A stretch of 64,000 nt of DNA. It comes from Kiloniellaceae bacterium (GTDB taxonomy: Bacteria; Pseudomonadota; Alphaproteobacteria; Kiloniellales; J153). Shown piece after piece: positions 1 to 64,000 of this stretch. Numbering within the stretch: the first letter of the stretch is position 1; each line of letters begins with the position of its first letter. Under the pieces are notes generated by a model. It did not search any database, had not been told where the DNA came from, and saw only the letters and a list, made by a program, of their open reading frames with translations. Both the position numbers and the translations under genes were made by a program. The DNA lies in NCBI GenBank assembly GCA_021776115.1, contig JAJFGN010000024.1, positions 62,001-126,000 on the forward strand. Reading direction: 5' to 3'.

Positions 1-486
1 TCGGCTCAGCGCCACGCCCGGTGTCGTACAGAACAGGCCGGCTTTGATCCCAGAGGTGCCGAATTTGGCGTCCTCGGCGGCGACCGCCAGGTCGCAGTTG
101 GCGACCAATTGGCAGCCCGCCGCCGTGGCGATGCCGTGGACCCTGGCGATCACCGGCTGGGGCAGGCGGGTCATGGAAACCATCATCCGGCTGCAGGTCT
201 TGAACAGGGCCTCGTAGTACGCCCGGCTGGGGTTGGCTCGCATCTGCTTCAGGTCGTGGCCGGCGCAGAAGGCCTTGCCCGCCCCGGCCAAAACCACGAC
301 CCGGACCGAGCGGTCGGCCGCGATCTCATCGAAGGCTTGCTGCAGGGCCGCCAGAAGCTCCTCCGACAGGGCGTTGTATTGCTTCGTGCGGTTCAGGGTC
401 AGGGTCCGAACGCCGCCGGAATCCTGGCTTAGCAAGACGGGCTGCGCGGCGCTGTCGGTTTGGAGCTGCTGGATTTCCGCGCTCAT
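1..486 (-). CDS. Enoyl-CoA hydratase/isomerase family protein (ECHDC3-like), C-terminus outside window
   Basis: Reverse-strand frame starting with ATG at 484-486 and open to the window edge (162 codons visible). It reads as a crotonase-fold protein: an NRTKQYNALS segment near residue 32, the oxyanion-hole stretch GAGKAFCAGHDLKQM near residue 70, a second one around HGIATAAGCQL, then KAGLFCTTPGVALSR at the edge. That last motif is typical of the ECHDC3-like branch of enoyl-CoA hydratases. The family acts on CoA thioesters in the cytoplasm; substrate cannot be told. It is divergent from the thioesterase at 655, and acyl-CoA chemistry is a plausible shared theme. Truncated only because the window ends. 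Confidence 0.9.
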   Translation of the reverse strand, partial: MSAEIQQLQTDSAAQPVLLSQDSGGVRTLTLNRTKQYNALSEELLAALQQAFDEIAADRSVRVVVLAGAGKAFCAGHDLKQMRANPSRAYYEALFKTCSRMMVSMTRLPQPVIARVHGIATAAGCQLVANCDLAVAAEDAKFGTSGIKAGLFCTTPGVALSR

Positions 487-654
487 GGGGCTGTTCCTTA
501 CTTAGGGCAGGGCAGTAACCTGCCGATTCTGACCCCGGCGGGCGGCAAGTTCAAGGGCCCCAAGTGCATGGGCCGCAAGTTCATGGGGTCTGGGCGGCGC
601 GCCTGCCAGGCGTTATGAAAGAACCCGAAACCAGCCAGGAGAGGACCCGCGCCC

Positions 655-1089
655 TTGCCACGCATATCCAAAGCGGAAATCGACGACTTGTGCGCGGAGG
701 CGCTGCCGTGGGTCGCCATCCTCGGCCTGGAGATCGAGGATATCGGCCAGGGCACCTGCCGGGTGCGCATGCCGGGCAAGGAAGAATTCCTGCGCCCCGG
801 CGGCACGGTCAGCGGCCCGGCGCTCATGAGCCTGGCCGACTACGCCATGTATGTCGCCGTTCTCTCTGCGATCGGGCGGGTTGAGCTGGCGGTGACCATC
901 AACCTGACCGCCAATTTCCTGCGCCGGCCCAAACCCGGCGCCATAATTGGCGATTGCCGCCTGATCAAATTGGGGAAGCGCCTAGCCTATGGCGAGGTCT
1001 CGCTCTTTTCGGAAGGGGAGGTGGATGCCGGCCCGGTCGCCCACGTCACCGCGACCTATTCCATTCCGCCTGAGCGGTCCGAGCCCTGA
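655..1089 (+). CDS. PaaI-family hotdog thioesterase
   Basis: A 144-residue protein of normal hotdog thioesterase size. The middle contains LRPGGTVSGPALMSLADYAMY, matching the PaaI/YdiI pattern in which the central helix follows an HGG-like turn (here PGG), and the conserved TINLTANFLRRPKPG strand pair follows. The family hydrolyses acyl- or aryl-CoA thioesters in the cytoplasm. The start is TTG at 655, preceded by AGGAGAGG about 10 bases upstream; no ATG in frame gives the full domain. Divergent from the enoyl-CoA hydratase gene. Substrate unknown. Confidence 0.85.
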   Translation: MPRISKAEIDDLCAEALPWVAILGLEIEDIGQGTCRVRMPGKEEFLRPGGTVSGPALMSLADYAMYVAVLSAIGRVELAVTINLTANFLRRPKPGAIIGDCRLIKLGKRLAYGEVSLFSEGEVDAGPVAHVTATYSIPPERSEP

Positions 1090-1315
1090 TCCTTCCACGG
1101 ACCCTAAACCGCCGCATTCGCGCCGGGTTTCGGGCTTTGACGAGCAGGTGTCCAGTTCTATTACAGTTCGACCGGAGGCTTAAGGCTTGGGAGGTGGATG
1201 AAAACAAGGGATTGCCTACGTTTCGCCGCCACAGGGTTGTCAGCTTTCGTTACATTTGCTCTGGGGGTGGCGGCGGCCAGAATTTCAAGCTGTTGAAATA
1301 TAATATTACTTATTT
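1090..1315. other. Non-coding leader region upstream of the PEP-CTERM gene
   Basis: No convincing gene lies here; short open frames have no ribosome site or family signature. The last 30 bases before the promoter are AT-rich (around 1290-1315), which would suit a bent upstream element for the sigma-54 promoter that follows. Confidence 0.5.
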
Positions 1316-1332
1316 CTGGCACCAAGTTTGCT
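1316..1332 (+). promoter_or_regulatory. Sigma-54 (RpoN) -24/-12 promoter
   Basis: The string CTGGCACCAAGTTTGCT matches the sigma-54 consensus YTGGCAC-N5-TTGCW, with GG at 1318-1319 and GC at 1330-1331 separated by exactly ten bases. It lies about 90 bases upstream of the PEP-CTERM gene, in the same orientation, after an AT-rich stretch. In other bacteria PEP-CTERM genes are known to depend on RpoN with the PrsK/PrsR two-component pair; neither regulator is in this window. An enhancer site was not identified. Confidence 0.75.
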
Positions 1333-1418
1333 TGCAAAAGTGGTTAATGCAACAAGCGCCATAACCTGCGACAGCGAGCCCTGTCGGGGTCGGGCGCTTA
1401 CTTTTAGGGGGATCGTAA

Positions 1419-2198
1419 GTGTCGAAGAAGAGCTTGGGTTTTGCCGCCGTCGTATTGGCAACGCTTGCCGCCGCCTCTCCGGCGAATGCACTACTGTTCG
1501 ATCAAAACGTGACTAACAATGTGATCTTCGGCTCCGGCAATACGAACGGCGCCTTCACGGTAGATCGCAGTTTCGGGGTCGAGCTCGGTTTGCGCGCCAA
1601 GCTGCGCTTCGACGCGGCCGGCCAGCCGCAGAACACTTTCAACAGCAACGGCGACGGGACCTACACTTTTAGCGCTGGCCAAGCCGTGGGCGGTTTTTCC
1701 GCGGCAACGCCGGTTTGGAACTTCGAGTGGTCCATCAATTCGAATTATAACGGCACGTCTCCGTGGGCGCTCAACGGTTTGAGCTATGTGATCGCAATCG
1801 ATTTCGATCCTGGCGCCGGCACGAATTTCCTGACTTTCGATCCGATCAACGTGACTGCAGCCGATCACTCGATCGGCGACAATTCAACGGCCGAGGGCGC
1901 GGGTGTCGAGGCGGCGAATGCGGCCGAATATGCCGCCCTTGTCGGTGCCAATAACTTGGCCCAGAACTCCTGGAATATGGATTTCTTCAATGATGGGGCA
2001 TTCAGCGGTTTCGACCCAAACGATGTCGGTGAGTACCAGTTCATTTTGGCGGCGTTCTTTGGTTCAGATCAGGTCGCAAGCACGGAAATCGATATCATCG
2101 TCGAAGAAGCGATCGCGGTGCCGGAGCCGGCCAGCGGGATCCTTCTGCTTGTCGGTCTGGCGGGACTTGGTGCGTTGCGCCGCCGCGCCGCGGCCTAA
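1419..2198 (+). CDS. PEP-CTERM sorting-domain exported protein
   Basis: Predicted 259-residue secreted protein. N-terminus: short basic start (MSKKS), hydrophobic core and an A-x-A site (ASPANA), i.e. a Sec signal peptide. C-terminus: VPEPASGILLLVGLAGLGALRRR, a textbook PEP-CTERM signal (VPEP, one transmembrane stretch, Arg cluster) that is cut by an exosortase. The body between is rich in Asn, Gly, Phe and Asp, with no enzyme motif. Start is GTG at 1419 with AGGGGG at 1406-1411. A sigma-54 promoter lies upstream and a hairpin downstream, so it looks monocistronic. No exosortase gene is in the window. Likely surface or exopolysaccharide-associated; exact role unknown. Confidence 0.92.
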   Translation: MSKKSLGFAAVVLATLAAASPANALLFDQNVTNNVIFGSGNTNGAFTVDRSFGVELGLRAKLRFDAAGQPQNTFNSNGDGTYTFSAGQAVGGFSAATPVWNFEWSINSNYNGTSPWALNGLSYVIAIDFDPGAGTNFLTFDPINVTAADHSIGDNSTAEGAGVEAANAAEYAALVGANNLAQNSWNMDFFNDGAFSGFDPNDVGEYQFILAAFFGSDQVASTEIDIIVEEAIAVPEPASGILLLVGLAGLGALRRRAAA

Positions 2199-2235
2199 GG
2201 TTTGCCAAGGTTGGTCCGGCCAGGGCTTTCGAACG

Positions 2236-2263
2236 GGTTGGCGGTAATATAATACCGCCAACC
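2236..2263 (+). terminator. Perfect hairpin after the PEP-CTERM gene
   Basis: An 11-bp perfect inverted repeat (GGTTGGCGGTA at 2236-2246, TACCGCCAACC at 2253-2263) with a six-base ATATAA loop, 38 bases after the stop codon. There is no U-tract (TAAACTA follows), so it is either a weak or factor-assisted terminator or a 3'-end stabilising hairpin. Confidence 0.6.
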
Positions 2264-2382
2264 TAAACTACTCAGAAAGATACGGTTTCGCGATTGACTG
2301 GCCGGAAGGTTTGTCGTAGAACCCGCGCGGTCGGGGTCGTGTCAACGGCCCCGAAAAGAATTTTTACAGTGTGGTTCAAGCA

Positions 2383-2847
2383 ATGAAGACCTATAGCGCC
2401 CGCCCGGCGGATATCGAGAAGAAGTGGGTCCTGATCGACGCCGAGGAGGTGGTCCTGGGCCGCCTGGCGGTTCAGGTCGCCGATCTCCTGCGCGGCAAGC
2501 ATAAAACGACCTACACGCCGCACATGGATTGCGGCGACAACGTCATTGTGATCAACGCCGGCAAGGTCAAGCTCACCGGCAAGAAGTTGAGCGACAAGAT
2601 CTATTACTGGCATACCGGCTATCCGGGCGGGATCAAGCAGCGTACCGCCGGACAGATATTGGAGGGCAACCAGCCCGACCGGGTGGTTCGTAAAGCGATC
2701 GAACGCATGGTGCCGCGCGGCCCGCTGGGCCGTCAGCAGTTGAAGAACCTGCGGGTCTATGCTGGGGCCGAACATCCTCACGAGGCGCAAAGCCCGAGCG
2801 TCCTCGACTTCGCCGCCAAAAATCCCAAGAACCGGAGGATCGCCTAA
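2383..2847 (+). CDS. rplM: 50S ribosomal protein L13
   Basis: Ribosomal large-subunit protein L13, about 154 residues. Family landmarks: [15 protein letters not shown] at the start, then [35 protein letters not shown] and the [20 protein letters not shown] block near the C-terminus. The ATG at 2383 is chosen over an in-frame GTG at 2371 because family members start with MKT(F/Y)SA. rpsI follows after three bases, the usual rplM-rpsI operon, ending in a strong terminator at 3370-3397. Confidence 0.97.
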
Positions 2848-2850
2848 ATC

Positions 2851-3342
2851 ATGGCCGAGGAAACTCAAACTCTTTCGGATCTGAGCGAACTGGGCGTTGC
2901 CGCGGGTGCCGTACCCTTGGCCGAACCGGAGGCTCCCGAGCCCAAGCGCGATGCGCAGGGCCGCTCCTATGCCACGGGTAAGCGCAAGGATGCGGTCGCG
3001 CGCGTTTGGATTAAGCCCGGCTCCGGCCGGGTCACGGTCAACGGCCGCGACCAGGCGACGTATTTCGCGCGTCCGGTGTTGCGGATGTTGATTGGGCAGC
3101 CGTTTACAGCCGCCAACCGGAACGATCAGTTCGACGTGGTGTGCACGGTCAAGGGCGGCGGGCTTTCCGGTCAGGCCGGCGCGGTACGCCACGGCATCTC
3201 CAAGGCGCTAATCCTGTACGAGCCGGAGTTGCGCCCGGTCCTCAAGAAGGGCGGCTTCCTGACCCGCGATTCGCGAATCGTGGAGCGCAAGAAATACGGC
3301 AAGGCCAAGGCGCGACGTAGCTTCCAGTTTTCCAAACGTTAA
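2851..3342 (+). CDS. rpsI: 30S ribosomal protein S9
   Basis: Small-subunit protein S9, 163 residues. The conserved domain starts at [15 protein letters not shown] and continues through [29 protein letters not shown] and the basic C-terminal tail ending [11 protein letters not shown], which reaches the P-site tRNA in ribosome structures. An acidic, Ala/Pro-rich N-terminal extension of about 35 residues precedes the domain, common in alphaproteobacterial S9. Cotranscribed with rplM. Confidence 0.97.
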
Positions 3343-3369
3343 CCCGATTAGGGATAACCTCTGGTATGA

Positions 3370-3397
3370 GGGGCGCCCGGTTCGGGCGCCCCTTTTT
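3370..3397 (+). terminator. Rho-independent terminator of rplM-rpsI
   Basis: GGGGCGCCCG at 3370-3379, three-base loop, CGGGCGCCCC at 3383-3392, then TTTTT. A 10-bp GC-only stem directly followed by a U-tract, 27 bases after the rpsI stop. Confidence 0.95.
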
Positions 3398-3455
3398 CTT
3401 TCGCGGGCGGTAAGTCCAGGCTACCGTCTAAAGACTCCGGTGAGGGAAGGCGACC

Positions 3456-4406
3456 ATGACGGCCAAGGTTTTCATCGACGGCGAGGCAGGCACAACGGGA
3501 CTGCAAATCCGCTCGCGGCTGGAGGCGCGCCGCGATATCGCGCTGCTGCGTTTGCCGGAAGCGGCGCGTAAGGATCCAACTGCGCGCGCTGAGATGCTGA
3601 ACGCGGCCGATGTCTCGATTCTTTGCCTGCCCGACGAGGCGGCGCGCGAGGCGGTCACCCTGATCGAAAATCCGGGCGCTCGGGTGATCGACGCCAGCAC
3701 GGCGCATCGGACCCATCCCGATTGGGTCTATGGCCTGCCGGAGTACGATCCCGAGCAGCCCCGGCGGATCGCCGAGGCGCCGCGTGTCACCAATCCCGGG
3801 TGCTATGCCCTGACCTCGATTGCGCTGCTGCACCCGCTGATCGCAGGCGGCCTTATCCCGGCCGATCACCCGGTCACGATAAATGCGGTGTCAGGTTACA
3901 GCGGCGGCGGAAAGCCGCTGATCGAGCGCTTTGAGAACCCGGACTCGCCCGATCGGATCGAAGCCGCGATTCAGATCTATGCCCTGGGCTTGAAACACAA
4001 GCATGTACCCGAGATTCAAGTCCACGCGGGCCTTAGGGTGCGGCCCTTGATCGTGCCCAGCGTCGGGCGCTATCGCCAGGGCATGATCGTCCAGATCCCG
4101 CTTCATCTGGGTGCCTTGCCGGCGCGGCCGAGCGTACGCGACTTGCACGCCGCTTTGGCCCGCCACTACCAGGGACGGCGCTTCGTTACGGTCACGCCAC
4201 TCGCCGACTCGCTCGCCATGACGGACCTAGAGCCCGAGCGCCTGAACGGCACCAACGAGCTCTGCTTGATCGTCTGCGCGAACGAGGCGGAAGGGCACGT
4301 CGTGCTGATCGGCCTGGTCGATAATTTAGGTAAGGGGGCTTCCGGTCAGGCGGTGCAGAACATGAACCTGATGCTGCGCTTGCCCGAAGCCGCGGGACTC
4401 GAATAA
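3456..4406 (+). CDS. argC: N-acetyl-gamma-glutamyl-phosphate reductase (short, type 2)
   Basis: NADPH-dependent reductase of arginine synthesis, converting N-acetylglutamyl-5-phosphate to the semialdehyde. At 316 residues it is the short form. The nucleotide-binding N-terminus reads FIDGEAGTTGLQI, the catalytic cysteine is C116 in TNPGCYALT, and NAVSGYSGGGKP near residue 145 is characteristic. Starts at ATG 3456. Located directly behind rplM-rpsI, as in many alphaproteobacteria, but after a strong terminator, so it should have its own promoter. The gamma-carbonic anhydrase gene follows after 36 bases, probably cotranscribed. Confidence 0.96.
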   Translation: MTAKVFIDGEAGTTGLQIRSRLEARRDIALLRLPEAARKDPTARAEMLNAADVSILCLPDEAAREAVTLIENPGARVIDASTAHRTHPDWVYGLPEYDPEQPRRIAEAPRVTNPGCYALTSIALLHPLIAGGLIPADHPVTINAVSGYSGGGKPLIERFENPDSPDRIEAAIQIYALGLKHKHVPEIQVHAGLRVRPLIVPSVGRYRQGMIVQIPLHLGALPARPSVRDLHAALARHYQGRRFVTVTPLADSLAMTDLEPERLNGTNELCLIVCANEAEGHVVLIGLVDNLGKGASGQAVQNMNLMLRLPEAAGLE

Positions 4407-4442
4407 CCAACGGCTTCGTTTGCAAGCCGAAAGGACTACTCC

Positions 4443-5003
4443 ATGCCCGGACACATTCTGCCCTTCCGGGGTGTCATGCCGAAGATCGCCCCGGATGTCT
4501 TTATCGCCGAGACGGCGGTCGTGATCGGCGACGTTGAAATCGGTTCGGGTTCGTCGATCTGGTACGGCTGTGTCGTGCGCGGGGACATCAATAAGATTCG
4601 TATCGGCCGCAATACAAACATCCAGGACGGAACAATCATCCATTGCAATCATGACCGTGCCGGCGACTACCGCGAAACCGGAGGCGGCGAGCCGACGATC
4701 GTCGGCGATAACGTGGTGGTCGGTCACATGGCGTTGTTGCACGCCTGCACGGTGAGGGATAACGCCTTTATCGGCATGAAGGCCTTGGTGCTGGACCGCG
4801 CGACGATCGAATCGGGCGCGATGGTCGCCGCCGGGGCGACGGTCACGCCTGGCAAGCTTGTGCCCTCGGGCGAACTCTGGGCGGGGATGCCGGCGCGCCG
4901 GGTCCGCAAGCTGAGCGAGGACGATATGGCGCAGGGCCTCTACATTGCCAATCACTACCAGGCGCTCGCCGCCGAGTACGTGGCGTGTCAGCGTGGCGCG
5001 TAG
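4443..5003 (+). CDS. Gamma-carbonic anhydrase family protein (left-handed beta-helix)
   Basis: A 186-residue hexapeptide-repeat protein. Repeats with small hydrophobics every six residues (VVIGDVEIGSGSSIW and onward) form a left-handed beta-helix trimer. The three metal histidines of gamma-carbonic anhydrases can be placed as H67 (IIHC), H95 and H100 (GHMALLH), and the R-x-D pair is present in VVRGD. Members bind Zn or Fe and reversibly hydrate CO2, though many are of unproven activity. It follows argC closely on the same strand. The ATG at 4443 begins MPGHILPF, usual for the family. Confidence 0.93.
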   Translation: MPGHILPFRGVMPKIAPDVFIAETAVVIGDVEIGSGSSIWYGCVVRGDINKIRIGRNTNIQDGTIIHCNHDRAGDYRETGGGEPTIVGDNVVVGHMALLHACTVRDNAFIGMKALVLDRATIESGAMVAAGATVTPGKLVPSGELWAGMPARRVRKLSEDDMAQGLYIANHYQALAAEYVACQRGA

Positions 5004-5023
5004 AGGGTGCGGGGTGCGCGATC

Positions 5024-5191
5024 ATGGCTGGCAAGCAGGGCGTCAAACGCAAACGAGTTAAACCGCGCAACCCCGTGGCGCCGGTCGTCCGGCGTTTGCG
5101 TCCCAAGGTAGAGCCGTCCGAACGCGCTTATTCCCGCAAGACGAAACACAAACCGCCCAGCACCGAGGACGATAACCGCAACGGTAACTAG
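5024..5191 (+). CDS. Small basic protein, possibly ArfA-like
   Basis: A 55-residue, Lys/Arg-rich product when started at ATG 5024; a GTG at 4985 overlapping the preceding gene would give 68 residues. It has no signal peptide or membrane segment. The central RRLRPKVEPSERAYSRKTKHK resembles in spacing the FRQRVEKNKKG-SYMRKGKH core of the ribosome-rescue factor ArfA, but the resemblance is short and I could not test it. There is no hairpin near the stop codon of the kind that makes E. coli arfA mRNA non-stop. The last four bases overlap the convergent phaC stop. Confidence 0.5.
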   Translation: MAGKQGVKRKRVKPRNPVAPVVRRLRPKVEPSERAYSRKTKHKPPSTEDDNRNGN

Positions 5192-6984
5192 TCCTGCGCC
5201 TTGACCGCGACGTAAGAGCCGGGCGCATCCTCGATCACCTTGAGTTTGCCGTCGCCGGGCGTGCGCGCGGGAACCTTTTCACCGCTGTGCTTGCCGACCC
5301 ATTTGGCCCATTCAGGCCACCAGGAACCGGGGTGTTCCGTCGCCCCCTGAAGCCAGCTTTCCGGATCCTTGGGGTTCTTGGCGTTGGTCCAATAGTTGTA
5401 CTTGCCGCTGGCCGGCGGGTTGACGACGCCGGCGATATGACCGGAGGCGGCGAGGGCGAAACGAACCGGGCCGGAGAACAACTGCGTGGCTGCATAGGTC
5501 GATGCCCAGGGCGCGATATGGTCCTCCTTGGTCGCAAGTATGAAGGCCGGAGTTTTGACCTTGGTCAGGTCGATCGGCACGCCCTTTAGCTCGATGCCGC
5601 CCGGCTGCACCAGCAGATTTTCTTGGTACATATTGCGCAGATAGAAGCTGTGCATGGCCGCTGGCATGCGGGTCGAATCGGAATTCCAGTACAGAAGATC
5701 GAAGGGGAAGGGGTCCTTACCCAAAAGGTAATTGTTGACCACGAACGACCAAATCAGATCGTTGGCGCGCAGCATGTTGAAGGTCGTCGCCATGTGCGCG
5801 CCCTCCAGATAGCCGGTCTTGTTCATTTTGTCTTCGAGGGCGGTCAACTGCTCCTCATCGATGAAGACACCCAACTCGCCGGCTTCGGTGAAGTCGGTCA
5901 TGGTGGTCAGAAAGGTCGCGCTCTTGATGCGCTTGTCCTTCTTGGCCTCCATGTAGGAGAGGGTGCAGGCCAGAAGGGTGCCGCCCAGGCAATAGCCGAC
6001 GACATTGGCGTCTTTCTCGCCGGTCGCTTTTTCCATGGCGTCGAGCGCAGCGAGCGGCCCTTCGACCATGTAGTCCTCGAAGGACTTCTGGGCCAACTCC
6101 GCGTCGGGATTGACCCAGGAAACGATGAAGACGGTAAAGCCCTGACTGACCGCCCATTTCACGTAAGAATTCTTCTCGCGCAGGTCGAGGATGTAATACT
6201 TGTTGATCCACGGCGGGATGATCAACAAGGGCCGTTTATGAACTTGCTTGGTCGTCGGCTCGAACTGGATGAGCTGGATCAGGTCGTTTTGGTACACGAC
6301 CTTACCGGGGGTTAGGGCGATGTTCTTTCCCAATTCGAAGGCTTCGGTATCGGTCATGCTGATGGACAGCTTGCCGTCGCCGCGTTCCAGATCGCCCAAG
6401 AGGTTCTCTAGCCCCTTGACCAGATTTTCGCCGCGGCTCTCCAAGGTCGCCTCTAAGACTTCCGGATTGGTCATGACGAAATTGGACGGCGCCATCGCAT
6501 CGACGAACTGGCGGGTGTAGAAATCGACCTTCTTGGACGTCTTGTCGTCCATCCCCTCGACATCGCTCACGGTGGACTGCATCCAGCGCGCGCTAAGCAG
6601 GTACGACTGCTTGATGAAGTCGAAGACCTGGTTTTCGTCCCAGGACTCGTGCTTGAAGCGCCGATCTCCCTCTTGGGGCGCGATCGTCGGCTCGGCGTCT
6701 TCGCCCAGCATGCGGCGCGTGGTCGACTGCCACAGGTTCATGTAGTCCTGCCACAGGCTCATTTGCGCCTGCATCATCTTGACCGGATCGGTCATCATGT
6801 GCGTGGTCATCTCGAGAAACGCGCTGCCGATATTCAGCGGATCGAGTTTGGCGCTCGGTGCGCTACTATGACGCTCCAAAAACTCAGTAACGAGCTTCTG
6901 ACTTCGCTCCGCGATGTTCGCCATTTTATGCGACATTTCGACCGGATCGGGCAGCTCGGGCTGCTGGGCCTGTTGCTCAGCCAT
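5188..6984 (-). CDS. phaC: Class I poly(3-hydroxyalkanoate) synthase
   Basis: Polymerises 3-hydroxyacyl-CoA into PHA granules in the cytoplasm. The 598-residue length is normal for class I. It contains the PHA synthase N-terminal domain (about residues 70-240), then an alpha/beta-hydrolase fold with the modified lipase box GYCLGG and catalytic C332. The partner aspartate is in TKEDHIAP and the histidine in ASGHIAGV. The C-terminal PGSWWPEWAKW stretch is also typical. phaA, phaB, phasin and phaR genes are not adjacent. Divergent from the OmpA-like lipoprotein gene; the shared spacer has a strong dyad at 7124-7155. Confidence 0.97.
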   Translation of the reverse strand: MAEQQAQQPELPDPVEMSHKMANIAERSQKLVTEFLERHSSAPSAKLDPLNIGSAFLEMTTHMMTDPVKMMQAQMSLWQDYMNLWQSTTRRMLGEDAEPTIAPQEGDRRFKHESWDENQVFDFIKQSYLLSARWMQSTVSDVEGMDDKTSKKVDFYTRQFVDAMAPSNFVMTNPEVLEATLESRGENLVKGLENLLGDLERGDGKLSISMTDTEAFELGKNIALTPGKVVYQNDLIQLIQFEPTTKQVHKRPLLIIPPWINKYYILDLREKNSYVKWAVSQGFTVFIVSWVNPDAELAQKSFEDYMVEGPLAALDAMEKATGEKDANVVGYCLGGTLLACTLSYMEAKKDKRIKSATFLTTMTDFTEAGELGVFIDEEQLTALEDKMNKTGYLEGAHMATTFNMLRANDLIWSFVVNNYLLGKDPFPFDLLYWNSDSTRMPAAMHSFYLRNMYQENLLVQPGGIELKGVPIDLTKVKTPAFILATKEDHIAPWASTYAATQLFSGPVRFALAASGHIAGVVNPPASGKYNYWTNAKNPKDPESWLQGATEHPGSWWPEWAKWVGKHSGEKVPARTPGDGKLKVIEDAPGSYVAVKAQD

Positions 6985-7123
6985 CTCGTTTTACCTTATT
7001 GTTGTGCCGGGTTGACGCGGGAACGGCGTAAGCCGCTCATTCGCGCGCGCCGCGGGACCAAATTTGGGCGCGCCAAGGTAATCGCGCCGCGCCGGGGTTA
7101 CAATAGGCAAATCCCGGCCAAAA

Positions 7124-7155
7124 CCCATGCGGTTGACCCGACCCAACCGCATGGG
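7124..7155. promoter_or_regulatory. Perfect 12-bp dyad between phaC and the OmpA-like gene
   Basis: CCCATGCGGTTG at 7124-7135 and CAACCGCATGGG at 7144-7155 form a perfect inverted repeat with an eight-base spacer. It lies 140 bases upstream of phaC and 43 bases upstream of the lipoprotein start. A TACAAT at about 7099 could be the -10 box of the rightward gene, which would put the dyad in its 5' leader. No U-tract follows, so it is not an ordinary terminator. A shorter palindrome, CCAAATTTGG, lies at 7058-7067. Confidence 0.55.
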
Positions 7156-7198
7156 ATACTGCAACGGCGTGTGGGGCTTAGGATTTGGCGGGAGCGGT

Positions 7199-8146
7199 AT
7201 GAAACGGACCTTTTACTTCAAGGCATGGACGGCCGGGCGCAACGCCACCTTCGCGCTGGCGGCGAGCGTGCTCGTGTCGGCGTGCACGGCCTTGCCCGAT
7301 TGGGCCGATCCGGGCGGCTGGTTCGAGGAGGAAACGCCGCCGCCCAGCCGGATTTCGGCGGCGCAGGACCTGGATCAGGCGAAATCCGGCGATTTCCCGA
7401 ACCTGGCCAGTGTGCCGGATCAGCCGCGCGAGGCGACCCCCGAGGGCGAACGCGTCTCCATCGCCAAGGGTTTGGCGGCCGATCGCACGAACGCTCAATA
7501 CAGTGGCGAGCGTCTCGTGGCGGACGGCGCGGCCCCGGCGGGGGCCCCAGCGGCGCCGGCAATCGCGAAAAATTTGGGCGCGGCCGGCGCTCCGGCGCTA
7601 GCCAAGCCGGTTCCAGCGGCGGCGCCCGTAGGGGTTCCGGTCCAAGCTTCAAGCACCACGAAGATTGCCCCGGTCCCGGCGCCGCCGGTCCAGAGTCCGG
7701 TCCAGAAACTCCCTCAAGTCGCCGCGCCGGCGCCAGCGGCGCCAAGCCCGGCGCAGACGGCGGCCGCGCCGGCGGTCGTGCAGCCAAGGACGAGCGAGCT
7801 TGCGGCGATTATTTATTTCGCGCACGGCTCGGACTCGCTTAACGCCAATGACCGAAACGTCTTGCGCGACATCGTCGCGCTGAGCCGGGAGCGCAATGCC
7901 CGAATACGGGTGATCGGCCATGCCAGCGCCCGCACCGGCACCTTGGATCCGGTGGAGCACCGCATAACCAACTTGGAGGTCTCGCAGCGCCGGGCGGAGG
8001 CCGTGACGGCGGCACTGGTCCGTTCGGGCGCGGCGCGCGACCGTATCCGGACCGAGGCCCGCGCCGACACTCTACCGGTCTATCATGAGTTTATGCCGAC
8101 CGGGGAAGCCGGTAACCGGCGGGCAGAAATCTTCCTGGAATATTAA
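7199..8146 (+). CDS. OmpA-family lipoprotein
   Basis: Start at ATG 7199 (MKRTFYF), preceded by GGGAGCGG; an upstream in-frame ATG at 7127 falls inside the dyad and would spoil the signal peptide. The N-terminus ends in a lipobox (LVSAC), so it is probably a lipidated outer-membrane protein. A long Ala/Pro-rich linker (roughly residues 110-210) follows, then an OmpA-like peptidoglycan-binding domain: IIYFAHGSDSLNANDRNVL, then GHASARTGTLDP, SQRRAEAV and a final GNRRAEIFL. The layout suggests a tether between outer membrane and cell wall, like Pal, though the linker is much longer. Confidence 0.9.
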   Translation: MKRTFYFKAWTAGRNATFALAASVLVSACTALPDWADPGGWFEEETPPPSRISAAQDLDQAKSGDFPNLASVPDQPREATPEGERVSIAKGLAADRTNAQYSGERLVADGAAPAGAPAAPAIAKNLGAAGAPALAKPVPAAAPVGVPVQASSTTKIAPVPAPPVQSPVQKLPQVAAPAPAAPSPAQTAAAPAVVQPRTSELAAIIYFAHGSDSLNANDRNVLRDIVALSRERNARIRVIGHASARTGTLDPVEHRITNLEVSQRRAEAVTAALVRSGAARDRIRTEARADTLPVYHEFMPTGEAGNRRAEIFLEY

Positions 8147-8244
8147 CTACACCGCGGGTAAGAAACGCGGGCCCCAACGCGATGCCTTCGCGGTATTCCA
8201 GTTTTCCAGCATCGATTCCGCCTTTCGACAAGCGCCTCACGATC

Positions 8245-9465
8245 ATGGATCAAGAATTTCACCGCATTAAACGTCTGCCGCCCTATGTTTTCGCCGAGGT
8301 CAACAAGCTGAAAGCCGAGGCGCGGGCGGGCGGCGAGGATATTATCGATTTCGGTATGGGCAATCCGGACCAGCCGCCGCCGCATCACGTGGTTGAAAAG
8401 CTGGCGGAAAGCCTGATGGACCCGCGCATACACCGCTATTCGACCTCGCGCGGCATTCCCGGTTTGCGCAAGGCGAATGCGGCCTACTATGCCCGCCGCT
8501 TCGGCGTCGAGGTCGACCCCGAGCGCGAGACCATCGCGACCATCGGCTCCAAAGAGGGTTTGGCGAACCTGGCTCAGGCGATCACCAGCCCTGGCGACAT
8601 AATCTTGGTGCCAAACCCGAGCTATCCGATCCACGCCTTCGGCTTCATCATCGCGGGCGCCGCAATCCGCAGCCTGCCGACCGGTCCCGAATTCGACTTC
8701 ATGGCTCAGTTGGCGCGCGCGGTGCGCCATTCGGTGCCAAAGCCCGCCGCCCTGGTCCTGAATTATCCATCCAATCCGACCGCGGAAGTGGCCGATCTGG
8801 ATTTTTACGGTCAAGTCGTCGATTTCTGCCGCTATCACGGCATCTATATCATCTCCGATGTGGCTTATGCGGAGGTCTATTTTGACGGCACGCCGCCACC
8901 TTCGATCCTGCAGGTGCCCGGCGCGCGGGACATCGCGGTCGAGTTCTCTTCCCTCAGCAAGACTTACTCTATGCCTGGCTGGCGGGTCGGCTTCTGTACC
9001 GGCAACGCCAAATTGATCGCGGCCCTGTCGCGGGTGAAGTCCTACCTGGATTACGGTATTTTCACGCCGATACAGGTTGCCGCCACGGCCGCGCTCAACG
9101 GTCCGCAGGATTGTGTCGAGGAGATGCGGGTTCGTTATCGCGCGCGCCGCGACGTCTTGGTCAAGGGTCTCAACGCCGCCGGGTGGGCGGTGCCGAGCCC
9201 GACGGCAACCATGTTCGCTTGGGCGCCGCTACCGCCGGCCTACGTCAAGATGGGGTCGCTTGAATTCTCCAAGTTGTTGTTGCGCGAGGCCAAGGTCGCG
9301 GTCTCACCGGGCGTCGGCTTCGGCGAGCACGGCGAGGGCTTCGTGCGCCTTGCATTGGTTGAAAACGAACACCGGATCCGTCAAGCGGTTCGCAATATCA
9401 AGGCGATGCTGCGCGCCAAGCCTGACATCGATGACTTGGCCGCCCCGGGCCGGATGGCTTCGTGA
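8245..9465 (+). CDS. alaC: Class I/II aminotransferase, AlaC type
   Basis: PLP-dependent aminotransferase of fold type I, about 406 residues from ATG 8245 (MDQEFHRIKRLPPYVF). The PLP lysine is K239 in SSLSKTYSMPGW, with NYPSNPTA and the DVAYAEVYF aspartate also present. The sequence fits the AlaC group that makes alanine from pyruvate and glutamate and is often labelled LL-diaminopimelate aminotransferase. Its stop overlaps the GTG start of hom by four bases, so the two are translationally coupled; this gene order is common in alphaproteobacteria. Confidence 0.92.
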   Translation: MDQEFHRIKRLPPYVFAEVNKLKAEARAGGEDIIDFGMGNPDQPPPHHVVEKLAESLMDPRIHRYSTSRGIPGLRKANAAYYARRFGVEVDPERETIATIGSKEGLANLAQAITSPGDIILVPNPSYPIHAFGFIIAGAAIRSLPTGPEFDFMAQLARAVRHSVPKPAALVLNYPSNPTAEVADLDFYGQVVDFCRYHGIYIISDVAYAEVYFDGTPPPSILQVPGARDIAVEFSSLSKTYSMPGWRVGFCTGNAKLIAALSRVKSYLDYGIFTPIQVAATAALNGPQDCVEEMRVRYRARRDVLVKGLNAAGWAVPSPTATMFAWAPLPPAYVKMGSLEFSKLLLREAKVAVSPGVGFGEHGEGFVRLALVENEHRIRQAVRNIKAMLRAKPDIDDLAAPGRMAS

Positions 9466-10754
9466 GCGGCGCGCTGCGGATCGGGATCGCCGGGCTTGGT
9501 ACGGTCGGGGCGGGCGTTCTTCAACTTTTAGAAGCACACGGGGCTTCGATTGCCGCGCGGGCCGGACGGCCCATCGTCGTGTCGGGGGTTTCCGCGCGCG
9601 ACCGGCGCAAGCCGAGGCCGGTTGACGTGTCGGGGCTGCGCTGGTTCGACGATCCCCTCGCCATGGCCCGCGATCCCGAGATCGATGCGGTGCTGGAGCT
9701 GATTGGCGGGTCCGAAGGCGTGGCCAAGGGCGTTGCTGAAGCGGCCATCGGTGCGGGTCGTCATCTCATTACGGCCAACAAGGCGCTGCTCGCCGTTCAT
9801 GGCGTGGCACTTGCCCGGGCCGCCGAGGTTGCCGGCGTGACCATGGCCTACGAGGCGGCGGTCGCCGGCGGTATCCCGATCATCAAGACCCTGCGCGAAG
9901 GCTTGGCGGCGAACCGCATTTCGCGTGTCTACGGGATTTTGAACGGGACCTGTAATTACATCCTGACCAGCATGCGCGATACCGGGCGCGAGTTCGCAGA
10001 AGTGCTCGAAGAGGCGCAACAACTCGGCTATGCGGAAGCGGATCCCAGCTTCGACATCGACGGCGTGGATGCGGCCCACAAGCTGGCCATCCTGACCGCC
10101 GTCGCGTTTGGGTGCGAAGTCGATTTCAAGGGCGTTTACGTTGAGGGTATTCGCGAGATTTCGGCGCTCGACATCGCTTATGCGGATGAATTGGGTTATC
10201 GCATTAAGCTGCTTGGCATCGCGACCCTCGGCGAGGATGGGGTCGAGCAGAGGGTGCATCCCTGCATGGTGCCGCTGGGCACCCCGATAGCGCATGTCGA
10301 CGGGGTGTTTAACGCCGTCGTGGCCGAGGGCGATTTCGTCGGCAGGGTCTTGACCGAGGGGCAGGGAGCCGGAGCGGGACCGACCGCCTCCGCCGTCGTC
10401 GCCGACTTGATAGACGTCGCGCGCGGCATCGCTTTGCCGGCCTTCGCGGTTTCGGCGGCCGAATTACGGCGGCTGCCCGCACTGCCGGCGGAACGGCATG
10501 TGGGGAGCCAGTATATCCGCCTCATGGTTGTCGATCGGCCGGGTGTGATCGCCGATGTTTCGGCGGCGCTGCGCGATTGCGACATCTCCGTCGAAGCCCT
10601 GTTGCAGCGTGCGCGCAGCCCGAACGAGGCCGTACCGGTGGTCATCACCACGCACGAGACGACAGGCGCGGCCATGGACGAGGCGTTGCGCCGGATCGCC
10701 GAGCTGAAGGCGGTGCTAGAACCGCCGCGCCGAATCCGAATTGAGGCGCTATAG
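9462..10754 (+). CDS. hom: Homoserine dehydrogenase
   Basis: Reduces aspartate semialdehyde to homoserine for threonine and methionine synthesis. The 430 residues hold an N-terminal NAD(P)-binding Rossmann segment (GIAGLGTVGAGVLQLL), the catalytic domain with ITANKALLA, YEAAVAGGIPII, LNGTCNYIL and AEADPSFDIDGVDAAHK, and a C-terminal ACT domain (about residues 350-425, RLMVVDRPGVIADVS) for feedback control by threonine. Starts at GTG 9462 overlapping the alaC stop. Confidence 0.97.
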   Translation: MSGALRIGIAGLGTVGAGVLQLLEAHGASIAARAGRPIVVSGVSARDRRKPRPVDVSGLRWFDDPLAMARDPEIDAVLELIGGSEGVAKGVAEAAIGAGRHLITANKALLAVHGVALARAAEVAGVTMAYEAAVAGGIPIIKTLREGLAANRISRVYGILNGTCNYILTSMRDTGREFAEVLEEAQQLGYAEADPSFDIDGVDAAHKLAILTAVAFGCEVDFKGVYVEGIREISALDIAYADELGYRIKLLGIATLGEDGVEQRVHPCMVPLGTPIAHVDGVFNAVVAEGDFVGRVLTEGQGAGAGPTASAVVADLIDVARGIALPAFAVSAAELRRLPALPAERHVGSQYIRLMVVDRPGVIADVSAALRDCDISVEALLQRARSPNEAVPVVITTHETTGAAMDEALRRIAELKAVLEPPRRIRIEAL

Positions 10755-10821
10755 TACGGCAAGTCTGCCCGGGGTCCCGTGGCTAAACAAACAACGAGAA
10801 ACAACTAGGCGCGAGAAACAC

Positions 10822-11808
10822 ATGAGCAAATCACGTGAGATGGACCGCAATCTGGCGTTGGAATCCGTTCGGGTAACGGAGGCAGCCGCGCTAGCCGCGT
10901 CCCGTTTGATGGGGCGGGGCGACGAAAAGGCCGCTGACCAGGCCGCCGTCAACGCAATGCGCGATGCCTTAAATGGCTTGGCGATCTCCGGCACCGTGAT
11001 GATCGGTGAGGGCGAGCGCGACGAGGCGCCGATGCTCTTTATCGGGGAGGAAGTTGGCTCCGGCGGCCCCGCCATCGATATCGCGCTCGATCCGCTTGAG
11101 GGCACGACCATCACGGCGAAGGGCGGCCACAATGCCATGGCGGTGATCGCCATGGCCGAAGAGGGCGGCTTTCTCAACGCACCCGACACTTACATGGATA
11201 AGATCGCGGTCGGCGGCTGCCTGCCGGATGGGGTTGTCGATCTGGATGCTGAGCCCGATGAGAATTTGAAAAACCTGGCCAAGGCCATGGGGAAAGAACT
11301 GTCCGATCTAGTGGTCTGCATTCTCGACCGGCCGCGCCACAGCGAACTCATCGCCAAGGTGCGCGACGCGGGCGCCCGCATCATGATGATCGGGGATGGC
11401 GACGTATCGGGCGTGATGGCGACAAGCCGCCCCGAAAGCGGCGTCGACATATATATGGGGACAGGCGGGGCGCCGGAAGGGGTGCTCGCCGCCGCGGCCT
11501 TGCGCTGTATCGGCGGACAGTTTCAGGGCCGCTTGGTCTTCCGTAATGACGACGAACGAGCCAGGGCCCAGCGCTGCGGGATCACCGACTTCGATCGTAA
11601 GTATGGTTTGCTTGAGCTCGCCAATGGCGATGTCATGTTCGCGGCCACCGGCGTAACCGATGGCAGCATGCTGCGCGGCGTCCGCCGGTATCAGGGCGGC
11701 GCGACCACACATTCGATGGTCATGCGCTCCAAGTCCGGGACCGTGCGCGTAATCGAGGCCTCCCATAATTTCGACCGTAAAACCTGGTGCGCTAGACTCG
11801 GGCTTTAG
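10822..11808 (+). CDS. glpX: Class II fructose-1,6-bisphosphatase
   Basis: Removes the 1-phosphate from fructose-1,6-bisphosphate in gluconeogenesis. 328 residues from ATG 10822. Family landmarks are MIGEGERDEAPML and the metal-site DPLEGTT, followed by KGGHNAMAVIAMAE and the late GGATTHSMVMRS block. Sits between hom and recJ in an order conserved in many alphaproteobacteria; recJ starts 15 bases later, so the genes probably share a transcript. Confidence 0.97.
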   Translation: MSKSREMDRNLALESVRVTEAAALAASRLMGRGDEKAADQAAVNAMRDALNGLAISGTVMIGEGERDEAPMLFIGEEVGSGGPAIDIALDPLEGTTITAKGGHNAMAVIAMAEEGGFLNAPDTYMDKIAVGGCLPDGVVDLDAEPDENLKNLAKAMGKELSDLVVCILDRPRHSELIAKVRDAGARIMMIGDGDVSGVMATSRPESGVDIYMGTGGAPEGVLAAAALRCIGGQFQGRLVFRNDDERARAQRCGITDFDRKYGLLELANGDVMFAATGVTDGSMLRGVRRYQGGATTHSMVMRSKSGTVRVIEASHNFDRKTWCARLGL

Positions 11809-11823
11809 GAGCTTGTCCCAACC

Positions 11824-13659
11824 ATGAGTTTGGCGCCGTCAGTGACGCGCCCGGAGCCGCGTTCTTGCTTCCTGGGTGTTGAGCGGTCCCTGACCGGTAA
11901 GAGGTGGGAGGAGCGGCTCCGCGATCCGCGCCAAGGCTTGGCCTTGGCTCAGCGCCTGGGCGTGCCGGAGATTGTCGGGCGCATCATGGCGGGGCGCGGA
12001 ATTGGGCTGGAAGACGCGCAAGCCTTCCTCGAGCCGAGCCTCCGCGAGGCGCTGCCCGATCCCCTGCGTCTCAAGGACATGTCCAAAGCCATCGAACGCT
12101 TGGTCCACGCAATACGGAACGGCGAAACGATTGCTATCTTTGGCGATTACGACGTGGATGGCGCGACCTCGTCCGCGGTGCTGATTCGGTTTCTGCGCGC
12201 GGCTGGCTGTGTGCCGCAGGTCTATATCCCCGATCGACTTAGCGAGGGCTATGGCCCCAACGCACCGGCCTTGCTGCGGCTGCGCGAGGCGGGCGCCAAG
12301 GTTGTCGTCACCGTCGACTGCGGTATCACCGCTTTCGAACCCCTTGAGGCGGCGGAGCAAGCCGGATTGGACGTGATCGTGATCGATCACCACGCCGCCG
12401 AACCGCGCTTGCCACGCGCGGCCGCCGTGGTGAATCCGAACCGCTTGGATGAAACGCCGGCGCAAGAGGACCGCCACAAGTTGGGCGCCCTGGCCGCCGT
12501 GGGGGTCACCTTCCTGTTGATCGTCGGGCTCAACCGGGCGCTGCGCGAATCGGGATGGTATACCAGCAAGGGCTTGGCCGAGCCGGATCTCATGCGCCTG
12601 CTCGACCTCGTGGCGCTGGGCACCGTGTGCGATGTCGTGCCCCTGGCCGGACTCAACCGTGTGCTGGTGGCGCAGGGCCTTAAGGTCATGGCCCGGCGCG
12701 CCAATCCCGGGCTGACCGCCTTGTGCGACGTGGCCCGGGTCGATGCGCGGCCGGACACCTTTCATGCCGGATTTCTGCTTGGGCCGCGGGTCAACGCGGG
12801 CGGACGCGTGGGCGAGGCCGGATTGGGCGCGCGCTTGTTGTCGAGCGACGATCCGGCGGAGGCGACCCAAATCGCGCGGCAGCTCGACGCCTATAATGAG
12901 GAGCGGCGCGCGATTGAGGCGGGCGTTCTCGATCAGGCCCTGGCCCAGGTCGAAGCCGCCGGCAAAGATATCGGCGGCCTCGTGGTGGCGGTTGGCGAGG
13001 GCTGGCATCCGGGCGTGATCGGGATCGTCGCGAGCCGCCTGAAAGAGCGCACAAATCTGCCGGCTATCGTTATCGCCCTCGATCTCGAGACGGGGATTGG
13101 CAAGGGCTCGGGGCGCTCGGTCCCCGGGGTCGATCTTGGGGCGGCCGTCATTGCCGCGCGTCAGGCCGGATTGCTTATCAACGGCGGCGGTCATCCCATG
13201 GCGGCGGGTTTGAGCGTCGCGGCGTCGAATCTTGAAGCCCTGCGCGCGTTCCTGAGCGAGCGGATCGAAGCGGCCCTAAAGGCTGCCGATTACCGCGCCG
13301 CGCTCGGGTTCGACGGTGCGATCCAGCCCCAAGGGGCCAGTGCCGCCTTGGTGCAGGAGATCGAGCGATGCGCCCCCTTCGGGGCAGGCAATGCGCAGCC
13401 GCGTTTCGGTATTCGCGCTGCGCAGGTCCTGCGGGCCGACATGGTCGGGGACGGTCACGTCCGCTGTTTTCTGGGCGGAACCGGCGGCGGCCGCTTGAAG
13501 GGCATCGCGTTCCGCGCCCTGGATGGGCCCCTGGGCCCGGCACTTCTGAAAACGGCGGGCCGGCCCATTCACCTTGCCGGAAAACTGCGTCTCGACGCTT
13601 GGGCGGGGCGGGATTCGGTCCAATTCATAATCGAAGACGCGGCCCCCGCCAGCAGCTAG
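11824..13659 (+). CDS. recJ: Single-stranded-DNA-specific exonuclease RecJ
   Basis: 5'-3' single-strand exonuclease used in recombination and mismatch repair. The 611-residue protein has the DHH-family motifs in order: GDYDVDGATS near residue 105, VTVDCGI, the DHH signature in VIVIDHHAAEP, and in the DHHA1 domain GGGHPMAAG near residue 455. The C-terminal OB-like domain is complete. The ATG at 11824 follows AGGAGC. Downstream DUF1194 gene begins nine bases after the stop. Confidence 0.97.
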   Translation: MSLAPSVTRPEPRSCFLGVERSLTGKRWEERLRDPRQGLALAQRLGVPEIVGRIMAGRGIGLEDAQAFLEPSLREALPDPLRLKDMSKAIERLVHAIRNGETIAIFGDYDVDGATSSAVLIRFLRAAGCVPQVYIPDRLSEGYGPNAPALLRLREAGAKVVVTVDCGITAFEPLEAAEQAGLDVIVIDHHAAEPRLPRAAAVVNPNRLDETPAQEDRHKLGALAAVGVTFLLIVGLNRALRESGWYTSKGLAEPDLMRLLDLVALGTVCDVVPLAGLNRVLVAQGLKVMARRANPGLTALCDVARVDARPDTFHAGFLLGPRVNAGGRVGEAGLGARLLSSDDPAEATQIARQLDAYNEERRAIEAGVLDQALAQVEAAGKDIGGLVVAVGEGWHPGVIGIVASRLKERTNLPAIVIALDLETGIGKGSGRSVPGVDLGAAVIAARQAGLLINGGGHPMAAGLSVAASNLEALRAFLSERIEAALKAADYRAALGFDGAIQPQGASAALVQEIERCAPFGAGNAQPRFGIRAAQVLRADMVGDGHVRCFLGGTGGGRLKGIAFRALDGPLGPALLKTAGRPIHLAGKLRLDAWAGRDSVQFIIEDAAPASS

Positions 13660-13668
13660 ACTGGGGGC

Positions 13669-14460
13669 ATGGGTCTTGAGCAAAAATCGCGTGGCGACGG
13701 GGCAGCACCGACACGGCGTGCCCTCTGGCGCTGCGTTGCCGGAGCCGCCGCTCTCGGCGGACTCTTGGCCACCTCTCACCCCGCGTCGGCCCTTCCGGAG
13801 GTGGTCGACCTGGAGTTGATCCTGGCGGTCGATGCGTCGTCCAGCGTATCGGCGCAGGAGTTCGACCTCCAGATCAAGGGCTTGGCGGAGGCCTTTCGCA
13901 CCCCGCAGGTCTTAGCGGCGGTCCAGGCGAGCGGCGATCTGGGTATCGCGGTGTCGCTCGTCCAGTGGTCGGACAACCGCAAGCAAACCACCGCGGTGGA
14001 CTGGTCGGTCGTGCGCGACGAGACCAGCGCCCTTGCCCTGGCCGACGCAATCGAGGCGACGCCGCGATATCTGGTCGGCGGCGGGACCGCCATTGGCGGG
14101 GCGATCAAATACGCCGTACGCCAATTTGAAAACAACGGTTTCGAAGGCCGGCGCCAGGTCATCGATGTGTCCGGAGACGGCCGCACCAATCAAGGTTCGC
14201 GGCCCAGCGATCAGCGCGATAAGGCGGTCGAGTTGGGTATCACGATTAACGGCCTGGCGATCCTCAATGAGGATCCGACCATCGACAATTACTACTACAG
14301 AAACGTGATCGGCGGGACCGGGGCCTTTGTCCTAACCGCGAACGACTATGAGTCCTATGCCCTGGCAATTCTCTCAAAGCTCATTCGAGAGATCGCCGCC
14401 GTGCCCATTGCCACCCTCCCGGATATATTCGACCCTTCGCTGGCGGCGGCGGTTCCCTGA
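13669..14460 (+). CDS. DUF1194 exported protein with VWA fold
   Basis: 263 residues. After a basic start comes a hydrophobic stretch ending HPASALP, a plausible signal peptide. The mature part resembles a von Willebrand factor A domain: LILAVDASSSVS carries the D-x-S-x-S metal-binding (MIDAS) motif, GGGTAIGGAI supplies the second loop Thr and DVSGDGRTN the third Asp. DUF1194 proteins are common in alphaproteobacteria; their function is unknown. Start ATG 13669 lies just after recJ, so expression may be linked. Confidence 0.9.
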   Translation: MGLEQKSRGDGAAPTRRALWRCVAGAAALGGLLATSHPASALPEVVDLELILAVDASSSVSAQEFDLQIKGLAEAFRTPQVLAAVQASGDLGIAVSLVQWSDNRKQTTAVDWSVVRDETSALALADAIEATPRYLVGGGTAIGGAIKYAVRQFENNGFEGRRQVIDVSGDGRTNQGSRPSDQRDKAVELGITINGLAILNEDPTIDNYYYRNVIGGTGAFVLTANDYESYALAILSKLIREIAAVPIATLPDIFDPSLAAAVP

Positions 14461-14531
14461 TGCTTGGGCGCTGGCCTGGCGGTTCGCAGGGCTTGAATCC
14501 GGGCCCAGGAACCGCTACACCCACGCGCGCC

Positions 14532-14607
14532 GACCCCATCGTCTAGAGGCCTAGGACACCGCCCTTTCAAGGCGGCAACACGGGTTCGAATCCCGTTGGG
14601 GTCGCCA
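14532..14607 (+). tRNA. tRNA-Glu (anticodon TTC)
   Basis: Full cloverleaf: acceptor GACCCCA (14532-14538) pairs with TGGGGTC (14597-14603); anticodon stem CCGCC/GGCGG encloses CTTTCAA, giving anticodon TTC; T-arm GGGTTCGAATCCC is standard; CCA is encoded (14605-14607). A short GC stem 14613-14620/14643-14650 follows but has a long loop and no U-tract. Confidence 0.97.
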
Positions 14608-14679
14608 TCGGCGCCGCCGGATCGGGCCAAGCGTAGTTAACCCCGGCGGCTGCCAGCTCTCATAATGCGAGGAACTCAC

Positions 14680-15018
14680 GTGGCTGACGAGCGCCTGCCG
14701 ACCGACGTATGGGTCATGGCGCATGTCCGTCGGTGCAACGACAACGGCATTCCGGCCATGGTCGTGCGCAAGGGTGAGGCCAGGGGCGGAACTCTTCTGC
14801 TTAAGATCAATCGGCTGGCGGAGGGGTGCCGGGTCTTGTCCCAGGCGCGCGATCTCGACGGCAGTTTGGGCTGGTTGGTCGCCTTTAAGGGTGCGCTGGT
14901 CTCCGAGGCCGAGGCCGATGACTACCTCGCCCGCGCGGCGGCGCGCGACCCGGATATTTGGATTGTCGAGATCGAAGACCGGACCGGACACAACCCCTTC
15001 GATGGGAATATATTTTAG
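14680..15018 (+). CDS. DUF1491 family protein
   Basis: About 112 residues, beginning MADERLPTDVWVMAHVRRCN, the typical opening of the alphaproteobacterial DUF1491 family, and ending with DIWIVEIEDRTGHNPFDG, also conserved. The GTG at 14680 is preferred to an ATG at 14665 because AGGA sits six bases before it and family members start at this point. No signal peptide; probably cytoplasmic. Function unknown. Confidence 0.88.
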   Translation: MADERLPTDVWVMAHVRRCNDNGIPAMVVRKGEARGGTLLLKINRLAEGCRVLSQARDLDGSLGWLVAFKGALVSEAEADDYLARAAARDPDIWIVEIEDRTGHNPFDGNIF

Positions 15019-15131
15019 CCCGAATTTTTCGTTCCGGTGACGAACCGTGCGGTGTCGTTTCGCAGGCAGCGCAGGAAGCAACGCGTCTCCGAGAGGCGCG
15101 AGTCGAAAGTTTTCTTGCGACCAAGACCCGA

Positions 15132-15392
15132 TCAGTCGAGACGAACGTGTTTCTTCCCGGCCCAGTTTTCCAGCTTGCCATTTTCCAGCAGGCTTTTGCA
15201 GGCGGTTTCTAGATCGCGCTTGCTGTGACCTAGAGCTTCCCAGGCTTCTTCGATCGCGACCATGGCTGCATTGGCGATTTGCGCCAGCTTATCTTCCGAG
15301 AAAAGCTCGGGCATATCTCGGATAGTCTCGGCATCGTGCCATGCGGCGACCAGGCGCTTCAGGATCGGGTCCAGGGCTTCTTTGGCGACCAT
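15132..15392 (-). CDS. Hypothetical small helical protein
   Basis: 86 residues, no recognised family. Alternating charged and Leu/Ala residues (LVAAWHDAETIRDMPELFSEDKL...) suggest an all-helical soluble protein with no signal or membrane segment. ATG at 15392 is preceded by AGAAGGA at a good distance, and composition matches neighbouring genes, so it looks real. Its ribosome-site region is tandemly duplicated (15400-15437). Neighbours on both sides run the other way, so it is probably monocistronic. Confidence 0.6.
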   Translation of the reverse strand: MVAKEALDPILKRLVAAWHDAETIRDMPELFSEDKLAQIANAAMVAIEEAWEALGHSKRDLETACKSLLENGKLENWAGKKHVRLD

Positions 15393-15399
15393 GATCCAT

Positions 15400-15437
15400 C
15401 CTTCTCTCAGACAACGTCATACCTTCTCTCAGGCAAC
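15400..15437. repeat. Tandem 16-bp repeat covering a ribosome binding site
   Basis: CCTTCTCTCAGACAAC at 15400-15415 recurs at 15422-15437 with one mismatch (G for A), a 22-base period. Read on the minus strand each copy carries AGAGAAGG; the one nearer the 86-residue gene is its ribosome site, while the distal copy has no matching gene. Confidence 0.7.
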
Positions 15438-15586
15438 ATTGAATAGGATAACGCAAAATTGTGTCGGACCGAAGGCCTTAGCGCACCGCTATGAATTGAC
15501 CGCGGCGCGACATCGCTGCACGCTAGCAGCGCCTGGTTTCCCAGGCCATCTTCAATGACACTGCAAAAAAAATTTGGGAGCGGTTA

Positions 15587-16234
15587 ATGTCGGGTTTGTT
15601 AGGGTCGGCGGCCAGGATGGGCCGGACGATTGGGGTTACTTTTCTTTTCATCCTTACGATCTTAGCCGGATCGAGCACTGCCGTGCCTGCGGCACAAGGG
15701 CCGGCCGATGCCGGCGCCTTTCTCTCCGATCTCAGCCAACGGGCCATAGCTCAACTAAGTGAGCCAGGATTGTCCAAGGAGGAGAAACAGCGACGGTTCC
15801 GGGATTTTCTCAACCAGGGATTCGACGTCGAGGCGATCGCGCGATTCGTTCTTGGCCGATATTGGCGCGCCGCGAAGGAGCCCGAGCGTCAGGAGTTCCT
15901 TAGAGTATTCGAAGATTCCATGGTTTTTCGCTTTCTGCCTATCTTGGGGGATTACACCGGGGACGTCTTGCAGGTCAGGAACGTCCGGCCGTTTGGAAAG
16001 ACGCCCGACCTATTCAACGTCGAATCCGAGCTGCTGCGTGAGGAAGGGCCGCCCCTGCAGGTAAGTTGGCGCGTTCACAAGGGGACCAATGGATACCGGG
16101 TTCTGGATATTCTGGCCGAGGGTGTCAGCGTGGCGGTCACGCTGCGCTCGGAATATGGGTCGGTCCTAAAGCAAAACGGCGGGAATGTGTCTGCTTTGAA
16201 CAAGACCCTGCGCGACAAAATTACCGGCCTATAG
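15587..16234 (+). CDS. mlaC: MlaC/Ttg2D-like phospholipid-binding periplasmic protein
   Basis: 215 residues, with a signal peptide (hydrophobic core VTFLFILTILAGSSTAVPAA). The mature part matches the Tol-Tol-Ttg2/MlaC fold: FLNQGFDVEAIARFVLGRYWR near residue 80, FLRVFEDSMVFRF and the VSWRVHKGTNGYRVLDILAEGVSVAVTLRSEY stretch. Such proteins ferry phospholipids between the outer-membrane MlaA and the inner-membrane MlaFED complex. Here it stands alone, about 29 kb from the MlaE/F/D genes at 45-48 kb, so it may serve them or another (for example hopanoid-linked) system. Confidence 0.9.
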   Translation: MSGLLGSAARMGRTIGVTFLFILTILAGSSTAVPAAQGPADAGAFLSDLSQRAIAQLSEPGLSKEEKQRRFRDFLNQGFDVEAIARFVLGRYWRAAKEPERQEFLRVFEDSMVFRFLPILGDYTGDVLQVRNVRPFGKTPDLFNVESELLREEGPPLQVSWRVHKGTNGYRVLDILAEGVSVAVTLRSEYGSVLKQNGGNVSALNKTLRDKITGL

Positions 16235-16527
16235 CCCTAAAATAGACCTGGAGGAGGGTGCCGCAGGTTGTGGAGCTCGCGGCTAAGCAGGAGCGCACGG
16301 GAGCGGGCGTTTTGCTCGCGCCTAACACGGTGTCCGGATATATTGCCCTAATATTTTATGGCAGTCAGAAATTTTTTGCAAAACTAGGCTATAAAGTCCT
16401 AGAAATTAGGTGAATAAACGCCTATATCTGAGATATATACTTTAATGTATAAAATACTATATATTTTATACTTGAAAACATGTAAGGGAGAAAATATACT
16501 AAGATAAATACACGGAGGAGAATCGCC
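16235..16527. other. AT-rich spacer with three perfect palindromes
   Basis: The second half (about 16330-16510) is strikingly AT-rich against GC-rich neighbours. It holds three dyads: CCTA-GAAAT-TAGG (16398-16410), TATATCT-G-AGATATA (16423-16437), and GTATAAAATA-CTATA-TATTTTATAC (16447-16471, 10-bp perfect arms). These lie just before the ribosome site (GGAGGAG) of the 98-residue gene. They could be operators or promoter DNA; no coding sequence is visible. Confidence 0.6.
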
Positions 16528-16824
16528 ATGACGAAGAATATCGAAATCGGCGCTTGTTATTGCGATAGCACAGTCTTTTGGAGCCAGTGGCGGGTCGATC
16601 GCCTATTTGCGAATTTCCTAGGGATACCTCATGCGATTGTCGTCAGCCTGTCCGATCCAACGGTAAGCCGGACGATCGCCTGCCAGACCTTGAGCGACAA
16701 ACGGCGATACTACAGGGTTGAAAGCGATGAGGCGCTGCCAAGGGTTCCGGCTCACGTAATGAGCTTGGCTGCTTCTGGGGAAGCTGTTCCGCAAGACCTG
16801 GGTCAGTTAGGCGTCACAGCCTGA
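16528..16824 (+). CDS. Orphan 98-residue protein
   Basis: No family recognised. The ATG at 16528 has a strong ribosome site, GGAGGAG, eight bases upstream, and the reading frame has normal amino-acid composition (MTKNIEIGACYCDSTVFWSQ at the start), so it is probably real. It has no signal peptide or membrane helix; two Cys near the start (C9, C11) might bind metal or form a disulfide. Upstream DNA is AT-rich and palindromic, suggesting tight regulation or horizontal origin. It ends one base before the convergent hydrolase gene stop. Confidence 0.6.
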   Translation: MTKNIEIGACYCDSTVFWSQWRVDRLFANFLGIPHAIVVSLSDPTVSRTIACQTLSDKRRYYRVESDEALPRVPAHVMSLAASGEAVPQDLGQLGVTA

Positions 16825-16825
16825 A

Positions 16826-17386
16826 TCAGTGTTTCTCGAATGTTGGGGCGGAGTGCTGGTTGTTAGCTGGCCGATAGAAGATGTGGCGTCCGATTTTGGG
16901 CCCCAGACTCAACTTATCGCGCCATGACGGGATCACAGACTCTGCATGATACCACAGCGCGCCCGCGGTCGGGTCTGTTGAGTCCTGCCAGAATACCCGC
17001 CGGGCAAGGGCCTTGCTGCGCTCCCAAGCACTCCAGTCGTGCGGCCGGTCGCTGCGCCCGTCGCACCACCATGTGAATTGGCAGCGATACCGTTCGATGC
17101 CGCCTTGCCGGACAACACCGCAGATCTCGCCGGGGAAGAGCGGATGCTGCGCCCGGTTCATGACCACATGACCGACCGCGATCTTGCCTTCGTCGGGCTC
17201 GCCCCGGGCCTCGAAGTAGATTGTCAGGGCCAGGCACTCGATTTCTTCCGTTACGTTGAGCCCGGCGCTCGCCGGCGCCCATGACGCCGGACCGCCGAGA
17301 GTCGCGACAATGACAACCGTGGCCAGAGCCAAGCGTCCGAGACGGTCAGCTTGTCGCCATGCTAACGACGGGGCGCTCTTACCCAT
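16826..17386 (-). CDS. SleB-type cell wall hydrolase
   Basis: Started at ATG 17386 (MGKSAPSLAW), preceded by GGGGAA, giving 186 residues; a longer frame to 17581 exists but lacks support. A membrane-spanning or signal segment (LALATVVIVATLGGPASWA) leads to the SleB/CwlJ hydrolase_2 domain: ECLALTIYFEARGE contains the catalytic Glu, followed by VGHVVMNRAQHP, CQFTWWCDG and ALWYHAESV. SleB enzymes are lytic transglycosylases; in non-sporulating alphaproteobacteria they are periplasmic wall remodelling enzymes. Convergent with the 98-residue gene. Confidence 0.88.
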   Translation of the reverse strand: MGKSAPSLAWRQADRLGRLALATVVIVATLGGPASWAPASAGLNVTEEIECLALTIYFEARGEPDEGKIAVGHVVMNRAQHPLFPGEICGVVRQGGIERYRCQFTWWCDGRSDRPHDWSAWERSKALARRVFWQDSTDPTAGALWYHAESVIPSWRDKLSLGPKIGRHIFYRPANNQHSAPTFEKH

Positions 17387-17925
17387 TCGGATCGATTCCC
17401 CAATCGAATATCTATCCGGCCGTGCGTAAGGCCGAAGTACCCAAGAGGCATTTCGCCGGAGGCATACCGCCCTGGCTCTCTGCCAAGCTATTCCCCAAAG
17501 CGCACTGGACGTAAGAGTCGGCCAAGCGCGAGGCCGCGAGCCTACAAAGTTTAGCGATCCCTGTGAAGCCCTGGCATTCACCGCCGACGCAGGAACTCCG
17601 ACTCATATGCCTAGAGATAAATTATAATATTAACTATAAAACAATAAGATAGTATATTTTTCTAATAGTTTAAATGAATTATATGGCCCAAATGGATCAG
17701 GCGTTTTTCTGAGTCGATCATCGGCGGGTGGGATACCGGCTGAGCACGTCCAATTTAGGTTAGCCAGATATTAAGCGTAAGGGCCTACCAAGAAAGCATC
17801 GCCGCGCTTGTTTTCCGGCGCGGGTCTCGGCTCAGGCGGACTTGGCTTCATCCCAGGGGAAAGCCTTGTTGTTCCGTCGCTTTTCTTTCCGAGGTTGGTT
17901 TGACCGGACCCAAAGCCTTCTGACC
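17387..17925. other. Divergent intergenic region between hydrolase and histidine kinase genes
   Basis: About 540 bases without a supported gene. Bases 17610-17690 are very AT-rich (runs such as AAATTATAATATTAAC), likely promoter DNA for one or both divergent genes. An in-frame TTG at 17842 could extend the kinase by 28 residues. No clear terminator, RNA structure or operator was found. Confidence 0.45.
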
Positions 17926-20115
17926 ATGAAATCGTTGTTCCGCGCTGCCGCCTCGCGGCCTATCGTCCTTCTCACCGGCACGGTTCTTGGCGGTTCCCTT
18001 GCCTTTCTCTTTTATGTCGCCGTCACGATAAGCGATCTGAAGGACGATTTGCCGCTCGAGCTGCTCGACCGGCAGCACTCGCTTTATCGAATTCTCGAGG
18101 ACTTGGTCACGCTGCACCGCATCGTCCAGCACGCGGCCAACGAACCGAATTCGGTGCGGCTTGGCTCTATTCGCGGGCAGGCCGCCATAACTCGGTTCAA
18201 CCTGATCGAAATTATGAGGCGAACGGACCAACCCGGCGTGGAAGCCGCGGCCCGCATCCACGCCCAAATAAACCCGATCCTCGACGATATTCAAATGTGG
18301 CTGGACAACGGATTTTTGGGTCTTGCGCCCAATTCCCAGACGGTCTTGAACGCCATGGCGTTACGCACCTTGGACGCGCCCGGTTCGATCGAGTCTCTCT
18401 TGATCAAGGCACACAAGGAGGCTACGGCTGTCTTGGAGCGCGACGTGTCGTACCTGGAAAAATTCAGAGAGACACTGGTCCCAATTATGGTCCAGATCGT
18501 GCTTATAGGATTCCTCTTCGCCTTTTATGCCCATAGGGCTCAGCGCTTGGCAGCGGCCAATAGTCTTGCCCAAGACCGGCTAAGAGACGCGATCGAGTCT
18601 ATCCCTGTCGCCTTCAGCCTGTACGACAAGAACGCGAAGCTTGTCATGTTCAACCAAAAGCACCTCGAGATTTATCCCGGCCCCAAGGAGAAAATGGTCG
18701 TCGGTGCCTCATTCTACGATTTAATTGACGCTGCCTTGAAGAGCGACCGCCTGGGCGTCGCGGCCGAGGACGTCGAGGAATGGCGGGCGTCGCGCCTGGC
18801 CTCGTTCCGGGAACATTCCGGCTCGATCGAGGTGCCGTTAGCCGACGGCAGCATTTATAGCATCACGGAGCGGCCGACCGCCGAGGGTGGAACCGTCACA
18901 ATCGCCACGGACGTCATGGAGACCCGCGCGCGTGAGGCCCAACTTCTGAGCGTCGGCGGCGAGCTGCGGGAGAAGAACATTCAACTCGACGCCGCCCTGG
19001 ACAACATGGTCGTGGGATTGGCCCTGTTCGACCAAGATCACCGCCTGATCGTTTGCAATCGCCGTTACCTGGAAATCTATCGCTTACCCGCGGAGTTGGG
19101 CCGGCAAGGCACCGAACTTCGCCGTATCATGGAGGTGAGCACGAAAATACAGGGTTGTAGTGAAGAAGACGCCAAAAAGAGAATAGAAACGCGCATGGCC
19201 ATGGCGGCCAAGAGGGAGCATTCCGAGGATCGGGATTTTTTCTCCAGAGGCCTCGTGGTCAAGCGGACTCATCGGCCAATGCCCGATGGCGGTTCGATCG
19301 CCATTTACGAAGACATCACGGCTAGGGCCAAAGCCGAGCGCGAGTTGCGTGCCGCGAAAGAAGAGGCGGAGTTGGCAAGCCGCTCTAAATCGGAGTTCTT
19401 AGCCAACGTTAGTCACGAGCTCCGCACGCCTTTGAACGCCATTATCGGATTCTCCGAAATCATCAAGACCGAGTTGTTCGGGCCGATAGAGCCCGCCCAA
19501 TACAAGGAGTATGCAGGCGATATTCACGATAGCGGGCGCCACCTTTTAAGCCTGATCAACGACATTCTAGATCTTTCGAAAGTCGAAGCCGGTAAGTTCG
19601 AAATGATGGAGACCGACGTCGACATCGCGGATGCGGTCGAAGCCTCGATGCGCTTGGTGCGGGACCGTGCGCACCAAGGTCAGATTCGATTAATTAACGC
19701 CCTCCCGTCCAGCCTGCCGATCCTGATCGCCGATGCGCGCGCGGTCAAACAGATCCTCCTCAATCTCATGTCCAATGCCGTGAAATTTACCCAGGCAGGC
19801 GGCACGGTCACGATTGGAGCGGTGGCCGAAAACGATGGGCCGCTTGAGCTGACCATCACGGATACCGGCATAGGTATGAATCAGAAAGACGTGGCGCTGG
19901 CTCTTACGCCCTTTGGCCAGGTCGATTCCGCTTTCAGTAGGCGTTTCGAGGGAACCGGCCTGGGTCTCCCGCTGACGGAACGTTTGATGTTGTTGCACGG
20001 TGGCACCTTGGACGTGAAAAGCGAGTCTGATGTTGGCACCTGCGTGACGGTGCGGTTTCCGGTGGATCGCGTGCAACGCGGCCTCAAGCCTTTGCCAGAC
20101 CGGCAGGCGCAATAA
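17926..20115 (+). CDS. Membrane PAS-PAS sensor histidine kinase
   Basis: About 729 residues from ATG 17926 (TTG at 17842 is an alternative). Order: a transmembrane helix (PIVLLTGTVLGGSLAFLFYV), a periplasmic helical sensor of about 150 residues, a second helix (VQIVLIGFLFAFY), two PAS domains (SIPVAFSLYDKNAKLVMFN and NMVVGLALFDQDHRLIVCN), then HisKA with the phosphoacceptor H497 in ANVSHELRTPLNAIIGFSE, and HATPase with NLMSNAVKFT (N-box), DTGIGM and GTGLGLPL. No receiver domain or response-regulator gene is adjacent. The HAL-family gene follows on the same strand after 137 bases. Signal unknown. Confidence 0.93.
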   Translation: MKSLFRAAASRPIVLLTGTVLGGSLAFLFYVAVTISDLKDDLPLELLDRQHSLYRILEDLVTLHRIVQHAANEPNSVRLGSIRGQAAITRFNLIEIMRRTDQPGVEAAARIHAQINPILDDIQMWLDNGFLGLAPNSQTVLNAMALRTLDAPGSIESLLIKAHKEATAVLERDVSYLEKFRETLVPIMVQIVLIGFLFAFYAHRAQRLAAANSLAQDRLRDAIESIPVAFSLYDKNAKLVMFNQKHLEIYPGPKEKMVVGASFYDLIDAALKSDRLGVAAEDVEEWRASRLASFREHSGSIEVPLADGSIYSITERPTAEGGTVTIATDVMETRAREAQLLSVGGELREKNIQLDAALDNMVVGLALFDQDHRLIVCNRRYLEIYRLPAELGRQGTELRRIMEVSTKIQGCSEEDAKKRIETRMAMAAKREHSEDRDFFSRGLVVKRTHRPMPDGGSIAIYEDITARAKAERELRAAKEEAELASRSKSEFLANVSHELRTPLNAIIGFSEIIKTELFGPIEPAQYKEYAGDIHDSGRHLLSLINDILDLSKVEAGKFEMMETDVDIADAVEASMRLVRDRAHQGQIRLINALPSSLPILIADARAVKQILLNLMSNAVKFTQAGGTVTIGAVAENDGPLELTITDTGIGMNQKDVALALTPFGQVDSAFSRRFEGTGLGLPLTERLMLLHGGTLDVKSESDVGTCVTVRFPVDRVQRGLKPLPDRQAQ

Positions 20116-20252
20116 CGACTACAAGATTAAAGATTCGCCAGGGCTGTTCCAGGCCCCACCCGCCGTGCGGGCTCATGCTTGCATAACCCTATGGGGCGTG
20201 CTGTAGGTCTCCTTGGAGAGAGGTCAAGGCCCGCAGGGACATACGTATAAGC

Positions 20253-21689
20253 ATGACGATAACACTCGACACGCGTGCGGATATTACGCTCGACACCTAC
20301 TATCGAGCCGCCTGGCAGAGCGAGGACGTGCACCTTTCCGCCGGTGCATTATCGCAGATGACGGCTTGCCGCGAGGCATTCCTGGCGCTGTTGGACGATC
20401 CGGATACGGTCGTTTACGGGGTTACGTCGGGTTACGGGCATAGGGCTCATCTGCGGTTCACACCTGCCGAGCGGCGCGAGCATGCCCGGCGAAGCTCTCT
20501 CGCCGCGGCCACCAGCTTCGGGGACCCCCTGCCATGGCGTGTCACCAGGGGCATGGTCCTGGCCCGTCTGACCAACTTCGTCGAGGGTCACGCCGCGATC
20601 ACCCCGGCTCTTGCCGAGGCGGTGGCGGCAATGCTGGCGCAGAAGGACTTACCGCCGGTGCCGGGCCTTGGCAACGGATGCCCTGGGGAAATTCAGGCCC
20701 TAGCGAGTCTTTTCGCACCGCTGATGCAATCGCACGTTTTGGCCGAGAAGGATGCCCTGTCGCTGATAAACGGCAGCCCCTGCGCGGTGGCGCTGAACGC
20801 CGACGCCGCCCTCGCCGCGCGGGCACGTTTAGGGCTCGCGATAGAGGTTTTCGCCCTCTCTATAGAGGCTTTCTTGGCCCCCCTGGATGCCTACGATCCG
20901 GCGCTCGATCTCTTGTGGGAAGACCCGCATGAAGCTGCCGTGTTAAGGGCGCTGCGGACCTGGCTCGATGGAGCCGCGGACCAGCGGCGCCCCTTTCAAG
21001 CACCGGTTTCCTGGCGCATTGCACCGCGTGTGCTGGGGCAGGCGCATCGGGCGCAAGCGCAGGCCGAGGAGGCCGCCACCATCGGCCTGCGGGCCGTCTC
21101 TGACAACCCCGTGTTCGTGCCCCCCGACAGCCTAAACCCGCGCGGGCAGGTTCTATCGAACGGCGGTTATCACAACGCCAAGGCCTATCCGGCACTGGAT
21201 AGTCTCGCTGCGTCTTGGGCGGACCTGGCGCTCCTTTGCGACCGCCAGTGCACAAAACTGATGGACGGCAAGGTTTCTCTGCTGCCAGAGAACCTGATGG
21301 TCGGCGACGGATATATCGGGTGCCTGGGATTCACGGCGGCGGCGCTCGCGGAACAAGCCCGGCGCGCGGCGCCCAGGACTTTTCTACCAGGCAGCGAAGG
21401 CGGCGGTTTCGCTCAGAACGATGTCGCGGTTCCGACGTTTCTTTCGTGGCGCGGCGAAGCGGAGGCGGGGCGGTGTCTCGATGGGTGCCTCGCAGTTCTT
21501 GCGGCGGTTTCCAGTCAAGCCCTGTACGTCACGGAGCGCGCGGCGCCACCGCGCCTGGACCCTCTGGTCAAGATAGTTCGCGACACAGTGCCGCCGGTGC
21601 GCGAAATGCGGTCTCTGGCCGGAGAGATAGAGGCACTCCAGCGACTTTTCACAGCCAAGGTCTTCGCCGGGGCCCCGGCCGAGATTTAA
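20253..21689 (+). CDS. HAL/PAL-family aromatic amino acid lyase homologue without the MIO triad
   Basis: 478 residues with the phenylalanine/histidine ammonia-lyase fold: VVYGVTSGYG (Y55, matching the catalytic Tyr loop), EKDALSLINGS, AVSDNPVF, SNGGYHNAK and a C-terminal GSEGGGFAQND. At the place of the Ala-Ser-Gly triad that cyclises to the MIO cofactor it has C143-P144-G145 (GNGCPGEIQAL). The stretch between this and LINGS is about 20 residues shorter than in HutH. It therefore cannot make MIO in the known way; it may be a binding protein, a different lyase, or member of a divergent clade. A TAXI binding-protein gene follows on the same strand. Confidence 0.85.
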   Translation: MTITLDTRADITLDTYYRAAWQSEDVHLSAGALSQMTACREAFLALLDDPDTVVYGVTSGYGHRAHLRFTPAERREHARRSSLAAATSFGDPLPWRVTRGMVLARLTNFVEGHAAITPALAEAVAAMLAQKDLPPVPGLGNGCPGEIQALASLFAPLMQSHVLAEKDALSLINGSPCAVALNADAALAARARLGLAIEVFALSIEAFLAPLDAYDPALDLLWEDPHEAAVLRALRTWLDGAADQRRPFQAPVSWRIAPRVLGQAHRAQAQAEEAATIGLRAVSDNPVFVPPDSLNPRGQVLSNGGYHNAKAYPALDSLAASWADLALLCDRQCTKLMDGKVSLLPENLMVGDGYIGCLGFTAAALAEQARRAAPRTFLPGSEGGGFAQNDVAVPTFLSWRGEAEAGRCLDGCLAVLAAVSSQALYVTERAAPPRLDPLVKIVRDTVPPVREMRSLAGEIEALQRLFTAKVFAGAPAEI

Positions 21690-21699
21690 CAATCAACCG

Positions 21700-21751
21700 G
21701 ATTGTTCGCACGGGAACATCGTGACACCTTAGCTACCGAGTGCGAACAATC
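21700..21751. promoter_or_regulatory. 12-bp perfect dyad between the HAL-like and TAXI genes
   Basis: GATTGTTCGCAC (21700-21711) and GTGCGAACAATC (21740-21751) are exact reverse complements, separated by 28 bases. It begins 10 bases after the HAL-like stop and ends 16 bases before the TAXI start. No U-tract follows. It could be two operator half-sites or an intercistronic mRNA hairpin setting relative expression. Confidence 0.55.
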
Positions 21752-21767
21752 GGGATGGACTGGCTCC

Positions 21768-22766
21768 ATGATTGCTAAGAGGGTTCTGGCCATCGCTGCT
21801 TGCGCGGCCGCTGCGATTGGCCTTGCCAGCGCGCAAGAGGTGCAATTTTTTCGTATCGGCACCGGTGGTTTAGGGGGCACTTACTTTTCGATCGGCAACC
21901 TCATTGCCAGCGCCATCAGCAATCCGCCTGGGTCGCGCAACTGCGCGAGCGGCGATAGCTGCGGCGTGCCCGGGCTGGTAGCGGTCGCGCAATCCTCGAT
22001 CGGTTCGGTCGCCAATATCGAGGCGATCCGTTCGGGATCGCTCGAGTCGGCAATTACGCAGTCGGACGTCGCCTATTGGGCCGTTACGGGCACGGGGATC
22101 TACGCGGGCAACGATAGGGTGGATAGTTTGCGCGCGATCGCCAACTTGTACCCCGAGAGCGTTCATTTGGTGGCCCGCAAAGGCGCGGGAATCTCTTCGG
22201 TTCGCGATCTAAAGGGCAAACGCGTCTCCCTGGATGAACCCGGCTCCGGCACCCTGGTCGACGCGCGTATTATTCTCGAAGCCTACGGTTTGAGTGAAAA
22301 AGACATCAAGGCCGAATTTATCAAGCCGACGCCCGCGATCGATCGAATCAAGAACAATCAACTCGACGCCTTTTTTATCGTGGTCGGGTTTCCCGCCGGT
22401 GCCGTGTCCAAGATCGTGTCGGGCATTGGGGCGAAAATCGTGCCGATTGACGGGCCAGAGGTAAAGGCGATCCTGGCCGAGTATCGATTTTTCACGGAAA
22501 CCGTCATACCGGCGGGAGCCTACGGTGGCGTTGGCGAGATCAAGACCATCAGCGTCGGCGCGCAATGGGTCGTCGACGCAATCGTGGATGACGAAGTCGT
22601 TTACCAAATTACAAAATCCTTGTGGAATGCCCGTTCGCGCAAGCTTCTCGATGGCGGTCATATGCAGGGTAGGGCGATCACTCTCGAGACAGCGTTGGAT
22701 GGTGTGGAGATACCGTTACATCGCGGCGCGGCGCGGTATTACAGGGAAGTCGGACTGCTGAAATAG
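21768..22766 (+). CDS. TAXI-family TRAP transporter substrate-binding protein
   Basis: 332 residues from ATG 21768. The signal peptide (VLAIAACAAAAIGLASAQE) is followed by the TAXI opening FFRIGTGGLGGTYFSIGN, then SVANIEAIRSG, QSDVAYWA and VGFPAGAV, all usual for this periplasmic family, which binds glutamate, glutamine or related organic acids and passes them to TRAP membrane subunits. An in-frame upstream ATG (21702) would bury the signal peptide and overlap the dyad. No DctQM-type membrane gene is adjacent, so it is an orphan binding protein, perhaps a sensor partner or user of a distant permease. Confidence 0.93.
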   Translation: MIAKRVLAIAACAAAAIGLASAQEVQFFRIGTGGLGGTYFSIGNLIASAISNPPGSRNCASGDSCGVPGLVAVAQSSIGSVANIEAIRSGSLESAITQSDVAYWAVTGTGIYAGNDRVDSLRAIANLYPESVHLVARKGAGISSVRDLKGKRVSLDEPGSGTLVDARIILEAYGLSEKDIKAEFIKPTPAIDRIKNNQLDAFFIVVGFPAGAVSKIVSGIGAKIVPIDGPEVKAILAEYRFFTETVIPAGAYGGVGEIKTISVGAQWVVDAIVDDEVVYQITKSLWNARSRKLLDGGHMQGRAITLETALDGVEIPLHRGAARYYREVGLLK

Positions 22767-22841
22767 CTGCCCATCTTCCGGGCGTCGCTGCTGCCGATCC
22801 CATCATTGCCGCTGCGCGCGGCTCGTGACAGGCTCTGCGTC

Positions 22842-23753
22842 ATGCCGGAATTTCCCGACATCAATATCTATATCGAGGCCCTCCGGGCCCGCATCGAGGG
22901 CCAGGTCCTCCGGGACGTGCGCCTGCGCGGTCCTTTCCTTCTGCGCACCGCGACGCCGCCCCTGACTGAGGTTAAGGGCCGGCGGGTCGTTACCATCCGT
23001 CGTTTGGGCAAGCGGATAGCGATCGGCTTGGAGGGTGAGCTGTGGCTGGTTCTGCATCTGATGATCGCGGGGCGGTTGCATTGGCGATCCCCGGACGCTC
23101 CGCTTGCCAGCAAGAATACCCTGATGGCGGCCGATTTCGACGACGGTAGCCTGGTTCTAACCGAAGCCGGATCGAAGCGCCGGGCGTCCCTGCATTTGGT
23201 TGAGGGGGAGGCCGCCTTGGCGCTGCACGATCCCGGCGGCCTCGAGGTCTTGGAGGCGAGTGCGGCGGAATTCGCCGACCGCCTATCCAGTGCAAATCAC
23301 ACATTGAAGCGCGCTTTGACCGACCCCCGCCTCTTCAGTGGGATCGGCAACGCCTATTCCGACGAGATCCTGCACCGGGCCCGGCTGTCGCCCGTCGCCA
23401 TGACCCGGTCCCTGTCGGCGGCGGAGGCGGAACGCCTCTTTGTCGCGACGCGGGAAACACTGGATCTCTGGGTTGATCGCCTGCGTGCGGAGACAGGCGA
23501 CGGCTTTCCAACAAAGGTAACGGCCTTTCGCCCGGACATGGCGGTTCATGGCCGGTACGGCGAAGCCTGCCCGGATTGCGGTGCTCCGATCCAGCGAATT
23601 CGATACGCCAAGAACGAGGTCAATTACTGCGCGCGTTGTCAGACCGGTGGCAAACTCTTGGCGGACCGCGCATTGTCGCGCCTGCTGAAAAAAGATTGGC
23701 CGCGTACGCTCGAAGAACTGGAACATCGTGTAAGCAATGACGAGCGGAATTGA
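22842..23753 (+). CDS. Fpg/Nei-family DNA glycosylase
   Basis: 303 residues from ATG 22842, giving [14 protein letters not shown]; after Met removal the N-terminal Pro is the nucleophile and E3 the helper. Also visible are the helix-two-turn-helix [19 protein letters not shown] and a zinc finger CPDCG...YCARCQ. Enzymes of this group excise oxidised bases and cut the strand. The residues replacing the LPEVE of MutM (FPDIN), the [11 protein letters not shown] block and a tail of about 37 residues after the zinc finger point to a branch distinct from MutM, so lesion preference is open. A longer frame from 22806 is unlikely because it would hide the nucleophile. Confidence 0.92.
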
Positions 23754-23985
23754 CATAAATCAATCCCTCTTGACGGATTTGGTCGTATCTCTTGCGTCGA
23801 TCGGTTGAAGCGGAAGTTGGACCGGATTGCACGTCAAGACGGCGTGGGACGACGGTTCGATCCACCGGATTTACTCCGCCCGATAGGGTCGACGCGGCAG
23901 GTTTGCACGCCGACCTGGCCGGTGATGCGATCGGCATCAATCGTCCGATTGTGATGATGTGACGACTCTTTCCCCCATACCACTT
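23754..23985. other. Spacer ending in a terminator; possible small RNA or 3' UTR
   Basis: No open frame with support. TTGACA (23750) and TTGACG (23770) occur but lack convincing -10 boxes at correct distance. The region runs into a strong terminator at 23986, so it is either the 3' UTR of the glycosylase gene or an independent short transcript. Confidence 0.35.
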
Positions 23986-24019
23986 GCCGCGTCCTGGCTT
24001 AGGGCGCGGCATTTCTTTT
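23986..24019 (+). terminator. Rho-independent terminator upstream of the YcaQ-like gene
   Basis: GCCGCGTCCT (23986-23995), loop GGCTT, AGGGCGCGGC (24001-24010) form a 10-bp stem with one G-U pair, followed by ATTTCTTTT. It ends 60 bases before the YcaQ-like start and over 230 bases after the glycosylase stop. Confidence 0.85.
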
Positions 24020-24079
24020 GACGACCGGTGGCGGCGATGCTTAGGATTTCGCCACGAGTATGCCCGCCAACGGACGCAA

Positions 24080-25300
24080 ATGAATAAATTGGAATCGCTT
24101 TCCCGGCCTGAGGCCCGGCGTATTGCCCTGTGTGCGCAGGGGTTCGATCAGCGCCGCACCCGCCAAGCGTCCGGTTGGGAACGGATCAACCGGACCGTCG
24201 AAACGATGGGTCTGTTGCAGATCGATTCGGTCAACGTTTTGATCCGCTCGCATTACCTGCCGGCCTATTCCCGTTTGGGCCCATACGACCGCGACGCGCT
24301 CGACCGGCGCGCCTTCGGGCTCAAGCGCAAGGCGTTGTTCGAGTACTGGGCCCACGAGGCCTCGCTCCTGCCCATGGCCCTGCACCCCTTGTTCCGCTGG
24401 CGCATGGCGCGCGCCCAACGCCACGACGGCATTTATGGTGGCCTGGCCCGCTTCGCGCGCGAGAAGCGCGGCTATGTGCAGGAGGTCCTGGAGGAGGTGC
24501 GTGCCGGCGGTCCCTTGGTGGCGCGGGAGCTTTCGCGCCCCGGTGTGCGCAAGGGCCCGTGGTGGGGTTGGACAGATGGTAAGGCGGCGCTGGAATATCT
24601 GTTCTGGACTGGCGAGGTGACGACCTCTTCCCGGCGCGGTTTCGAGCGCATCTACGACCTGACTGAGCGGGTCATTCCCTCCGAGGTTTTGAATGTGCCG
24701 ACGCCGGCCGAGGCCGATGCCGTGCGCGAGCTCGTGCGCATCGCCGCGCGCGCTCTTGGGGTCGCGACCGAGACTGACCTGCGCGACTATTTCCGGTTAC
24801 CCGTCGCCGCGACCCGCCATGCCCTAAGCGAACTGGTCGAGGCCGGAGACCTGGTCCCAGCGGACGTGAAAGGCTGGCGCCAAAAGGCCTATCTCGATCC
24901 GAATGCGCGCTGCCCCGGCCAGGTCTCGGGGACCGCGCTACTCTCGCCCTTCGATCCCTTGGTCTGGGCCCGGGCGCGGGCGGAGCGCCTGTTCAGCTTC
25001 GAGTACCGGATTGAGATCTATACCCCTGCGGCCAAACGTCAGTATGGCTATTACGTGCTGCCCCTTCTGCACCGGGGAAAACTGGTCGGCCGGGTCGATC
25101 TCAAGGCCGATCGGGCCGAGGGGCGGCTGCGCGTTCCCGCCGCACACATAGAACCGCGCTGCGATCCGGGCGCGACCGCCGAGACCCTGGCTGGAGAACT
25201 CGTCATGCTCGCCGAGTGGCTCGGCTTGGACGATGTCACGCTTGGCCGGCGCGGTAACTTGGCTCCCGCATTGAGACAGGCCCTGGGCGGCGCGGGCTAA
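24080..25300 (+). CDS. YcaQ/AlkZ-family winged-helix DNA glycosylase
   Basis: About 406 residues from ATG 24080 (MNKLESLSRPEARRIALCAQGF). This HTH_42 family unhooks interstrand crosslinks or alkylated bases. The catalytic QxD motif typical of the YcaQ branch is present in GLLQIDSVNVL (the AlkZ branch has QxQ), followed by RSHYLPAYSRLGPYD and EYWAHEASLLP, all conserved. The C-terminal LLSPFDPLVWARARAERLFSF block is also characteristic. Preceded by a terminator, so independently transcribed. The Fpg/Nei glycosylase just upstream makes a repair-flavoured pair, but they are not one operon. Confidence 0.92.
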   Translation: MNKLESLSRPEARRIALCAQGFDQRRTRQASGWERINRTVETMGLLQIDSVNVLIRSHYLPAYSRLGPYDRDALDRRAFGLKRKALFEYWAHEASLLPMALHPLFRWRMARAQRHDGIYGGLARFAREKRGYVQEVLEEVRAGGPLVARELSRPGVRKGPWWGWTDGKAALEYLFWTGEVTTSSRRGFERIYDLTERVIPSEVLNVPTPAEADAVRELVRIAARALGVATETDLRDYFRLPVAATRHALSELVEAGDLVPADVKGWRQKAYLDPNARCPGQVSGTALLSPFDPLVWARARAERLFSFEYRIEIYTPAAKRQYGYYVLPLLHRGKLVGRVDLKADRAEGRLRVPAAHIEPRCDPGATAETLAGELVMLAEWLGLDDVTLGRRGNLAPALRQALGGAG

Positions 25301-25394
25301 GCGGGCCGAAGGCCGCGCTAACCTTGCTACCCGAAGCTTTGCGGCTAGACTGCGCATTCAAGGAATGACGAGGCAAAGTTAAGGGGGCAAACGT

Positions 25395-26036
25395 ATGGCG
25401 GACACGCCGCATAACGTCACGGTAATCGACCATCCATTGGTTCAGCACAAGTTGGGCCTGATGCGGCGTAAGGAAACCAGCACAGCGGACTTCCGGCAGT
25501 TGCTGCGCGAGATTGCGCTGCTGATCGGCTATGAGGTGACGCGCGATTTGCCACTCACCAAGGTCGAGATCGAAACGCCGCTCACGCACATGATGGCGCC
25601 CCGAATCGACGGCAAAAAACTGGTGTTCATCTCGATCCTGCGCGCCGGGAACGGGTTGCTGGAAGGTTTGCTGGATCTTGCCCCCTCGGCGCGGGTCGGG
25701 CATATCGGCCTGTACCGGGATGCCAAGACCCTGAAGCCGGTGGAGTACTACTTCAAGGTTCCGCAGGACTTGAGCGAGCGGAAGGTGATCGTAGTCGATC
25801 CCATGCTGGCGACCGGCAATTCGGCAGCGGCCGCGATCTCCCGAATCATGGAACGCGGCGCCCGCGATATAAAGTTCGTCTGCCTCTTAGCCGCGCCGGA
25901 GGGGATCAAGGCCATGCACGCCAAGCACCCGAAGCTGCCAATCTATACCGCCGCGATCGACGAGTACCTGAACGATCACGGCTATATCGTGCCCGGCCTG
26001 GGCGACGCGGGCGATCGGATCTACGGCACCAAGTAG
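25395..26036 (+). CDS. upp: Uracil phosphoribosyltransferase
   Basis: Converts uracil and PRPP to UMP in pyrimidine salvage. 213 residues. Motifs: [12 protein letters not shown] at the start, [12 protein letters not shown], the PRPP loop [16 protein letters not shown], and the uracil-binding [12 protein letters not shown] at the C-terminus. ATG 25395 follows AAGGGGG. A cytosine deaminase gene follows 20 bases later on the same strand, giving a cytosine to uracil to UMP route. Confidence 0.97.
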
Positions 26037-26056
26037 AATCAAGGGAGGGCCAAAGC

Positions 26057-26521
26057 GTGCCGATCGTTGAAGCGAGCGACCAGGACCGCGACTTCATGTG
26101 TGCCGCCTATGCCGAAGCCAAGGCGGGCTACGATGAGGGTGGGTTACCCATCGGCGCGATCCTGACCGAGAATGGCGAGATCATCGGGCGCGGTCACAAT
26201 CGCCGGGTGCAGGAAGGCGATCCGATCGCGCACGGGGAAATGGACTGCCTACGCCGCACCGGGCGCCGGCGCAGCTATGGCGCCGTGACCATGTACACCA
26301 CGCTCAGTCCCTGCATGATGTGCACCGGCACCATCCTACAGTTTGGCATCCCGCGCGTCGTCGTTGGCGAGGATAAGAACTTCGACGGAAATATCCCGTT
26401 TCTCTCAGAGCGCGGGGTCGAGGTCGCCCTGTTGCAGGACCCGGCGTGTATCGAACTCATGGGCCGCTTCATTCGCGAGCATCCGGAGATCTGGAACGAA
26501 GACATCGCCGAGGACGATTAG
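26057..26521 (+). CDS. Yeast-type cytosine deaminase / nucleoside deaminase
   Basis: 154 residues with the CDA-fold zinc motifs HGEMDCL and PCMMCTG. The full pattern, including EGGLPIGA near residue 27, GRGHNRR, YTTLSPCMMCTG, GIPRVVVGEDKNF and FIREHPEIWNEDI at the end, closely follows yeast cytosine deaminase Fcy1 rather than bacterial CodA (an amidohydrolase) or TadA. It should make uracil for Upp directly upstream. GTG start at 26057 after GGGAGGG. The stop overlaps that of the convergent nucleoside permease gene by four bases. Confidence 0.9.
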   Translation: MPIVEASDQDRDFMCAAYAEAKAGYDEGGLPIGAILTENGEIIGRGHNRRVQEGDPIAHGEMDCLRRTGRRRSYGAVTMYTTLSPCMMCTGTILQFGIPRVVVGEDKNFDGNIPFLSERGVEVALLQDPACIELMGRFIREHPEIWNEDIAEDD

Positions 26522-27459
26522 CGCTCGCCCTTGCGATAGGGCACCATCAGGGCCTTGGGGTACGCGGCCCGGCGCGACATGACGATCAGCGCCAGGATGC
26601 TGAAGACATAGGGCAGCATCAGGAAGATCTGATAGGGCACATCGCCGCCAAGCGCTTGTTGCAAACGCACTTGAAAGGCGTCGAAGGCGCCGAACAGCAC
26701 GGCGCCCAACAGCGCCTTTCCCGGCCGCCAAGACGCAAACACAACCAGCGCGATGCAGATCCAGCCGCGCCCGGCGATCATCTCGAAGAAAAAGGCGTTG
26801 AAGGCCGACATGGTCAGAAAGGCGCCGCCGATGGCCATGAAGCCGCTGCCGACCATGACCGCGCCGATGCGCATGACATAAACGTCGATGCCTTGTGCCT
26901 CGGCCGCCGCGGGATTCTCGCCGACCGCACGCAGGGCCAGGCCGAGCGGCGTTTTGTAGAGCACTAGGCTAACCACGACGACCGAGACGAAGGCGAGGTA
27001 AGTCAGCGCCGTTTGCTTGAACAGCGCCGGTCCGATGAAAGGGATTTCCGAGAGCAGGGGAATCGCGAAGGGCTGAAACGGTTCGATCCGGGGCGGGCTC
27101 GGCACATCGGGCAAGATCATGCGATAGGTGAAATAGGCCAGGCTGGTGGCCAGCAGGGTCAGGCCGAGGCCGGTCACATGCTGCGACAGACCCAGCGGCA
27201 CCGTGAAAATACCGTGGATCAAGCCGAAGATCATGCCCACCGCGGCGGCGAAAAGCACGCCGCTCCACAGATCCGCGCCCTGATAGACCGCCATCCATCC
27301 GGCCATGGCGCCGGCCGTCATGATGCCCTCGATTCCCAGGTTCAGAACCCCGGCGCGCTCGCAGATCAACTCGCCCAGGGTGCCGAAGATGAGCGGCGTC
27401 GCGATCCGGGTCGCGGCGGCCCAGAAGCTGACGGTCAGCAGAATTTCAATGACGTCCAT
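26518..27459 (-). CDS. Nucleoside-type ABC transporter permease (second subunit)
   Basis: 313 residues, about eight hydrophobic helices, of the branched permease family that works with BMP binding proteins. GTLGELICERAGVLNLGIEGIMTAGAMAGW near the start and RAVGENPAAAEAQGIDV in the coupling loop are the diagnostic motifs. It is the last gene of the BMP-ATPase-permease-permease unit read leftwards. Unusually, a 263-bp palindromic element separates it from the first permease; in related operons these genes abut. The element ends five bases from the ATG and no good ribosome site remains. Confidence 0.93.
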   Translation of the reverse strand: MDVIEILLTVSFWAAATRIATPLIFGTLGELICERAGVLNLGIEGIMTAGAMAGWMAVYQGADLWSGVLFAAAVGMIFGLIHGIFTVPLGLSQHVTGLGLTLLATSLAYFTYRMILPDVPSPPRIEPFQPFAIPLLSEIPFIGPALFKQTALTYLAFVSVVVVSLVLYKTPLGLALRAVGENPAAAEAQGIDVYVMRIGAVMVGSGFMAIGGAFLTMSAFNAFFFEMIAGRGWICIALVVFASWRPGKALLGAVLFGAFDAFQVRLQQALGGDVPYQIFLMLPYVFSILALIVMSRRAAYPKALMVPYRKGER

Positions 27460-27464
27460 GGCTT

Positions 27465-27727
27465 ATACCAAGGATCGCTGATAATGACCCCTAGGGATCG
27501 CGTGCGCGGTCCGTCGGGTAGGAGGGAAGCCACGGGCGATGCGGCACATCGTCAAGGCATCCCGACGCCCTCCGACGGGCCGCGCACGCGACCGGAACGG
27601 CGCATTACCAAGGCTTTCGGACGGCGTCGCGCGGGCTTCGCGATGCCCCGCATCGCCACAGCCCACGCTCCTAGCCGAAAACCTTGGTAAAGTGTCTCTA
27701 GGGGTCATTATCAGCGATCCTTGGTAT
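27465..27727. repeat. Palindromic intercistronic element, copy A
   Basis: Bounded by 30-bp perfect inverted repeats (27465-27494 and 27698-27727) that begin ATACCAAGGATCGC and include TGATAATGACCCC. The part at about 27478-27610 aligns, over roughly 130 bases and with many scattered substitutions, to the reverse complement of copy B at 34421-34574; it includes GCGATGCGGCACATCGTCAA, present in both. The rest looks like a second, more diverged unit in opposite orientation. It lies between two nucleoside permease genes, one end touching the stop codon and the other five bases from the next start. No transposase. MITE- or ERIC-like. Confidence 0.85.
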
Positions 27728-28776
27728 TAGCGCAGCCTCAGCCGATAGCGCGTGGCCAGCGAAGCCAGCAACATGGTCAGGAGCGAGGTCGCGACCACCA
27801 GGTTGGCCAGATAGTTGGAAACGCCGATGGCGCGGCTCATGAAGTCCGCGCCGACGAAGACGACCGCGACGAAAAGCGCCGCGACGATCACCGGCAGCGC
27901 GTTGAGCTGCGCCAGCATGGCGACCACGATGCCGCTGTATCCAAAGCCGGGGGAAAGGTCGAGGGTGAGGTAACCTTTCAATCCCGCGACCTCACCGACG
28001 CCGGCGAGACCGGCCAGCGCGCCGGAGATCAAGCCCACGCGCAGCATGACCCGGGGTACCGGCATGCCGGCGAAACGGGCGGCGGCAGAGCTGGCGCCGA
28101 CGGCGCGCGCCTCGAAGCCCCAGATGGTGCGTTGGGTCATGACCCAAACCGCGATGCCGGCCAGGATGGCCAGAATTAATCCGACGTGGACCCGGGTGCG
28201 CGCGATCAGCTTGGGCAGCGTGGCCTCGTCGACGATCGGCGCGCTTTGCGGCCAGCCCATGCCCATGGGGTCCTTCATCGGCCCTTCGATCATCATGGAG
28301 ACGAACAAGAGCACTACAAAGTTGAGCAACAGAGTGGTCACGACTTCGTCGACACCCAGGCGCAGTTTCAGCAACGTGGGCACCAGCATAAGCAGTGCCC
28401 CGGCCAAGGCGCCCAGCACCAGGACCATAGGGATCATGACAGCGGAGGGCAGGGCGATAGCGCCGGTGCCGACCGCGGCGGCGGTCAGGGCTCCGATATA
28501 CAACTGCCCCTCGCCGCCGATATTCCACAGCTTGGCACGGAACGCGACTGCGGCCGCGAGCCCGGTGAAGATGAGCGGCGTCGCGCGCGACAGGGTTTCC
28601 GTGATCGCAAGGCGCGACCCCAGCGCGCCCTTGAAGATCAAGACATAGGCGTCGACAACGGAGACCTCGGCCCAGAGTAGCGGGATCGCCGCCAGCAGCA
28701 GGGCCAGCACCACCGCCCCAGCGGGCGCGGCGATAGCAAGAGCGAGGGGAACCCGGGTGCGGGTTTCAAGCCGCAT
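27727..28776 (-). CDS. Nucleoside-type ABC transporter permease (first subunit)
   Basis: 349 residues with about nine hydrophobic helices. Diagnostic segments are RATPLIFTGLAAAVAFRAKLWNIGGEGQ near residue 65 and the coupling-loop RAVGASSAAARFAGMPV. It pairs with the second permease (26518) to form the membrane channel of a BMP-type nucleoside or purine importer. Its ATG overlaps the end of the ATPase gene by 11 bases. Its TAA stop touches the palindromic element. Confidence 0.93.
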   Translation of the reverse strand: MRLETRTRVPLALAIAAPAGAVVLALLLAAIPLLWAEVSVVDAYVLIFKGALGSRLAITETLSRATPLIFTGLAAAVAFRAKLWNIGGEGQLYIGALTAAAVGTGAIALPSAVMIPMVLVLGALAGALLMLVPTLLKLRLGVDEVVTTLLLNFVVLLFVSMMIEGPMKDPMGMGWPQSAPIVDEATLPKLIARTRVHVGLILAILAGIAVWVMTQRTIWGFEARAVGASSAAARFAGMPVPRVMLRVGLISGALAGLAGVGEVAGLKGYLTLDLSPGFGYSGIVVAMLAQLNALPVIVAALFVAVVFVGADFMSRAIGVSNYLANLVVATSLLTMLLASLATRYRLRLR

Positions 28777-30337
28777 CGTGAGCGGCCGTTTCTGTGTCGT
28801 GCCCGGCCATCATCAAGCCAAGTTGCCGGATGGTGACACTCTCGGTCGGCATGGCCTGCGACAGGTGGCCCCGGTGCAGGACTGCGATCCGGTCCGATAG
28901 GGTGAGCAATTCGTCCAAGTCCTCCGAGATCAGGATAATGCCGGCCCCGCGTCCGCGCGCTTCCAAGAGGCGCCGGTGAACCTCGGTCACAGCGCCGATG
29001 TCGAGGCCACGCGAAGGTTGATTGGCCAGGATCACATTGGGATCGCGGGTTAGGACGCGGGCCAGGATCAGTTTCTGCACGTTCCCACCCGACAACAGGC
29101 GTGTTGCCGCCTCGGGTCCCGGACAGCGGACGTCGAAGCCTTCAATAGCCCGCCGGGCGTGGGCGCGCGCCGCACCGCCGCGAATGAAGCCGGCCTGGCA
29201 AAAAGCTGGGCTACGATAATCTTCCAGCGCCAGATTCTCCCACACCGCCATGTCGCCGACGACGCCGTCGTGAAGTCGATCCTCCGGAATCCGGCCGATC
29301 CCCGCAGCGACCATCCCCGCTGGCGACCCCAGCGCGACGGCTTGCTCATGCAGGGTTACGGTGCCGCTTTCCGGCGTCTGCAAGCCGCAAATCAGATTGG
29401 ACAGCGCGACCTGCCCGTTGCCGGACACGCCCGCGATGCCGAGAATCTCGTGCTGGCGCAGGGTCAAACTTGCGTCGCTGAGCGCCGGCCGGCCATGGGC
29501 GCCAGGGACGCAAACCTTGTCGAGTACCAGAATGGCCTCGCCGGGCGCCATCTCCGGCCGGACCGTTTGCGGAATAGCCCGGCCGACCATGGTTTCCGCC
29601 AAGTGCGCCGCGTCGGTCTCGTCCGTGATCAAGTCGGCAACGACGGCTCCCGCGCGCAACACAACGACCCGTTGTGAAACCGACATGACTTCGGCCAGCT
29701 TGTGCGAGATGAAAACGATCGACAGCCCTTGCGCGACCAGATGGTGCAGGGTCTCGAACAGGCGGTCGGTTTCCTGTGGCGTCAAGACGGCGGTCGGTTC
29801 GTCCAGGATTAGGATCCGGGCGCCTCGGTATAGCGCTTTCAGGATCTCGACCCGTTGCCGTTCGCCCACGGACAAAACACCGATCGCCGCATCGAGATCG
29901 ACGCGCAGGCCAGAGCCGTCCATCAACTCGTCGAGTTTGCGGCGCGCGGATCGGCGGTCCGCCCATGGCCGGAATAAGGATTGCGTGCCAAGGATGATGT
30001 TGTCGAAGGCGGTCAGATTGTCTGCCAGCGTGAAATGCTGGTGCACCATGCCGATGCCCGCGGCCAGCGCGGCGCTTGGCGAGCCGCCGCGCAAGGGGGT
30101 GAGGGCGCCGCCGGGGTCGGCGACCAGAACCTCGCCTTCATCGGCCAGGTAGTGGCCGAAGAGGATATTCATGAGAGTGGTTTTTCCGGCGCCGTTCTCG
30201 CCCAGCAGGGCCAGAATCGCGCCCCGGCGCAATTCCAAGTCGATGGCGTTGTTCGCCACCAGCGCCCCGAAACGCTTGGTGATGCCGCGCAGCCGGAGGA
30301 CGATGTCCTCCGGCGCACGAGCCTCAGTCGCAGTCAC
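28766..30337 (-). CDS. Nucleoside-type ABC transporter ATPase (two nucleotide-binding domains)
   Basis: 523 residues holding two ABC domains, as in sugar and nucleoside importers of the YufO/MglA group. Domain 1: Walker A GENGAGKTTLMN, signature LSVGERQRVEILKAL and Walker B ILILDEPTAVLTPQE. Domain 2 has a degenerate Walker A (GVSGNGQVAL, no Lys) and a signature LSGGNVQKLILARV, as is normal for the family. It follows the binding-protein gene after 35 bases and overlaps the permease start. Confidence 0.95.
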   Translation of the reverse strand: MTATEARAPEDIVLRLRGITKRFGALVANNAIDLELRRGAILALLGENGAGKTTLMNILFGHYLADEGEVLVADPGGALTPLRGGSPSAALAAGIGMVHQHFTLADNLTAFDNIILGTQSLFRPWADRRSARRKLDELMDGSGLRVDLDAAIGVLSVGERQRVEILKALYRGARILILDEPTAVLTPQETDRLFETLHHLVAQGLSIVFISHKLAEVMSVSQRVVVLRAGAVVADLITDETDAAHLAETMVGRAIPQTVRPEMAPGEAILVLDKVCVPGAHGRPALSDASLTLRQHEILGIAGVSGNGQVALSNLICGLQTPESGTVTLHEQAVALGSPAGMVAAGIGRIPEDRLHDGVVGDMAVWENLALEDYRSPAFCQAGFIRGGAARAHARRAIEGFDVRCPGPEAATRLLSGGNVQKLILARVLTRDPNVILANQPSRGLDIGAVTEVHRRLLEARGRGAGIILISEDLDELLTLSDRIAVLHRGHLSQAMPTESVTIRQLGLMMAGHDTETAAHDAA

Positions 30338-30372
30338 GTGCCTAACAGGTCATTTCGAGCACGTAACCTTAC

Positions 30373-31371
30373 CTACATTGACGATTTGGGTTCGGAATCG
30401 TTGACGTTGACGCGGAACAGGCCGTTGCGGATTTCGTCCTCGCGGGCCTTGATCGCGGTCATTGTCTTGGCGTTGACCAGCTTGCTGTCCATGGGAGCCA
30501 GCGAGGCGCCGCCGTGGGACATGTAGCTGTAGCTGCCATAGTCTTCGGCGGCGAAGTTACCGCTTTTGACCGCCGCGATCGCGCGGTCGATGGTCGGCTC
30601 CATATGCCACAAGGCACTCGCGACAACGGTACCCGGGTACTCTTTCTGGGTATCGATCACGTTGCCGATGGCCATGACCTTGCGCTCCTTGGCCGCGTCG
30701 GAAACGCCATAACGCTCGGCATACATGATATCGGCGCCGGCATCCATCATGGCGAAGGCGGCTTCCTTGGCTTTCGGCGGATCGTACCAGCTGCCGATGA
30801 AGGACACGGAGAACTTGACGTCCGGATTGATTTCGCGGGCGCCGTCCATGAAAGCGTTCATAAGGCGATTGACTTCGGGAATTGGATATCCGCCGACCAT
30901 GCCTATTTTATTGGACTTGGTTAGGCTGCCCGCGACCATGCCGGTCAGATACGACGGTTCGTGGATCCAATTGTCGAAGACCGAGAAATTTGCGCCCGAG
31001 GGGCCGAAACTGGAACCCATCAGGTAAGCTGTCTTCGGATAATCCTTGGCCACCTTGCGCGCGGCGCGCTCGACCCCAAAAACTTCGCCAACGACCAAAT
31101 TGTTGCCGGCCTCGGAATATTCGCGCATGACGCGCTCGTAGTCGGTGTTGGCGACGTTCTCGGAATAAATGTATTCAATGTCGCCGCGCGCGGCTGCCGC
31201 ATTCAGTGCTTTGTGTATCCGGCTGATCCATTGTTGCTCGACCGGTAAAGTGTAGATCGCGGCGACCTTGATCTTTGCCGCGATGGCCGGTGTTGCGCCG
31301 CTCAAGGCTGTCGTCCAAGCGATGGCGGCGAAGGCCAAGAAGCTGAGGCCCTTACGAAGTGTGGTTCTCAT
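30373..31371 (-). CDS. BMP-family nucleoside-type binding protein
   Basis: About 332 residues from ATG 31371. The signal peptide (GLSFLAFAAIAWTTALSGATPAIAA) leads to the BMP/Med periplasmic binding fold: IKVAAIYTLPVEQQWISRIH, NLVVGEVFG, SSFGPSGANFSVFDNWIHEP, ADIMYAERYG. BMP proteins bind nucleosides, purines or related compounds. First gene of the leftward transport operon; the convergent upp and cytosine deaminase genes make pyrimidine or nucleoside uptake the likeliest role. Start chosen because the upstream 58-residue extension has no signal character. Confidence 0.93.
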   Translation of the reverse strand: MRTTLRKGLSFLAFAAIAWTTALSGATPAIAAKIKVAAIYTLPVEQQWISRIHKALNAAAARGDIEYIYSENVANTDYERVMREYSEAGNNLVVGEVFGVERAARKVAKDYPKTAYLMGSSFGPSGANFSVFDNWIHEPSYLTGMVAGSLTKSNKIGMVGGYPIPEVNRLMNAFMDGAREINPDVKFSVSFIGSWYDPPKAKEAAFAMMDAGADIMYAERYGVSDAAKERKVMAIGNVIDTQKEYPGTVVASALWHMEPTIDRAIAAVKSGNFAAEDYGSYSYMSHGGASLAPMDSKLVNAKTMTAIKAREDEIRNGLFRVNVNDSEPKSSM

Positions 31372-31402
31372 GGTGCGATGTCTCCCAGTGTTTGAAGAAA
31401 CC

Positions 31403-31430
31403 AAAAAACGGCGCCTTATCGATTGGCGCC
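31403..31430 (-). terminator. Attenuator-like hairpin in the leader of the nucleoside ABC operon
   Basis: On the minus strand GGCGCC (31425-31430), nine-base loop, GGCGCC (31410-31415), one G, then TTTTTT (31403-31408). It lies 32 bases before the BMP start, so terminating here would shut off the operon. Upstream in the leader another small hairpin, GTGC-ATAAATA-GCAC (31453-31467), might compete or act as anti-terminator. No known riboswitch core recognised. Confidence 0.55.
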
Positions 31431-31555
31431 TTTCTTTCGACGGCCCGGCGGTAGTGCTATTTATGCACTTTAGTTGCCGTCGTGTCGTCGCATTTGCGGG
31501 AATTGGCGCGGCCCTGATTGTCTTGTGCTGGTTTCGGCACGCCACCCGATCAATT

Positions 31556-31571
31556 CTGACTGTTTGGTCAA
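31556..31571. promoter_or_regulatory. RutR-like operator upstream of the nucleoside ABC operon
   Basis: On the minus strand TTGACCAAACAGTCAG matches the RutR consensus TTGACCA-NN-TGGTCAA at 11 of 14 fixed positions (full left half, core of right half). RutR is a TetR-family sensor of uracil/thymine, fitting the pyrimidine genes here. It lies 185 bases upstream of the BMP start. The rest of the spacer (31372-31715) holds the attenuator-like hairpin and no supported gene. Confidence 0.4.
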
Positions 31572-31715
31572 ATTATTCGTAGCGCAAAGAACACCGGCCG
31601 ATCAAGCCACTTGTCGTTATGTTTCGCCTGTTATCCCAGGCACGGCAGTGGCGCGGCGCGGTGACAATGTGTATCAGGGGCTCCAGGCTTACCTCATGGG
31701 CCGGAATTACACGGT

Positions 31716-32480
31716 ATGGCCGAAGTCGCTGCTTATCATTGGGTGTTCTTGTTGATTGCCGCTCCCTGTGTCGGCAGTTTCCTGGGGCTGGTCGCCGCGC
31801 GCCTGCCGGAGGGACGGGCGATCGTGTGGTCTCGCTCGCGGTGTCCTCACTGTGACCATGTTCTAGGCTGGCTTGAATTGGTCCCGGTCTTGAGTTGGGT
31901 GTTTCAGCGCGGAACCTGCCGCGCCTGTGGCCACACCTTGTCCTGGCGCTACCCGGCGATCGAGCTGGCCGCGCTCGGCATCGCGATCTGGAGCCTGGCG
32001 GTCACGCCGGGGGGCTTGGCCTGGGCCACCGCCGCCTTGGGCTGGAGCCTTCTGACCCTCGCCATCATCGACGTGCGCCACCTAATTCTGCCGGACGAAA
32101 TCACACTGTCCTTGATTCCAGCCGGCTTTGCAGTCACTTGGATCTTGGACTCGGCGCGTCTACCGCACCATGCTGCCGGGGCTGTCGCCGGTTTCCTGTT
32201 CGTTGTGATCCTGCGCTGGGCCTATGCTCTCGTGCGTGGGCGCGAGGGGATCGGCATGGGCGATGCCAAGCTGCTGGCCGCCGCCGGTGCTTGGGTCTCT
32301 TGGCAAGGCTTGCCGGGCATAGTCTTGATTTCCGCCGCGCTGGCCCTGGCTGGCCATATCATCTGGAGCGCCCTATTCGAGCGTATGGAATTGACGAGGG
32401 AAATACCCTTCGGGCCCTATTTGGCTGGCGGGCTCTGGCTGACCTGGCTTTATGGGCCGATCACAATAGGGTCACAATAA
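31716..32480 (+). CDS. gspO: Prepilin peptidase (A24 family, PilD/GspO)
   Basis: 254 residues, polytopic inner-membrane aspartyl protease that removes the leader from prepilins and pseudopilins and methylates the new N-terminus. The N-terminal domain has the zinc tetracysteine CPHC...CRAC; the catalytic aspartates are in IIDVRHLILPD and GMGDAKL. First gene of the type II secretion region, 210 bases before gspE. It may also process the Flp pilin at 57.6 kb, although Tad loci usually have their own peptidase. Confidence 0.95.
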   Translation: MAEVAAYHWVFLLIAAPCVGSFLGLVAARLPEGRAIVWSRSRCPHCDHVLGWLELVPVLSWVFQRGTCRACGHTLSWRYPAIELAALGIAIWSLAVTPGGLAWATAALGWSLLTLAIIDVRHLILPDEITLSLIPAGFAVTWILDSARLPHHAAGAVAGFLFVVILRWAYALVRGREGIGMGDAKLLAAAGAWVSWQGLPGIVLISAALALAGHIIWSALFERMELTREIPFGPYLAGGLWLTWLYGPITIGSQ

Positions 32481-32690
32481 GCCCATAGGTACCGGGTGTA
32501 GACTGCCGCTGCGGCCCTTTCTCGGGGCCTTGAAAGGCAAAATGGCGGAAAGTCGCTCCTTGAAGAAGCGATTCCCGACCTGTTTTAGACATTTGGGTTG
32601 TTTTAAGGTTCTAGGATCAAGGTATATCGTTTTCACGCAGTTCAGCGCGGGAGCGGGCCAGCGCGAGAGCGGGAAAGCAAGAGAGTTCGA

Positions 32691-34418
32691 ATGACGATGA
32701 GTGTGCGGACCGTGGCGGATAAGCAGGCCGATTTTGAGCAGGCGCTTGGAACGCGCTTGACCGAGGGCGGCAAATTGGACGCCGCGGGCCTGGATCGGGC
32801 CAAGCGGGTTCGCGAGGATACGGGCGAGCGTCTAAGCGTCTTGTTGCCGAAGCTTGGGCTTGTGTCGGAGCGCGACATGGCCGAAGCGGTCGCGGCGCAG
32901 TTGAACTTGCAACTGGTCGGGCCGAGCGATTTTCCCGACGAACCGTTATTTAAGGAGAAACTGAGCCCGCGCTTCCTGCGCGAGGCCCAGATCTTGCCGA
33001 TTGCTCAGGAGCAGGACGGCCTGGTCGTCGCCATGGCCGATCCCATGAACAGTTTCGCGACCGACGCCTTGCGTCTGGTCGCGGGCGGAAAGGTGCTGCC
33101 CCGGGTCGCGGTTCCAGGCGAACTGGAAGCGGCCATCGAGCGTCTTTACGCGCAAAAGGCCGGCACCGAAGGCGCGGCGGGCGAGGCAACCCTCGAGGAA
33201 GACAGTCAGGGCGTGGAGCTTGACGTCGCGCGCCTCCGCGACCTGGCGAGCGAGGCGCCGGTAATACGCCTGGTCAACCAGCTCATCACCAAGGCGGTCG
33301 AGGCGCGTGCGTCCGATATCCATATCGAGGCGTTCGAGAATGAATTGCGGGTGCGCTTTCGCATCGACGGCGTCTTGCGCGAAACCGAATCCCCGGCCAA
33401 CCGGTTCCGGGCGGCCATTGTTTCGCGCATCAAGATCATGGCCAAGCTAAACATCGCCGAACGCCGCTTGCCGCAAGACGGCCGCATCAAGCTGGCGATT
33501 CGCGGCACGCCCGTCGATTTGCGTATCTCCACCATCCCGACCATGCACGGGGAAGGCGTGGTCATGCGCGTTCTCGACCGTAAGGGGGTGTCCCTCGATT
33601 TTACGGCGCTCGGTATTAGCGACTTCGCCCTTGAGACCTTGCTGAAGATTCTGGAGCGGCCACACGGCATCGTTCTGGTCACCGGTCCGACCGGAAGTGG
33701 CAAGACAACAACGCTCTATACATCGTTGGTTAGATTGAATAGTCCGGACAAAAAGATCCTGACCGTTGAAGATCCGATTGAATATCAACTGGACGGAATC
33801 AATCAGATCCAGGTGCAACCCAGTATCGGCCTCAGCTTCGCCAATGTCCTGCGATCGATCCTGCGCCAAGATCCCGATATCGTCATGATCGGCGAGATCC
33901 GGGACGTCGAAACCGCGGAAATCGCGATCCAAGCGGCGCTGACCGGCCATTTGGTTCTTTCGACCCTGCACACCAACGATGCCGCCGGCACGATTTCCCG
34001 GCTGCTCGACATGGGGGCCCAGGACTATTTGTTGACCACGACGTTGAACGGCATTGCCGCGCAGCGCCTGGTGCGCACCTTATGCCGCCACTGCAAGACC
34101 CGGGCGGTTGCGCTGCCCGAGCTCGTGGAGCAGCTCAACTTGAAACGCTACACGCGGGACTCCGAGATCCACCTTTACCGCGCTGTCGGTTGCGACCAAT
34201 GCAACGGAACCGGATATTTCGGCCGCAGCAGCTTGATCGAAGTGCTGGTCGTATCCGATCCGATCCGCCGCCTGATCCTGAAACGCGCGGACTCGATGGA
34301 TTTGCACCGTGCCGCGGTCGAGGAGGGCATGCGTACCATGTACGATGACGGCATGCAGAAAGCCTTGGCCGGTCTTACCACGGTTGAGGAAGTCCTGCGG
34401 GTAACTCGAGACGTGTGA
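32691..34418 (+). CDS. gspE: Type II secretion ATPase
   Basis: Cytoplasmic motor that drives pseudopilus assembly. 575 residues: N-terminal GspE-N domain, then Walker A GPTGSGKTTTLYTS, Asp box EDPIEYQLDGINQIQV, Walker B DIVMIGEIRD, His box LVLSTLHTNDAAGT and the zinc tetracysteine CRHC...CDQC. ATG at 32691 (32697 is a second possible Met). The 210-base spacer before it holds AT-rich DNA and probably the promoter. A 154-bp palindromic element fills the gap to gspF. Confidence 0.96.
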   Translation: MTMSVRTVADKQADFEQALGTRLTEGGKLDAAGLDRAKRVREDTGERLSVLLPKLGLVSERDMAEAVAAQLNLQLVGPSDFPDEPLFKEKLSPRFLREAQILPIAQEQDGLVVAMADPMNSFATDALRLVAGGKVLPRVAVPGELEAAIERLYAQKAGTEGAAGEATLEEDSQGVELDVARLRDLASEAPVIRLVNQLITKAVEARASDIHIEAFENELRVRFRIDGVLRETESPANRFRAAIVSRIKIMAKLNIAERRLPQDGRIKLAIRGTPVDLRISTIPTMHGEGVVMRVLDRKGVSLDFTALGISDFALETLLKILERPHGIVLVTGPTGSGKTTTLYTSLVRLNSPDKKILTVEDPIEYQLDGINQIQVQPSIGLSFANVLRSILRQDPDIVMIGEIRDVETAEIAIQAALTGHLVLSTLHTNDAAGTISRLLDMGAQDYLLTTTLNGIAAQRLVRTLCRHCKTRAVALPELVEQLNLKRYTRDSEIHLYRAVGCDQCNGTGYFGRSSLIEVLVVSDPIRRLILKRADSMDLHRAAVEEGMRTMYDDGMQKALAGLTTVEEVLRVTRDV

Positions 34419-34420
34419 TG

Positions 34421-34574
34421 CCAAAGGTCCTTGATAATGCGCCGTTCCGGTCGCGCAGGCGAACCGCCGGAGGGCGTCGGAAAGCCTTGACGATGTGCCG
34501 CATCGCCAGCGGCTTTCCTCCTGCCCGGCGGATCGTCTGCGCGATCTCTAGGGGTCATTATCAAGGACCTTTGG
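34421..34574. repeat. Palindromic intercistronic element, copy B
   Basis: Bounded by 19-bp perfect inverted repeats, CCAAAGGTCCTTGATAATG at 34421-34439 and its complement at 34556-34574. It starts two bases after the gspE stop and ends four bases before the gspF ATG. The inner 130 bases align in reverse complement with copy A (27465-27727). The outermost bases differ between the copies (CCAAAGGTCCT here, CCAAGGATCGC in A), yet are complementary within each copy, pointing to selection for a hairpin or to target-derived ends. Confidence 0.85.
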
Positions 34575-34578
34575 AATA

Positions 34579-35802
34579 ATGCCACGCTTCGCGTACAAGG
34601 CTGTCTCGCCCGATGGCGATATCATCGAAGGCGAAACTCAGGCGCCCAGCCGCCAGGCCGTGATCGATCGCCTTCACGCCGACGGGCATGTCCCGATTAG
34701 GGCTGAGGAGAGCCGCCGGGCAACGGTGGCCAGAAAAGCCGGGGTGTCGGAGATTTTCCGGCAACGCCGTGTGCGCCAGGGGGACCTGGTATTGATTACG
34801 CGTGAACTTGCGACCCTGCTGCAGGCCGGCTTACCGCTCGACCGGGGAATGTCGGTCATGCTGGATCTGGCGCCGGCGGGACCGGTTCGCGACTTGGTCG
34901 AAGAGATCCGCGAAAAAGTGCGCGGCGGCGCCACCCTGGCGGACGCCCTGGCCGAGCAACCCAATGTGTTTCCCAATTTCTATGTGGGTATGGTCCGCGC
35001 GGGCGAAGCCGGCGGCACCTTGGAAGGCGTTTTGACGCGTTTGGCCGATACCATGGAGCGGGCCCAGGCCCTGCGCGAAAACGTGCAGGCGGCGCTACGC
35101 TATCCCGCCCTAGTCGTGATCATGGCGATCCTTTCGCTCATGGTCCTGATGACGGTGGTCATACCCGAATTTCGCCCCTTGTTCGAGGATGCCGGGGCCG
35201 CCATGCCGTTCTCCACGCAGATCGTCATCGGCGTCTCGGATTTCTTGGCTGCGTACTGGTGGCTGGTCGCGCTTGTCGTTGCGTTCGCGGTCATGGCTAT
35301 GCGTCAACACAACCGCACGCTCGAGGGCCGGCTGAGATGGGATGCCTGGAAGATCCAAGCGCCGATCTTTGGCGATCTTCTGACAAAAATCGAGGTCGCG
35401 AGGTTCAGCCGCACACTGGGGACCCTTTTAAGTAATGGCGTCAGCGTGCTGAACGCCATGTCGATGACCATCGAGACCTTGGACAACCGCGCCTTCGCGG
35501 GCGCGGCGACGCAAGCCCAAGGCCGCTTGGCAAAAGGCGAAGGCCTGGCCGAGCCCCTGGCGGAAACCGGGATATTCCCGGGGCTGGCATTGCAGCTTAT
35601 CCGGGTCGGGGAAGAGACCGGGCGTCTCGACGCCATGTTGCTTCGTATCGCCGATATTTACGACGATGAGGTGAAGCATGCGATCCAGAAAATGCTGTCT
35701 CTTCTGGTTCCCTTGGTCACGCTGGCACTTGGAGTCCTGATCGCGGGGATCATTGGATCCATGATTTCCGCGATCATGAGCTCCTACGATCTCCCATTTT
35801 GA
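34579..35802 (+). CDS. gspF: Type II secretion inner-membrane platform protein
   Basis: 407 residues. Begins MPRFAYKAVSPDGDIIEGE as GspF proteins do, has two GspF domains (about residues 70-195 and 275-395) and three membrane helices (VVIMAILSLMVLMTVV, WWLVALVVAFAVMAM, and a C-terminal one). Links the GspE motor to the pseudopilus. The ATG at 34579 is four bases beyond the palindromic element, so AGGA inside the right arm (34564-34567) is the only candidate ribosome site and is rather far. Confidence 0.96.
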   Translation: MPRFAYKAVSPDGDIIEGETQAPSRQAVIDRLHADGHVPIRAEESRRATVARKAGVSEIFRQRRVRQGDLVLITRELATLLQAGLPLDRGMSVMLDLAPAGPVRDLVEEIREKVRGGATLADALAEQPNVFPNFYVGMVRAGEAGGTLEGVLTRLADTMERAQALRENVQAALRYPALVVIMAILSLMVLMTVVIPEFRPLFEDAGAAMPFSTQIVIGVSDFLAAYWWLVALVVAFAVMAMRQHNRTLEGRLRWDAWKIQAPIFGDLLTKIEVARFSRTLGTLLSNGVSVLNAMSMTIETLDNRAFAGAATQAQGRLAKGEGLAEPLAETGIFPGLALQLIRVGEETGRLDAMLLRIADIYDDEVKHAIQKMLSLLVPLVTLALGVLIAGIIGSMISAIMSSYDLPF

Positions 35803-35845
35803 GCCGCAGATGTCGGATATCCGAACAAGCCATTGAGAAAGATAG

Positions 35846-36310
35846 ATGAAAGGTCAATACGTGTTGACGATACTTTCGCGCCGAGAACCAAAGAAAACCC
35901 GCCGTGCACAGGACGGCTTCACCCTGATCGAACTGCTGGTGGTTCTGGTCATTTTGGGTCTGATCGTGGCCTTCGCCGCGCCGCAGGTCATCAAGTACGT
36001 TGGCGGTGCGAAATCCGACTCCGCCAAGATTCAAATTGAACGGCTATCCGGCGTACTCGATCTCTATCGCCTGGAGGTTGGCCGCTATCCAACCCAGGAA
36101 GAGGGTCTGGAGGCCCTTGTCGAAAGGCCGGCGGACGCCGATGCCTGGAACGGGCCCTACGTTAAGAAAGCCGACTCCCTCACCGATCCTTGGGGCCGAC
36201 CCTACATATATCAAATGCCGGGCGAACATGGCGACTACGACATGTCGTCGCTCGGCGCCGATGGCCAGGAGGGTGGAGAAGGCGAGGATAAGGATGTGAC
36301 GAGCTGGTAA
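35846..36310 (+). CDS. gspG: Major pseudopilin
   Basis: 154 residues. Cleavage site at G24/F25 within DGFTLIELLVVLVILGLI, with E5 of the mature protein present (E29). The C-terminal half shows the GspG signature: RYPTQEEGLEALVERP, WNGPYVKK, DPWGRPYIYQMPGEHGDYD and SLGADGQEGGEGEDKDV, which forms the calcium site. The leader peptide is long (24 residues). Forms the shaft of the pseudopilus. Followed within six bases by gspH. Confidence 0.97.
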   Translation: MKGQYVLTILSRREPKKTRRAQDGFTLIELLVVLVILGLIVAFAAPQVIKYVGGAKSDSAKIQIERLSGVLDLYRLEVGRYPTQEEGLEALVERPADADAWNGPYVKKADSLTDPWGRPYIYQMPGEHGDYDMSSLGADGQEGGEGEDKDVTSW

Positions 36311-36316
36311 CGCAGG

Positions 36317-36787
36317 ATGCCGAGGATGGCTATCTTTAGGAGAGGCCTCGCCGGTCGGGCCGGTTTCACCCTGATCGAGCTGCTGGTCGTTCTGGTCATC
36401 ATGGGACTTCTTGTGAGCCTGGGGCCGATTGCGTTCCACAAGGTCTTGCCCGGCGTGGCTCTTAAGTCGTCGGCGCGCGAGATCATGGCGGCTTTTCATG
36501 AGGCGCGCAGCATCGCCATCCGCGACAATAGGGAAGCATTTGTCATTATCGACGTCGACGCACGCGCGTACCGTTTAGGCGAGGGCGCGCCGGTGCAAGA
36601 GTTGGACCCGGGGCTGGAGCTCAAACTAGTGGCGGCGGCGTCTGAGCAGATCGACGACTCCCAGGGCCGTATCCGGTTCTATCCCGACGGCACCTCGACC
36701 GGTGGGCGCCTGACACTGAAGCAGAACGAGCGGAAATACGATGTTGTCGTGGATTGGATCACGGGCCGGGCCGAGCTGCGGGAATAA
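36317..36787 (+). CDS. gspH: Minor pseudopilin H
   Basis: 156 residues with a prepilin site in GRAGFTLIELLVVLVIMGLLV. The remainder has the GspH pattern: REIMAAFHEARSIAIRDNREAFVIIDVDARAY and RIRFYPDGTSTGGRLTL. Minor pseudopilin near the tip of the type II pseudopilus. Its end overlaps the start of gspI by 47 bases. Confidence 0.92.
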   Translation: MPRMAIFRRGLAGRAGFTLIELLVVLVIMGLLVSLGPIAFHKVLPGVALKSSAREIMAAFHEARSIAIRDNREAFVIIDVDARAYRLGEGAPVQELDPGLELKLVAAASEQIDDSQGRIRFYPDGTSTGGRLTLKQNERKYDVVVDWITGRAELRE

Positions 36788-37199
36788 GCGCAGCGCGCCG
36801 GGGGCCCGGTCGCTGGGGTGTCGGCGCGCGGGCGGCTTTACCCTGCTCGAAGTTATCGTCGCCTTTACGATCTTGTCGATCGCCCTGGTCGGCTTGCTTC
36901 AAGCCTTCGCTACCGGAATGCATGGGCTGGGCGCGGCGCAGGCGAGCGCTACTGCGGTCATGCATGCGCGGTCCAAATTGGATGAGGTCGGTGAGGTCAT
37001 TCCGCTTGAAGATAGCGAACAGTCCGGGGAATACGATGACGGGTACCGTTGGGAAGTCCGCATAACACGCGTAGAAGAAGACGCCGATGCCGGAGTGTTG
37101 GAGCCATTGGCGATTCCTTTCGATGTCGAGGTGACGGTCACCGACCCGCGCGGCAGTGCGTTCACGCTCAATACCTTGCGTCTGGGCGCCGTCGAATGA
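36741..37199 (+). CDS. gspI: Minor pseudopilin I
   Basis: 152 residues if started at ATG 36741 inside gspH. Prepilin motif RAGGFTLLEVIVAFTILSIALVG, followed by the GspI-like helix ATGMHGLGAAQASATAVMHARSKLDEVG. The leader would be unusually long (about 32 residues), so the true start may lie later, but no better in-frame ATG or GTG was found. Ends in an ATGA overlap with gspJ. Tip-complex pseudopilin. Confidence 0.9.
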   Translation: MLSWIGSRAGPSCGNKRSAPGARSLGCRRAGGFTLLEVIVAFTILSIALVGLLQAFATGMHGLGAAQASATAVMHARSKLDEVGEVIPLEDSEQSGEYDDGYRWEVRITRVEEDADAGVLEPLAIPFDVEVTVTDPRGSAFTLNTLRLGAVE

Positions 37200-37876
37200 A
37201 GCCCGCACATCGCGGCGCGGCGCAGCGGCATGCAAGCGGCTTCACACTCATAGAATTGCTTGTCGCCTTGACCTTGTTCGGCTTGATCTCGGTTGTCGTC
37301 ATGGGTGGGTTACGCTTCGGCACCCGGGTTTGGGAGACCGGCGAAACGCGGGCCCAAGCGGTCGCGGAAGTCGAGGCGGTGCAAGGCGTTCTGCGCCGCT
37401 ATTTGGCGCAGGCGACTGTGCCACAGCTATACGGCTCTCGCACTCGCGAGACACGGCTATTTTCCGGTGAGGCGGAGCGCTTGCGTTTCGTCACGGTTAC
37501 CCCGGCGCATGTCGGTGTCGGCGGGCTTTACCAAGTCGAGATCGCGAAGGTCGATGGCGATGGAGAAGAAGATGGAAGCATCCAATTAACTTGGCGCCTA
37601 TTTCGGCCGGACGATCCGCGGGCCATAGAAGAGGACCCAGATGAGGAGGATACCCTTGCGGGCGGGCGGCGCAGTCTTTTGACCGGCGTCAAGTCCGTGA
37701 CTTTCGCCTACTATAAGTCCGAGGGGCCGGGCTTTGGCGCGTCGGAGTGGGAGGAGTCCTGGGACGAGGCGGACGAATTGCCGGGCCTCATCGCGATGGA
37801 TGTCGAGTTCTCCCGGGGGTCGGGCCGAGTTTGGCCGGTACTCGTTGTCCGAACTCGCTTGGCGGGCGCCAAATGA
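37196..37876 (+). CDS. gspJ: Minor pseudopilin J
   Basis: 226 residues from ATG 37196, overlapping the gspI stop (ATGA). Prepilin site in ASGFTLIELLVALTLFGLIS; RYLAQATVPQLYGSR and a Glu/Asp-rich central loop (EEDPDEEDT) follow. Larger than G, H and I as expected for J. Tip complex with I and K. Converges on the REC-PilZ gene nine bases downstream, which ends this block of the secretion locus. Confidence 0.92.
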   Translation: MKPAHRGAAQRHASGFTLIELLVALTLFGLISVVVMGGLRFGTRVWETGETRAQAVAEVEAVQGVLRRYLAQATVPQLYGSRTRETRLFSGEAERLRFVTVTPAHVGVGGLYQVEIAKVDGDGEEDGSIQLTWRLFRPDDPRAIEEDPDEEDTLAGGRRSLLTGVKSVTFAYYKSEGPGFGASEWEESWDEADELPGLIAMDVEFSRGSGRVWPVLVVRTRLAGAK

Positions 37877-37885
37877 CGATCGTGC

Positions 37886-38557
37886 TCAAGAATGGCGGCT
37901 TGAGGACTGTGGCTGAACGAACATAACGCCGACTTTGTTGGCGTGCCGCCAACATACATGGCACCGAAAAAGCGGGCCGTTCTGCAGCTTCAGGAGGAAG
38001 GTCTCCGGAACCTCAAGCTTCTCCGGGATTTTTAGCGCAGCGCCGCCGGACGACATATTGACCACCAGGCAGTCGCTGACGCAGTTTGAATTCTTGTAGA
38101 TGATCTGTCCCGACTTCAGTGTCTTGACCCGTTTGTGCTGGCGGCGCGCGACTTTGCCGGTCCTCCGGTCTTCGAACGTATGCCCGAGCTCCTTGCTGCC
38201 GGCTCGTTCCAGAATTGCGGCCACGCTGTCGCGCAGGTCGTGGCCGTTGAAGGGCTTGATCAAGCGGTCCATGACGCCGAGATGCTCTGACTTGCCCTCG
38301 TCGTCTCCTCCGATCAGCGCGGATTGAATGATGACGGGGGTGTGGATGTCGGCATCTCTAATCCGGCGCAGAACCTCATATCCGTCGATATCTGGAAGCA
38401 TGATATCTAGGAGAATCAGGTCGTATCTATTCTGGGTTGCAAGGTCGATGGCTTCTTCGCCCAAGTGGGCTGTATCGCACGAGAATCCTTTGGAAATTAG
38501 GGTCTGCGCCACCACCTGAGCGGTGGGCTCATCATCCTCAACCTGCAAGACCCGCAT
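37886..38557 (-). CDS. Response regulator with C-terminal PilZ domain
   Basis: 223 residues. REC domain: acidic D8/D9, phosphoacceptor D51 (LLDIMLPDIDG), S79 and K101 (IKPF). After a linker, a PilZ domain with both cyclic-di-GMP motifs: R139-x3-R143 (in ARRQHKR) and N167-x-S-x2-G (NMSSGG). So it can in principle combine phosphorelay and c-di-GMP signals. No DNA-binding domain; output is probably by protein contact. It sits antisense between gspJ and gspL, splitting the secretion locus. No kinase adjacent. Confidence 0.92.
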   Translation of the reverse strand: MRVLQVEDDEPTAQVVAQTLISKGFSCDTAHLGEEAIDLATQNRYDLILLDIMLPDIDGYEVLRRIRDADIHTPVIIQSALIGGDDEGKSEHLGVMDRLIKPFNGHDLRDSVAAILERAGSKELGHTFEDRRTGKVARRQHKRVKTLKSGQIIYKNSNCVSDCLVVNMSSGGAALKIPEKLEVPETFLLKLQNGPLFRCHVCWRHANKVGVMFVQPQSSSRHS

Positions 38558-38765
38558 CCATTTGCCCTCAAAAGACGTAAATCGGACACATACATCGGAC
38601 GATATTCTGTGATAATTGTTAAGAAATTCGCACCATGATTGGCTTGAGCTACGGTCTCGGCGGTCCCAGCCAAGGGAGCCTAGCGGCGGAATCCGGCTCA
38701 GGGCGACGTGTTGCCGTATGGCCGCGGATGTAGGATAAGCGCGCAGTGGCGCACAGTATGGTTAA

Positions 38766-39887
38766 ATGATTAGCTCGATCCTCATACCTCTGTCCCTGAG
38801 GCAGGGCGCGGTGCGGTTCTGGCGCTGGTGGACCGGCGAGCTGCTGGCCCTTCTTCCTGCCCGCGTGCGGGATCGCGTGGTCCCAACGGGACAGCGCCTG
38901 GTGGTCGATTTTTCCAACGATAAAGCTCATTTTCTGCGTAGTAAGGGTGGCTCGCTGAAACGGGTCGGATCTATCTTCCTGGACGACCCGGAACTGGCCG
39001 CCGCGCCGCCGGGCGCACAGATTCAAGCAGTTCATCGGATTATTGACCGGGCGGGCTTACACGGCGTGGGCGGGCTGGTCCGGCTACCGCGCGACAAGGT
39101 CCTGCGGCGCGTTGTCGATTTGCCGGCTGCCGCGGCCGAAAATCTGCGGGAGGTCCTGGGCTTCGAGATGGACCGCCAGACACCCTTTAAGGCCGACGAG
39201 GTGTGCTTCGACTTTCGGATACGTGGTCAAGATCCACAGCGAAAGCGGATTAAGGTCGATTTGGTCGTGGTACCGCGTGACGTAGTGGACCGCGTGATGC
39301 GTTTGGCTGACGCTTGGGGCGTCGATCTCGATCTAGTCGACATGGGTGGAAAGACGACCCAGGAGGACCAGTTGTTCGACCTACTGCCCCGCGCATCGCG
39401 CGCGGCACGCGGTCAAGTGCGGCGCCGATTGTCTTTCGCGTCCGGCGTTCTATGCGCGGCCTTGTTAAGCGCCGCGGTATATTTGCCGTTGCAGACCAAA
39501 CGCGACGATCTGACCTCGCTGGAGGCGGAGTTGGCCCGCGCGCGCGCCGATGCCGGCAAGGTTGACGAGATGCGCCAGCAGGTCGAGGACCTGACAACGC
39601 GAGGCCGTTTCGTGGTCGAGCTAAAAGGCAAACAACGTACCGCGACTGAGGTCCTCAACGAAGTTACCCGACTATTGCCGGACACGACATGGGTTCTGAA
39701 GTTCGGCCTAAGGAACAATAAGCTTAGCGTCTCTGGATATTCGGGGAAACCCTCGGCGCTCATCGGGCTGCTTGAAGATTCTGAAATGTTCGCCAGCGTA
39801 CGTTTCAGCTCGCCGGTCACGATGGATCAAAAGGTCGGATTGGAGCGCTTCAACCTGACCGCCACGGTTTCAGGGCGGGAAAGCTGA
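38766..39887 (+). CDS. gspL: GspL/PilN-like secretion platform protein
   Basis: 373 residues. Cytoplasmic actin-like half (about residues 1-205, VDFSNDKAHFL and VLRRVVDLPAAAAENLREVLGFEMDRQTPF), one membrane helix (LSFASGVLCAALLSAAVYLPL near residue 225), then a periplasmic coiled coil and ferredoxin-like PilN domain. The layout fits GspL of the type II system, which anchors GspE to the membrane. gspM begins at its last base (ATGT-type overlap), so coupled. GspL is poorly conserved, hence moderate certainty. Confidence 0.82.
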   Translation: MISSILIPLSLRQGAVRFWRWWTGELLALLPARVRDRVVPTGQRLVVDFSNDKAHFLRSKGGSLKRVGSIFLDDPELAAAPPGAQIQAVHRIIDRAGLHGVGGLVRLPRDKVLRRVVDLPAAAAENLREVLGFEMDRQTPFKADEVCFDFRIRGQDPQRKRIKVDLVVVPRDVVDRVMRLADAWGVDLDLVDMGGKTTQEDQLFDLLPRASRAARGQVRRRLSFASGVLCAALLSAAVYLPLQTKRDDLTSLEAELARARADAGKVDEMRQQVEDLTTRGRFVVELKGKQRTATEVLNEVTRLLPDTTWVLKFGLRNNKLSVSGYSGKPSALIGLLEDSEMFASVRFSSPVTMDQKVGLERFNLTATVSGRES

Positions 39888-40498
39888 TGTCGAGCGGATC
39901 CGAACCGATCGGTGGAAGTACGGTGTTTTCCGCGCCCTGGATAAGCCGCGCGACTGCGGTAGGTCTTTTGGTCGCGATTCTGCTGATCGTCTATAGCGTC
40001 CTGGTTTCGCCGCTGGTCACGGCCTACAGCCAGATCAATGGCGCAATCTCGCAATCCACCGAGCTGCTGGCGCGTTACCAAAGAGTCACGGCGCAGTATC
40101 CAGCGCTTAAGACGTTGCTCGATCGTGTGAGCGCCGATCATACGGCAAGCGGTGTCTACTTGCCGGGCGACACCGATGCCCTGGCTGCCGCCCGATTGCA
40201 GGAGATTGTCAACTCGCGGGTTGAAACCAACGGCGCGCAGGTGCGCAGCGTGCAAATCTTGCCCACGAAAGAGGACGGTGAATTCCGCCGTGTCGGGGTG
40301 CGAATTCAATTGACCGCGACGGTCGCCGCCGTGGCGCGCATACTTTATGCCTTCGAGGCCGGCGGCACCTTCTTGTTCGTGGATAACCTGGAAGTCAGCA
40401 ATCGCCGAAGTCGGCGGCGCGCGGGTGAGCAAACGGATCCGGAACTGCTGGTCCGGTTGGATCTGACCGGATATGTTCGCCCAGAGGCGACAAAATGA
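39887..40498 (+). CDS. gspM: GspM-like secretion platform protein
   Basis: 203 residues: short cytoplasmic start, one membrane helix (AVGLLVAILLIVYSVLVSPLV), then a coiled-coil region and a periplasmic ferredoxin-like domain (VRSVQILPTKEDGEFRRVGVRIQLT), matching the GspM/GspMb type found in alphaproteobacteria. Partner of GspL. Overlaps the gspL stop and the next gene start by a few bases, so the three are translationally coupled. Confidence 0.82.
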   Translation: MSSGSEPIGGSTVFSAPWISRATAVGLLVAILLIVYSVLVSPLVTAYSQINGAISQSTELLARYQRVTAQYPALKTLLDRVSADHTASGVYLPGDTDALAAARLQEIVNSRVETNGAQVRSVQILPTKEDGEFRRVGVRIQLTATVAAVARILYAFEAGGTFLFVDNLEVSNRRSRRRAGEQTDPELLVRLDLTGYVRPEATK

Positions 40499-41073
40499 TA
40501 CTGAACCGCAAATCGGCGATCTTCGTGCCCGTGAGTCTGGCGGCGGGAGGGTTTCTCGTCTCGGCCGCGCTTTTCGGCGTTCTGAGCCTGCCTCCGGGCG
40601 TATCGACCGAGCCTGCCGGAAAAGCCCTGGTGCAGGAAATCATGCCGACCGATGAGGATCCCATCACCTCTAGTTTCACCATGCCGCCTGCCAAGAATTT
40701 CGTGGAAATCGTCAGACGTCCCATCTTTGCGTCGGACCGCCGCCCAACAGCTCAGCAAGAATTGACGATTGAAACGATGACGTCGGAGCTGGAGCTCCGT
40801 CTGATCGGGGTCATTGTTGCCTCCGGCTCGCCGATCGCCATCGTGGCCCCGCTAGGGAGCGAGGCCTTCGCACGTCTTACGGTGGGTGACCGGTTTCAGG
40901 GCTGGACCGTTGCCCAGATCGAGCCGCACCGGGTGACTTTCCGGCGCGATAAGGCTGTGGAGCGGATCGAGTTGAGCTACGACCTGCCGCCGAGGCGCGC
41001 ACAAAAGAAGAAAGTGCAAACCGGCGAAAACGCGGTGCCAAAGAAGGCGACGGCAAAAAAGCAAGAAGACTAG
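40495..41073 (+). CDS. GspC/GspN-like periplasmic connector protein
   Basis: 192 residues: one N-terminal membrane helix (VPVSLAAGGFLVSAALFGVL), a linker, IVRRPIFASDRRP, then a small beta domain (LELRLIGVIVASGSPIAIV, VGDRFQGWTVAQIEPHRVTF) that resembles the homology region of GspC or PilP, which contacts the secretin. The tail is Lys-rich. No PDZ domain. As there is no canonical gspC here, this protein probably fills that role. Overlaps gspM by four bases. Confidence 0.72.
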   Translation: MILNRKSAIFVPVSLAAGGFLVSAALFGVLSLPPGVSTEPAGKALVQEIMPTDEDPITSSFTMPPAKNFVEIVRRPIFASDRRPTAQQELTIETMTSELELRLIGVIVASGSPIAIVAPLGSEAFARLTVGDRFQGWTVAQIEPHRVTFRRDKAVERIELSYDLPPRRAQKKKVQTGENAVPKKATAKKQED

Positions 41074-41169
41074 GTTTAGTTGAGGCAAATAGTCACTTAG
41101 GGTCGGCACTCACACAACTTGACGATCAAGATTGACTTTTCGGTGCGCGATGGTTTGGCGCGGCGTCGT

Positions 41170-41289
41170 TTAACCTTTATTAACCCCGTCTCATTACGTT
41201 TCGTTAGCCAAAGTTTATTTCTTGTCCGGGTGTGGTTAATTTCATTAGATGGAAACGCGGGAATATCTCCACCGCTCACGATGAGCGGT
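41170..41289 (+). promoter_or_regulatory. gspD leader with TTAACC repeat and perfect hairpin
   Basis: The 245-base gap before gspD contains TTAACC-TTTA-TTAACC at 41170-41185, CtrA-like half-sites but with a six-base rather than the consensus seven-base gap between TTAA cores, and a perfect 8-bp hairpin ACCGCTCA-CGA-TGAGCGGT at 41271-41289. The hairpin ends 29 bases before the GTG start and could affect translation. AT-rich DNA around 41210-41250 may be the promoter. Confidence 0.45.
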
Positions 41290-41318
41290 CGGACCGGCGC
41301 TTCGGGGGAACGCGGGAC

Positions 41319-43583
41319 GTGAAATGCCGGGATAGATGTCGCTTTGCGCGACTTCTTACAAGCGGTCGGCCAGTTTTGGCCGGTGCGTTGGTCCTTGCGC
41401 TGGCCTCCTGTCAGGCTATGCCGAGCGGCGATCCCGCGGCCAAGATCAGTTCAGCGGATATCGACCTTCCTGCGGCGCAGTCCGCACCTTTGAGTCCGAC
41501 CGGGAGCCGGAAGGGAGGCAAACTCAGCGCCGGCCCCACCAAGCTCACGCAGGGCCCGCTGGGTGAACTGGCGCCGCTGCCAGATAGCCTGGAAGCGCAA
41601 GTCGAGGAGCCGGAGCTGTTTCGCGGCACCGGCGTATTGGCCCGCCAGCCCCGGGGACGGCGCGCGAACGTCAACATCATCGAGGACGGCGACATCACCT
41701 TGAATTTTGCGAACGCTGAGATTCGCGAGGTCGTTGATGCGGTGTTGGGGCAGGCGCTTGGCCTTAGCTACATAATCGATCCACGTGTTCAGGGTGAGGT
41801 CACCGCGCGCACGAGCCAACCGATACCCCGTCAGGCGGTCATTCCCGCGCTCGAAAATATCTTGGCCTTGAATGGCGCGGCGCTGACTTTAGACGACGGT
41901 ATTTATAAGGTCGTCACCCTTCAGCAGGCGGCAACGGGCCTAACCAGCCCGATAGTATCGGCAGAAGCCCGCAACTCCGCGCGCGGCTTTGCCGTCCACA
42001 TCATTCCCGTACGCTATGCCGCGGCCCAGGCTCTTTCGGATGTCCTCCGGCCATTCATCGGCCCCGGGCGGGTATTCCGGGTCGATACCGCGCGCAATCT
42101 GATCGTGTTCGCCGGAACCGGTCCGGAAGCGCGCGATCTGATCGATATGATCAGCGTCTTCGACGTCGACTGGATGTCAGGCATGTCGTTTGCCTTGTTC
42201 CCGGTTCAAGTCGCTGATTCCAAGGCGATCGTTGCCGATTTGGAAACCGTGTTCCTGCAAAACGGTCAAAGCCCTCTGGCCGGCTTGATCCGCTTCGTGC
42301 CTATCGAGCGCTTGAACGCCGTGCTCGTGATTTCGCCGCAACCGGCGTATCTCGATCAAGCGGAAACTTGGATCGACCGTCTCGACCGCGGCGGCGAAGG
42401 CGCGGGACGGCGGATATTTGTCTATCACGTCCAGAATGGCCGTGCCGCCGATCTGTCGGATGTTTTGAGCCGTATTTTTGACGCAAGCGGCGGCGGTGGT
42501 GGCGGCAAGGAGGAAACCGGTGCCGGCCTTGCACCCGGTTTGATCCCGGCGACCCTAACCAGCGAACCGTCCGCAACGCAGCAGGCCGCGGAGGGCGGCG
42601 ACAGCAATCAGGCGACTTCGCCGTCGAAGTCTGCCGACGGGCAGCGAATATCGGATACCACCGGCATCTCCGCGATCGTCGACAGCGGTAACATCCGTAT
42701 CATAGCCGACGAGCGAAATAACGCGCTGGTGATTCTAGCGACGGCCGCCGAGTATCGCATGATCGAGGCGACCTTGAAGCGCCTGGACTTGACGCCCCTG
42801 CAGGTCTTGATCGAAGTTACGATCGCCGAAGTCACGCTGAACGACGACTTGCGCTATGGCCTGCAATGGTTCTTCTCGAAAGGCAACAATGCGTTGAGTT
42901 TCAGCACCTTGTCCTCAGGCGCTGTAAGTTCCGCCTTCCCCGGGTTCTCTTACGTGTTTACGCCTGCCGACGCGCAGATCGTGCTCAATGCCTTGACCGA
43001 GATCACGGATGTGCGTGTGGTGTCGTCACCGCAACTCATGGTGCTCGACAATCAAAGCGCGCGGCTTCAGGTTGGCGATCAGGTGCCGATCGCGACCCAA
43101 TCGGCGGTATCGGTCAGCGACCCGAATGCACCTATTGTCAATTCGATTGAGTTTAAGGATACCGGCGTGATTCTGGCGGTAACGCCGCGGGTTAACGCGA
43201 GCGGCCTGGTCACGTTGGAGGTGTTGCAGGAAGTTAGCGATGTGACTGAAACGACGACCTCGGCGCTCAACTCCCCAACGATCCAACAGCGTAGTATCGA
43301 AAGCACGGTTGCGGTTCAAAGCGGGGACACGGTCGCCCTGGGCGGTTTAATTCAAGACCGAGACGAGGAGTCCACCAGCGGCTTACCCCTCCTGTCTGAA
43401 ATCCCAATCCTGGGTAACCTCTTCAAGTCGACAAACAACGCCAAGCGCCGTACGGAACTTCTTGTTCTGATCACACCGCGCGTCGTACGCGACCGCCGCG
43501 AGGCACAGGACGTGACGGAGGAGCTTCGCAAGCGCTTGACCGGGATCGAGCCGCTGGAGCAGAAGATCAAGGCCCCGCAGTGA
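41319..43583 (+). CDS. gspD: Type II secretion secretin
   Basis: Outer-membrane channel of the type II system, about 754 residues from GTG 41319 (GGGGGAA eight bases upstream); an ATG at 41232 would add 29 unsupported residues. A lipobox (LALASC) makes it a lipoprotein, which may replace a pilotin. Domain order: N0 (ITLNFANAEIREVVDAVLGQALGLSYIID), N1-N3, a Gly/Glu/Ser-rich insert (about residues 385-450), then the secretin core with VPIATQSAV, TGVILAVTPRV, VALGGLIQDRDEE and IPILGNLFKS. gspK follows directly. Confidence 0.96.
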   Translation: MKCRDRCRFARLLTSGRPVLAGALVLALASCQAMPSGDPAAKISSADIDLPAAQSAPLSPTGSRKGGKLSAGPTKLTQGPLGELAPLPDSLEAQVEEPELFRGTGVLARQPRGRRANVNIIEDGDITLNFANAEIREVVDAVLGQALGLSYIIDPRVQGEVTARTSQPIPRQAVIPALENILALNGAALTLDDGIYKVVTLQQAATGLTSPIVSAEARNSARGFAVHIIPVRYAAAQALSDVLRPFIGPGRVFRVDTARNLIVFAGTGPEARDLIDMISVFDVDWMSGMSFALFPVQVADSKAIVADLETVFLQNGQSPLAGLIRFVPIERLNAVLVISPQPAYLDQAETWIDRLDRGGEGAGRRIFVYHVQNGRAADLSDVLSRIFDASGGGGGGKEETGAGLAPGLIPATLTSEPSATQQAAEGGDSNQATSPSKSADGQRISDTTGISAIVDSGNIRIIADERNNALVILATAAEYRMIEATLKRLDLTPLQVLIEVTIAEVTLNDDLRYGLQWFFSKGNNALSFSTLSSGAVSSAFPGFSYVFTPADAQIVLNALTEITDVRVVSSPQLMVLDNQSARLQVGDQVPIATQSAVSVSDPNAPIVNSIEFKDTGVILAVTPRVNASGLVTLEVLQEVSDVTETTTSALNSPTIQQRSIESTVAVQSGDTVALGGLIQDRDEESTSGLPLLSEIPILGNLFKSTNNAKRRTELLVLITPRVVRDRREAQDVTEELRKRLTGIEPLEQKIKAPQ

Positions 43584-43596
43584 GTTGGATGCGATC

Positions 43597-44538
43597 ATGA
43601 AGTCGCGTGGACTCGCGCTGATTACGGTGCTGTGGGTCCTGACGCTGCTTTCCTTGATCGCCGCAAGTTTTGCCAATTCGACCCGGACCGAAATCAAGCT
43701 CGCTTTCAACCAATCGACAGTCGCGCAGGCAGAGGCCTTGGCGGACGCGGGCGTGCATGCCGCGATCTTGGGTCTCATGGCGCGTGACCCCACGGGTCAG
43801 TGGCGCGCCGATGGGACGGTCTATGGCTGGCGAAGAGGCAAGGGCGAGATCCGTGTTCAGATCTGGGACGAAGGGGGCAAGATCGACCTCAATGCGGCTT
43901 CCGAGGTGTTACTCAAGGCCCTATTTGTCGCGGCAGGGCAGGGTTCGGACGATGCAGCGGCCCTGGCGGATCGAATTGTAGATTTTCGCGATACCAATAA
44001 CCTGCTTCAGTTGAACGGCGCGGAAGATCGCGAATACCGCGACGAGGGGCTGCCATACGGGGCCAAGGACGCACCCTTCGAGGCGGTGGAGGAGTTGCGT
44101 CAAGTGTTGGGCGTGACACAGGCGATCTACGAATCCGTTGCCCCGGCCTTGACCGTTCACGCGCGCCAGCGCCAACCACTTGAAACCTCGGCCCCGCCTT
44201 TGGTGAAGGCCGCCTTGGCCGGAAATTCTCCCGATCAGGAAACACCGATGGAACCGCCGGAGGACGCTTCACCGACTTCAGAACAGACAGAATTGGGCGT
44301 CACGCCCATAGATCGGCCGGTTCCCGGTGAAGAACAAGCCGCGGAGGATGGCGATAATCCGACCAGGTCGCGAATCAACATATTCACGATCCACGCTGAG
44401 GGGCGGACGGACTCCGGATCCGTTTTTGTCAGAAGCGCAGTGGTAGAGATCGGCTCGGGCGCTGACGTTCCCTTTGAGTTTTGGGCGTGGAAGCAAGGAA
44501 AACGCTCACTGTTTTCGTTTGCCGCACCCGCTCTATAA
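43597..44538 (+). CDS. gspK: Minor pseudopilin K
   Basis: 313 residues from ATG 43597. Type IV leader-like start KSRGLALITVLWVLTLLSLIAASFA; the position-5 Glu of the mature protein is absent, as is normal for GspK, which caps the pseudopilus. The GspK domain is recognisable in GKIDLNAASEVLLKALF, RIVDFRDTNN and YGAKDAPFEAVEELRQVLGV. An acidic Pro/Glu-rich insert (about residues 210-265) is unusual. Last secretion gene; converges on the Mla-type lipoprotein gene. Confidence 0.93.
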   Translation: MKSRGLALITVLWVLTLLSLIAASFANSTRTEIKLAFNQSTVAQAEALADAGVHAAILGLMARDPTGQWRADGTVYGWRRGKGEIRVQIWDEGGKIDLNAASEVLLKALFVAAGQGSDDAAALADRIVDFRDTNNLLQLNGAEDREYRDEGLPYGAKDAPFEAVEELRQVLGVTQAIYESVAPALTVHARQRQPLETSAPPLVKAALAGNSPDQETPMEPPEDASPTSEQTELGVTPIDRPVPGEEQAAEDGDNPTRSRINIFTIHAEGRTDSGSVFVRSAVVEIGSGADVPFEFWAWKQGKRSLFSFAAPAL

Positions 44539-44561
44539 GGAAGAGGCTGGCTAGATTAAGC

Positions 44562-45197
44562 TTAGTCCGGGGCGGCGGCGCGCTGGGCTCGGCTTCGCGA
44601 GTCCGCATCCGCTACGAAGCGGGCGAATATCTCGCTCAGCGCGGAATCCAGGGCTTGCACGGACGCTTCCACGCTATCGTCCTTGGCAGCGATTTCGGCG
44701 CCGTAGCTCTGCACGACGACCAGGCGTTGGCCGCGATTTTCCGTCATGGCGAGTTCAAGTTCCGCGACCACGCGGGTCGTATCGCCTTGCAGCAGTCGTT
44801 CCAGGCGCCGGATGCGTCCTGTCACCTCATAATCCGCGGGGAGCCGCAGGTCCGGCGTGATAACGGAGTTCGCCGCACCGCTGGCCCTTAGGTAGTCCAC
44901 AAGCTGCGTTTGCAGCATCCGTGGCGGGGCCTCGATCCAGTAGTGGTAATCGTGCTGTTGTACTTCGTGCGCGCCGCTTTTGCTGAACAACAGAGGCCGT
45001 TCGCGCAGCAAGCCCTCTGCCTCGATTGGCGCGACCGAGATCGTGCCCGGAAATTGGGCTGTGGCGTCGAGAGGGGGCCGGACCATGACCCGATAAAAGT
45101 GGTCCCTCGGCAGGGGCGGTGTCGCGCCAAGACAACCGCTCAGCGTGGCGAGCAACAGGGCCGCTATGACCGGCTTCATCGCATCTGGGAAGGTCAT
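44562..45197 (-). CDS. ABC-type transport auxiliary lipoprotein (PqiC-like)
   Basis: 211 residues with a lipobox (LATLSGC, Cys near residue 22). The mature region has the ABC_trans_aux pattern: FYRVMVRPPL, VAPIEAEGLLRERPLLFS, YHYWIEAPPRMLQTQLVDYLRAS and RIRRLERL. Related lipoproteins (PqiC) sit at the outer membrane and complete MCE-type lipid transport bridges. Its ATG overlaps the mlaD stop (ATGA). Last gene of the leftward operon starting at 49868. Confidence 0.9.
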   Translation of the reverse strand: MTFPDAMKPVIAALLLATLSGCLGATPPLPRDHFYRVMVRPPLDATAQFPGTISVAPIEAEGLLRERPLLFSKSGAHEVQQHDYHYWIEAPPRMLQTQLVDYLRASGAANSVITPDLRLPADYEVTGRIRRLERLLQGDTTRVVAELELAMTENRGQRLVVVQSYGAEIAAKDDSVEASVQALDSALSEIFARFVADADSRSRAQRAAAPD

Positions 45198-46150
45198 TGG
45201 GTGTCCTCGGGTTGGCTTGCCTTGGCCTCAGATACCGCTTCGCGCGGCGTGCCGCCAAGCAGGACACCGGGATTGTTGCGGACAAGCCGGCTGAATTCAT
45301 TCATGTTGCGCGCGGTTCCATCGAAATTGTAAACGATCGTGTCGACGCTGCGTGCCACGGCGGCCAGGGTATACCGCAAGTCCTTCAGGGTTAGTTCGAC
45401 GCCGTTATCGTTGGCGTCGACCAGGGTGTCTAGGTTTGCCGCCAAGCTCCGCAGCTTATCCATGGCCTGGGCGAGATCCTGGCTTGCGCCGGCCAGGGTT
45501 TGGGTCGTGCCTTCCGTGTTAACGATCGCTCGCCGGATTGCCTGAACGTTTTCATCGGCCAAGATCGCCTGGACCGGCACCAGGCTTTCGTTTAGGCGCT
45601 GAACGAAGGTCGCCAACTCTCCTGTGATCCGGGGCGTGTCGCGATTGACCGTGGTGGCCAGGGACAGCAGCGTACCGAGCAGGGGTTTCACGCTGCCCTC
45701 GCTTAACGCCGCTAGTTGGCTCGCGGCGCCCTGCATGGCGGTGAACATATCCGATGGGGCGGCGCTGGAGATGTCACCGCCAACGGCGACGGCTTCTTCG
45801 GCGTGACCGCTCTCGATATCTAGCGTCTTCGCGGCCAGAAAGCTGGAGCTGCCGATCCGGGTCACGCTATCCGCGGGGATGATCCACCCCTGCTCGACGC
45901 TGATTGCGATCCGAAACCGGTTCGATTCACGCTGCTCGGCTGGTTCGATGCGCTCGACCTGACCGACCGGAAAACCTTCGAACCGAACTTGGGTCCCATA
46001 CTTGATGTCGGCCACGTTGTCGAGCATCACGAAGTACTGGTCCGTCGGCCCGGTCCGCCCGGTCAATACGGCCACCGACCCGATTGCCGCCACTATCATT
46101 GCCATGACAAAGCAGCCGACTAAAACGTAATTGATTTTGTTGCTGTACAT
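45194..46150 (-). CDS. mlaD: MCE-domain periplasmic lipid transport protein
   Basis: 318 residues: N-terminal membrane helix (YVLVGCFVMAMIVAAIGSVAVL), the MCE domain with YGTQVRFEGFPVGQVERIEP near residue 55, and an extended helical tail rich in Leu/Asn (ESLVPVQAILADENVQAIRR). Longer than E. coli MlaD (183), closer to PqiB/YebT- or Mce-type subunits with an alpha-helical needle. Hexamers form a hydrophobic channel for phospholipids in the periplasm. Operon between mlaF (26 bases) and the lipoprotein gene (overlap). Confidence 0.92.
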   Translation of the reverse strand: MYSNKINYVLVGCFVMAMIVAAIGSVAVLTGRTGPTDQYFVMLDNVADIKYGTQVRFEGFPVGQVERIEPAEQRESNRFRIAISVEQGWIIPADSVTRIGSSSFLAAKTLDIESGHAEEAVAVGGDISSAAPSDMFTAMQGAASQLAALSEGSVKPLLGTLLSLATTVNRDTPRITGELATFVQRLNESLVPVQAILADENVQAIRRAIVNTEGTTQTLAGASQDLAQAMDKLRSLAANLDTLVDANDNGVELTLKDLRYTLAAVARSVDTIVYNFDGTARNMNEFSRLVRNNPGVLLGGTPREAVSEAKASQPEDTQ

Positions 46151-46176
46151 CGCTGCGTCCTGTCCGCGAATCTGTT

Positions 46177-47043
46177 CTATGCCTCGCCGGCCAAGCGGCG
46201 CAGGTATTCTTCCGGGTCGAGCGGTGTGTCGTCGGGCCGGCGGTTAAGTAGGCTTTGAACCCGTTGGTTTTCGCTGCCTCGCACCTCGTCCGGCGTGCCG
46301 ACCTCCAAGATGCGTCCGTGATCCAGGATCGTGATGCGGTCGGCAATCTTGAAGGCGCTGTGTATCTCGTGCGTTACGACGACGATGGTCATATCCATGG
46401 CGTCGCGCAGGCGCAGTATCAGGTCGTCCAAGGCAGCGGAAACGACTGGATCGAGGCCGGCTGAGGGTTCGTCGAAGAACAGCAGCTTAGGGTCGGTGGC
46501 GATGGCGCGCGCGACCGCGGCGCGTTTCAACATGCCGCCGGAAAGCTCCGAAGGCATGAGATCGCCGAAACCGGACAGGTTGACGACCTCCAGCTTCATG
46601 CGCGCCATGATGTCCATGGTCTTTTCGTCAAGCCGCGTGTGCTCGCGCAGCGGCAGCTTGATGTTCTCGATAACCGACATGGAGCTGAACAAGGCGCCGC
46701 CCTGGAAAGCGACCCCGACACGGCGGCGTTGATCGAGCATTTCGACCGGGCCGAGCTGGGTAATATCCTGGCCAAGCAGGTTGATGACGCCGCTGCTGGG
46801 CCGCTCCAAGCCAATGAGGTGGCGCAAGAAGGTGCTCTTCCCGGACCCGCTGCCTCCCATGATGACCATGATCTCGCCAGGCTGTATCGATAGATTTAGG
46901 TCGAACAGAACCTGCGTATGCCCATAGTGCGCAGTGAGGCCCCAGACCTCGACCGCGCCCTCGACCGCGCCCTCGGCCGTTCCTTTGGGTAGCGGCGCGG
47001 GCCGTGCCGCGGTTGCGCTGGATTGTAAGGTTCCCATAGTCAT
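46177..47043 (-). CDS. mlaF: Mla-type lipid ABC transporter ATPase
   Basis: 288 residues. Walker A GGSGSGKSTFLRHL, Q-loop VAFQGGALFSSMSV, signature LSGGMLKRAAVARAIATDP and Walker B LLFFDEPSAGLDP; the latter two are in the MlaF/MkI form. A 25-residue Ala-rich N-terminal tail is unusual. Cytoplasmic ATPase of the Mla complex. Starts three bases after the mlaE stop. Confidence 0.95.
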   Translation of the reverse strand: MTMGTLQSSATAARPAPLPKGTAEGAVEGAVEVWGLTAHYGHTQVLFDLNLSIQPGEIMVIMGGSGSGKSTFLRHLIGLERPSSGVINLLGQDITQLGPVEMLDQRRRVGVAFQGGALFSSMSVIENIKLPLREHTRLDEKTMDIMARMKLEVVNLSGFGDLMPSELSGGMLKRAAVARAIATDPKLLFFDEPSAGLDPVVSAALDDLILRLRDAMDMTIVVVTHEIHSAFKIADRITILDHGRILEVGTPDEVRGSENQRVQSLLNRRPDDTPLDPEEYLRRLAGEA

Positions 47044-47046
47044 GAC

Positions 47047-47838
47047 TCAGCGCGTCGCCAAGAAGCCGAAAATCATGTCGGTCACGATGATCGCCGAGAT
47101 CGCGTGAACGACGGCGCGCGTCGTGACCCGGCCAACGCCGTCCGAGCCGCCGGTCACCAGCGAGCCGTTTACCGATGCGATGATCGCAATCAGAACCGCG
47201 AACAGCGCGCTCTTACCCAAGCCGTGCAGAAGATCGGCCGGGGTCAAGATATCGACCGTATTTGCGACGAAGGACGCGAAGGAAGTCTCGAGGGAGGCCG
47301 AGACAAAAAGGCCCGCGGCGCCTAATCCAACCAGATTGGCCCACATGGCAAGCGCCGGTAACATGACCAGCATGGCCAGGGCAGCTGGCGCGACAAGGAA
47401 GCGAACCGGATTAATGCCGATGGTGCGCAACGCATCGACTTCCTGATTGATCGTCATGGAACTGAGCCGCGCGGCCAAGGCGGACCCGGAGCGGCCCGCC
47501 ATGAGAACGCCGATGATAAGCGGCGAGAATTCCCGCGTGAGCGCCAGCGCGATGCCGACATGGGCGAAGGACTCGGCGCCGAACAAGCCCAGCGAATAAA
47601 GGCTCTGGACGGCAAGCATGAACCCAATCGCGGCCGCCAACAGCGTGGCGATGGGCAAGGCCTCAATGCCGACTTGCATCATTTGGGCCACGACGCTGCC
47701 GATTCGGACCGGCTGGCGCCAGCGCCGGCCGAACAGAGTCCAGAACAGGCTCTCACCCAAGAGGCTCGCCGCGTAGCCAACTTCGTCAAGTGCGCGTACG
47801 CTGCGCCGGCCGGTTTGTTCGATGAAGTTGAGCATCAT
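47047..47838 (-). CDS. mlaE: Mla-type lipid ABC transporter permease
   Basis: 263-264 residues from ATG 47838 (47835 is an adjacent Met); a longer open frame upstream only overlaps the STAS gene. Five or so membrane helices, with the MlaE signature IGVLMAGRSGSALAARLSSMTINQEVDALRTIG in the middle, and GGSDGVGRVTTRAVVHAI near the end. Inner-membrane permease of a phospholipid transporter. The STAS gene ends eight bases upstream, as if occupying the place of mlaB. Confidence 0.95.
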   Translation of the reverse strand: MMLNFIEQTGRRSVRALDEVGYAASLLGESLFWTLFGRRWRQPVRIGSVVAQMMQVGIEALPIATLLAAAIGFMLAVQSLYSLGLFGAESFAHVGIALALTREFSPLIIGVLMAGRSGSALAARLSSMTINQEVDALRTIGINPVRFLVAPAALAMLVMLPALAMWANLVGLGAAGLFVSASLETSFASFVANTVDILTPADLLHGLGKSALFAVLIAIIASVNGSLVTGGSDGVGRVTTRAVVHAISAIIVTDMIFGFLATR

Positions 47839-47846
47839 CGGGCCTG

Positions 47847-48179
47847 TCAGGAGTTTGCCTGGACGGCGCTGGTCAAATCGGTGTGGATGGCGAATACGGA
47901 GTCGAGGCGCGCGAGTTTCAGAACCCGCAAGGCCTGCGGGTTTACCGCGATCAAAGCCAGATCCGCATTCTTCTTGCGAGATTCCTGCAGGGCTTCGATC
48001 AGGCACGCGATTCCCGAACTATCGATATACTCGACCCCTGCCATGTCAACGAGAACCAGTCGCCCCTGCTCGACGGCGCCAAGCAGTACCTTACGAACTT
48101 GCGGTGCGTGCTCTAGATCGATTTCACCGGCTAAGTGGACAATTCGGCGATTGGTAATCTGGCCCGTAGCTTCGGTCAT
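47847..48179 (-). CDS. STAS-domain protein (anti-sigma antagonist / MlaB-like)
   Basis: 110 residues, a single STAS domain. VDMAGVEYIDSSGIACLIEAL holds the phosphorylation motif; by analogy with SpoIIAA/RsbV, S54 in D53-S-S-G is the site used by an RsbW-type kinase. In E. coli MlaB, also a STAS protein, binds MlaF as part of the transporter. Here the gene sits between the kinase gene (its start overlaps the kinase stop) and mlaE, so it could serve as MlaB, as an anti-sigma antagonist, or both. Confidence 0.93.
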   Translation of the reverse strand: MTEATGQITNRRIVHLAGEIDLEHAPQVRKVLLGAVEQGRLVLVDMAGVEYIDSSGIACLIEALQESRKKNADLALIAVNPQALRVLKLARLDSVFAIHTDLTSAVQANS

Positions 48180-48634
48180 ATGGACCCGTCCTTTTGCTTA
48201 TACATGCGCAGCAGATTGCCACCCCCAGGGGCGGGCAGATATTCGATCCGATCCATGATCGCACTCATGAAGTAGCTGCCGAGCTTGCCAGGCTTAATGT
48301 CGTGCAAGGCACGGTGCTGGATCTTGCTGGGGTCGAGGGTTGGTGCCTGATCGCGCAACTCAACGAGGAGTCCCTCGCCGTGGCGTATGAGCGTCAGCGC
48401 AATCTCGCAACCGTCCTGGCCCTTATAGCCGTGAACGATGATGTTCTGGCAGGCCTCATCGACCGCGAGTACAACGTCGCTGGCGATCGTCGGCGCCAAA
48501 CCGCACATCCGCGCCGAGGCGTCGACGCCCGGACGTATCAGCTTTATCCGGTCGACTCTTGCCGGAAACCTTATCTCCAACAGTGTGTCGATAGGTTCGG
48601 ACCGAGCCGTCACGTTAATCGCGCTATCAATCAT
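48176..48634 (-). CDS. RsbW-like serine kinase / anti-sigma factor (HATPase_c_2)
   Basis: About 152 residues from ATG 48634, which overlaps the phosphatase stop; ATGs further upstream lie inside that gene. Single-domain GHKL ATPase: N-box VVLAVDEACQNIIVHGY, G1 box LRDQAPTLDP and G2 box GKLGSYFMSAIMD, in the form seen in partner-switching kinases (no His phosphoacceptor). Such proteins bind and phosphorylate a STAS partner and may hold a sigma factor. No sigma-factor gene is adjacent. Confidence 0.92.
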   Translation of the reverse strand: MIDSAINVTARSEPIDTLLEIRFPARVDRIKLIRPGVDASARMCGLAPTIASDVVLAVDEACQNIIVHGYKGQDGCEIALTLIRHGEGLLVELRDQAPTLDPSKIQHRALHDIKPGKLGSYFMSAIMDRIEYLPAPGGGNLLRMYKQKDGSI

Positions 48635-49868
48635 GGTTCTTAACCCAGGCATCGTCGATCGCAAGCACGGTCAGGTCGTCGCGCAGGCTCCATCCTTCCT
48701 GATTTAGCTCACCAAGGAGAGCGTCGATGCGCTCGGCCATGGGCAGAGGCGAGAGAGATTCAATCATTTGGATAAGGCCGTCGACGCCGAGTTGCTCGCC
48801 CTGGCCGTACCGAAACTCGGTCAGGCCGTCGCTGAAGATGTAGAACTCTCCGCCCCCCATCTCGACCCTGCGGGTCGACAGCGAGATCTCGGGCAAGATA
48901 CCCAGCGGCGGCGCGTCGGCGGGAAAGGATTCGTATCTGTGATCGGGGGCGCGCAGGAGCGGCGGTTCATGCCCTGCATTGGCAAATTCCAGGCAGCCGG
49001 CCACGGGGTCGTATGTGCCCGCGACCATTGTGACGAACATGCCACGGCTAGCGGTCTCATGAATTTCGTGGTTTAGGCGTTGCAGGATTTCGGCTGGGTG
49101 AAAGATGGTTTTGCCCAGGCAACGATAAAGGCTTGCCGCTTTGGCCATGAGGAGGGCCGCGTTCATGCCCTTTCCCGAGACGTCTCCCAGGGCAAACGCA
49201 ATCCGCCCGTCCGGCAGCGTGAAGAAATCGAAGAAATCGCCGGATACCTGGCGTATAGGCCGATTGAATCCAAAGACCGGATACGTGCCTGACGCGACAT
49301 TCGGCAAGAGGTGGCGCTGAATCTCGGCCGCGAATTCCAAATCGCGGGTTGTGTCTTTCTGATCGTCAACCGTTTCCTTGAGCTGGGCGTTCGTAATCGC
49401 GAGCGCGGTCGCATTCGCCATGGCCTGCAGCAGCGCCTGATCCCGCGCGTCGAACAGGGCGGCGCCCGCGTTTCGGGTCAGCCGTGCGACAGCATAAGGT
49501 TCGCCGAGCGGTAAGATGGGAGCACAGACGGAGGGACCCGTCGTACCATCTTCTGCATCGCATACGATGGTACGCTGTTCGATGCAGTGCGCGAGCATGG
49601 GGTCGTCAACTTGTATTTTACGCTGGCGCGGTACCGATCGGCCGCGCGATGTCTTGAATACGAAGCCGCTCGGGCTCTCGCGCCACAGAAATATTTCCGC
49701 GATCTCAGCCCCAAGATTCCTGACCATCCCCTCCAGGGCCGTGTTCAGGGTGGCAGGCAGGTCGCGTTCGACTGTGAATTCTTGGCAATAACTGGCCAAG
49801 ATTTCGGCATCGCACGGCGCTTCCCGGCTTAGCTGGGTAATAGGGAAAAGGGCGTTCGTGGCGTGCAT
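48627..49868 (-). CDS. GAF-SpoIIE (PP2C) serine phosphatase
   Basis: 413 residues. N-terminal GAF-like sensor (about residues 25-165, with APILPLGEPYAVARLTR), a coiled-coil link (LKETVDDQKDTTRDLEFAAEIQRHLLP), then the PPM/SpoIIE phosphatase with metal aspartates in VSGDFFDFF, LGDVSGKGMNAAL, FSDGLTE and RDDLTVL. All catalytic residues look intact. Role inferred from RsbU/RsbP: dephosphorylates the STAS protein. First gene of the leftward operon. The signal read by the GAF domain is unknown; there are no membrane segments. Confidence 0.93.
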   Translation of the reverse strand: MHATNALFPITQLSREAPCDAEILASYCQEFTVERDLPATLNTALEGMVRNLGAEIAEIFLWRESPSGFVFKTSRGRSVPRQRKIQVDDPMLAHCIEQRTIVCDAEDGTTGPSVCAPILPLGEPYAVARLTRNAGAALFDARDQALLQAMANATALAITNAQLKETVDDQKDTTRDLEFAAEIQRHLLPNVASGTYPVFGFNRPIRQVSGDFFDFFTLPDGRIAFALGDVSGKGMNAALLMAKAASLYRCLGKTIFHPAEILQRLNHEIHETASRGMFVTMVAGTYDPVAGCLEFANAGHEPPLLRAPDHRYESFPADAPPLGILPEISLSTRRVEMGGGEFYIFSDGLTEFRYGQGEQLGVDGLIQMIESLSPLPMAERIDALLGELNQEGWSLRDDLTVLAIDDAWVKNHD

Positions 49869-50228
49869 GATCGCAATGCCGTGATCGGGGGTGATGTTGA
49901 GCGAAAAGGCTACCAGTAAATGATTAAGCCTATCTTGGCCGCCCGCCGGCCCCGGGGTGCGCGCATGAATAATCCAACTAAAAATAATTAAGGCTCATTA
50001 ACAAATTTTAACGGCTCATGTTTGCAATAATAATTATGTGGAAACTATAACATATCTTTCGGATTTTCCGACGATTCACGGCTTTTACATAAGTAATCGA
50101 ATTTACTCACAGCATTTTACCAAATAAAACAAACATATGCCGGTCAGGTTATACCTTGCATTACCATGCTAGGAGAGGGAAGATAGTTTGCTATCGTATG
50201 GTGATTTTCGTTTCAGTGAAGTAACCGC
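49869..50228. other. AT-rich divergent promoter region
   Basis: 360 bases between the leftward phosphatase-Mla operon and the rightward REC-PAS gene. Bases 49965-50150 are markedly AT-rich. I looked for general stress (GGAAC-N16/17-GTT) and sigma-54 promoters and found none with correct spacing. No open frame is supported. Probably holds both promoters. Confidence 0.45.
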
Positions 50229-51317
50229 GTGTCCAGATCGAGTAGGATTCCGGTCTTAGTTTTCGACGGCGATCCTTGGGTGATCGAGGATTTCCGGATC
50301 GTCTTGGATCCGCCACACCCTACTGGCGAAAACCCCGGCTCTATGGGAATTGCGTTCGAGGCCGGGTTGCTCGGGTCGCGCCCGGCGCGCGATCGCTTTC
50401 CGGACGTTGAACTCACCTTCGAGAGGAATGGTCACGCAACGATTGAGGCGGTGCGCCAGGCGGTCGAGCGCGGACAGTCGTTTCGTGTCGCATTCATAGA
50501 TATTGGCGTGCCGCCTGGAAATTGGGGCCTCGATATCGCGGCGACGCTTCGCGCTTTGGACCCAAAACTGCACATTGTGCTCACCATTGCTGAACCTGGC
50601 CCGAGGCCGGTCGATATTTGTGAGCGGATCCCGCCCGCGGACCGCCTAAGCCTGTTGCACAAGCCAGCTCGCGCGCATGAGATCGAGCAACTCGTTTTGG
50701 CGGCGGCGACCCGGTATGCCCGTGAGCGGGCCGATGAACTGACCCGCGCGCAGGCGCGCGATATCGCGGCCAAGGCACTGACCGAACTGCCTCTTGGTTT
50801 GATCGTCGCGGAGCAGGATCGGAGGATCGTGGTCGCCACCGGGGCTGTGTCCATCATTTTCCCCGAGTACCGGGGCGGATTAGTGCCGGGCGCATATCTG
50901 CCGGAACGCCTTTCATGGATAACCGGGTCGCGCAGTGTAGGTCCGGGTGCCTGGGAAACACAATCCTCTGGCGTTGTCCGTGAGTTGAGGCTGGATGACG
51001 GGCGATGCGTTGTTGCCGCCTCCGCGCCGTCAAGCGACGGCGGCGGCATAAGCCTGTTCCTGGATGTTACGGATCAAAAACGTCAGGAAATACAGCAAGG
51101 CCGGCACGCGCAAGCGGTCCAGTTGGCGAAGAAGTTGACCGCGTTCCGCAATGGCGTGAATGCGCTCTTGCGCGAAAACGCGCGGCCTCGTGGGCGTGCC
51201 GCGCCAAGTTCGCGCGCGAAGTTTGGTACCGGTGACCGGAGCCTCGCGAAACATCTGCAAGAACTGATCAGAACACTCGATGCGGCCATTGTCGCCCCAG
51301 TGGAGTCTGACGGATGA
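50229..51317 (+). CDS. Divergent REC domain protein with PAS-like second half
   Basis: 362 residues, GTG start. First 155 residues are a receiver-like domain of the expanded kind often fused to signalling outputs: acidic D13/D15, phosphoacceptor D91 (AFIDIGVPPGNWGLDIAATL), K145 (LLHKPAR), with an insert between the first strand and helix. After a helical linker (ARERADELTRAQARDIAAKALTEL) comes a PAS-like fold (LPLGLIVAEQDRRIVVATG ... ISLFLDVTDQKRQE) and a helical tail. No kinase core or DNA-binding domain. Followed 61 bases later by the BTAD/AAA regulator gene on the same strand. Confidence 0.78.
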   Translation: MSRSSRIPVLVFDGDPWVIEDFRIVLDPPHPTGENPGSMGIAFEAGLLGSRPARDRFPDVELTFERNGHATIEAVRQAVERGQSFRVAFIDIGVPPGNWGLDIAATLRALDPKLHIVLTIAEPGPRPVDICERIPPADRLSLLHKPARAHEIEQLVLAAATRYARERADELTRAQARDIAAKALTELPLGLIVAEQDRRIVVATGAVSIIFPEYRGGLVPGAYLPERLSWITGSRSVGPGAWETQSSGVVRELRLDDGRCVVAASAPSSDGGGISLFLDVTDQKRQEIQQGRHAQAVQLAKKLTAFRNGVNALLRENARPRGRAAPSSRAKFGTGDRSLAKHLQELIRTLDAAIVAPVESDG

Positions 51318-51378
51318 CAATCTCGACTGAGGGACCATCTTTCGGATCGGCCGGGGGGCGCTGCGCGGCGGGTGGCCC

Positions 51379-54300
51379 ATGGTGAAATTAAGACTCCTTG
51401 GCGGTTTTGACCTCGAGGATGCGGGACAGGGCTCGGTCTCTATTGCGACCCTCAAGGGCCGGGCGCTTCTTGCATACCTGGCTTGCGCGAAGGGAAGAGC
51501 CGCGTCGCGCGACAGTTTGGCATTGCTCCTGTGGAGCGATAGCGACAGCCGAAAGTCGCGCCAGAACCTGCGTCAAGTCCTGCTAAAGCTGTCACGCACC
51601 TTGGCTAGGCACGATCTTCCGATCCTTCGAGTCGACGCCCAAACCGTTACCTTGCGTAACGAAGACATCTGGGTCGATGTTTGGGAGTTGGAGTCGTTGG
51701 GTAATGCAGAGTCATTCCCGGCATTAGGGCGGGTTGAATCACTCTACCATGGCGAGTTTCTCGATGGGCTAGCCCTGGACGCCCCTGTCTTCGGGGATTG
51801 GTTGGCCGACATGCGGGCGCACTTCCAGAACCGCGCCTTGAACTGTCTGTATGCCTTGCTGGAACATCAACGTGACGCCGGCGATCTCCGCGCCGCGATA
51901 ACCACCGGAGCGCGCACCCTAGAGATCGATTCCTCCCAGGAGCAGGTGCATCGAGCCTTAATGGAATTGTATCTTGCGAGCGGCATGCGGGGCGCGGCCT
52001 TGAACCAATACCGGATATGCCGACGCGTCTTGCATCGCGACCTTGATGTGGTTCCCGACGAAGCGACGGAGGCCCTTCGCCGAAGAATCCGGGAGCACAC
52101 CGCGGGTCTGCGCCCGGGCCAGCATGGAGACCTTGGGGCGGCGCCGTCTCAGCAGGGCGACGATTCACCGGATAACCAATGGGAAATGCCCGAACCGCCA
52201 ATTGGACGGGCCGCGGAATCGAAAGCCCTGCACGATGCCTATACCGAGGCGTGCAGCCGCGGCGCCCGGCTATTTGCCCTGTGCGGCGAAGCCGGCATTG
52301 GTAAGACCCACCTTCTTGACGCCTTTACGACACTCCTGGACGGGGAGAGGATTCCGGTCTGCAGAGTCGCGGCACGGCAGGCTGATACTCGACGTTCCTT
52401 AGGGTTGTGGCGTCAGGTCTTAGACTCTCTATCGCCGTCACACGATTCGGCACTCCCGCAAGAGCCCGACGGGCTACGAGAAGTCTCGGCGCCCTATGGT
52501 GTGCAGCACGGTCGCGCCGGTAATTTGCGGCTCTGGACTCATGAATCTGGTCGCGGGTCGTTCGATGACATGCTTGAGCGCTTGCGAAATCACGTGACGC
52601 AAGGCCCGCTCGTTCTGATCCTTGAGGATGTGCAGTGGGCAGACGCCGACAGCCTGCACCTCTTGGGTTGGGCGCTTCATCGGCTGCAGCAGGCTCCCGT
52701 GCTTTTCGTGGTGGCAGCGCGTTTACCGCCGGTAACGGAACTGACTCACTTTGCGCCGGTTTTACGCGACCTCGAAAGGGGGGGCTTAGTCAGGCATTGC
52801 GACCTTGGCCCCCTGTCCTTTGACGACTCGATGGCTTTGATCGACAAGGCTCTCGCGGTGCGCGGCCTTTCAAAACTTAAAAACGGGCACCTGAGACAGT
52901 TGTGGAATGTTGCCGAGGGGAACCCGGAGATACTTGTTGCAGGATTGTCGCCGCCTGCTCGGATAGACGCACATCCGCTGCCTCAAAACCTGCGTCATAA
53001 CGCCAGGCAGATCATGGACAGCATATCGCCTCCGGTAAAAACCCTGGTCAACATCGTAAGTTTGGGACGAGACCCGCTAGGGCTCGCTGTTTGCGCTCAT
53101 GCTGCGGGAATGGATGCGGCGAGCGCGGCTGCAGCGCTGGAGGAGTTGATCGTCGCAAAATTGCTTCGCACGGTCGATGATAGGTTTGTTATTGCGCGCC
53201 GATGGCTCAGTAAGGCGATCCATGACGACTTGCTGGCGCATCGGCGCCGGGCTTTGCACGCCGCCATTGCCACGGCGATTCGTGAGGTCGAGGCCTCCGA
53301 CTTGGTGCCACACTACGATGCCTTGGCGTATCATTGCCGGGCGGCGGGCGAGAGTGTCGTTGCTGCCGGGTACCGGCTATCCGCGCTTGAGTTGTCGCTC
53401 GCCCGCGGCGCACGGCGCGGGGTATCGAAGGCCTTGGATCGCTTGGTGCGAAGCTTGCGCGAACGGCCGCCCGATCCGAAGATCGATGCCGTCTGCTGGC
53501 GCGCCGGATTCCTGCGCGCCGCCATCGCGGAGGCCGAGGCCGACCCGGCATCGGCGCTAAGCCATCTCCGCGCACTTGAGAGGAGCGGCGCGCGCAACGA
53601 CGATCCGCACGCGGCCGTCGCCCTTTCCTACGCTTTATCCCGGGCATGTTGCGTCGCGGGCGACGGGGAGGAGGGGCTAAGGTACGCGCGCCGCGCCCTG
53701 TATCTCTCGGCCGGCCAAAGCGGCGCAGAAGGTCCATGGCAATTGGCTGAGCGGATTTTATTTCGGTGCCACCTCTATGCCCCGGCCGCACAAGATATCG
53801 TTTTAGGTCTTAAGGCCAGAGCCCGACGAGCTGGCCTACGAAGAGCCTGGTCCGCGGTAAGTGAAGTCGTGGCGGCTCAGGCAATGATGGAAGCCTTGAG
53901 TGGTCAGGTCACGGCCACGAAAGGTTCCTTCGACGCCGCGCGCGCAGCCGTTGCACGGCTACGCGAGCCAAGGTCGGAAGCGGGTCTGCTGCAAATCGAA
54001 GGCATGGTTCGAACTTGGGTTGGCGAGGCTCCACAAGCCCTTGAGGCGCTTAGTAAAGCGCTTGCCCTGGCGGATGCGGCGGGCGACTTGATCAGGACCT
54101 GTGTTACTCGCGGCCTGCGGGGCCACGCGCATTTCGCGCACGGCCTTTTGAAGGAAGCCAAGGTCGACCTGGAGCAAGCGATCGCGGAGGCCGCTGCCCT
54201 AGGGCCTGTGCCGTATTTGCCGCTCTACTATTGCTGGTTGGCCGAGGTCGGCAGCCGGAACGGTCAACACGATGACGCCTTGAAGCACGCGCGCCATGCT

Positions 54301-54516
54301 TGGCGCCTATCGCAAAGGCAAGGGCAAGCTTGGAACCGTGCACCGGTTCTACGTGCGTTGGCGCGTGGCTTCGCGCATGCGGGCCAGCCTAACATCGCAG
54401 CCTCGGAAAGGGCGGTGCGGGAGGCGATTGCGATCGAGCGTTCGGTGGGGTTTCGTGTCGGACTAGCCGATTCACATGTGGCCTATGCCGGGGCCGGTGC
54501 GCCGCAAGCGATATAG
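51379..54516 (+). CDS. BTAD/SARP-type transcriptional regulator with AAA ATPase and TPR-like tail
   Basis: 1045 residues. N-terminus: winged-helix DNA-binding domain (LRLLGGFDLE ... DSLALLLWSDSDSRKSRQNLRQVLLKLS), then a BTAD domain (YHGEFLDGLALDAPVFGDWLADMR, LYLASGMRGAALNQYRICRRVL) as in SARP activators. An AAA domain follows: Walker A GEAGIGKTHL, Walker B LVLILEDVQWADADSLH. The last 450 residues are Ala/Leu-rich helical repeats, probably TPR. This STAND-like layout suggests a signal-triggered activator. Likely cotranscribed with the REC-PAS gene; target unknown, the divergent Mla operon is one candidate. Confidence 0.9.
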   Translation: MVKLRLLGGFDLEDAGQGSVSIATLKGRALLAYLACAKGRAASRDSLALLLWSDSDSRKSRQNLRQVLLKLSRTLARHDLPILRVDAQTVTLRNEDIWVDVWELESLGNAESFPALGRVESLYHGEFLDGLALDAPVFGDWLADMRAHFQNRALNCLYALLEHQRDAGDLRAAITTGARTLEIDSSQEQVHRALMELYLASGMRGAALNQYRICRRVLHRDLDVVPDEATEALRRRIREHTAGLRPGQHGDLGAAPSQQGDDSPDNQWEMPEPPIGRAAESKALHDAYTEACSRGARLFALCGEAGIGKTHLLDAFTTLLDGERIPVCRVAARQADTRRSLGLWRQVLDSLSPSHDSALPQEPDGLREVSAPYGVQHGRAGNLRLWTHESGRGSFDDMLERLRNHVTQGPLVLILEDVQWADADSLHLLGWALHRLQQAPVLFVVAARLPPVTELTHFAPVLRDLERGGLVRHCDLGPLSFDDSMALIDKALAVRGLSKLKNGHLRQLWNVAEGNPEILVAGLSPPARIDAHPLPQNLRHNARQIMDSISPPVKTLVNIVSLGRDPLGLAVCAHAAGMDAASAAAALEELIVAKLLRTVDDRFVIARRWLSKAIHDDLLAHRRRALHAAIATAIREVEASDLVPHYDALAYHCRAAGESVVAAGYRLSALELSLARGARRGVSKALDRLVRSLRERPPDPKIDAVCWRAGFLRAAIAEAEADPASALSHLRALERSGARNDDPHAAVALSYALSRACCVAGDGEEGLRYARRALYLSAGQSGAEGPWQLAERILFRCHLYAPAAQDIVLGLKARARRAGLRRAWSAVSEVVAAQAMMEALSGQVTATKGSFDAARAAVARLREPRSEAGLLQIEGMVRTWVGEAPQALEALSKALALADAAGDLIRTCVTRGLRGHAHFAHGLLKEAKVDLEQAIAEAAALGPVPYLPLYYCWLAEVGSRNGQHDDALKHARHAWRLSQRQGQAWNRAPVLRALARGFAHAGQPNIAASERAVREAIAIERSVGFRVGLADSHVAYAGAGAPQAI

Positions 54517-54533
54517 TGCAAGCAGGTCAGGCT

Positions 54534-55973
54534 CTAACTCTCGGTCCGACCGTATACGTCGTCGAAGCGTACAATATCGTCCTCGCCCAGATAGTCGCCC
54601 GATTGCACCTCGATCACCAGAAGCGGCGTTTTACCCGGATTCTCCAAACGGTGCTTAGTGCGGATGGGGATGTAGGTCGACTGATTGACCTCCAGGTCGA
54701 AGGTCTCCTCGCCTCGGGTGACCCGGGCGGTACCTCGCACCACGACCCAGTGCTCGGCTCTCTGGTTATGCATTTGAAGCGATAGCTTGGCGCCGGGTTT
54801 CACTTCGAGCTGTTTAGCCTGGAAGCCCGGACCGCTGTCAATCGATTGGTAGGAGCCCCATGGGCGATACACGCGGACATGGGAGACATGCTGCTGGCTG
54901 CCCATCTCCTCCAGCCGCTTGACGACCTTCTTCACGTCTTGCGCCTGGTCCTTGCTCGCGATCAGAACCGCGTCTTGCGTGGCGACCACGAGTAGATCCT
55001 GCACGCCAACCGCGGCGAGGAGGGGACCGTCGGTGCGTACGTATGAGTTTCGGGACCCTTCGGCGATGACCGGTCCCAAGGTTACATTTCCGTCCTGGTC
55101 TTTCTCGCCGACATCCCAAAGCGCCGACCACGAGCCGATGTCATTCCAGCCAATCTGAGTCGGCACGACCGCGGCGGACTTCGCGTGTTCCATGACTGCA
55201 TAGTCGATCGACTTGGAGGGCAGGGCCGTGAAAGAGTCCGGGTCGAGGCGGAAGAAATCGAGATCTTTCTTGCCGTGCTCGATTGCCGCGCGGCAGTGCG
55301 CGGCCATACCCGGCTCTAGGCGCTCCAGTTCGTCCAGATAAGCTTGGGCGGCGAACAGAAACATGCCGCTGTTCCAAAACCAATTACCCTCATCTAACAT
55401 TTCTTGGGTCCGGTCCAGCGGTGGCTTTTCGACGAAGCGCTCGACGTGGGCACAGGTGTCGGAACCGTTGAAGGGGCTGCCCCGGCGGATGTAGCCGTAA
55501 CCGGTTTCCGGCTTGGTTGGCGCCATGCCGAAGGTCACCATTGCGCCGGCGCGCGCCGCGGGTACCGCATGGGCAACCATCTCGATAAAGCCGTCCTGGT
55601 CTTCGATGATGTGGTCCGAAGGCAAAACCAACATCAAGGCCTCCGGGTCCTGGCGTGACAGCATCAGCGCGGCGACGGCGGCGGCGGGCGCGGTGTTCCG
55701 GCCCTCCGGCTCCAATACGATAGCCTGAGGAGATACACCCAGGGCGCGCGTCTGCTCGGCAACGATGAACCGGTGCTCCTCATTGCACACCAGGAGAGGC
55801 GGTCCGAAGCGCCGCGCATCCTGCACCCGCGCAAGGGTTTCTTGCAGCATGCTGCATTCTGCATGCAGGGGCAGGAGTTGCTTAGGGTAGAGTGCCCGAG
55901 ACAGAGGCCACAGCCGGGTGCCGGAGCCGCCGGAAAGAATGACGGGATAGACCTTATTCTTGATGTCGCTCAT
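54534..55973 (-). CDS. Mannose-1-phosphate guanylyltransferase / mannose-6-phosphate isomerase
   Basis: 479 residues, type II bifunctional enzyme. Nucleotidyltransferase half: ILSGGSGTRLWPLSRALYPKQLLPL (the GTP and metal site), VEKPPLDRTQEML and GWNDIGSWSALWDV. C-terminal cupin half: RPWGSYQSID, KPGAKLSLQMHNQRAEHWVVV and the RTKHRLENPG segment, which performs the isomerase step. Makes GDP-mannose for exopolysaccharide or LPS. Ten bases separate it from galE upstream, so the two sugar-nucleotide genes form an operon. Confidence 0.96.
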   Translation of the reverse strand: MSDIKNKVYPVILSGGSGTRLWPLSRALYPKQLLPLHAECSMLQETLARVQDARRFGPPLLVCNEEHRFIVAEQTRALGVSPQAIVLEPEGRNTAPAAAVAALMLSRQDPEALMLVLPSDHIIEDQDGFIEMVAHAVPAARAGAMVTFGMAPTKPETGYGYIRRGSPFNGSDTCAHVERFVEKPPLDRTQEMLDEGNWFWNSGMFLFAAQAYLDELERLEPGMAAHCRAAIEHGKKDLDFFRLDPDSFTALPSKSIDYAVMEHAKSAAVVPTQIGWNDIGSWSALWDVGEKDQDGNVTLGPVIAEGSRNSYVRTDGPLLAAVGVQDLLVVATQDAVLIASKDQAQDVKKVVKRLEEMGSQQHVSHVRVYRPWGSYQSIDSGPGFQAKQLEVKPGAKLSLQMHNQRAEHWVVVRGTARVTRGEETFDLEVNQSTYIPIRTKHRLENPGKTPLLVIEVQSGDYLGEDDIVRFDDVYGRTES

Positions 55974-55982
55974 TGTTATCGA

Positions 55983-56978
55983 CTACTGCTCCTTGGTCCG
56001 GCTTTGCTGCCAACGCCAGGCATCTGCAACCTGGGTATCCAATTCCGCTCGTTGCGGGCGCCAGCCAAGCAGGCGCCGCGCTGTCGAGGCGTCTGCGACT
56101 AGGCCGGCGGGGTCCCCCGCACGCCGGGGTCCGGTCTTCACCGGGAACGAACGGCCCGAGATACGCTGAACTGTCTCGATCACCTCGCGGACCGAAAATC
56201 CACGCTGATTGCCTAGGTTGAGCACTGCGGTTCGTCCACCCCCTATCAGATGGCGCACGGCCAGGACGTGGGCGTCAGCAAGGTCCGCGACGTGGATATA
56301 GTCTCTCACACCGGTTCCGTCCGGCGTATCGAAATCGTCGCCGAAAATTTCCATATCGTCGCGCAAACCCTGTGCGGTCTTGATAGCGACCTCGATCAGG
56401 TGGGTCGCGTTGGCCGAGCATTGGCCGGTGCGTCCCTGTGGATCGGCGCCGGCGACATTGAAGTAGCGCAGCGCGACGTAGTTAAAATCGTGTGCGGCGG
56501 CCGTATCGCGCAGAACCCATTCTGTCATCAGTTTCGAGGTGCCGTAGGGATTGATTGGTACGGTCGGTGCGTCCTCGGGCACGGGAACGGAATCGGGAAT
56601 GCCATACACGGCCGCGGTTGAGGAGAAGATGAAATGCCGTACGCCCGCCGTGACACAGGCTTGGATCAGGTTGCAGCTGACGCCGGTATTGTTCCGGTAG
56701 TATTTCAGCGGGTCGGCGACCGATTCCGGCACGACAATACTGCCGGCGAAATGCACGACCGCGGCGATATCGTGCTCTTGGATGGTCTGGGCCACGAGAT
56801 CGTTATCGCCTGCGTCGCCGGTCACAAAGGGAATCGAGCTCGGCACCGCTTCGCGCCGCCCGGTGGTAAGGTTGTCCAGGACGACGACGGGGTGACCGGC
56901 CGCACCGAAGGCAAGGACGGCGTGGCTGCCAATATAGCCCGCGCCACCGGTGATCAGGACGGGAATCTGCTCACTCAT
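55983..56978 (-). CDS. galE: UDP-glucose 4-epimerase
   Basis: About 331 residues from ATG 56978. Short-chain dehydrogenase fold: NAD motif TGGAGYIGSHAVLAF, FSSTAAVYG, catalytic Tyr/Lys in NPYGTSKLM, and VALRYFNVAGADPQGRTGQ. Converts UDP-glucose and UDP-galactose. A longer frame to 57047 adds residues without homology. First gene of a two-gene operon with the GDP-mannose enzyme, suggesting polysaccharide synthesis. Confidence 0.95.
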   Translation of the reverse strand: MSEQIPVLITGGAGYIGSHAVLAFGAAGHPVVVLDNLTTGRREAVPSSIPFVTGDAGDNDLVAQTIQEHDIAAVVHFAGSIVVPESVADPLKYYRNNTGVSCNLIQACVTAGVRHFIFSSTAAVYGIPDSVPVPEDAPTVPINPYGTSKLMTEWVLRDTAAAHDFNYVALRYFNVAGADPQGRTGQCSANATHLIEVAIKTAQGLRDDMEIFGDDFDTPDGTGVRDYIHVADLADAHVLAVRHLIGGGRTAVLNLGNQRGFSVREVIETVQRISGRSFPVKTGPRRAGDPAGLVADASTARRLLGWRPQRAELDTQVADAWRWQQSRTKEQ

Positions 56979-57590
56979 ATACCGCCTATCCTTGCGCTGA
57001 ATGGTGGGCCCCGGGGGACGGGCCGGTGCGCCAAGATGACTGGACAACTTCGCCTAGGCGGGTCGGCATAGAAACAGGCTGGAGCAAGCGGTTCAAGGTC
57101 AAGAGTCTTTCGGAAGCACTAGGATCGCAGGAAAGCAGATCACGGTTAATCCCGTATTACGACGGCGGACCATCTCATTTTATTCGCAAGATGTTGGTGG
57201 CGAGGAAGCAGCTAGGTGCTAGTGCCCATCGTGAGTCATTATGCGCGATGAAAAAAGGTGGACCGAAAAACAATAGAAAGAACAATTGTTTATCGTAATA
57301 AGCTAATCTGTTTTATGAAAAATAATGACGGAGTGGGCGCCTTTTAGGTTATCGGGCGCCGCGCCGAATCATGCAACACCAGATGCTGCGTGCTCAAGCG
57401 ATAACGCTGGGATAACGCTGTTGGCCTTATAAATCTCGAAATGGCCGATTTTCGGGCTGCGCTCGGGGGTACGGATGCCGATCTATCCCAAGGAGGCAGC
57501 AAGTTAGGGCCAACGCGCAAAAAATAGCGCGATGTCCGGCGGGATGCCGGGCCAACGAAAAACGGGATCGGGCAACAGGGGTAGAAATCA
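56979..57590. other. Long spacer between galE and the Tad pilus locus
   Basis: 612 bases, no convincing gene; a 90-codon frame at 57026 has no ribosome site and odd composition. AT-rich DNA lies at 57240-57330 and contains the palindrome AACAATTGTT. Other features: GGCGCC at 57336-57341 and 57355-57360 (a possible hairpin) and a tandem GATAACGCTG at 57400-57409 and 57411-57420. Probably carries the galE and flp promoters and the flp leader. Confidence 0.5.
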
Positions 57591-57791
57591 ATGACAAAAC
57601 TCGGACTCTCTCTACGTCGCATGCTAGGGGACAAACGGGGCATTTCATCGGTTGAATATGCGCTGCTGCTCGCCGTCATTGGCGCCGGCATCGCTGTAGC
57701 GGCGGGAACGCTCAGCAATTCGATTGCCGAGGAGATGACCAAATCCGCCGAATGCATCGACGGCACCAACCCAGACTGCGCGCAGGGATAG
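57591..57791 (+). CDS. flp: Flp/Fap-type type IVb pilin
   Basis: 66 residues. Cleavage site G17/I18 in KRGISSVEYALLLAVIGAGIAV; E22 is the conserved Glu at +5 and Y23 the usual next aromatic. The short C-terminal tail (AECIDGTNPDCAQG) has two Cys that may form a loop. Major subunit of the Tad adhesive pilus. No CpaA/TadV peptidase is seen next to it; either it lies beyond the window or the A24 peptidase at 31.7 kb processes it. Confidence 0.93.
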   Translation: MTKLGLSLRRMLGDKRGISSVEYALLLAVIGAGIAVAAGTLSNSIAEEMTKSAECIDGTNPDCAQG

Positions 57792-57858
57792 GCGGTATCG
57801 GTCGGCCCGGCGTCTGAGGGGCGCCGCGCTTGAGCCGTTACGGCCCGGATCACCTAAT

Positions 57859-58848
57859 ATGCAACCGCGCGCGCTCGTCACATTTGCTGTGGCTGTGGTC
57901 CTGGCTGGGATCTCGGTTGCTTTGGCGCGTGCCTGGCTGACTTCTGTCCAGGGTCGGCAGCCGTCCACCGCAACGTCCCAGCCGGCCGATGGTCCCGAAG
58001 CGATTCAACTTGTGATCGCGGCGCGGCCCTTGCGCTATGGCGACAAGCTGCAGCCTGAGGACGTCAAGCTTGCTGCTTGGCCCAAAGCGGCAGTGCCACC
58101 GGGTGCGCTGCATTCGCTTGAGCGGCTGACCGGAATGCCGGGAGACCTTGAGCCCATCGTGATGCGCCCGATCGAGGCCAACGAGCCGGTCTTGACCAGT
58201 AAAATCACTGGGTTTGGCGCGCCGACACGTTTGGCTGCCACAATCGCACCCGGCATGCGCGCCACCACCGTTAGCACGGACGGCGCCCCGGAAATGGCGG
58301 CCTTGATCGGTCCTGGCGATAGGGTCGACGTCCTAATTGCACGTGACGTGTCGCCCGCTGGGCAGGACCGGCAACTACTCTCCGACGTCTTGCTGCGCGA
58401 CGTCCGTGTGCTGGGCCTGGATCAGGACGCGGGCGGACCGTCTTCCTCAAATCGGCGTGTACGGTCGGTGACCCTTGAGGTTTCGGTGGAGCAGGCGCAG
58501 AAGCTCGTCATCGCGCAAAAGATCGGTACGCTGTCCTTGGCCCTTCGGGGCGTCAAGGGCGGAGACGTCGGCGTGAGCCGCCCGATATCGTCCCGCGACC
58601 TGCCGGCCGGGCGCGTGACCGAGGCGGGCTGGGGCGGGGAAAAGTCACCCAAAGCCACCTTAGCGCAGCTTTTGGCGCAACCAAGCGCCGACCCCGGCCC
58701 AGAACTATCTGGGGCAGCGGTGCGGGTGTTCCGTGGATTGGAGGTGTCGGATTACGAGGTCGCGCCGGAGACCCCACGCGGCACGGGGCGTGCGATTGAT
58801 GCGGCCAAGTCGCGCGCAGGCGATGGCGGTCTGGAGTGGCCGAAATGA
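57859..58848 (+). CDS. cpaB: Flp pilus assembly protein CpaB (RcpC)
   Basis: 329 residues: N-terminal membrane helix (LVTFAVAVVLAGISVALARAWL), then an SAF domain (VIAARPLRYGDKLQPEDVKLAAWP) and the CpaB C-terminal domain (MRATTVSTDGAPEMAALIGPGDRVDVLIARD, VTLEVSVEQAQKLVIAQKIGTLSLALR). Periplasmic partner of the Tad secretin. Overlaps cpaC by an ATGA, so they are coupled. Confidence 0.94.
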   Translation: MQPRALVTFAVAVVLAGISVALARAWLTSVQGRQPSTATSQPADGPEAIQLVIAARPLRYGDKLQPEDVKLAAWPKAAVPPGALHSLERLTGMPGDLEPIVMRPIEANEPVLTSKITGFGAPTRLAATIAPGMRATTVSTDGAPEMAALIGPGDRVDVLIARDVSPAGQDRQLLSDVLLRDVRVLGLDQDAGGPSSSNRRVRSVTLEVSVEQAQKLVIAQKIGTLSLALRGVKGGDVGVSRPISSRDLPAGRVTEAGWGGEKSPKATLAQLLAQPSADPGPELSGAAVRVFRGLEVSDYEVAPETPRGTGRAIDAAKSRAGDGGLEWPK

Positions 58849-60308
58849 AACCGCGCCTTTTCCCTGGCGCGAGGTTCCTTTCCCAACTTTGGCGCACTGC
58901 CGCCGGCGTTATAGCGCTGTGGATGGTCCTGCTTGGGTCGCCGGTTACCGTCCACGCCGTGACCGTTTTGTTGAGCGACGACAGTATGCACGCGGGCGAG
59001 TTGAGCGTACCGATAGATAAGTCGCAAATTCTTCGTCTTGATGTTCCGTTTGCGGACCTCCTGATCGGCAACGCCGATGTCGCCGACGTCATGGCCCTGA
59101 CCGACCGCACGATCTACGTGCTGGGCAAGGCGGTCGGGTCGACCAGCCTAATGATCTATGGTCGTAACAGATCCCTTCTGGCCGTGTTGGATGTCGTCGT
59201 CGGCCCTGACGCCGAAGGCCTGAACGCCAAGTTGCGCCAGTTAGTGCCCAGCGAGGTGATCGAGGTCCACACCTTAAACGGCTCTCTCGTCCTCAGCGGC
59301 CTTGTCTCCAGCGCCGGACGCATGGCCAAGATTGTGACTCTTGCCGAACGCTTCGCGCCGGGGCTTGTCACCAATCTGCTTTCCGTGCGCGGTAGCCAGC
59401 AGGTCATGCTGAAGGTGCGTTTCGTCGAAGTATCGCGAAACGCGCTCAAGCGTCTCGGTCTCAATTTCGATATCTTCAATGGCGATTTCAGCTTCACCTC
59501 CGGCAATGCCTTCGGCGGAAACCCCGCCGGACTGGGCGGTGTCCGGGGCGCCGGTATTGCGGCCGACACCTTCGGCGCGGGGCTATTCGCGGGCAGTTTC
59601 GGCGCCGCCAGTCTACGCCTGTTGTTTGAAGCCCTCGAAACCAAGGGTATGGCCAAAACCCTGGCGGAGCCAAACCTGATCGCCTTATCGGGCGATACCG
59701 CTAGCTTCCTTGCCGGTGGTGAGTTCCCCATCGAAGTTGCGCAAAGCGGTGCGTCCGCTACCGGCGACGCGGCGATCACCGTCGAGTTCAAGGAATTTGG
59801 AATCTCGCTATCCTTCACGCCGACCGTCTTGGACGACGGCCTGATCAACATGGTGGTGAGCCCTGAGGTCAGCGCGCTCGATTTTTCAGTCTCCGTAAAC
59901 GGCACGCCGGGTCTGACGACACGCCGGGCGACAACCACGGTCGAATTGCGCGACGGCCAGACCTTTGCCATCGCCGGGCTGCTGCAGGAGGATTTCCGGG
60001 ACGCGGTCCGCCAGGTGCCGCTGCTGGGCGATGTTCCCATTCTGGGCAGTCTGTTTCGCAGCAGCGAGTACCAGCGCAACGAAAGCGAACTAGTCATCAT
60101 TGTGGAGCCGCATCTGGTTCGCCCGGCGCCGGTCGGCGCCCTCGCGACCCCGGCCGATAATCTGATCCCGCCGCGTGAACTGGATCTCTGGCTCTATGGT
60201 CTCACCGAAGCGCCAGAATCGGGCACGGCGCCGGAGACCTCGGGTGGAGAATTGAGCGCTGCGGAACTGGGCGGAGAGGCCGGCACACGTGGGCACATTC
60301 TGAAATGA
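58845..60308 (+). CDS. cpaC: Tad pilus secretin CpaC (RcpA)
   Basis: 487 residues from ATG 58845. Signal peptide-like N-terminus (VIALWMVLLGSPVTVHA), a pilus-associated N-domain (VPIDKSQILRLDVPFADLLIGNADVADVMAL), a BON-like segment (TLNGSLVLSGLVSSAGRMAKI), then the secretin core (LLFEALETKGMAKTLAEPNLIALSG, EFGISLSFTPTVLDDGLINM, VPLLGDVPILGSLFRSSEYQR). Outer-membrane channel for the Flp pilus; distinct from gspD at 41.3 kb. Overlaps the following small lipoprotein gene by four bases. Confidence 0.95.
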   Translation: MKPRLFPGARFLSQLWRTAAGVIALWMVLLGSPVTVHAVTVLLSDDSMHAGELSVPIDKSQILRLDVPFADLLIGNADVADVMALTDRTIYVLGKAVGSTSLMIYGRNRSLLAVLDVVVGPDAEGLNAKLRQLVPSEVIEVHTLNGSLVLSGLVSSAGRMAKIVTLAERFAPGLVTNLLSVRGSQQVMLKVRFVEVSRNALKRLGLNFDIFNGDFSFTSGNAFGGNPAGLGGVRGAGIAADTFGAGLFAGSFGAASLRLLFEALETKGMAKTLAEPNLIALSGDTASFLAGGEFPIEVAQSGASATGDAAITVEFKEFGISLSFTPTVLDDGLINMVVSPEVSALDFSVSVNGTPGLTTRRATTTVELRDGQTFAIAGLLQEDFRDAVRQVPLLGDVPILGSLFRSSEYQRNESELVIIVEPHLVRPAPVGALATPADNLIPPRELDLWLYGLTEAPESGTAPETSGGELSAAELGGEAGTRGHILK

Positions 60309-60619
60309 GCCGGGTTGCACGACCGACATGGTGCGCGGCGGCCGCTGCCGCACTCTTTGGACTCGCATCCTGCGCGGAGATCGAATTGGAATCCGGTGCG
60401 CCGGAACCGTCCGTCACCGGCAACATGGGTAAGGATTTCGGCAATGCCGTCTCGCACAACACGGCCCAACACATCGTAGACCCGGTCCCGGCAAACGCCT
60501 TGGCGGGTGCGCCTGCGCTCGATGGGGCACGGGCCGCGGCCGCGTATCGCCGTTATCGCACCGGCACAGTTATCGCTCCGGAAGCAGTCGAGACTACGAA
60601 TTTCGGTCGGGACCAGTAG
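60305..60619 (+). CDS. Short CpaD-like Tad lipoprotein
   Basis: 104 residues with a lipobox (FGLASC, Cys at about 23). The mature part DFGNAVSHNTAQHIVDP and AAAAYRRYRTGTVI recalls the C-terminal end of CpaD (FGCATQ.NLA...DP...YR.G), but the first half of CpaD and its Cys are missing. Small lipoproteins at this place occur in several Tad loci. Start ATG 60305 overlaps cpaC. Likely helps secretin assembly at the outer membrane; inferred from position and motif. Confidence 0.75.
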   Translation: MSRVARPTWCAAAAAALFGLASCAEIELESGAPEPSVTGNMGKDFGNAVSHNTAQHIVDPVPANALAGAPALDGARAAAAYRRYRTGTVIAPEAVETTNFGRDQ

Positions 60620-60627
60620 GGGGCACC

Positions 60628-62325
60628 GTGATTGGGGGTATAAGGCAAAGGGGGTCGCGGCGCGGAGCAGCGCGGCTGTTGGGCGCTGAGGACGGCGCGG
60701 TTGCCCCGATTTTGGCTGTGGCGTTGGTGGGACTGCTCGGCCTTGTCGGATTGGTCTTCGATTTCGGCCGGGCATGGATTTTCCAGACCGATCTGCAAGC
60801 CGCGGTCGACGCCGCCGCCTTGGCTGGCGCGACGCAGTTCGATGGAAGGCCCGGCGCGCGAGCGCGGGCCGTTGCCATGGCGGCCAGCGCGGCAACCCGC
60901 AACTCGGACACTCTCACGGCGCGCTTGGACTCTGCTTCGGTGGATTTCGACACCGCTTTCGCTTGCGAGGCGGAAGGCTGCGCGATGACGAACGGATCGT
61001 TTCGATTCTATTCGAGCTTGACTCCACGTAGCGATGCGCTCAGCGACGCCGAGGCGAAATTTGTTGAGGTCAAGATAGAGCGCAGCTTGCGTCTGGCACT
61101 GGCTAGTTTGGCTGGCGCACCTGCCACGGTGACACCGCGCGCTTCCGCAACCGGCACCTGGGAGCGCTATGCCTGCGGCCGGGCGGCCCTCTTGATCTGC
61201 AATCCCGATGAGCCGCCCGGTAACCGCGACCTGCGCGCCGCCTTCGATCCAGAACCTCATATCGGCAAGGGCATAACCTTGCGTCCAGGCGCCGCGCCGG
61301 GCGCGGGTGCGATGGCCTGGCTCGCGGCCGTGACCTGCGACCCGGCCAACGACACTTGTGTGACGGCGACCGGGACTGGGGCGGTCGCCGACGTCCTGGG
61401 GCGAGTCCTGCCCGCGCAGTCGTGTATTGGCGACGCCCCTCTCTCACCTGCCGCGACCGGCGATCTGGCGGCGGCGATCAATACCCGGCTCGACATTTAC
61501 GCGGGACCTGGCCCGTCGCTCGATCCAGATTTTCAGCCCAGTCCGAACTTCTTGAGCGGGTTGGTTCCACAAGCTGGCGCCGTTGCGGGTGGGAAGCTTC
61601 TCGCGTGCGATTTTCCCGGAGCCCTGGAGCCCGCGGCGCAGCCGTTTCTGGGGCCGGGGCGGCATCCGCCCCTGGGAACCGAACCCTTGGAGCATGTCGG
61701 CTATCCACGCGACAACTGCGCCTATCCGCGCGCCGATGGCACCGCCCCGTCCGACAATTGCATGGCCGTACCGCCGGGCGGTTCGGGACTGCCCGCGGGA
61801 CGCGCCCTGGGGTCCGGCACCTGGGATCTCCCCGCTTACATGGCGCATCACCACCCGGCCCTCGAGTTTTCGGGGTGGACGTTCAACGCCTGTCCCGCAG
61901 GCGCTTGCCGCCTGGGCGCAGACGGCGCTGTCGACTTGGATGGGAACGGACGGCTTAGCCGTTGGGAAGTCAATGTCTGGGAACAGGACGGTCACCCACC
62001 GATCTATGGCCGGCCGCAATGCTTTGGCGGTGGAACGGCGGCCTTGCCGCAAGCCCCGGCGGACTCGCCTCGTGCCGCCGACCGCCGGCTACTTGGCGCT
62101 GTTGCCGCCAACTGCCAGGCAATCGTCACCGCCTTTGGCGCGAACGCCTTACGCGGCGATCGAGTATTGCCGCTGGCCAGCGGCACGCCGACGCTCAGCT
62201 TGTTTTTGAGCGAGGCGGTAGGGGAGCTAGCACCCGATGCGCTTTACGTGGAAATCCTTGGTTCCAGGGCCGTGACCGGTACGCCGCCACTCGTGACCCG
62301 CGACCGCGTGGTGTTGAGCGAATGA
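60628..62325 (+). CDS. TadG-like pilus assembly protein
   Basis: 565 residues, GTG start. N-terminal EDGAVAPILAVALVGLLGLVGLVFDFGRAWIFQTDLQAAVDAAALAGA is the TadG/TadE-like membrane segment with the conserved acidic and aromatic residues. The large periplasmic part is Cys-containing and Pro/Gly-rich, with no clear VWA MIDAS motif. A minor pseudopilin-like protein of the Tad system. Nine bases after the lipoprotein gene, with an ATGA overlap into the next. Confidence 0.85.
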   Translation: MIGGIRQRGSRRGAARLLGAEDGAVAPILAVALVGLLGLVGLVFDFGRAWIFQTDLQAAVDAAALAGATQFDGRPGARARAVAMAASAATRNSDTLTARLDSASVDFDTAFACEAEGCAMTNGSFRFYSSLTPRSDALSDAEAKFVEVKIERSLRLALASLAGAPATVTPRASATGTWERYACGRAALLICNPDEPPGNRDLRAAFDPEPHIGKGITLRPGAAPGAGAMAWLAAVTCDPANDTCVTATGTGAVADVLGRVLPAQSCIGDAPLSPAATGDLAAAINTRLDIYAGPGPSLDPDFQPSPNFLSGLVPQAGAVAGGKLLACDFPGALEPAAQPFLGPGRHPPLGTEPLEHVGYPRDNCAYPRADGTAPSDNCMAVPPGGSGLPAGRALGSGTWDLPAYMAHHHPALEFSGWTFNACPAGACRLGADGAVDLDGNGRLSRWEVNVWEQDGHPPIYGRPQCFGGGTAALPQAPADSPRAADRRLLGAVAANCQAIVTAFGANALRGDRVLPLASGTPTLSLFLSEAVGELAPDALYVEILGSRAVTGTPPLVTRDRVVLSE

Positions 62326-62873
62326 CTTGGAAGTCGAGCATAGGACGGCATCCACAACGGCGTGCTTGCGGCGGGACCGCCTCAGTGGAGTTTGTCCTAA
62401 TACTACCGTTACTCCTCGCCCTCTTCGCTCTCGCTGTCGATGGCGGACGGATGCTGGCGGACTATCACGCCGTTTCAAAGAGCGTGCGCGACGCCACCCG
62501 CTTTTTAGCGCGGACGGAAGCGAGGCCCGGGGCATGCGCTGCAGGAAACCTCGATCGCGGTCAGGCGAATGTGGCGGGCGCCATACGCTTGGTCCTGACC
62601 GGCCGGATCGATGGCGATCCTTTCACCGAAAATCTGGTCGGTGGGTGGCGCGCCGAGAACCTGAGTGAAGCGGCGACCGGGATCGGCGTCTCGCTCGAGT
62701 GCCTGGACAACTCCGGTGCCGCGCTCAACGGGCTTTATGCAGGCGTCGTGGCCATACCCGTCGTTGTCGTTCGCGCTCGTGTACCGTTTCAGCTCGGCCC
62801 CGCGCGCTCGCTCGGCCTTGGTCCGAGTTTCTCCTTGAGTGTTGCACACAAAAGCGCCGTGACCGGGATCTAG
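62322..62873 (+). CDS. TadE-like minor pseudopilin (first)
   Basis: 183 residues from ATG 62322, overlapping the TadG-like stop. N-terminal segment GTASVEFVLILPLLLALFALAVDGGRMLADYHAVSKSVRDATRFLAR is the TadE pattern, with a Glu five residues after the processing Gly region. C-terminal part has two Cys (ACAAGN, ECLDNS). Minor subunit of the Flp pilus. A longer frame from 61962 is only an overlap with the preceding gene. Confidence 0.88.
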   Translation: MTWKSSIGRHPQRRACGGTASVEFVLILPLLLALFALAVDGGRMLADYHAVSKSVRDATRFLARTEARPGACAAGNLDRGQANVAGAIRLVLTGRIDGDPFTENLVGGWRAENLSEAATGIGVSLECLDNSGAALNGLYAGVVAIPVVVVRARVPFQLGPARSLGLGPSFSLSVAHKSAVTGI

Positions 62874-62888
62874 AAGGGCAAGGAACGA

Positions 62889-63518
62889 ATGGGATTCACG
62901 GCAACACACAAGGTGACGGCACAAACCGGGCCTGCGCGTTTTCGCCCCGGCTGCCGCGGCACCTCCACGGTGGAGTTTGCGCTCGTCACACTTATGTTTC
63001 TTGTTGCCGTTCTGGGCGTCGTGGATTTCGCGCGCGCCCTTTGGCAATGGAACCTGGCGGTGCGCGCGACCCAGGTCGGGGTGCGGGCGGCCGTTGTGCG
63101 CGACATTGCGGCCCTGAATTTTCGCCGTTTCGACGGTACGCTGGCCGCCCCGATCGGCGATCCGGTTCCAGTGGCGGCGATCGCACCCAATCCGACGATT
63201 TGTACGCGCGATGGCTGCGGCGCATCTCTTATGTCCTTGGATCCCGACTTTCTCGACGCCGCCGCGTTCGACCGCATCGTGACGCCCATGCGCGCCTACG
63301 ATCGGCGGATCGGCGCCGACAACGTGATCGTTGAGTACCGTCATGTCGGGTTGGGCCTGGCGGGCAATCCGGTTGGACCGGATATCGATCCGGTCATTAC
63401 CGTACGGCTACGCGATCTGAGTTTCGAGTTCCTGGCAATCGCGTTTCTCCAACTCCCGGCAATCGGACTGCCCGATTTCCGGGCCAGTCTGACGGCGGAA
63501 GACGGTCGTGGCTCATGA
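62889..63518 (+). CDS. TadE-like minor pseudopilin (second)
   Basis: 209 residues. GTSTVEFALVTLMFLVAVLGVVDFARALWQWNLAVRATQVGVRAAVVRD is a canonical TadE segment. Starts 15 bases after the first TadE-like gene, with the ATG at 62889, and ends in an ATGA overlap with the cpaE-like gene. Having one TadG-like and two TadE-like genes in a row is the usual TadE/F/G set. Confidence 0.9.
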   Translation: MGFTATHKVTAQTGPARFRPGCRGTSTVEFALVTLMFLVAVLGVVDFARALWQWNLAVRATQVGVRAAVVRDIAALNFRRFDGTLAAPIGDPVPVAAIAPNPTICTRDGCGASLMSLDPDFLDAAAFDRIVTPMRAYDRRIGADNVIVEYRHVGLGLAGNPVGPDIDPVITVRLRDLSFEFLAIAFLQLPAIGLPDFRASLTAEDGRGS

Positions 63519-64000
63519 GGCGAGAGATGGAAAGCAGTAACCTGCTTCGCGTCGCGGCGTTTATGCGGGATCGTGAAAGCGCCGCATCCCTGAGTGCGGT
63601 TAGCGGCGCCATGTCCCGGGCCCGTTTCGAGATTTACAGCGGTTCGCTCGCGCAGGCACTGCAGGCTTCGGCGGCCCAGCAAAGTCCCGACGCTGTCCTG
63701 TTGGAAATTGATCCGCAAGAAGCCGAGAACACCCGGGATTCCGTATCCGTCCTCGGTGAGGCCTTTCCCGGTACGCCCGTGATCGCGACCGCCGCCGGCG
63801 CCGAGCTGGAGTATACACGCCTTCTTATGCGGCTGGGCGTGTTGGACCTGATTCCTCAGCCGATTGAGCACCATGAGCTCTTAAGCGTGTTGGACGATGT
63901 ACGCCGGCGCGCCAAGCGATTGACCGCTCCGCACCGGCCGCCAAGCCGGGTCGTTGCGTTCTTGAAAGCGGGTGGTGGTTGCGGGGCGACAACCCTCGCG
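63515..64000 (+). CDS. cpaE: CpaE/TadZ-like pilus localisation ATPase, truncated by the window edge
   Basis: 162 codons in the window, open to the right edge. N-terminal receiver-like domain (about residues 10-130: VAAFMRDRESAASLSAV, PDAVLLEIDPQ, GTPVIATAAG) in which the phosphoacceptor Asp position is not conserved as such (LLEID), as is common in CpaE. Next comes VVAFLKAGGGCGATTLA, the deviant Walker A of MinD/ParA-type ATPases. CpaE/TadZ positions the Tad pilus at the cell pole. Starts at ATG 63515, overlapping the TadE stop. Confidence 0.93.
   Translation, partial: MRREMESSNLLRVAAFMRDRESAASLSAVSGAMSRARFEIYSGSLAQALQASAAQQSPDAVLLEIDPQEAENTRDSVSVLGEAFPGTPVIATAAGAELEYTRLLMRLGVLDLIPQPIEHHELLSVLDDVRRRAKRLTAPHRPPSRVVAFLKAGGGCGATTLA

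Follow-up and report, generated by a model that had tools for sequence, protein, structure and literature searches.

Introduction

The STAS protein MlaB of the E. coli lipid transporter MlaFEDB has a minimal STAS fold, without a fifth strand or a C-terminal helix, and binds the ATPase MlaF via a helical face centred on Thr52; the C-terminal extension of MlaF contacts MlaB (PMC7367683, PMC5016091, PMC7790496). The T52E substitution weakens this binding, and T52A keeps it with loss of ATPase activity (PMC7367683, PMC5016091, PMC7790496). Two eLife papers on MlaB (2016 and 2020) suggested that phosphorylation of Thr52 might regulate MlaFEDB; no kinase was known and the question was left open (PMC7367683, PMC5016091, PMC7790496). 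Brucella abortus has a Mla-Pqi chimeric (Mpc) system, MpcEFDA, whose permease, MpcE, carries a fused STAS domain at its N-terminus (PMC12436622).

Here we analyse a locus in a 64,000-nucleotide stretch of DNA (the window) from a Kiloniellaceae bacterium. It had been predicted from the sequence to be an Mla operon in which lipid transport is switched by serine phosphorylation of an MlaB-like subunit.

Gene content of the locus

Seven co-directional genes occupy positions 44562–49868 on the minus strand, and all of their open reading frames are present. Coordinates, strand and the tight spacing of this leftward run, with overlaps or gaps of no more than 26 nt, were confirmed, and every named domain of the seven genes exceeds its Pfam gathering cut-off, which backs the protein names proposed earlier. 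The first gene (48627–49868) encodes a GAF-SpoIIE (PP2C/PPM) serine phosphatase of 413 aa (SpoIIE, 143 bits, 1.3e-41; GAF_2, 29 bits, 1.2e-6), the second (48176–48664) a 162 aa RsbW/SpoIIAB-type serine kinase (HATPase_c_2, 79 bits, 3.6e-22) and the third (47847–48179) a STAS protein of 110 aa (STAS, 70 bits, 1.2e-19) with a phosphorylatable Ser54 (YIDSSG), its DSSG motif falling at residues 53–56 in keeping with the original prediction. The kinase and STAS genes overlap by 4 nt, as do the MlaD and lipoprotein genes described below, and gaps of 8, 3 and 26 nt separate STAS from MlaE, MlaE from MlaF and MlaF from MlaD, respectively. These figures use an MlaE start revised to 47838 from the mechanically assigned GTG at 48006; homologues have the same start. 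The gene that follows the lipoprotein gene is on the opposite strand.

Sequence comparison finds the catalytic residues of all module enzymes intact. N-box residues Glu70 and Asn74 of the kinase, together with Asp105, are invariant (47 of 47 proteins), and the metal-binding residues of the phosphatase, Asp211, Asp229, Asp347 and Asp397/398, are invariant in all 42 relatives. The operon phosphatase is the sole strong SpoIIE protein in the genome, the operon kinase is its sole strong HATPase_c_2 kinase of the RsbW/SpoIIAB type, and no further kinase/STAS/phosphatase set was found in this genome. The phosphatase is presumably both the sensor and the 'on' arm of the switch discussed below.

The transporter is of the Mpc type

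The remaining four genes encode the transporter: an MlaE-family permease (47047–47838; 263 aa; MlaE, 203 bits, 6.4e-60), an MlaF-family ABC ATPase (46177–47043; ABC_tran, 106 bits) with a conserved C-terminal extension, LLNRRPDDTPLDPEEYLRRL, a long MlaD/MpcD-like protein with a single MCE domain (45194–46150; 318 aa; MlaD, 46 bits, 4.8e-12) and a PqiC/MpcA-like outer-membrane lipoprotein (44562–45197; 211 aa; ABC_trans_aux, PF03886, 52 bits, 6.9e-14) with a lipobox-like LSGC near its N-terminus. The ATPase matches the MlaF model at 4.2e-59 yet remains under the equivalog cut-off of that model; the solved structures closest to it are MlaF chains, and its C-terminal Tyr/Leu extension is conserved across the module MlaFs.

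Judged by these features, the transporter is of the Mpc type known from Brucella rather than an E. coli-type Mla system, and the designation as an Mla operon has to be given up. Both the MlaE-type permease and the MlaF-type ATPase of Mpc are present by Pfam and by comparison with solved structures. The MlaD-like protein is about twice as long as that of E. coli, with its one MCE domain at residues 36–115 and a long C-terminal part; the PqiC-like lipoprotein is the terminal gene, and Pfam finds no MlaC among the seven operon genes. Unlike the STAS domain of Mpc, that of the window is encoded by a separate gene and is not fused to the permease N-terminus. Nor does this gene hold the mlaB position once ascribed to it: it lies upstream of mlaE, whereas E. 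coli mlaB is the last gene of mlaFEDCB. The genome encodes a second Mpc system, on contig C21, with STAS fused to the N-terminus of MlaE, and such fusion to the permease is common in Alphaproteobacteria. Because the domain is fused in this way in both the C21 paralogue and Brucella MpcE, colinearity suggests that the window STAS protein is a transporter subunit. The PLREHT motif in the helical subdomain of MlaF was considered as a marker of STAS binding and dropped, since the ATPase of the mycobacterial Mce1 complex has it too, and to our knowledge no STAS protein belongs to that complex.

In canonical Rsb/SpoIIA logic the kinase is the downstream effector, and free kinase might itself bind and inhibit MlaF (or MlaE) in the place of a sigma factor, unphosphorylated STAS merely pulling it off; the gene linkage expected is identical. 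We consider this unlikely: phosphatase and kinase are fused as a single protein in 28 of the 42 scored loci, a SypE-like architecture in which STAS is the downstream component, and STAS is built into the transporter itself in the paralogous Mpc systems. The fusion fits the phosphorylation state of STAS as the output.

Linkage of module and transporter across genomes

Uniqueness of the neighbourhood to this genome would have counted against the original prediction, and it is not unique. With the MlaE sequence as query, phosphatase, kinase and STAS genes are found directly upstream in 30 of 31 MlaE relatives; in the exception (G655) kinase and STAS lie about 8 kb off on the same contig. Of 289 genomes of the class, 10 have the MlaE orthologue (at least 230 bits) and 11 the kinase (E≤1e-16), with both in 10, a co-occurrence with a Fisher p of 1e-17, uncorrected for phylogeny. 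Gene order varies: in G213, STAS-SpoIIE-HATPase is convergent to MlaE-F-D-PqiC, rearranged and still linked, and in G478, which belongs to another class, HATPase-STAS-MlaF-MlaE-MlaD is found with SpoIIE further downstream. Since the pairing of switch and transporter is seen again in several dozen other genomes, the arrangement is not due to chance.

Linkage of this kind might also arise if the trio controlled another target (a sigma factor, a second-messenger enzyme or something else) and were co-transcribed with the transporter since both answer envelope stress. The genome has 11 sigma-factor genes, and in G112 and G556 the trio is present without an orthologous MlaE beside it, adjoining a ccmA-like gene in the former. 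These two loci, together with G148 and G655, where no phosphatase gene was found in the neighbourhood, count against a switch of the transporter. However, none of the 11 sigma-factor genes is on this contig, in agreement with the prediction that none is nearby, and the seven that were compared with the SigB/F/G model are RpoD, RpoH or ECF types, none above the SigBFG cut-off. Moreover, linkage persists through several changes of gene order, some of them to convergent or separate arrangements, and co-transcription alone does not account for this. Control of another target strikes us as quite improbable.

The STAS protein and its serine

In alignment, Ser54 takes the position of SpoIIAA Ser58 and MlaB Thr52. 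This site is Ser in all 46 module STAS proteins; among kinase-less STAS-MlaE fusions of Alphaproteobacteria, a set that includes this genome's second Mpc system, it is Thr in 18 of 20 and Ser in none. The mere presence of Ser or Thr was rejected as proof, because STAS proteins broadly carry one or the other and some MlaB-like proteins without an adjacent kinase (L088, L094 and L109) have Ser, which also counts against the switch. The informative contrast is that between Ser in the module and Thr in the fusions. A STAS survey based on PF13466 returned mostly unrelated STAS proteins.

The description of the STAS protein as MlaB-like did not hold: it scores 24.4 bits against the MlaB model NF033618, with a curated cut-off of 90, and is nearer to the RsbV/SpoIIAA family. 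The AF2 model of a homologue (L049) has a SpoIIAA-type fold with a fifth strand (E97–99) and a C-terminal helix (H102–112); both elements are missing in MlaB, which counts against MlaB-like docking. In favour of STAS binding to MlaF, the Tyr/Leu extension of the module MlaFs resembles the one in E. coli that contacts MlaB. STAS and kinase each folded well in AF2 read-through chains, and domain docking was not resolved either in the STAS-MlaE-MlaF chain of L049 (pTM 0.48) or in the kinase-STAS chain of L056 (pTM 0.58); given these values, without coordinates or inter-domain error, we claim neither a STAS-MlaF nor a kinase-STAS interface.

STAS could alternatively be a constitutive, MlaB-like structural subunit, with kinase and phosphatase setting only its abundance or assembly and no dynamic signalling; in E. 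coli, MlaF depends on MlaB for stability and association. This explanation is very unlikely: the phosphatase of the window has a GAF input domain, and across 40-odd loci the Ser is invariant and the phosphatase stays intact.

A probable phosphorylation switch of lipid transport

The best explanation, and one that we hold to be probable, is an Mpc-type system whose ATPase is switched through the phosphorylation state of STAS Ser54. In this intermembrane lipid transporter the regulatory STAS subunit would be a protein on its own, open to phosphorylation and served by a dedicated kinase and phosphatase. Unphosphorylated STAS would dock on MlaF, by analogy with E. coli MlaFB, and the MlaFE core would hydrolyse ATP and move lipid, its presumed cargo. 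The RsbW-type kinase would bind STAS on the helical face that docks on MlaF and would phosphorylate Ser54; phospho-STAS would leave MlaF, and transport would stop until the GAF-SpoIIE protein, on a signal probably received by its GAF domain, stripped the phosphate. That the dephosphorylated state is 'on' is suggested by E. coli T52E, while the behaviour of E. coli T52A is a misfit with a simple on/off phospho-switch.

What stands of the predicted control of lipid transport by STAS phosphorylation is a catalytically intact partner-switching set, the only one in the genome, tied to the transporter across many lineages and gene orders and with no plausible sigma target found among the seven sigma factors compared. 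The Mla type and the MlaB-like STAS fell, and STAS-MlaF binding did not emerge from the AF2 chains. More broadly, we lean slightly towards a dedicated and widespread Ser-phosphorylation switch whose direct target is an MCE-family intermembrane lipid transporter, reached via its STAS subunit, a Ser-STAS in trans replacing the cis Thr-STAS domain of Mpc.

The proposed Ser/Thr switch of the STAS subunit is exactly the point left open by the E. coli MlaFB papers, and here kinase and phosphatase are supplied in the same operon, fused in most relatives. If Ser54 phosphorylation gates the ATPase, inter-membrane lipid traffic would come under rapid, post-translational control by a signal, and STAS-ABC contacts would be a regulatory site on ABC transporters, open to study with its own enzymes. 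The MlaB phosphoregulation hypothesis would thereby receive a physiological answer, and we know of no earlier lipid transport system of this kind that is gated by a signal. Being present in several dozen genomes, the pairing offers a natural system for testing phosphorylation control of lipid transport machines.

Comparison with known systems

Like E. coli MlaFEDB, the locus has an MlaE, an MlaF with a C-terminal extension and an MlaD, and in both the STAS protein bears Ser/Thr at the equivalent position; the locus differs in its gene order, the absence of MlaC and its RsbV/SpoIIAA-type STAS. No kinase is known for E. coli MlaB, the phosphorylation of which is unproven (PMC7367683, PMC5016091, PMC7790496), whereas here kinase and phosphatase are in the operon. 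With Rsb/SpoIIA modules it has in common the HATPase_c_2 kinase, the STAS antagonist with a phosphorylatable Ser and the SpoIIE-type phosphatase with a sensor domain; here, however, no cognate sigma factor was found, and the link is to an ABC-type lipid transporter instead. Vibrio fischeri SypE/SypA likewise has kinase and phosphatase in one protein, as in most relatives of our module, with STAS downstream and no sigma-factor output, but SypE differs in having a receiver domain and in the order of its domains, and the output of SypA is biofilm, with no transporter operon (PMC10120452). Closest in transporter make-up is Brucella abortus Mpc, with its MlaE-type permease, MlaF-type ATPase, long single-MCE MlaD-like protein (MpcD, 331 aa vs 318 aa here) and PqiC-like lipoprotein as the last gene of an operon without MlaC (PMC12436622). 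Its STAS domain is fused, with no kinase or phosphatase described (PMC12436622), whereas the STAS protein of the window is separate and has a kinase and a phosphatase of its own.

Organization of the operon

Seven genes, all on the minus strand, run from 49868 to 44562 of the window, exactly where they had been placed. They encode a GAF-SpoIIE phosphatase (413 aa), a HATPase_c_2 kinase (162 aa), a STAS protein (110 aa), MlaE (263 aa, start 47838), MlaF (288 aa), MlaD (318 aa) and an ABC_trans_aux/PqiC-like lipoprotein (211 aa), each matching its Pfam family above the gathering score. A mechanical GTG start for MlaE at 48006 was dropped, as it would extend into the STAS gene. Since the spacing is tight (4-nt overlaps; gaps of 3, 8 and 26 nt), the genes likely form one operon, bounded at both ends: the upstream gene at 50229 is divergent, and the downstream genes, gspK- and gspD-like as read from their translations, lie on the plus strand. 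The divergent stretch 50229-54516 encodes a 362-aa protein with no Pfam match and a receiver-like N-terminal part, together with a 1045-aa BTAD-AAA regulator; only at L044-L047, which are Kiloniellaceae loci, do relatives of these two adjoin the operon, with the BTAD gene observed at three of them.

Conservation of the neighbourhood

The original prediction hung on this neighbourhood not being unique to one genome, and it is not. Searching 84,980 species genomes with MlaE gave 31 relatives. In 30 cases SpoIIE, HATPase and STAS genes sit immediately upstream, oriented alike; at the remaining locus (L051) kinase and STAS genes lie ~8 kb away on the opposite strand of the same contig. The nearest loci bearing names come from Kiloniellaceae MAGs (MlaE identity 92%). 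Most genomes of the window's class have no trio. A kinase search of the class gave matches in 15 of 289 genomes, with STAS and MlaE accompanying the kinase in the window's genome and 10 others. Among the same 289 genomes, 10 MlaE orthologues score at least 230 bits and all remaining MlaE proteins at most 195. The kinase is present in all 10 genomes with an orthologue and reaches E ≤ 1e-16 in 11 genomes (Fisher p 1e-17 for co-occurrence, computed without correction for relatedness).

Gene order varies. The genome with the next-best MlaE, G213, seemed to lack the kinase, yet a STAS-SpoIIE-HATPase cluster adjoins its MlaE operon convergently. In G478, from another class, the order is HATPase-STAS-MlaF-MlaE-MlaD, and a SpoIIE gene lies some way downstream of these. 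Because the linkage persists through several differing gene orders, it points to a functional connection between trio and transporter rather than accidental co-transcription. The phosphatase gene is absent from the locus in G148, and two genomes, G112 and G556, carry the trio without an orthologous MlaE.

Several of these loci have features of their own. The G213 STAS protein (L192:466-1197) has 243 aa and a long C-terminal tail; it is encoded beside the GAF-SpoIIE and HATPase genes, convergent with MlaE-F-D-PqiC. After the G112 trio (L028; counterpart in G556, L158) comes a gene for a ccmA-like ABC ATPase. At the G148 locus (L037), HATPase-STAS-MlaE-MlaF-MlaD-PqiC without SpoIIE is preceded by genes whose translations, the sole basis for these names, resemble an adenylate cyclase of CHASE2 type and a FecR-like protein; they might supply another input. 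A further partner-switching pair, of kinase and STAS genes, occurs in family f168 (same phylum, different class; L099, L101, L105, L108), directly before a gene for a UbiD-like decarboxylase of ~487 aa, with a short gene overlap in most; the pair has a HATPase_c_2 kinase, a DSAG or DSSG STAS motif and no sigma factor alongside, and a tie to quinone or aromatic metabolism is possible. Relatives of this kinase occur in ~40 genomes of the family.

The catalytic and target residues

Judged by sequence, the phosphatase, the kinase and the STAS site are intact: the metal-binding aspartates of the phosphatase are kept in 42/42 proteins, kinase Glu70, Asn74 and Asp105 in 47/47, and STAS Ser54 in all 46 kinase-linked proteins. 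Serine at this position is the target of RsbW/SpoIIAB-type kinases. Ser or Thr is widespread here among STAS proteins, so mere presence proves little; as a control we used 20 kinase-less STAS-MlaE fusions, a form common in Alphaproteobacteria, including the paralogue on contig C21 of the window's genome. These have Thr in 18 cases (mostly DTAG) and Ser in none, a complete split from the kinase-linked proteins that may stem from few evolutionary events. Ser is also found in some MlaB-like proteins without an adjacent kinase.

That the trio targets a sigma factor is unlikely. The contig carries no sigma gene at all, bearing out the earlier remark that none is nearby, and the seven tested of the genome's 11 sigma genes are RpoD, RpoH and ECF types.

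An Mpc-type transporter

The window's genome (4.3 Mb, 98.7% complete) has one strong SpoIIE, one strong HATPase_c_2 kinase of RsbW type, two STAS_2 proteins and three MlaE permeases. Besides the operon's own STAS protein, a STAS domain forms the N-terminal part of a 392-aa MlaE on C21, whose gene precedes those for MlaF, MlaD and a PqiC-like lipoprotein. This order parallels that of the operon, and the genome therefore carries two systems of the same type with colinear genes: on C21 STAS is fused to the permease, whereas in the window it has a gene of its own and comes with a kinase and a phosphatase. For the third MlaE (contig C1), no STAS partner was found. In paralogues a STAS domain is fused to the permease, which is Rosetta-stone evidence for counting the STAS protein as part of the transporter.

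The transporter genes, originally taken for an Mla operon, are the same set as in Mpc, the Mla-Pqi chimeric transporter MpcEFDA of Brucella abortus (PMC12436622), so the most fitting name for the system is an Mpc-type transporter whose STAS subunit is separate. The proposed mlaB position of the STAS gene does not hold for E. coli, where mlaB comes last, but does in spirit, the gene lying directly before MlaE like the STAS domain of Mpc.

A proposed switch

In SpoIIAA and RsbV the equivalent serine sits on the face contacting the kinase, the same face that in E. coli MlaB contacts MlaF. This helical MlaB face is centred on Thr52, and MlaB binding also involves the C-terminal extension (Tyr261, Leu265, Leu266) of the neighbouring MlaF subunit; T52E weakens binding to MlaF, T52A keeps binding and loses activity, and without MlaB, MlaF is not retained on the complex (PMC7367683, PMC5016091, PMC7790496). 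The module's MlaF has a conserved C-terminal extension ending ..LDPxEYLRRL, with Tyr and, four residues on, Leu as in E. coli; it is a helix in the AF2 model. With kinase and MlaF both encoded alongside, the STAS protein here would therefore alternate between them. By analogy, dephosphorylated STAS would activate the transporter and phosphorylated STAS would dissociate, with the GAF domain as presumed sensor; this direction is uncertain because the E. coli T52A protein binds yet is inactive.

We ran AF2 on two natural read-through chains, whose frames happen to run on across stops. The STAS-MlaE-MlaF chain (L049; pTM 0.48) has a well-predicted STAS domain, with parts of MlaE and parts of the middle of MlaF poor, and both domains of the kinase-STAS chain (L056; pTM 0.58) are well predicted. 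Relative domain placement is poor in both chains, and neither supports an interface. A fifth strand and a C-terminal helix of SpoIIAA type, both lacking in MlaB, are present in the STAS model, and binding to MlaF may therefore differ in its details.

Comparison with known systems

Whether MlaB is phosphoregulated was explicitly posed as an open question by Thong et al. 2016 and Kolich et al. 2020. Our literature searches, with subscription journals outside their coverage, returned no paper joining MlaB, STAS and partner-switching, MlaE, STAS and SpoIIE, or MCE protein, STAS domain and SpoIIE. Each individual part is already known, but neither their combination nor its broad conservation appears to have been reported before. 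The kinase might possibly act directly on MlaF, but two kinds of fusion favour STAS as the output: phosphatase and kinase form a single SpoIIE-HATPase polypeptide at 28 of 42 loci (separate at 14), and STAS is fused to the permease elsewhere. STAS as output, the role favoured here, is also its role in the SypE/SypA system of Vibrio fischeri (PMC10120452).
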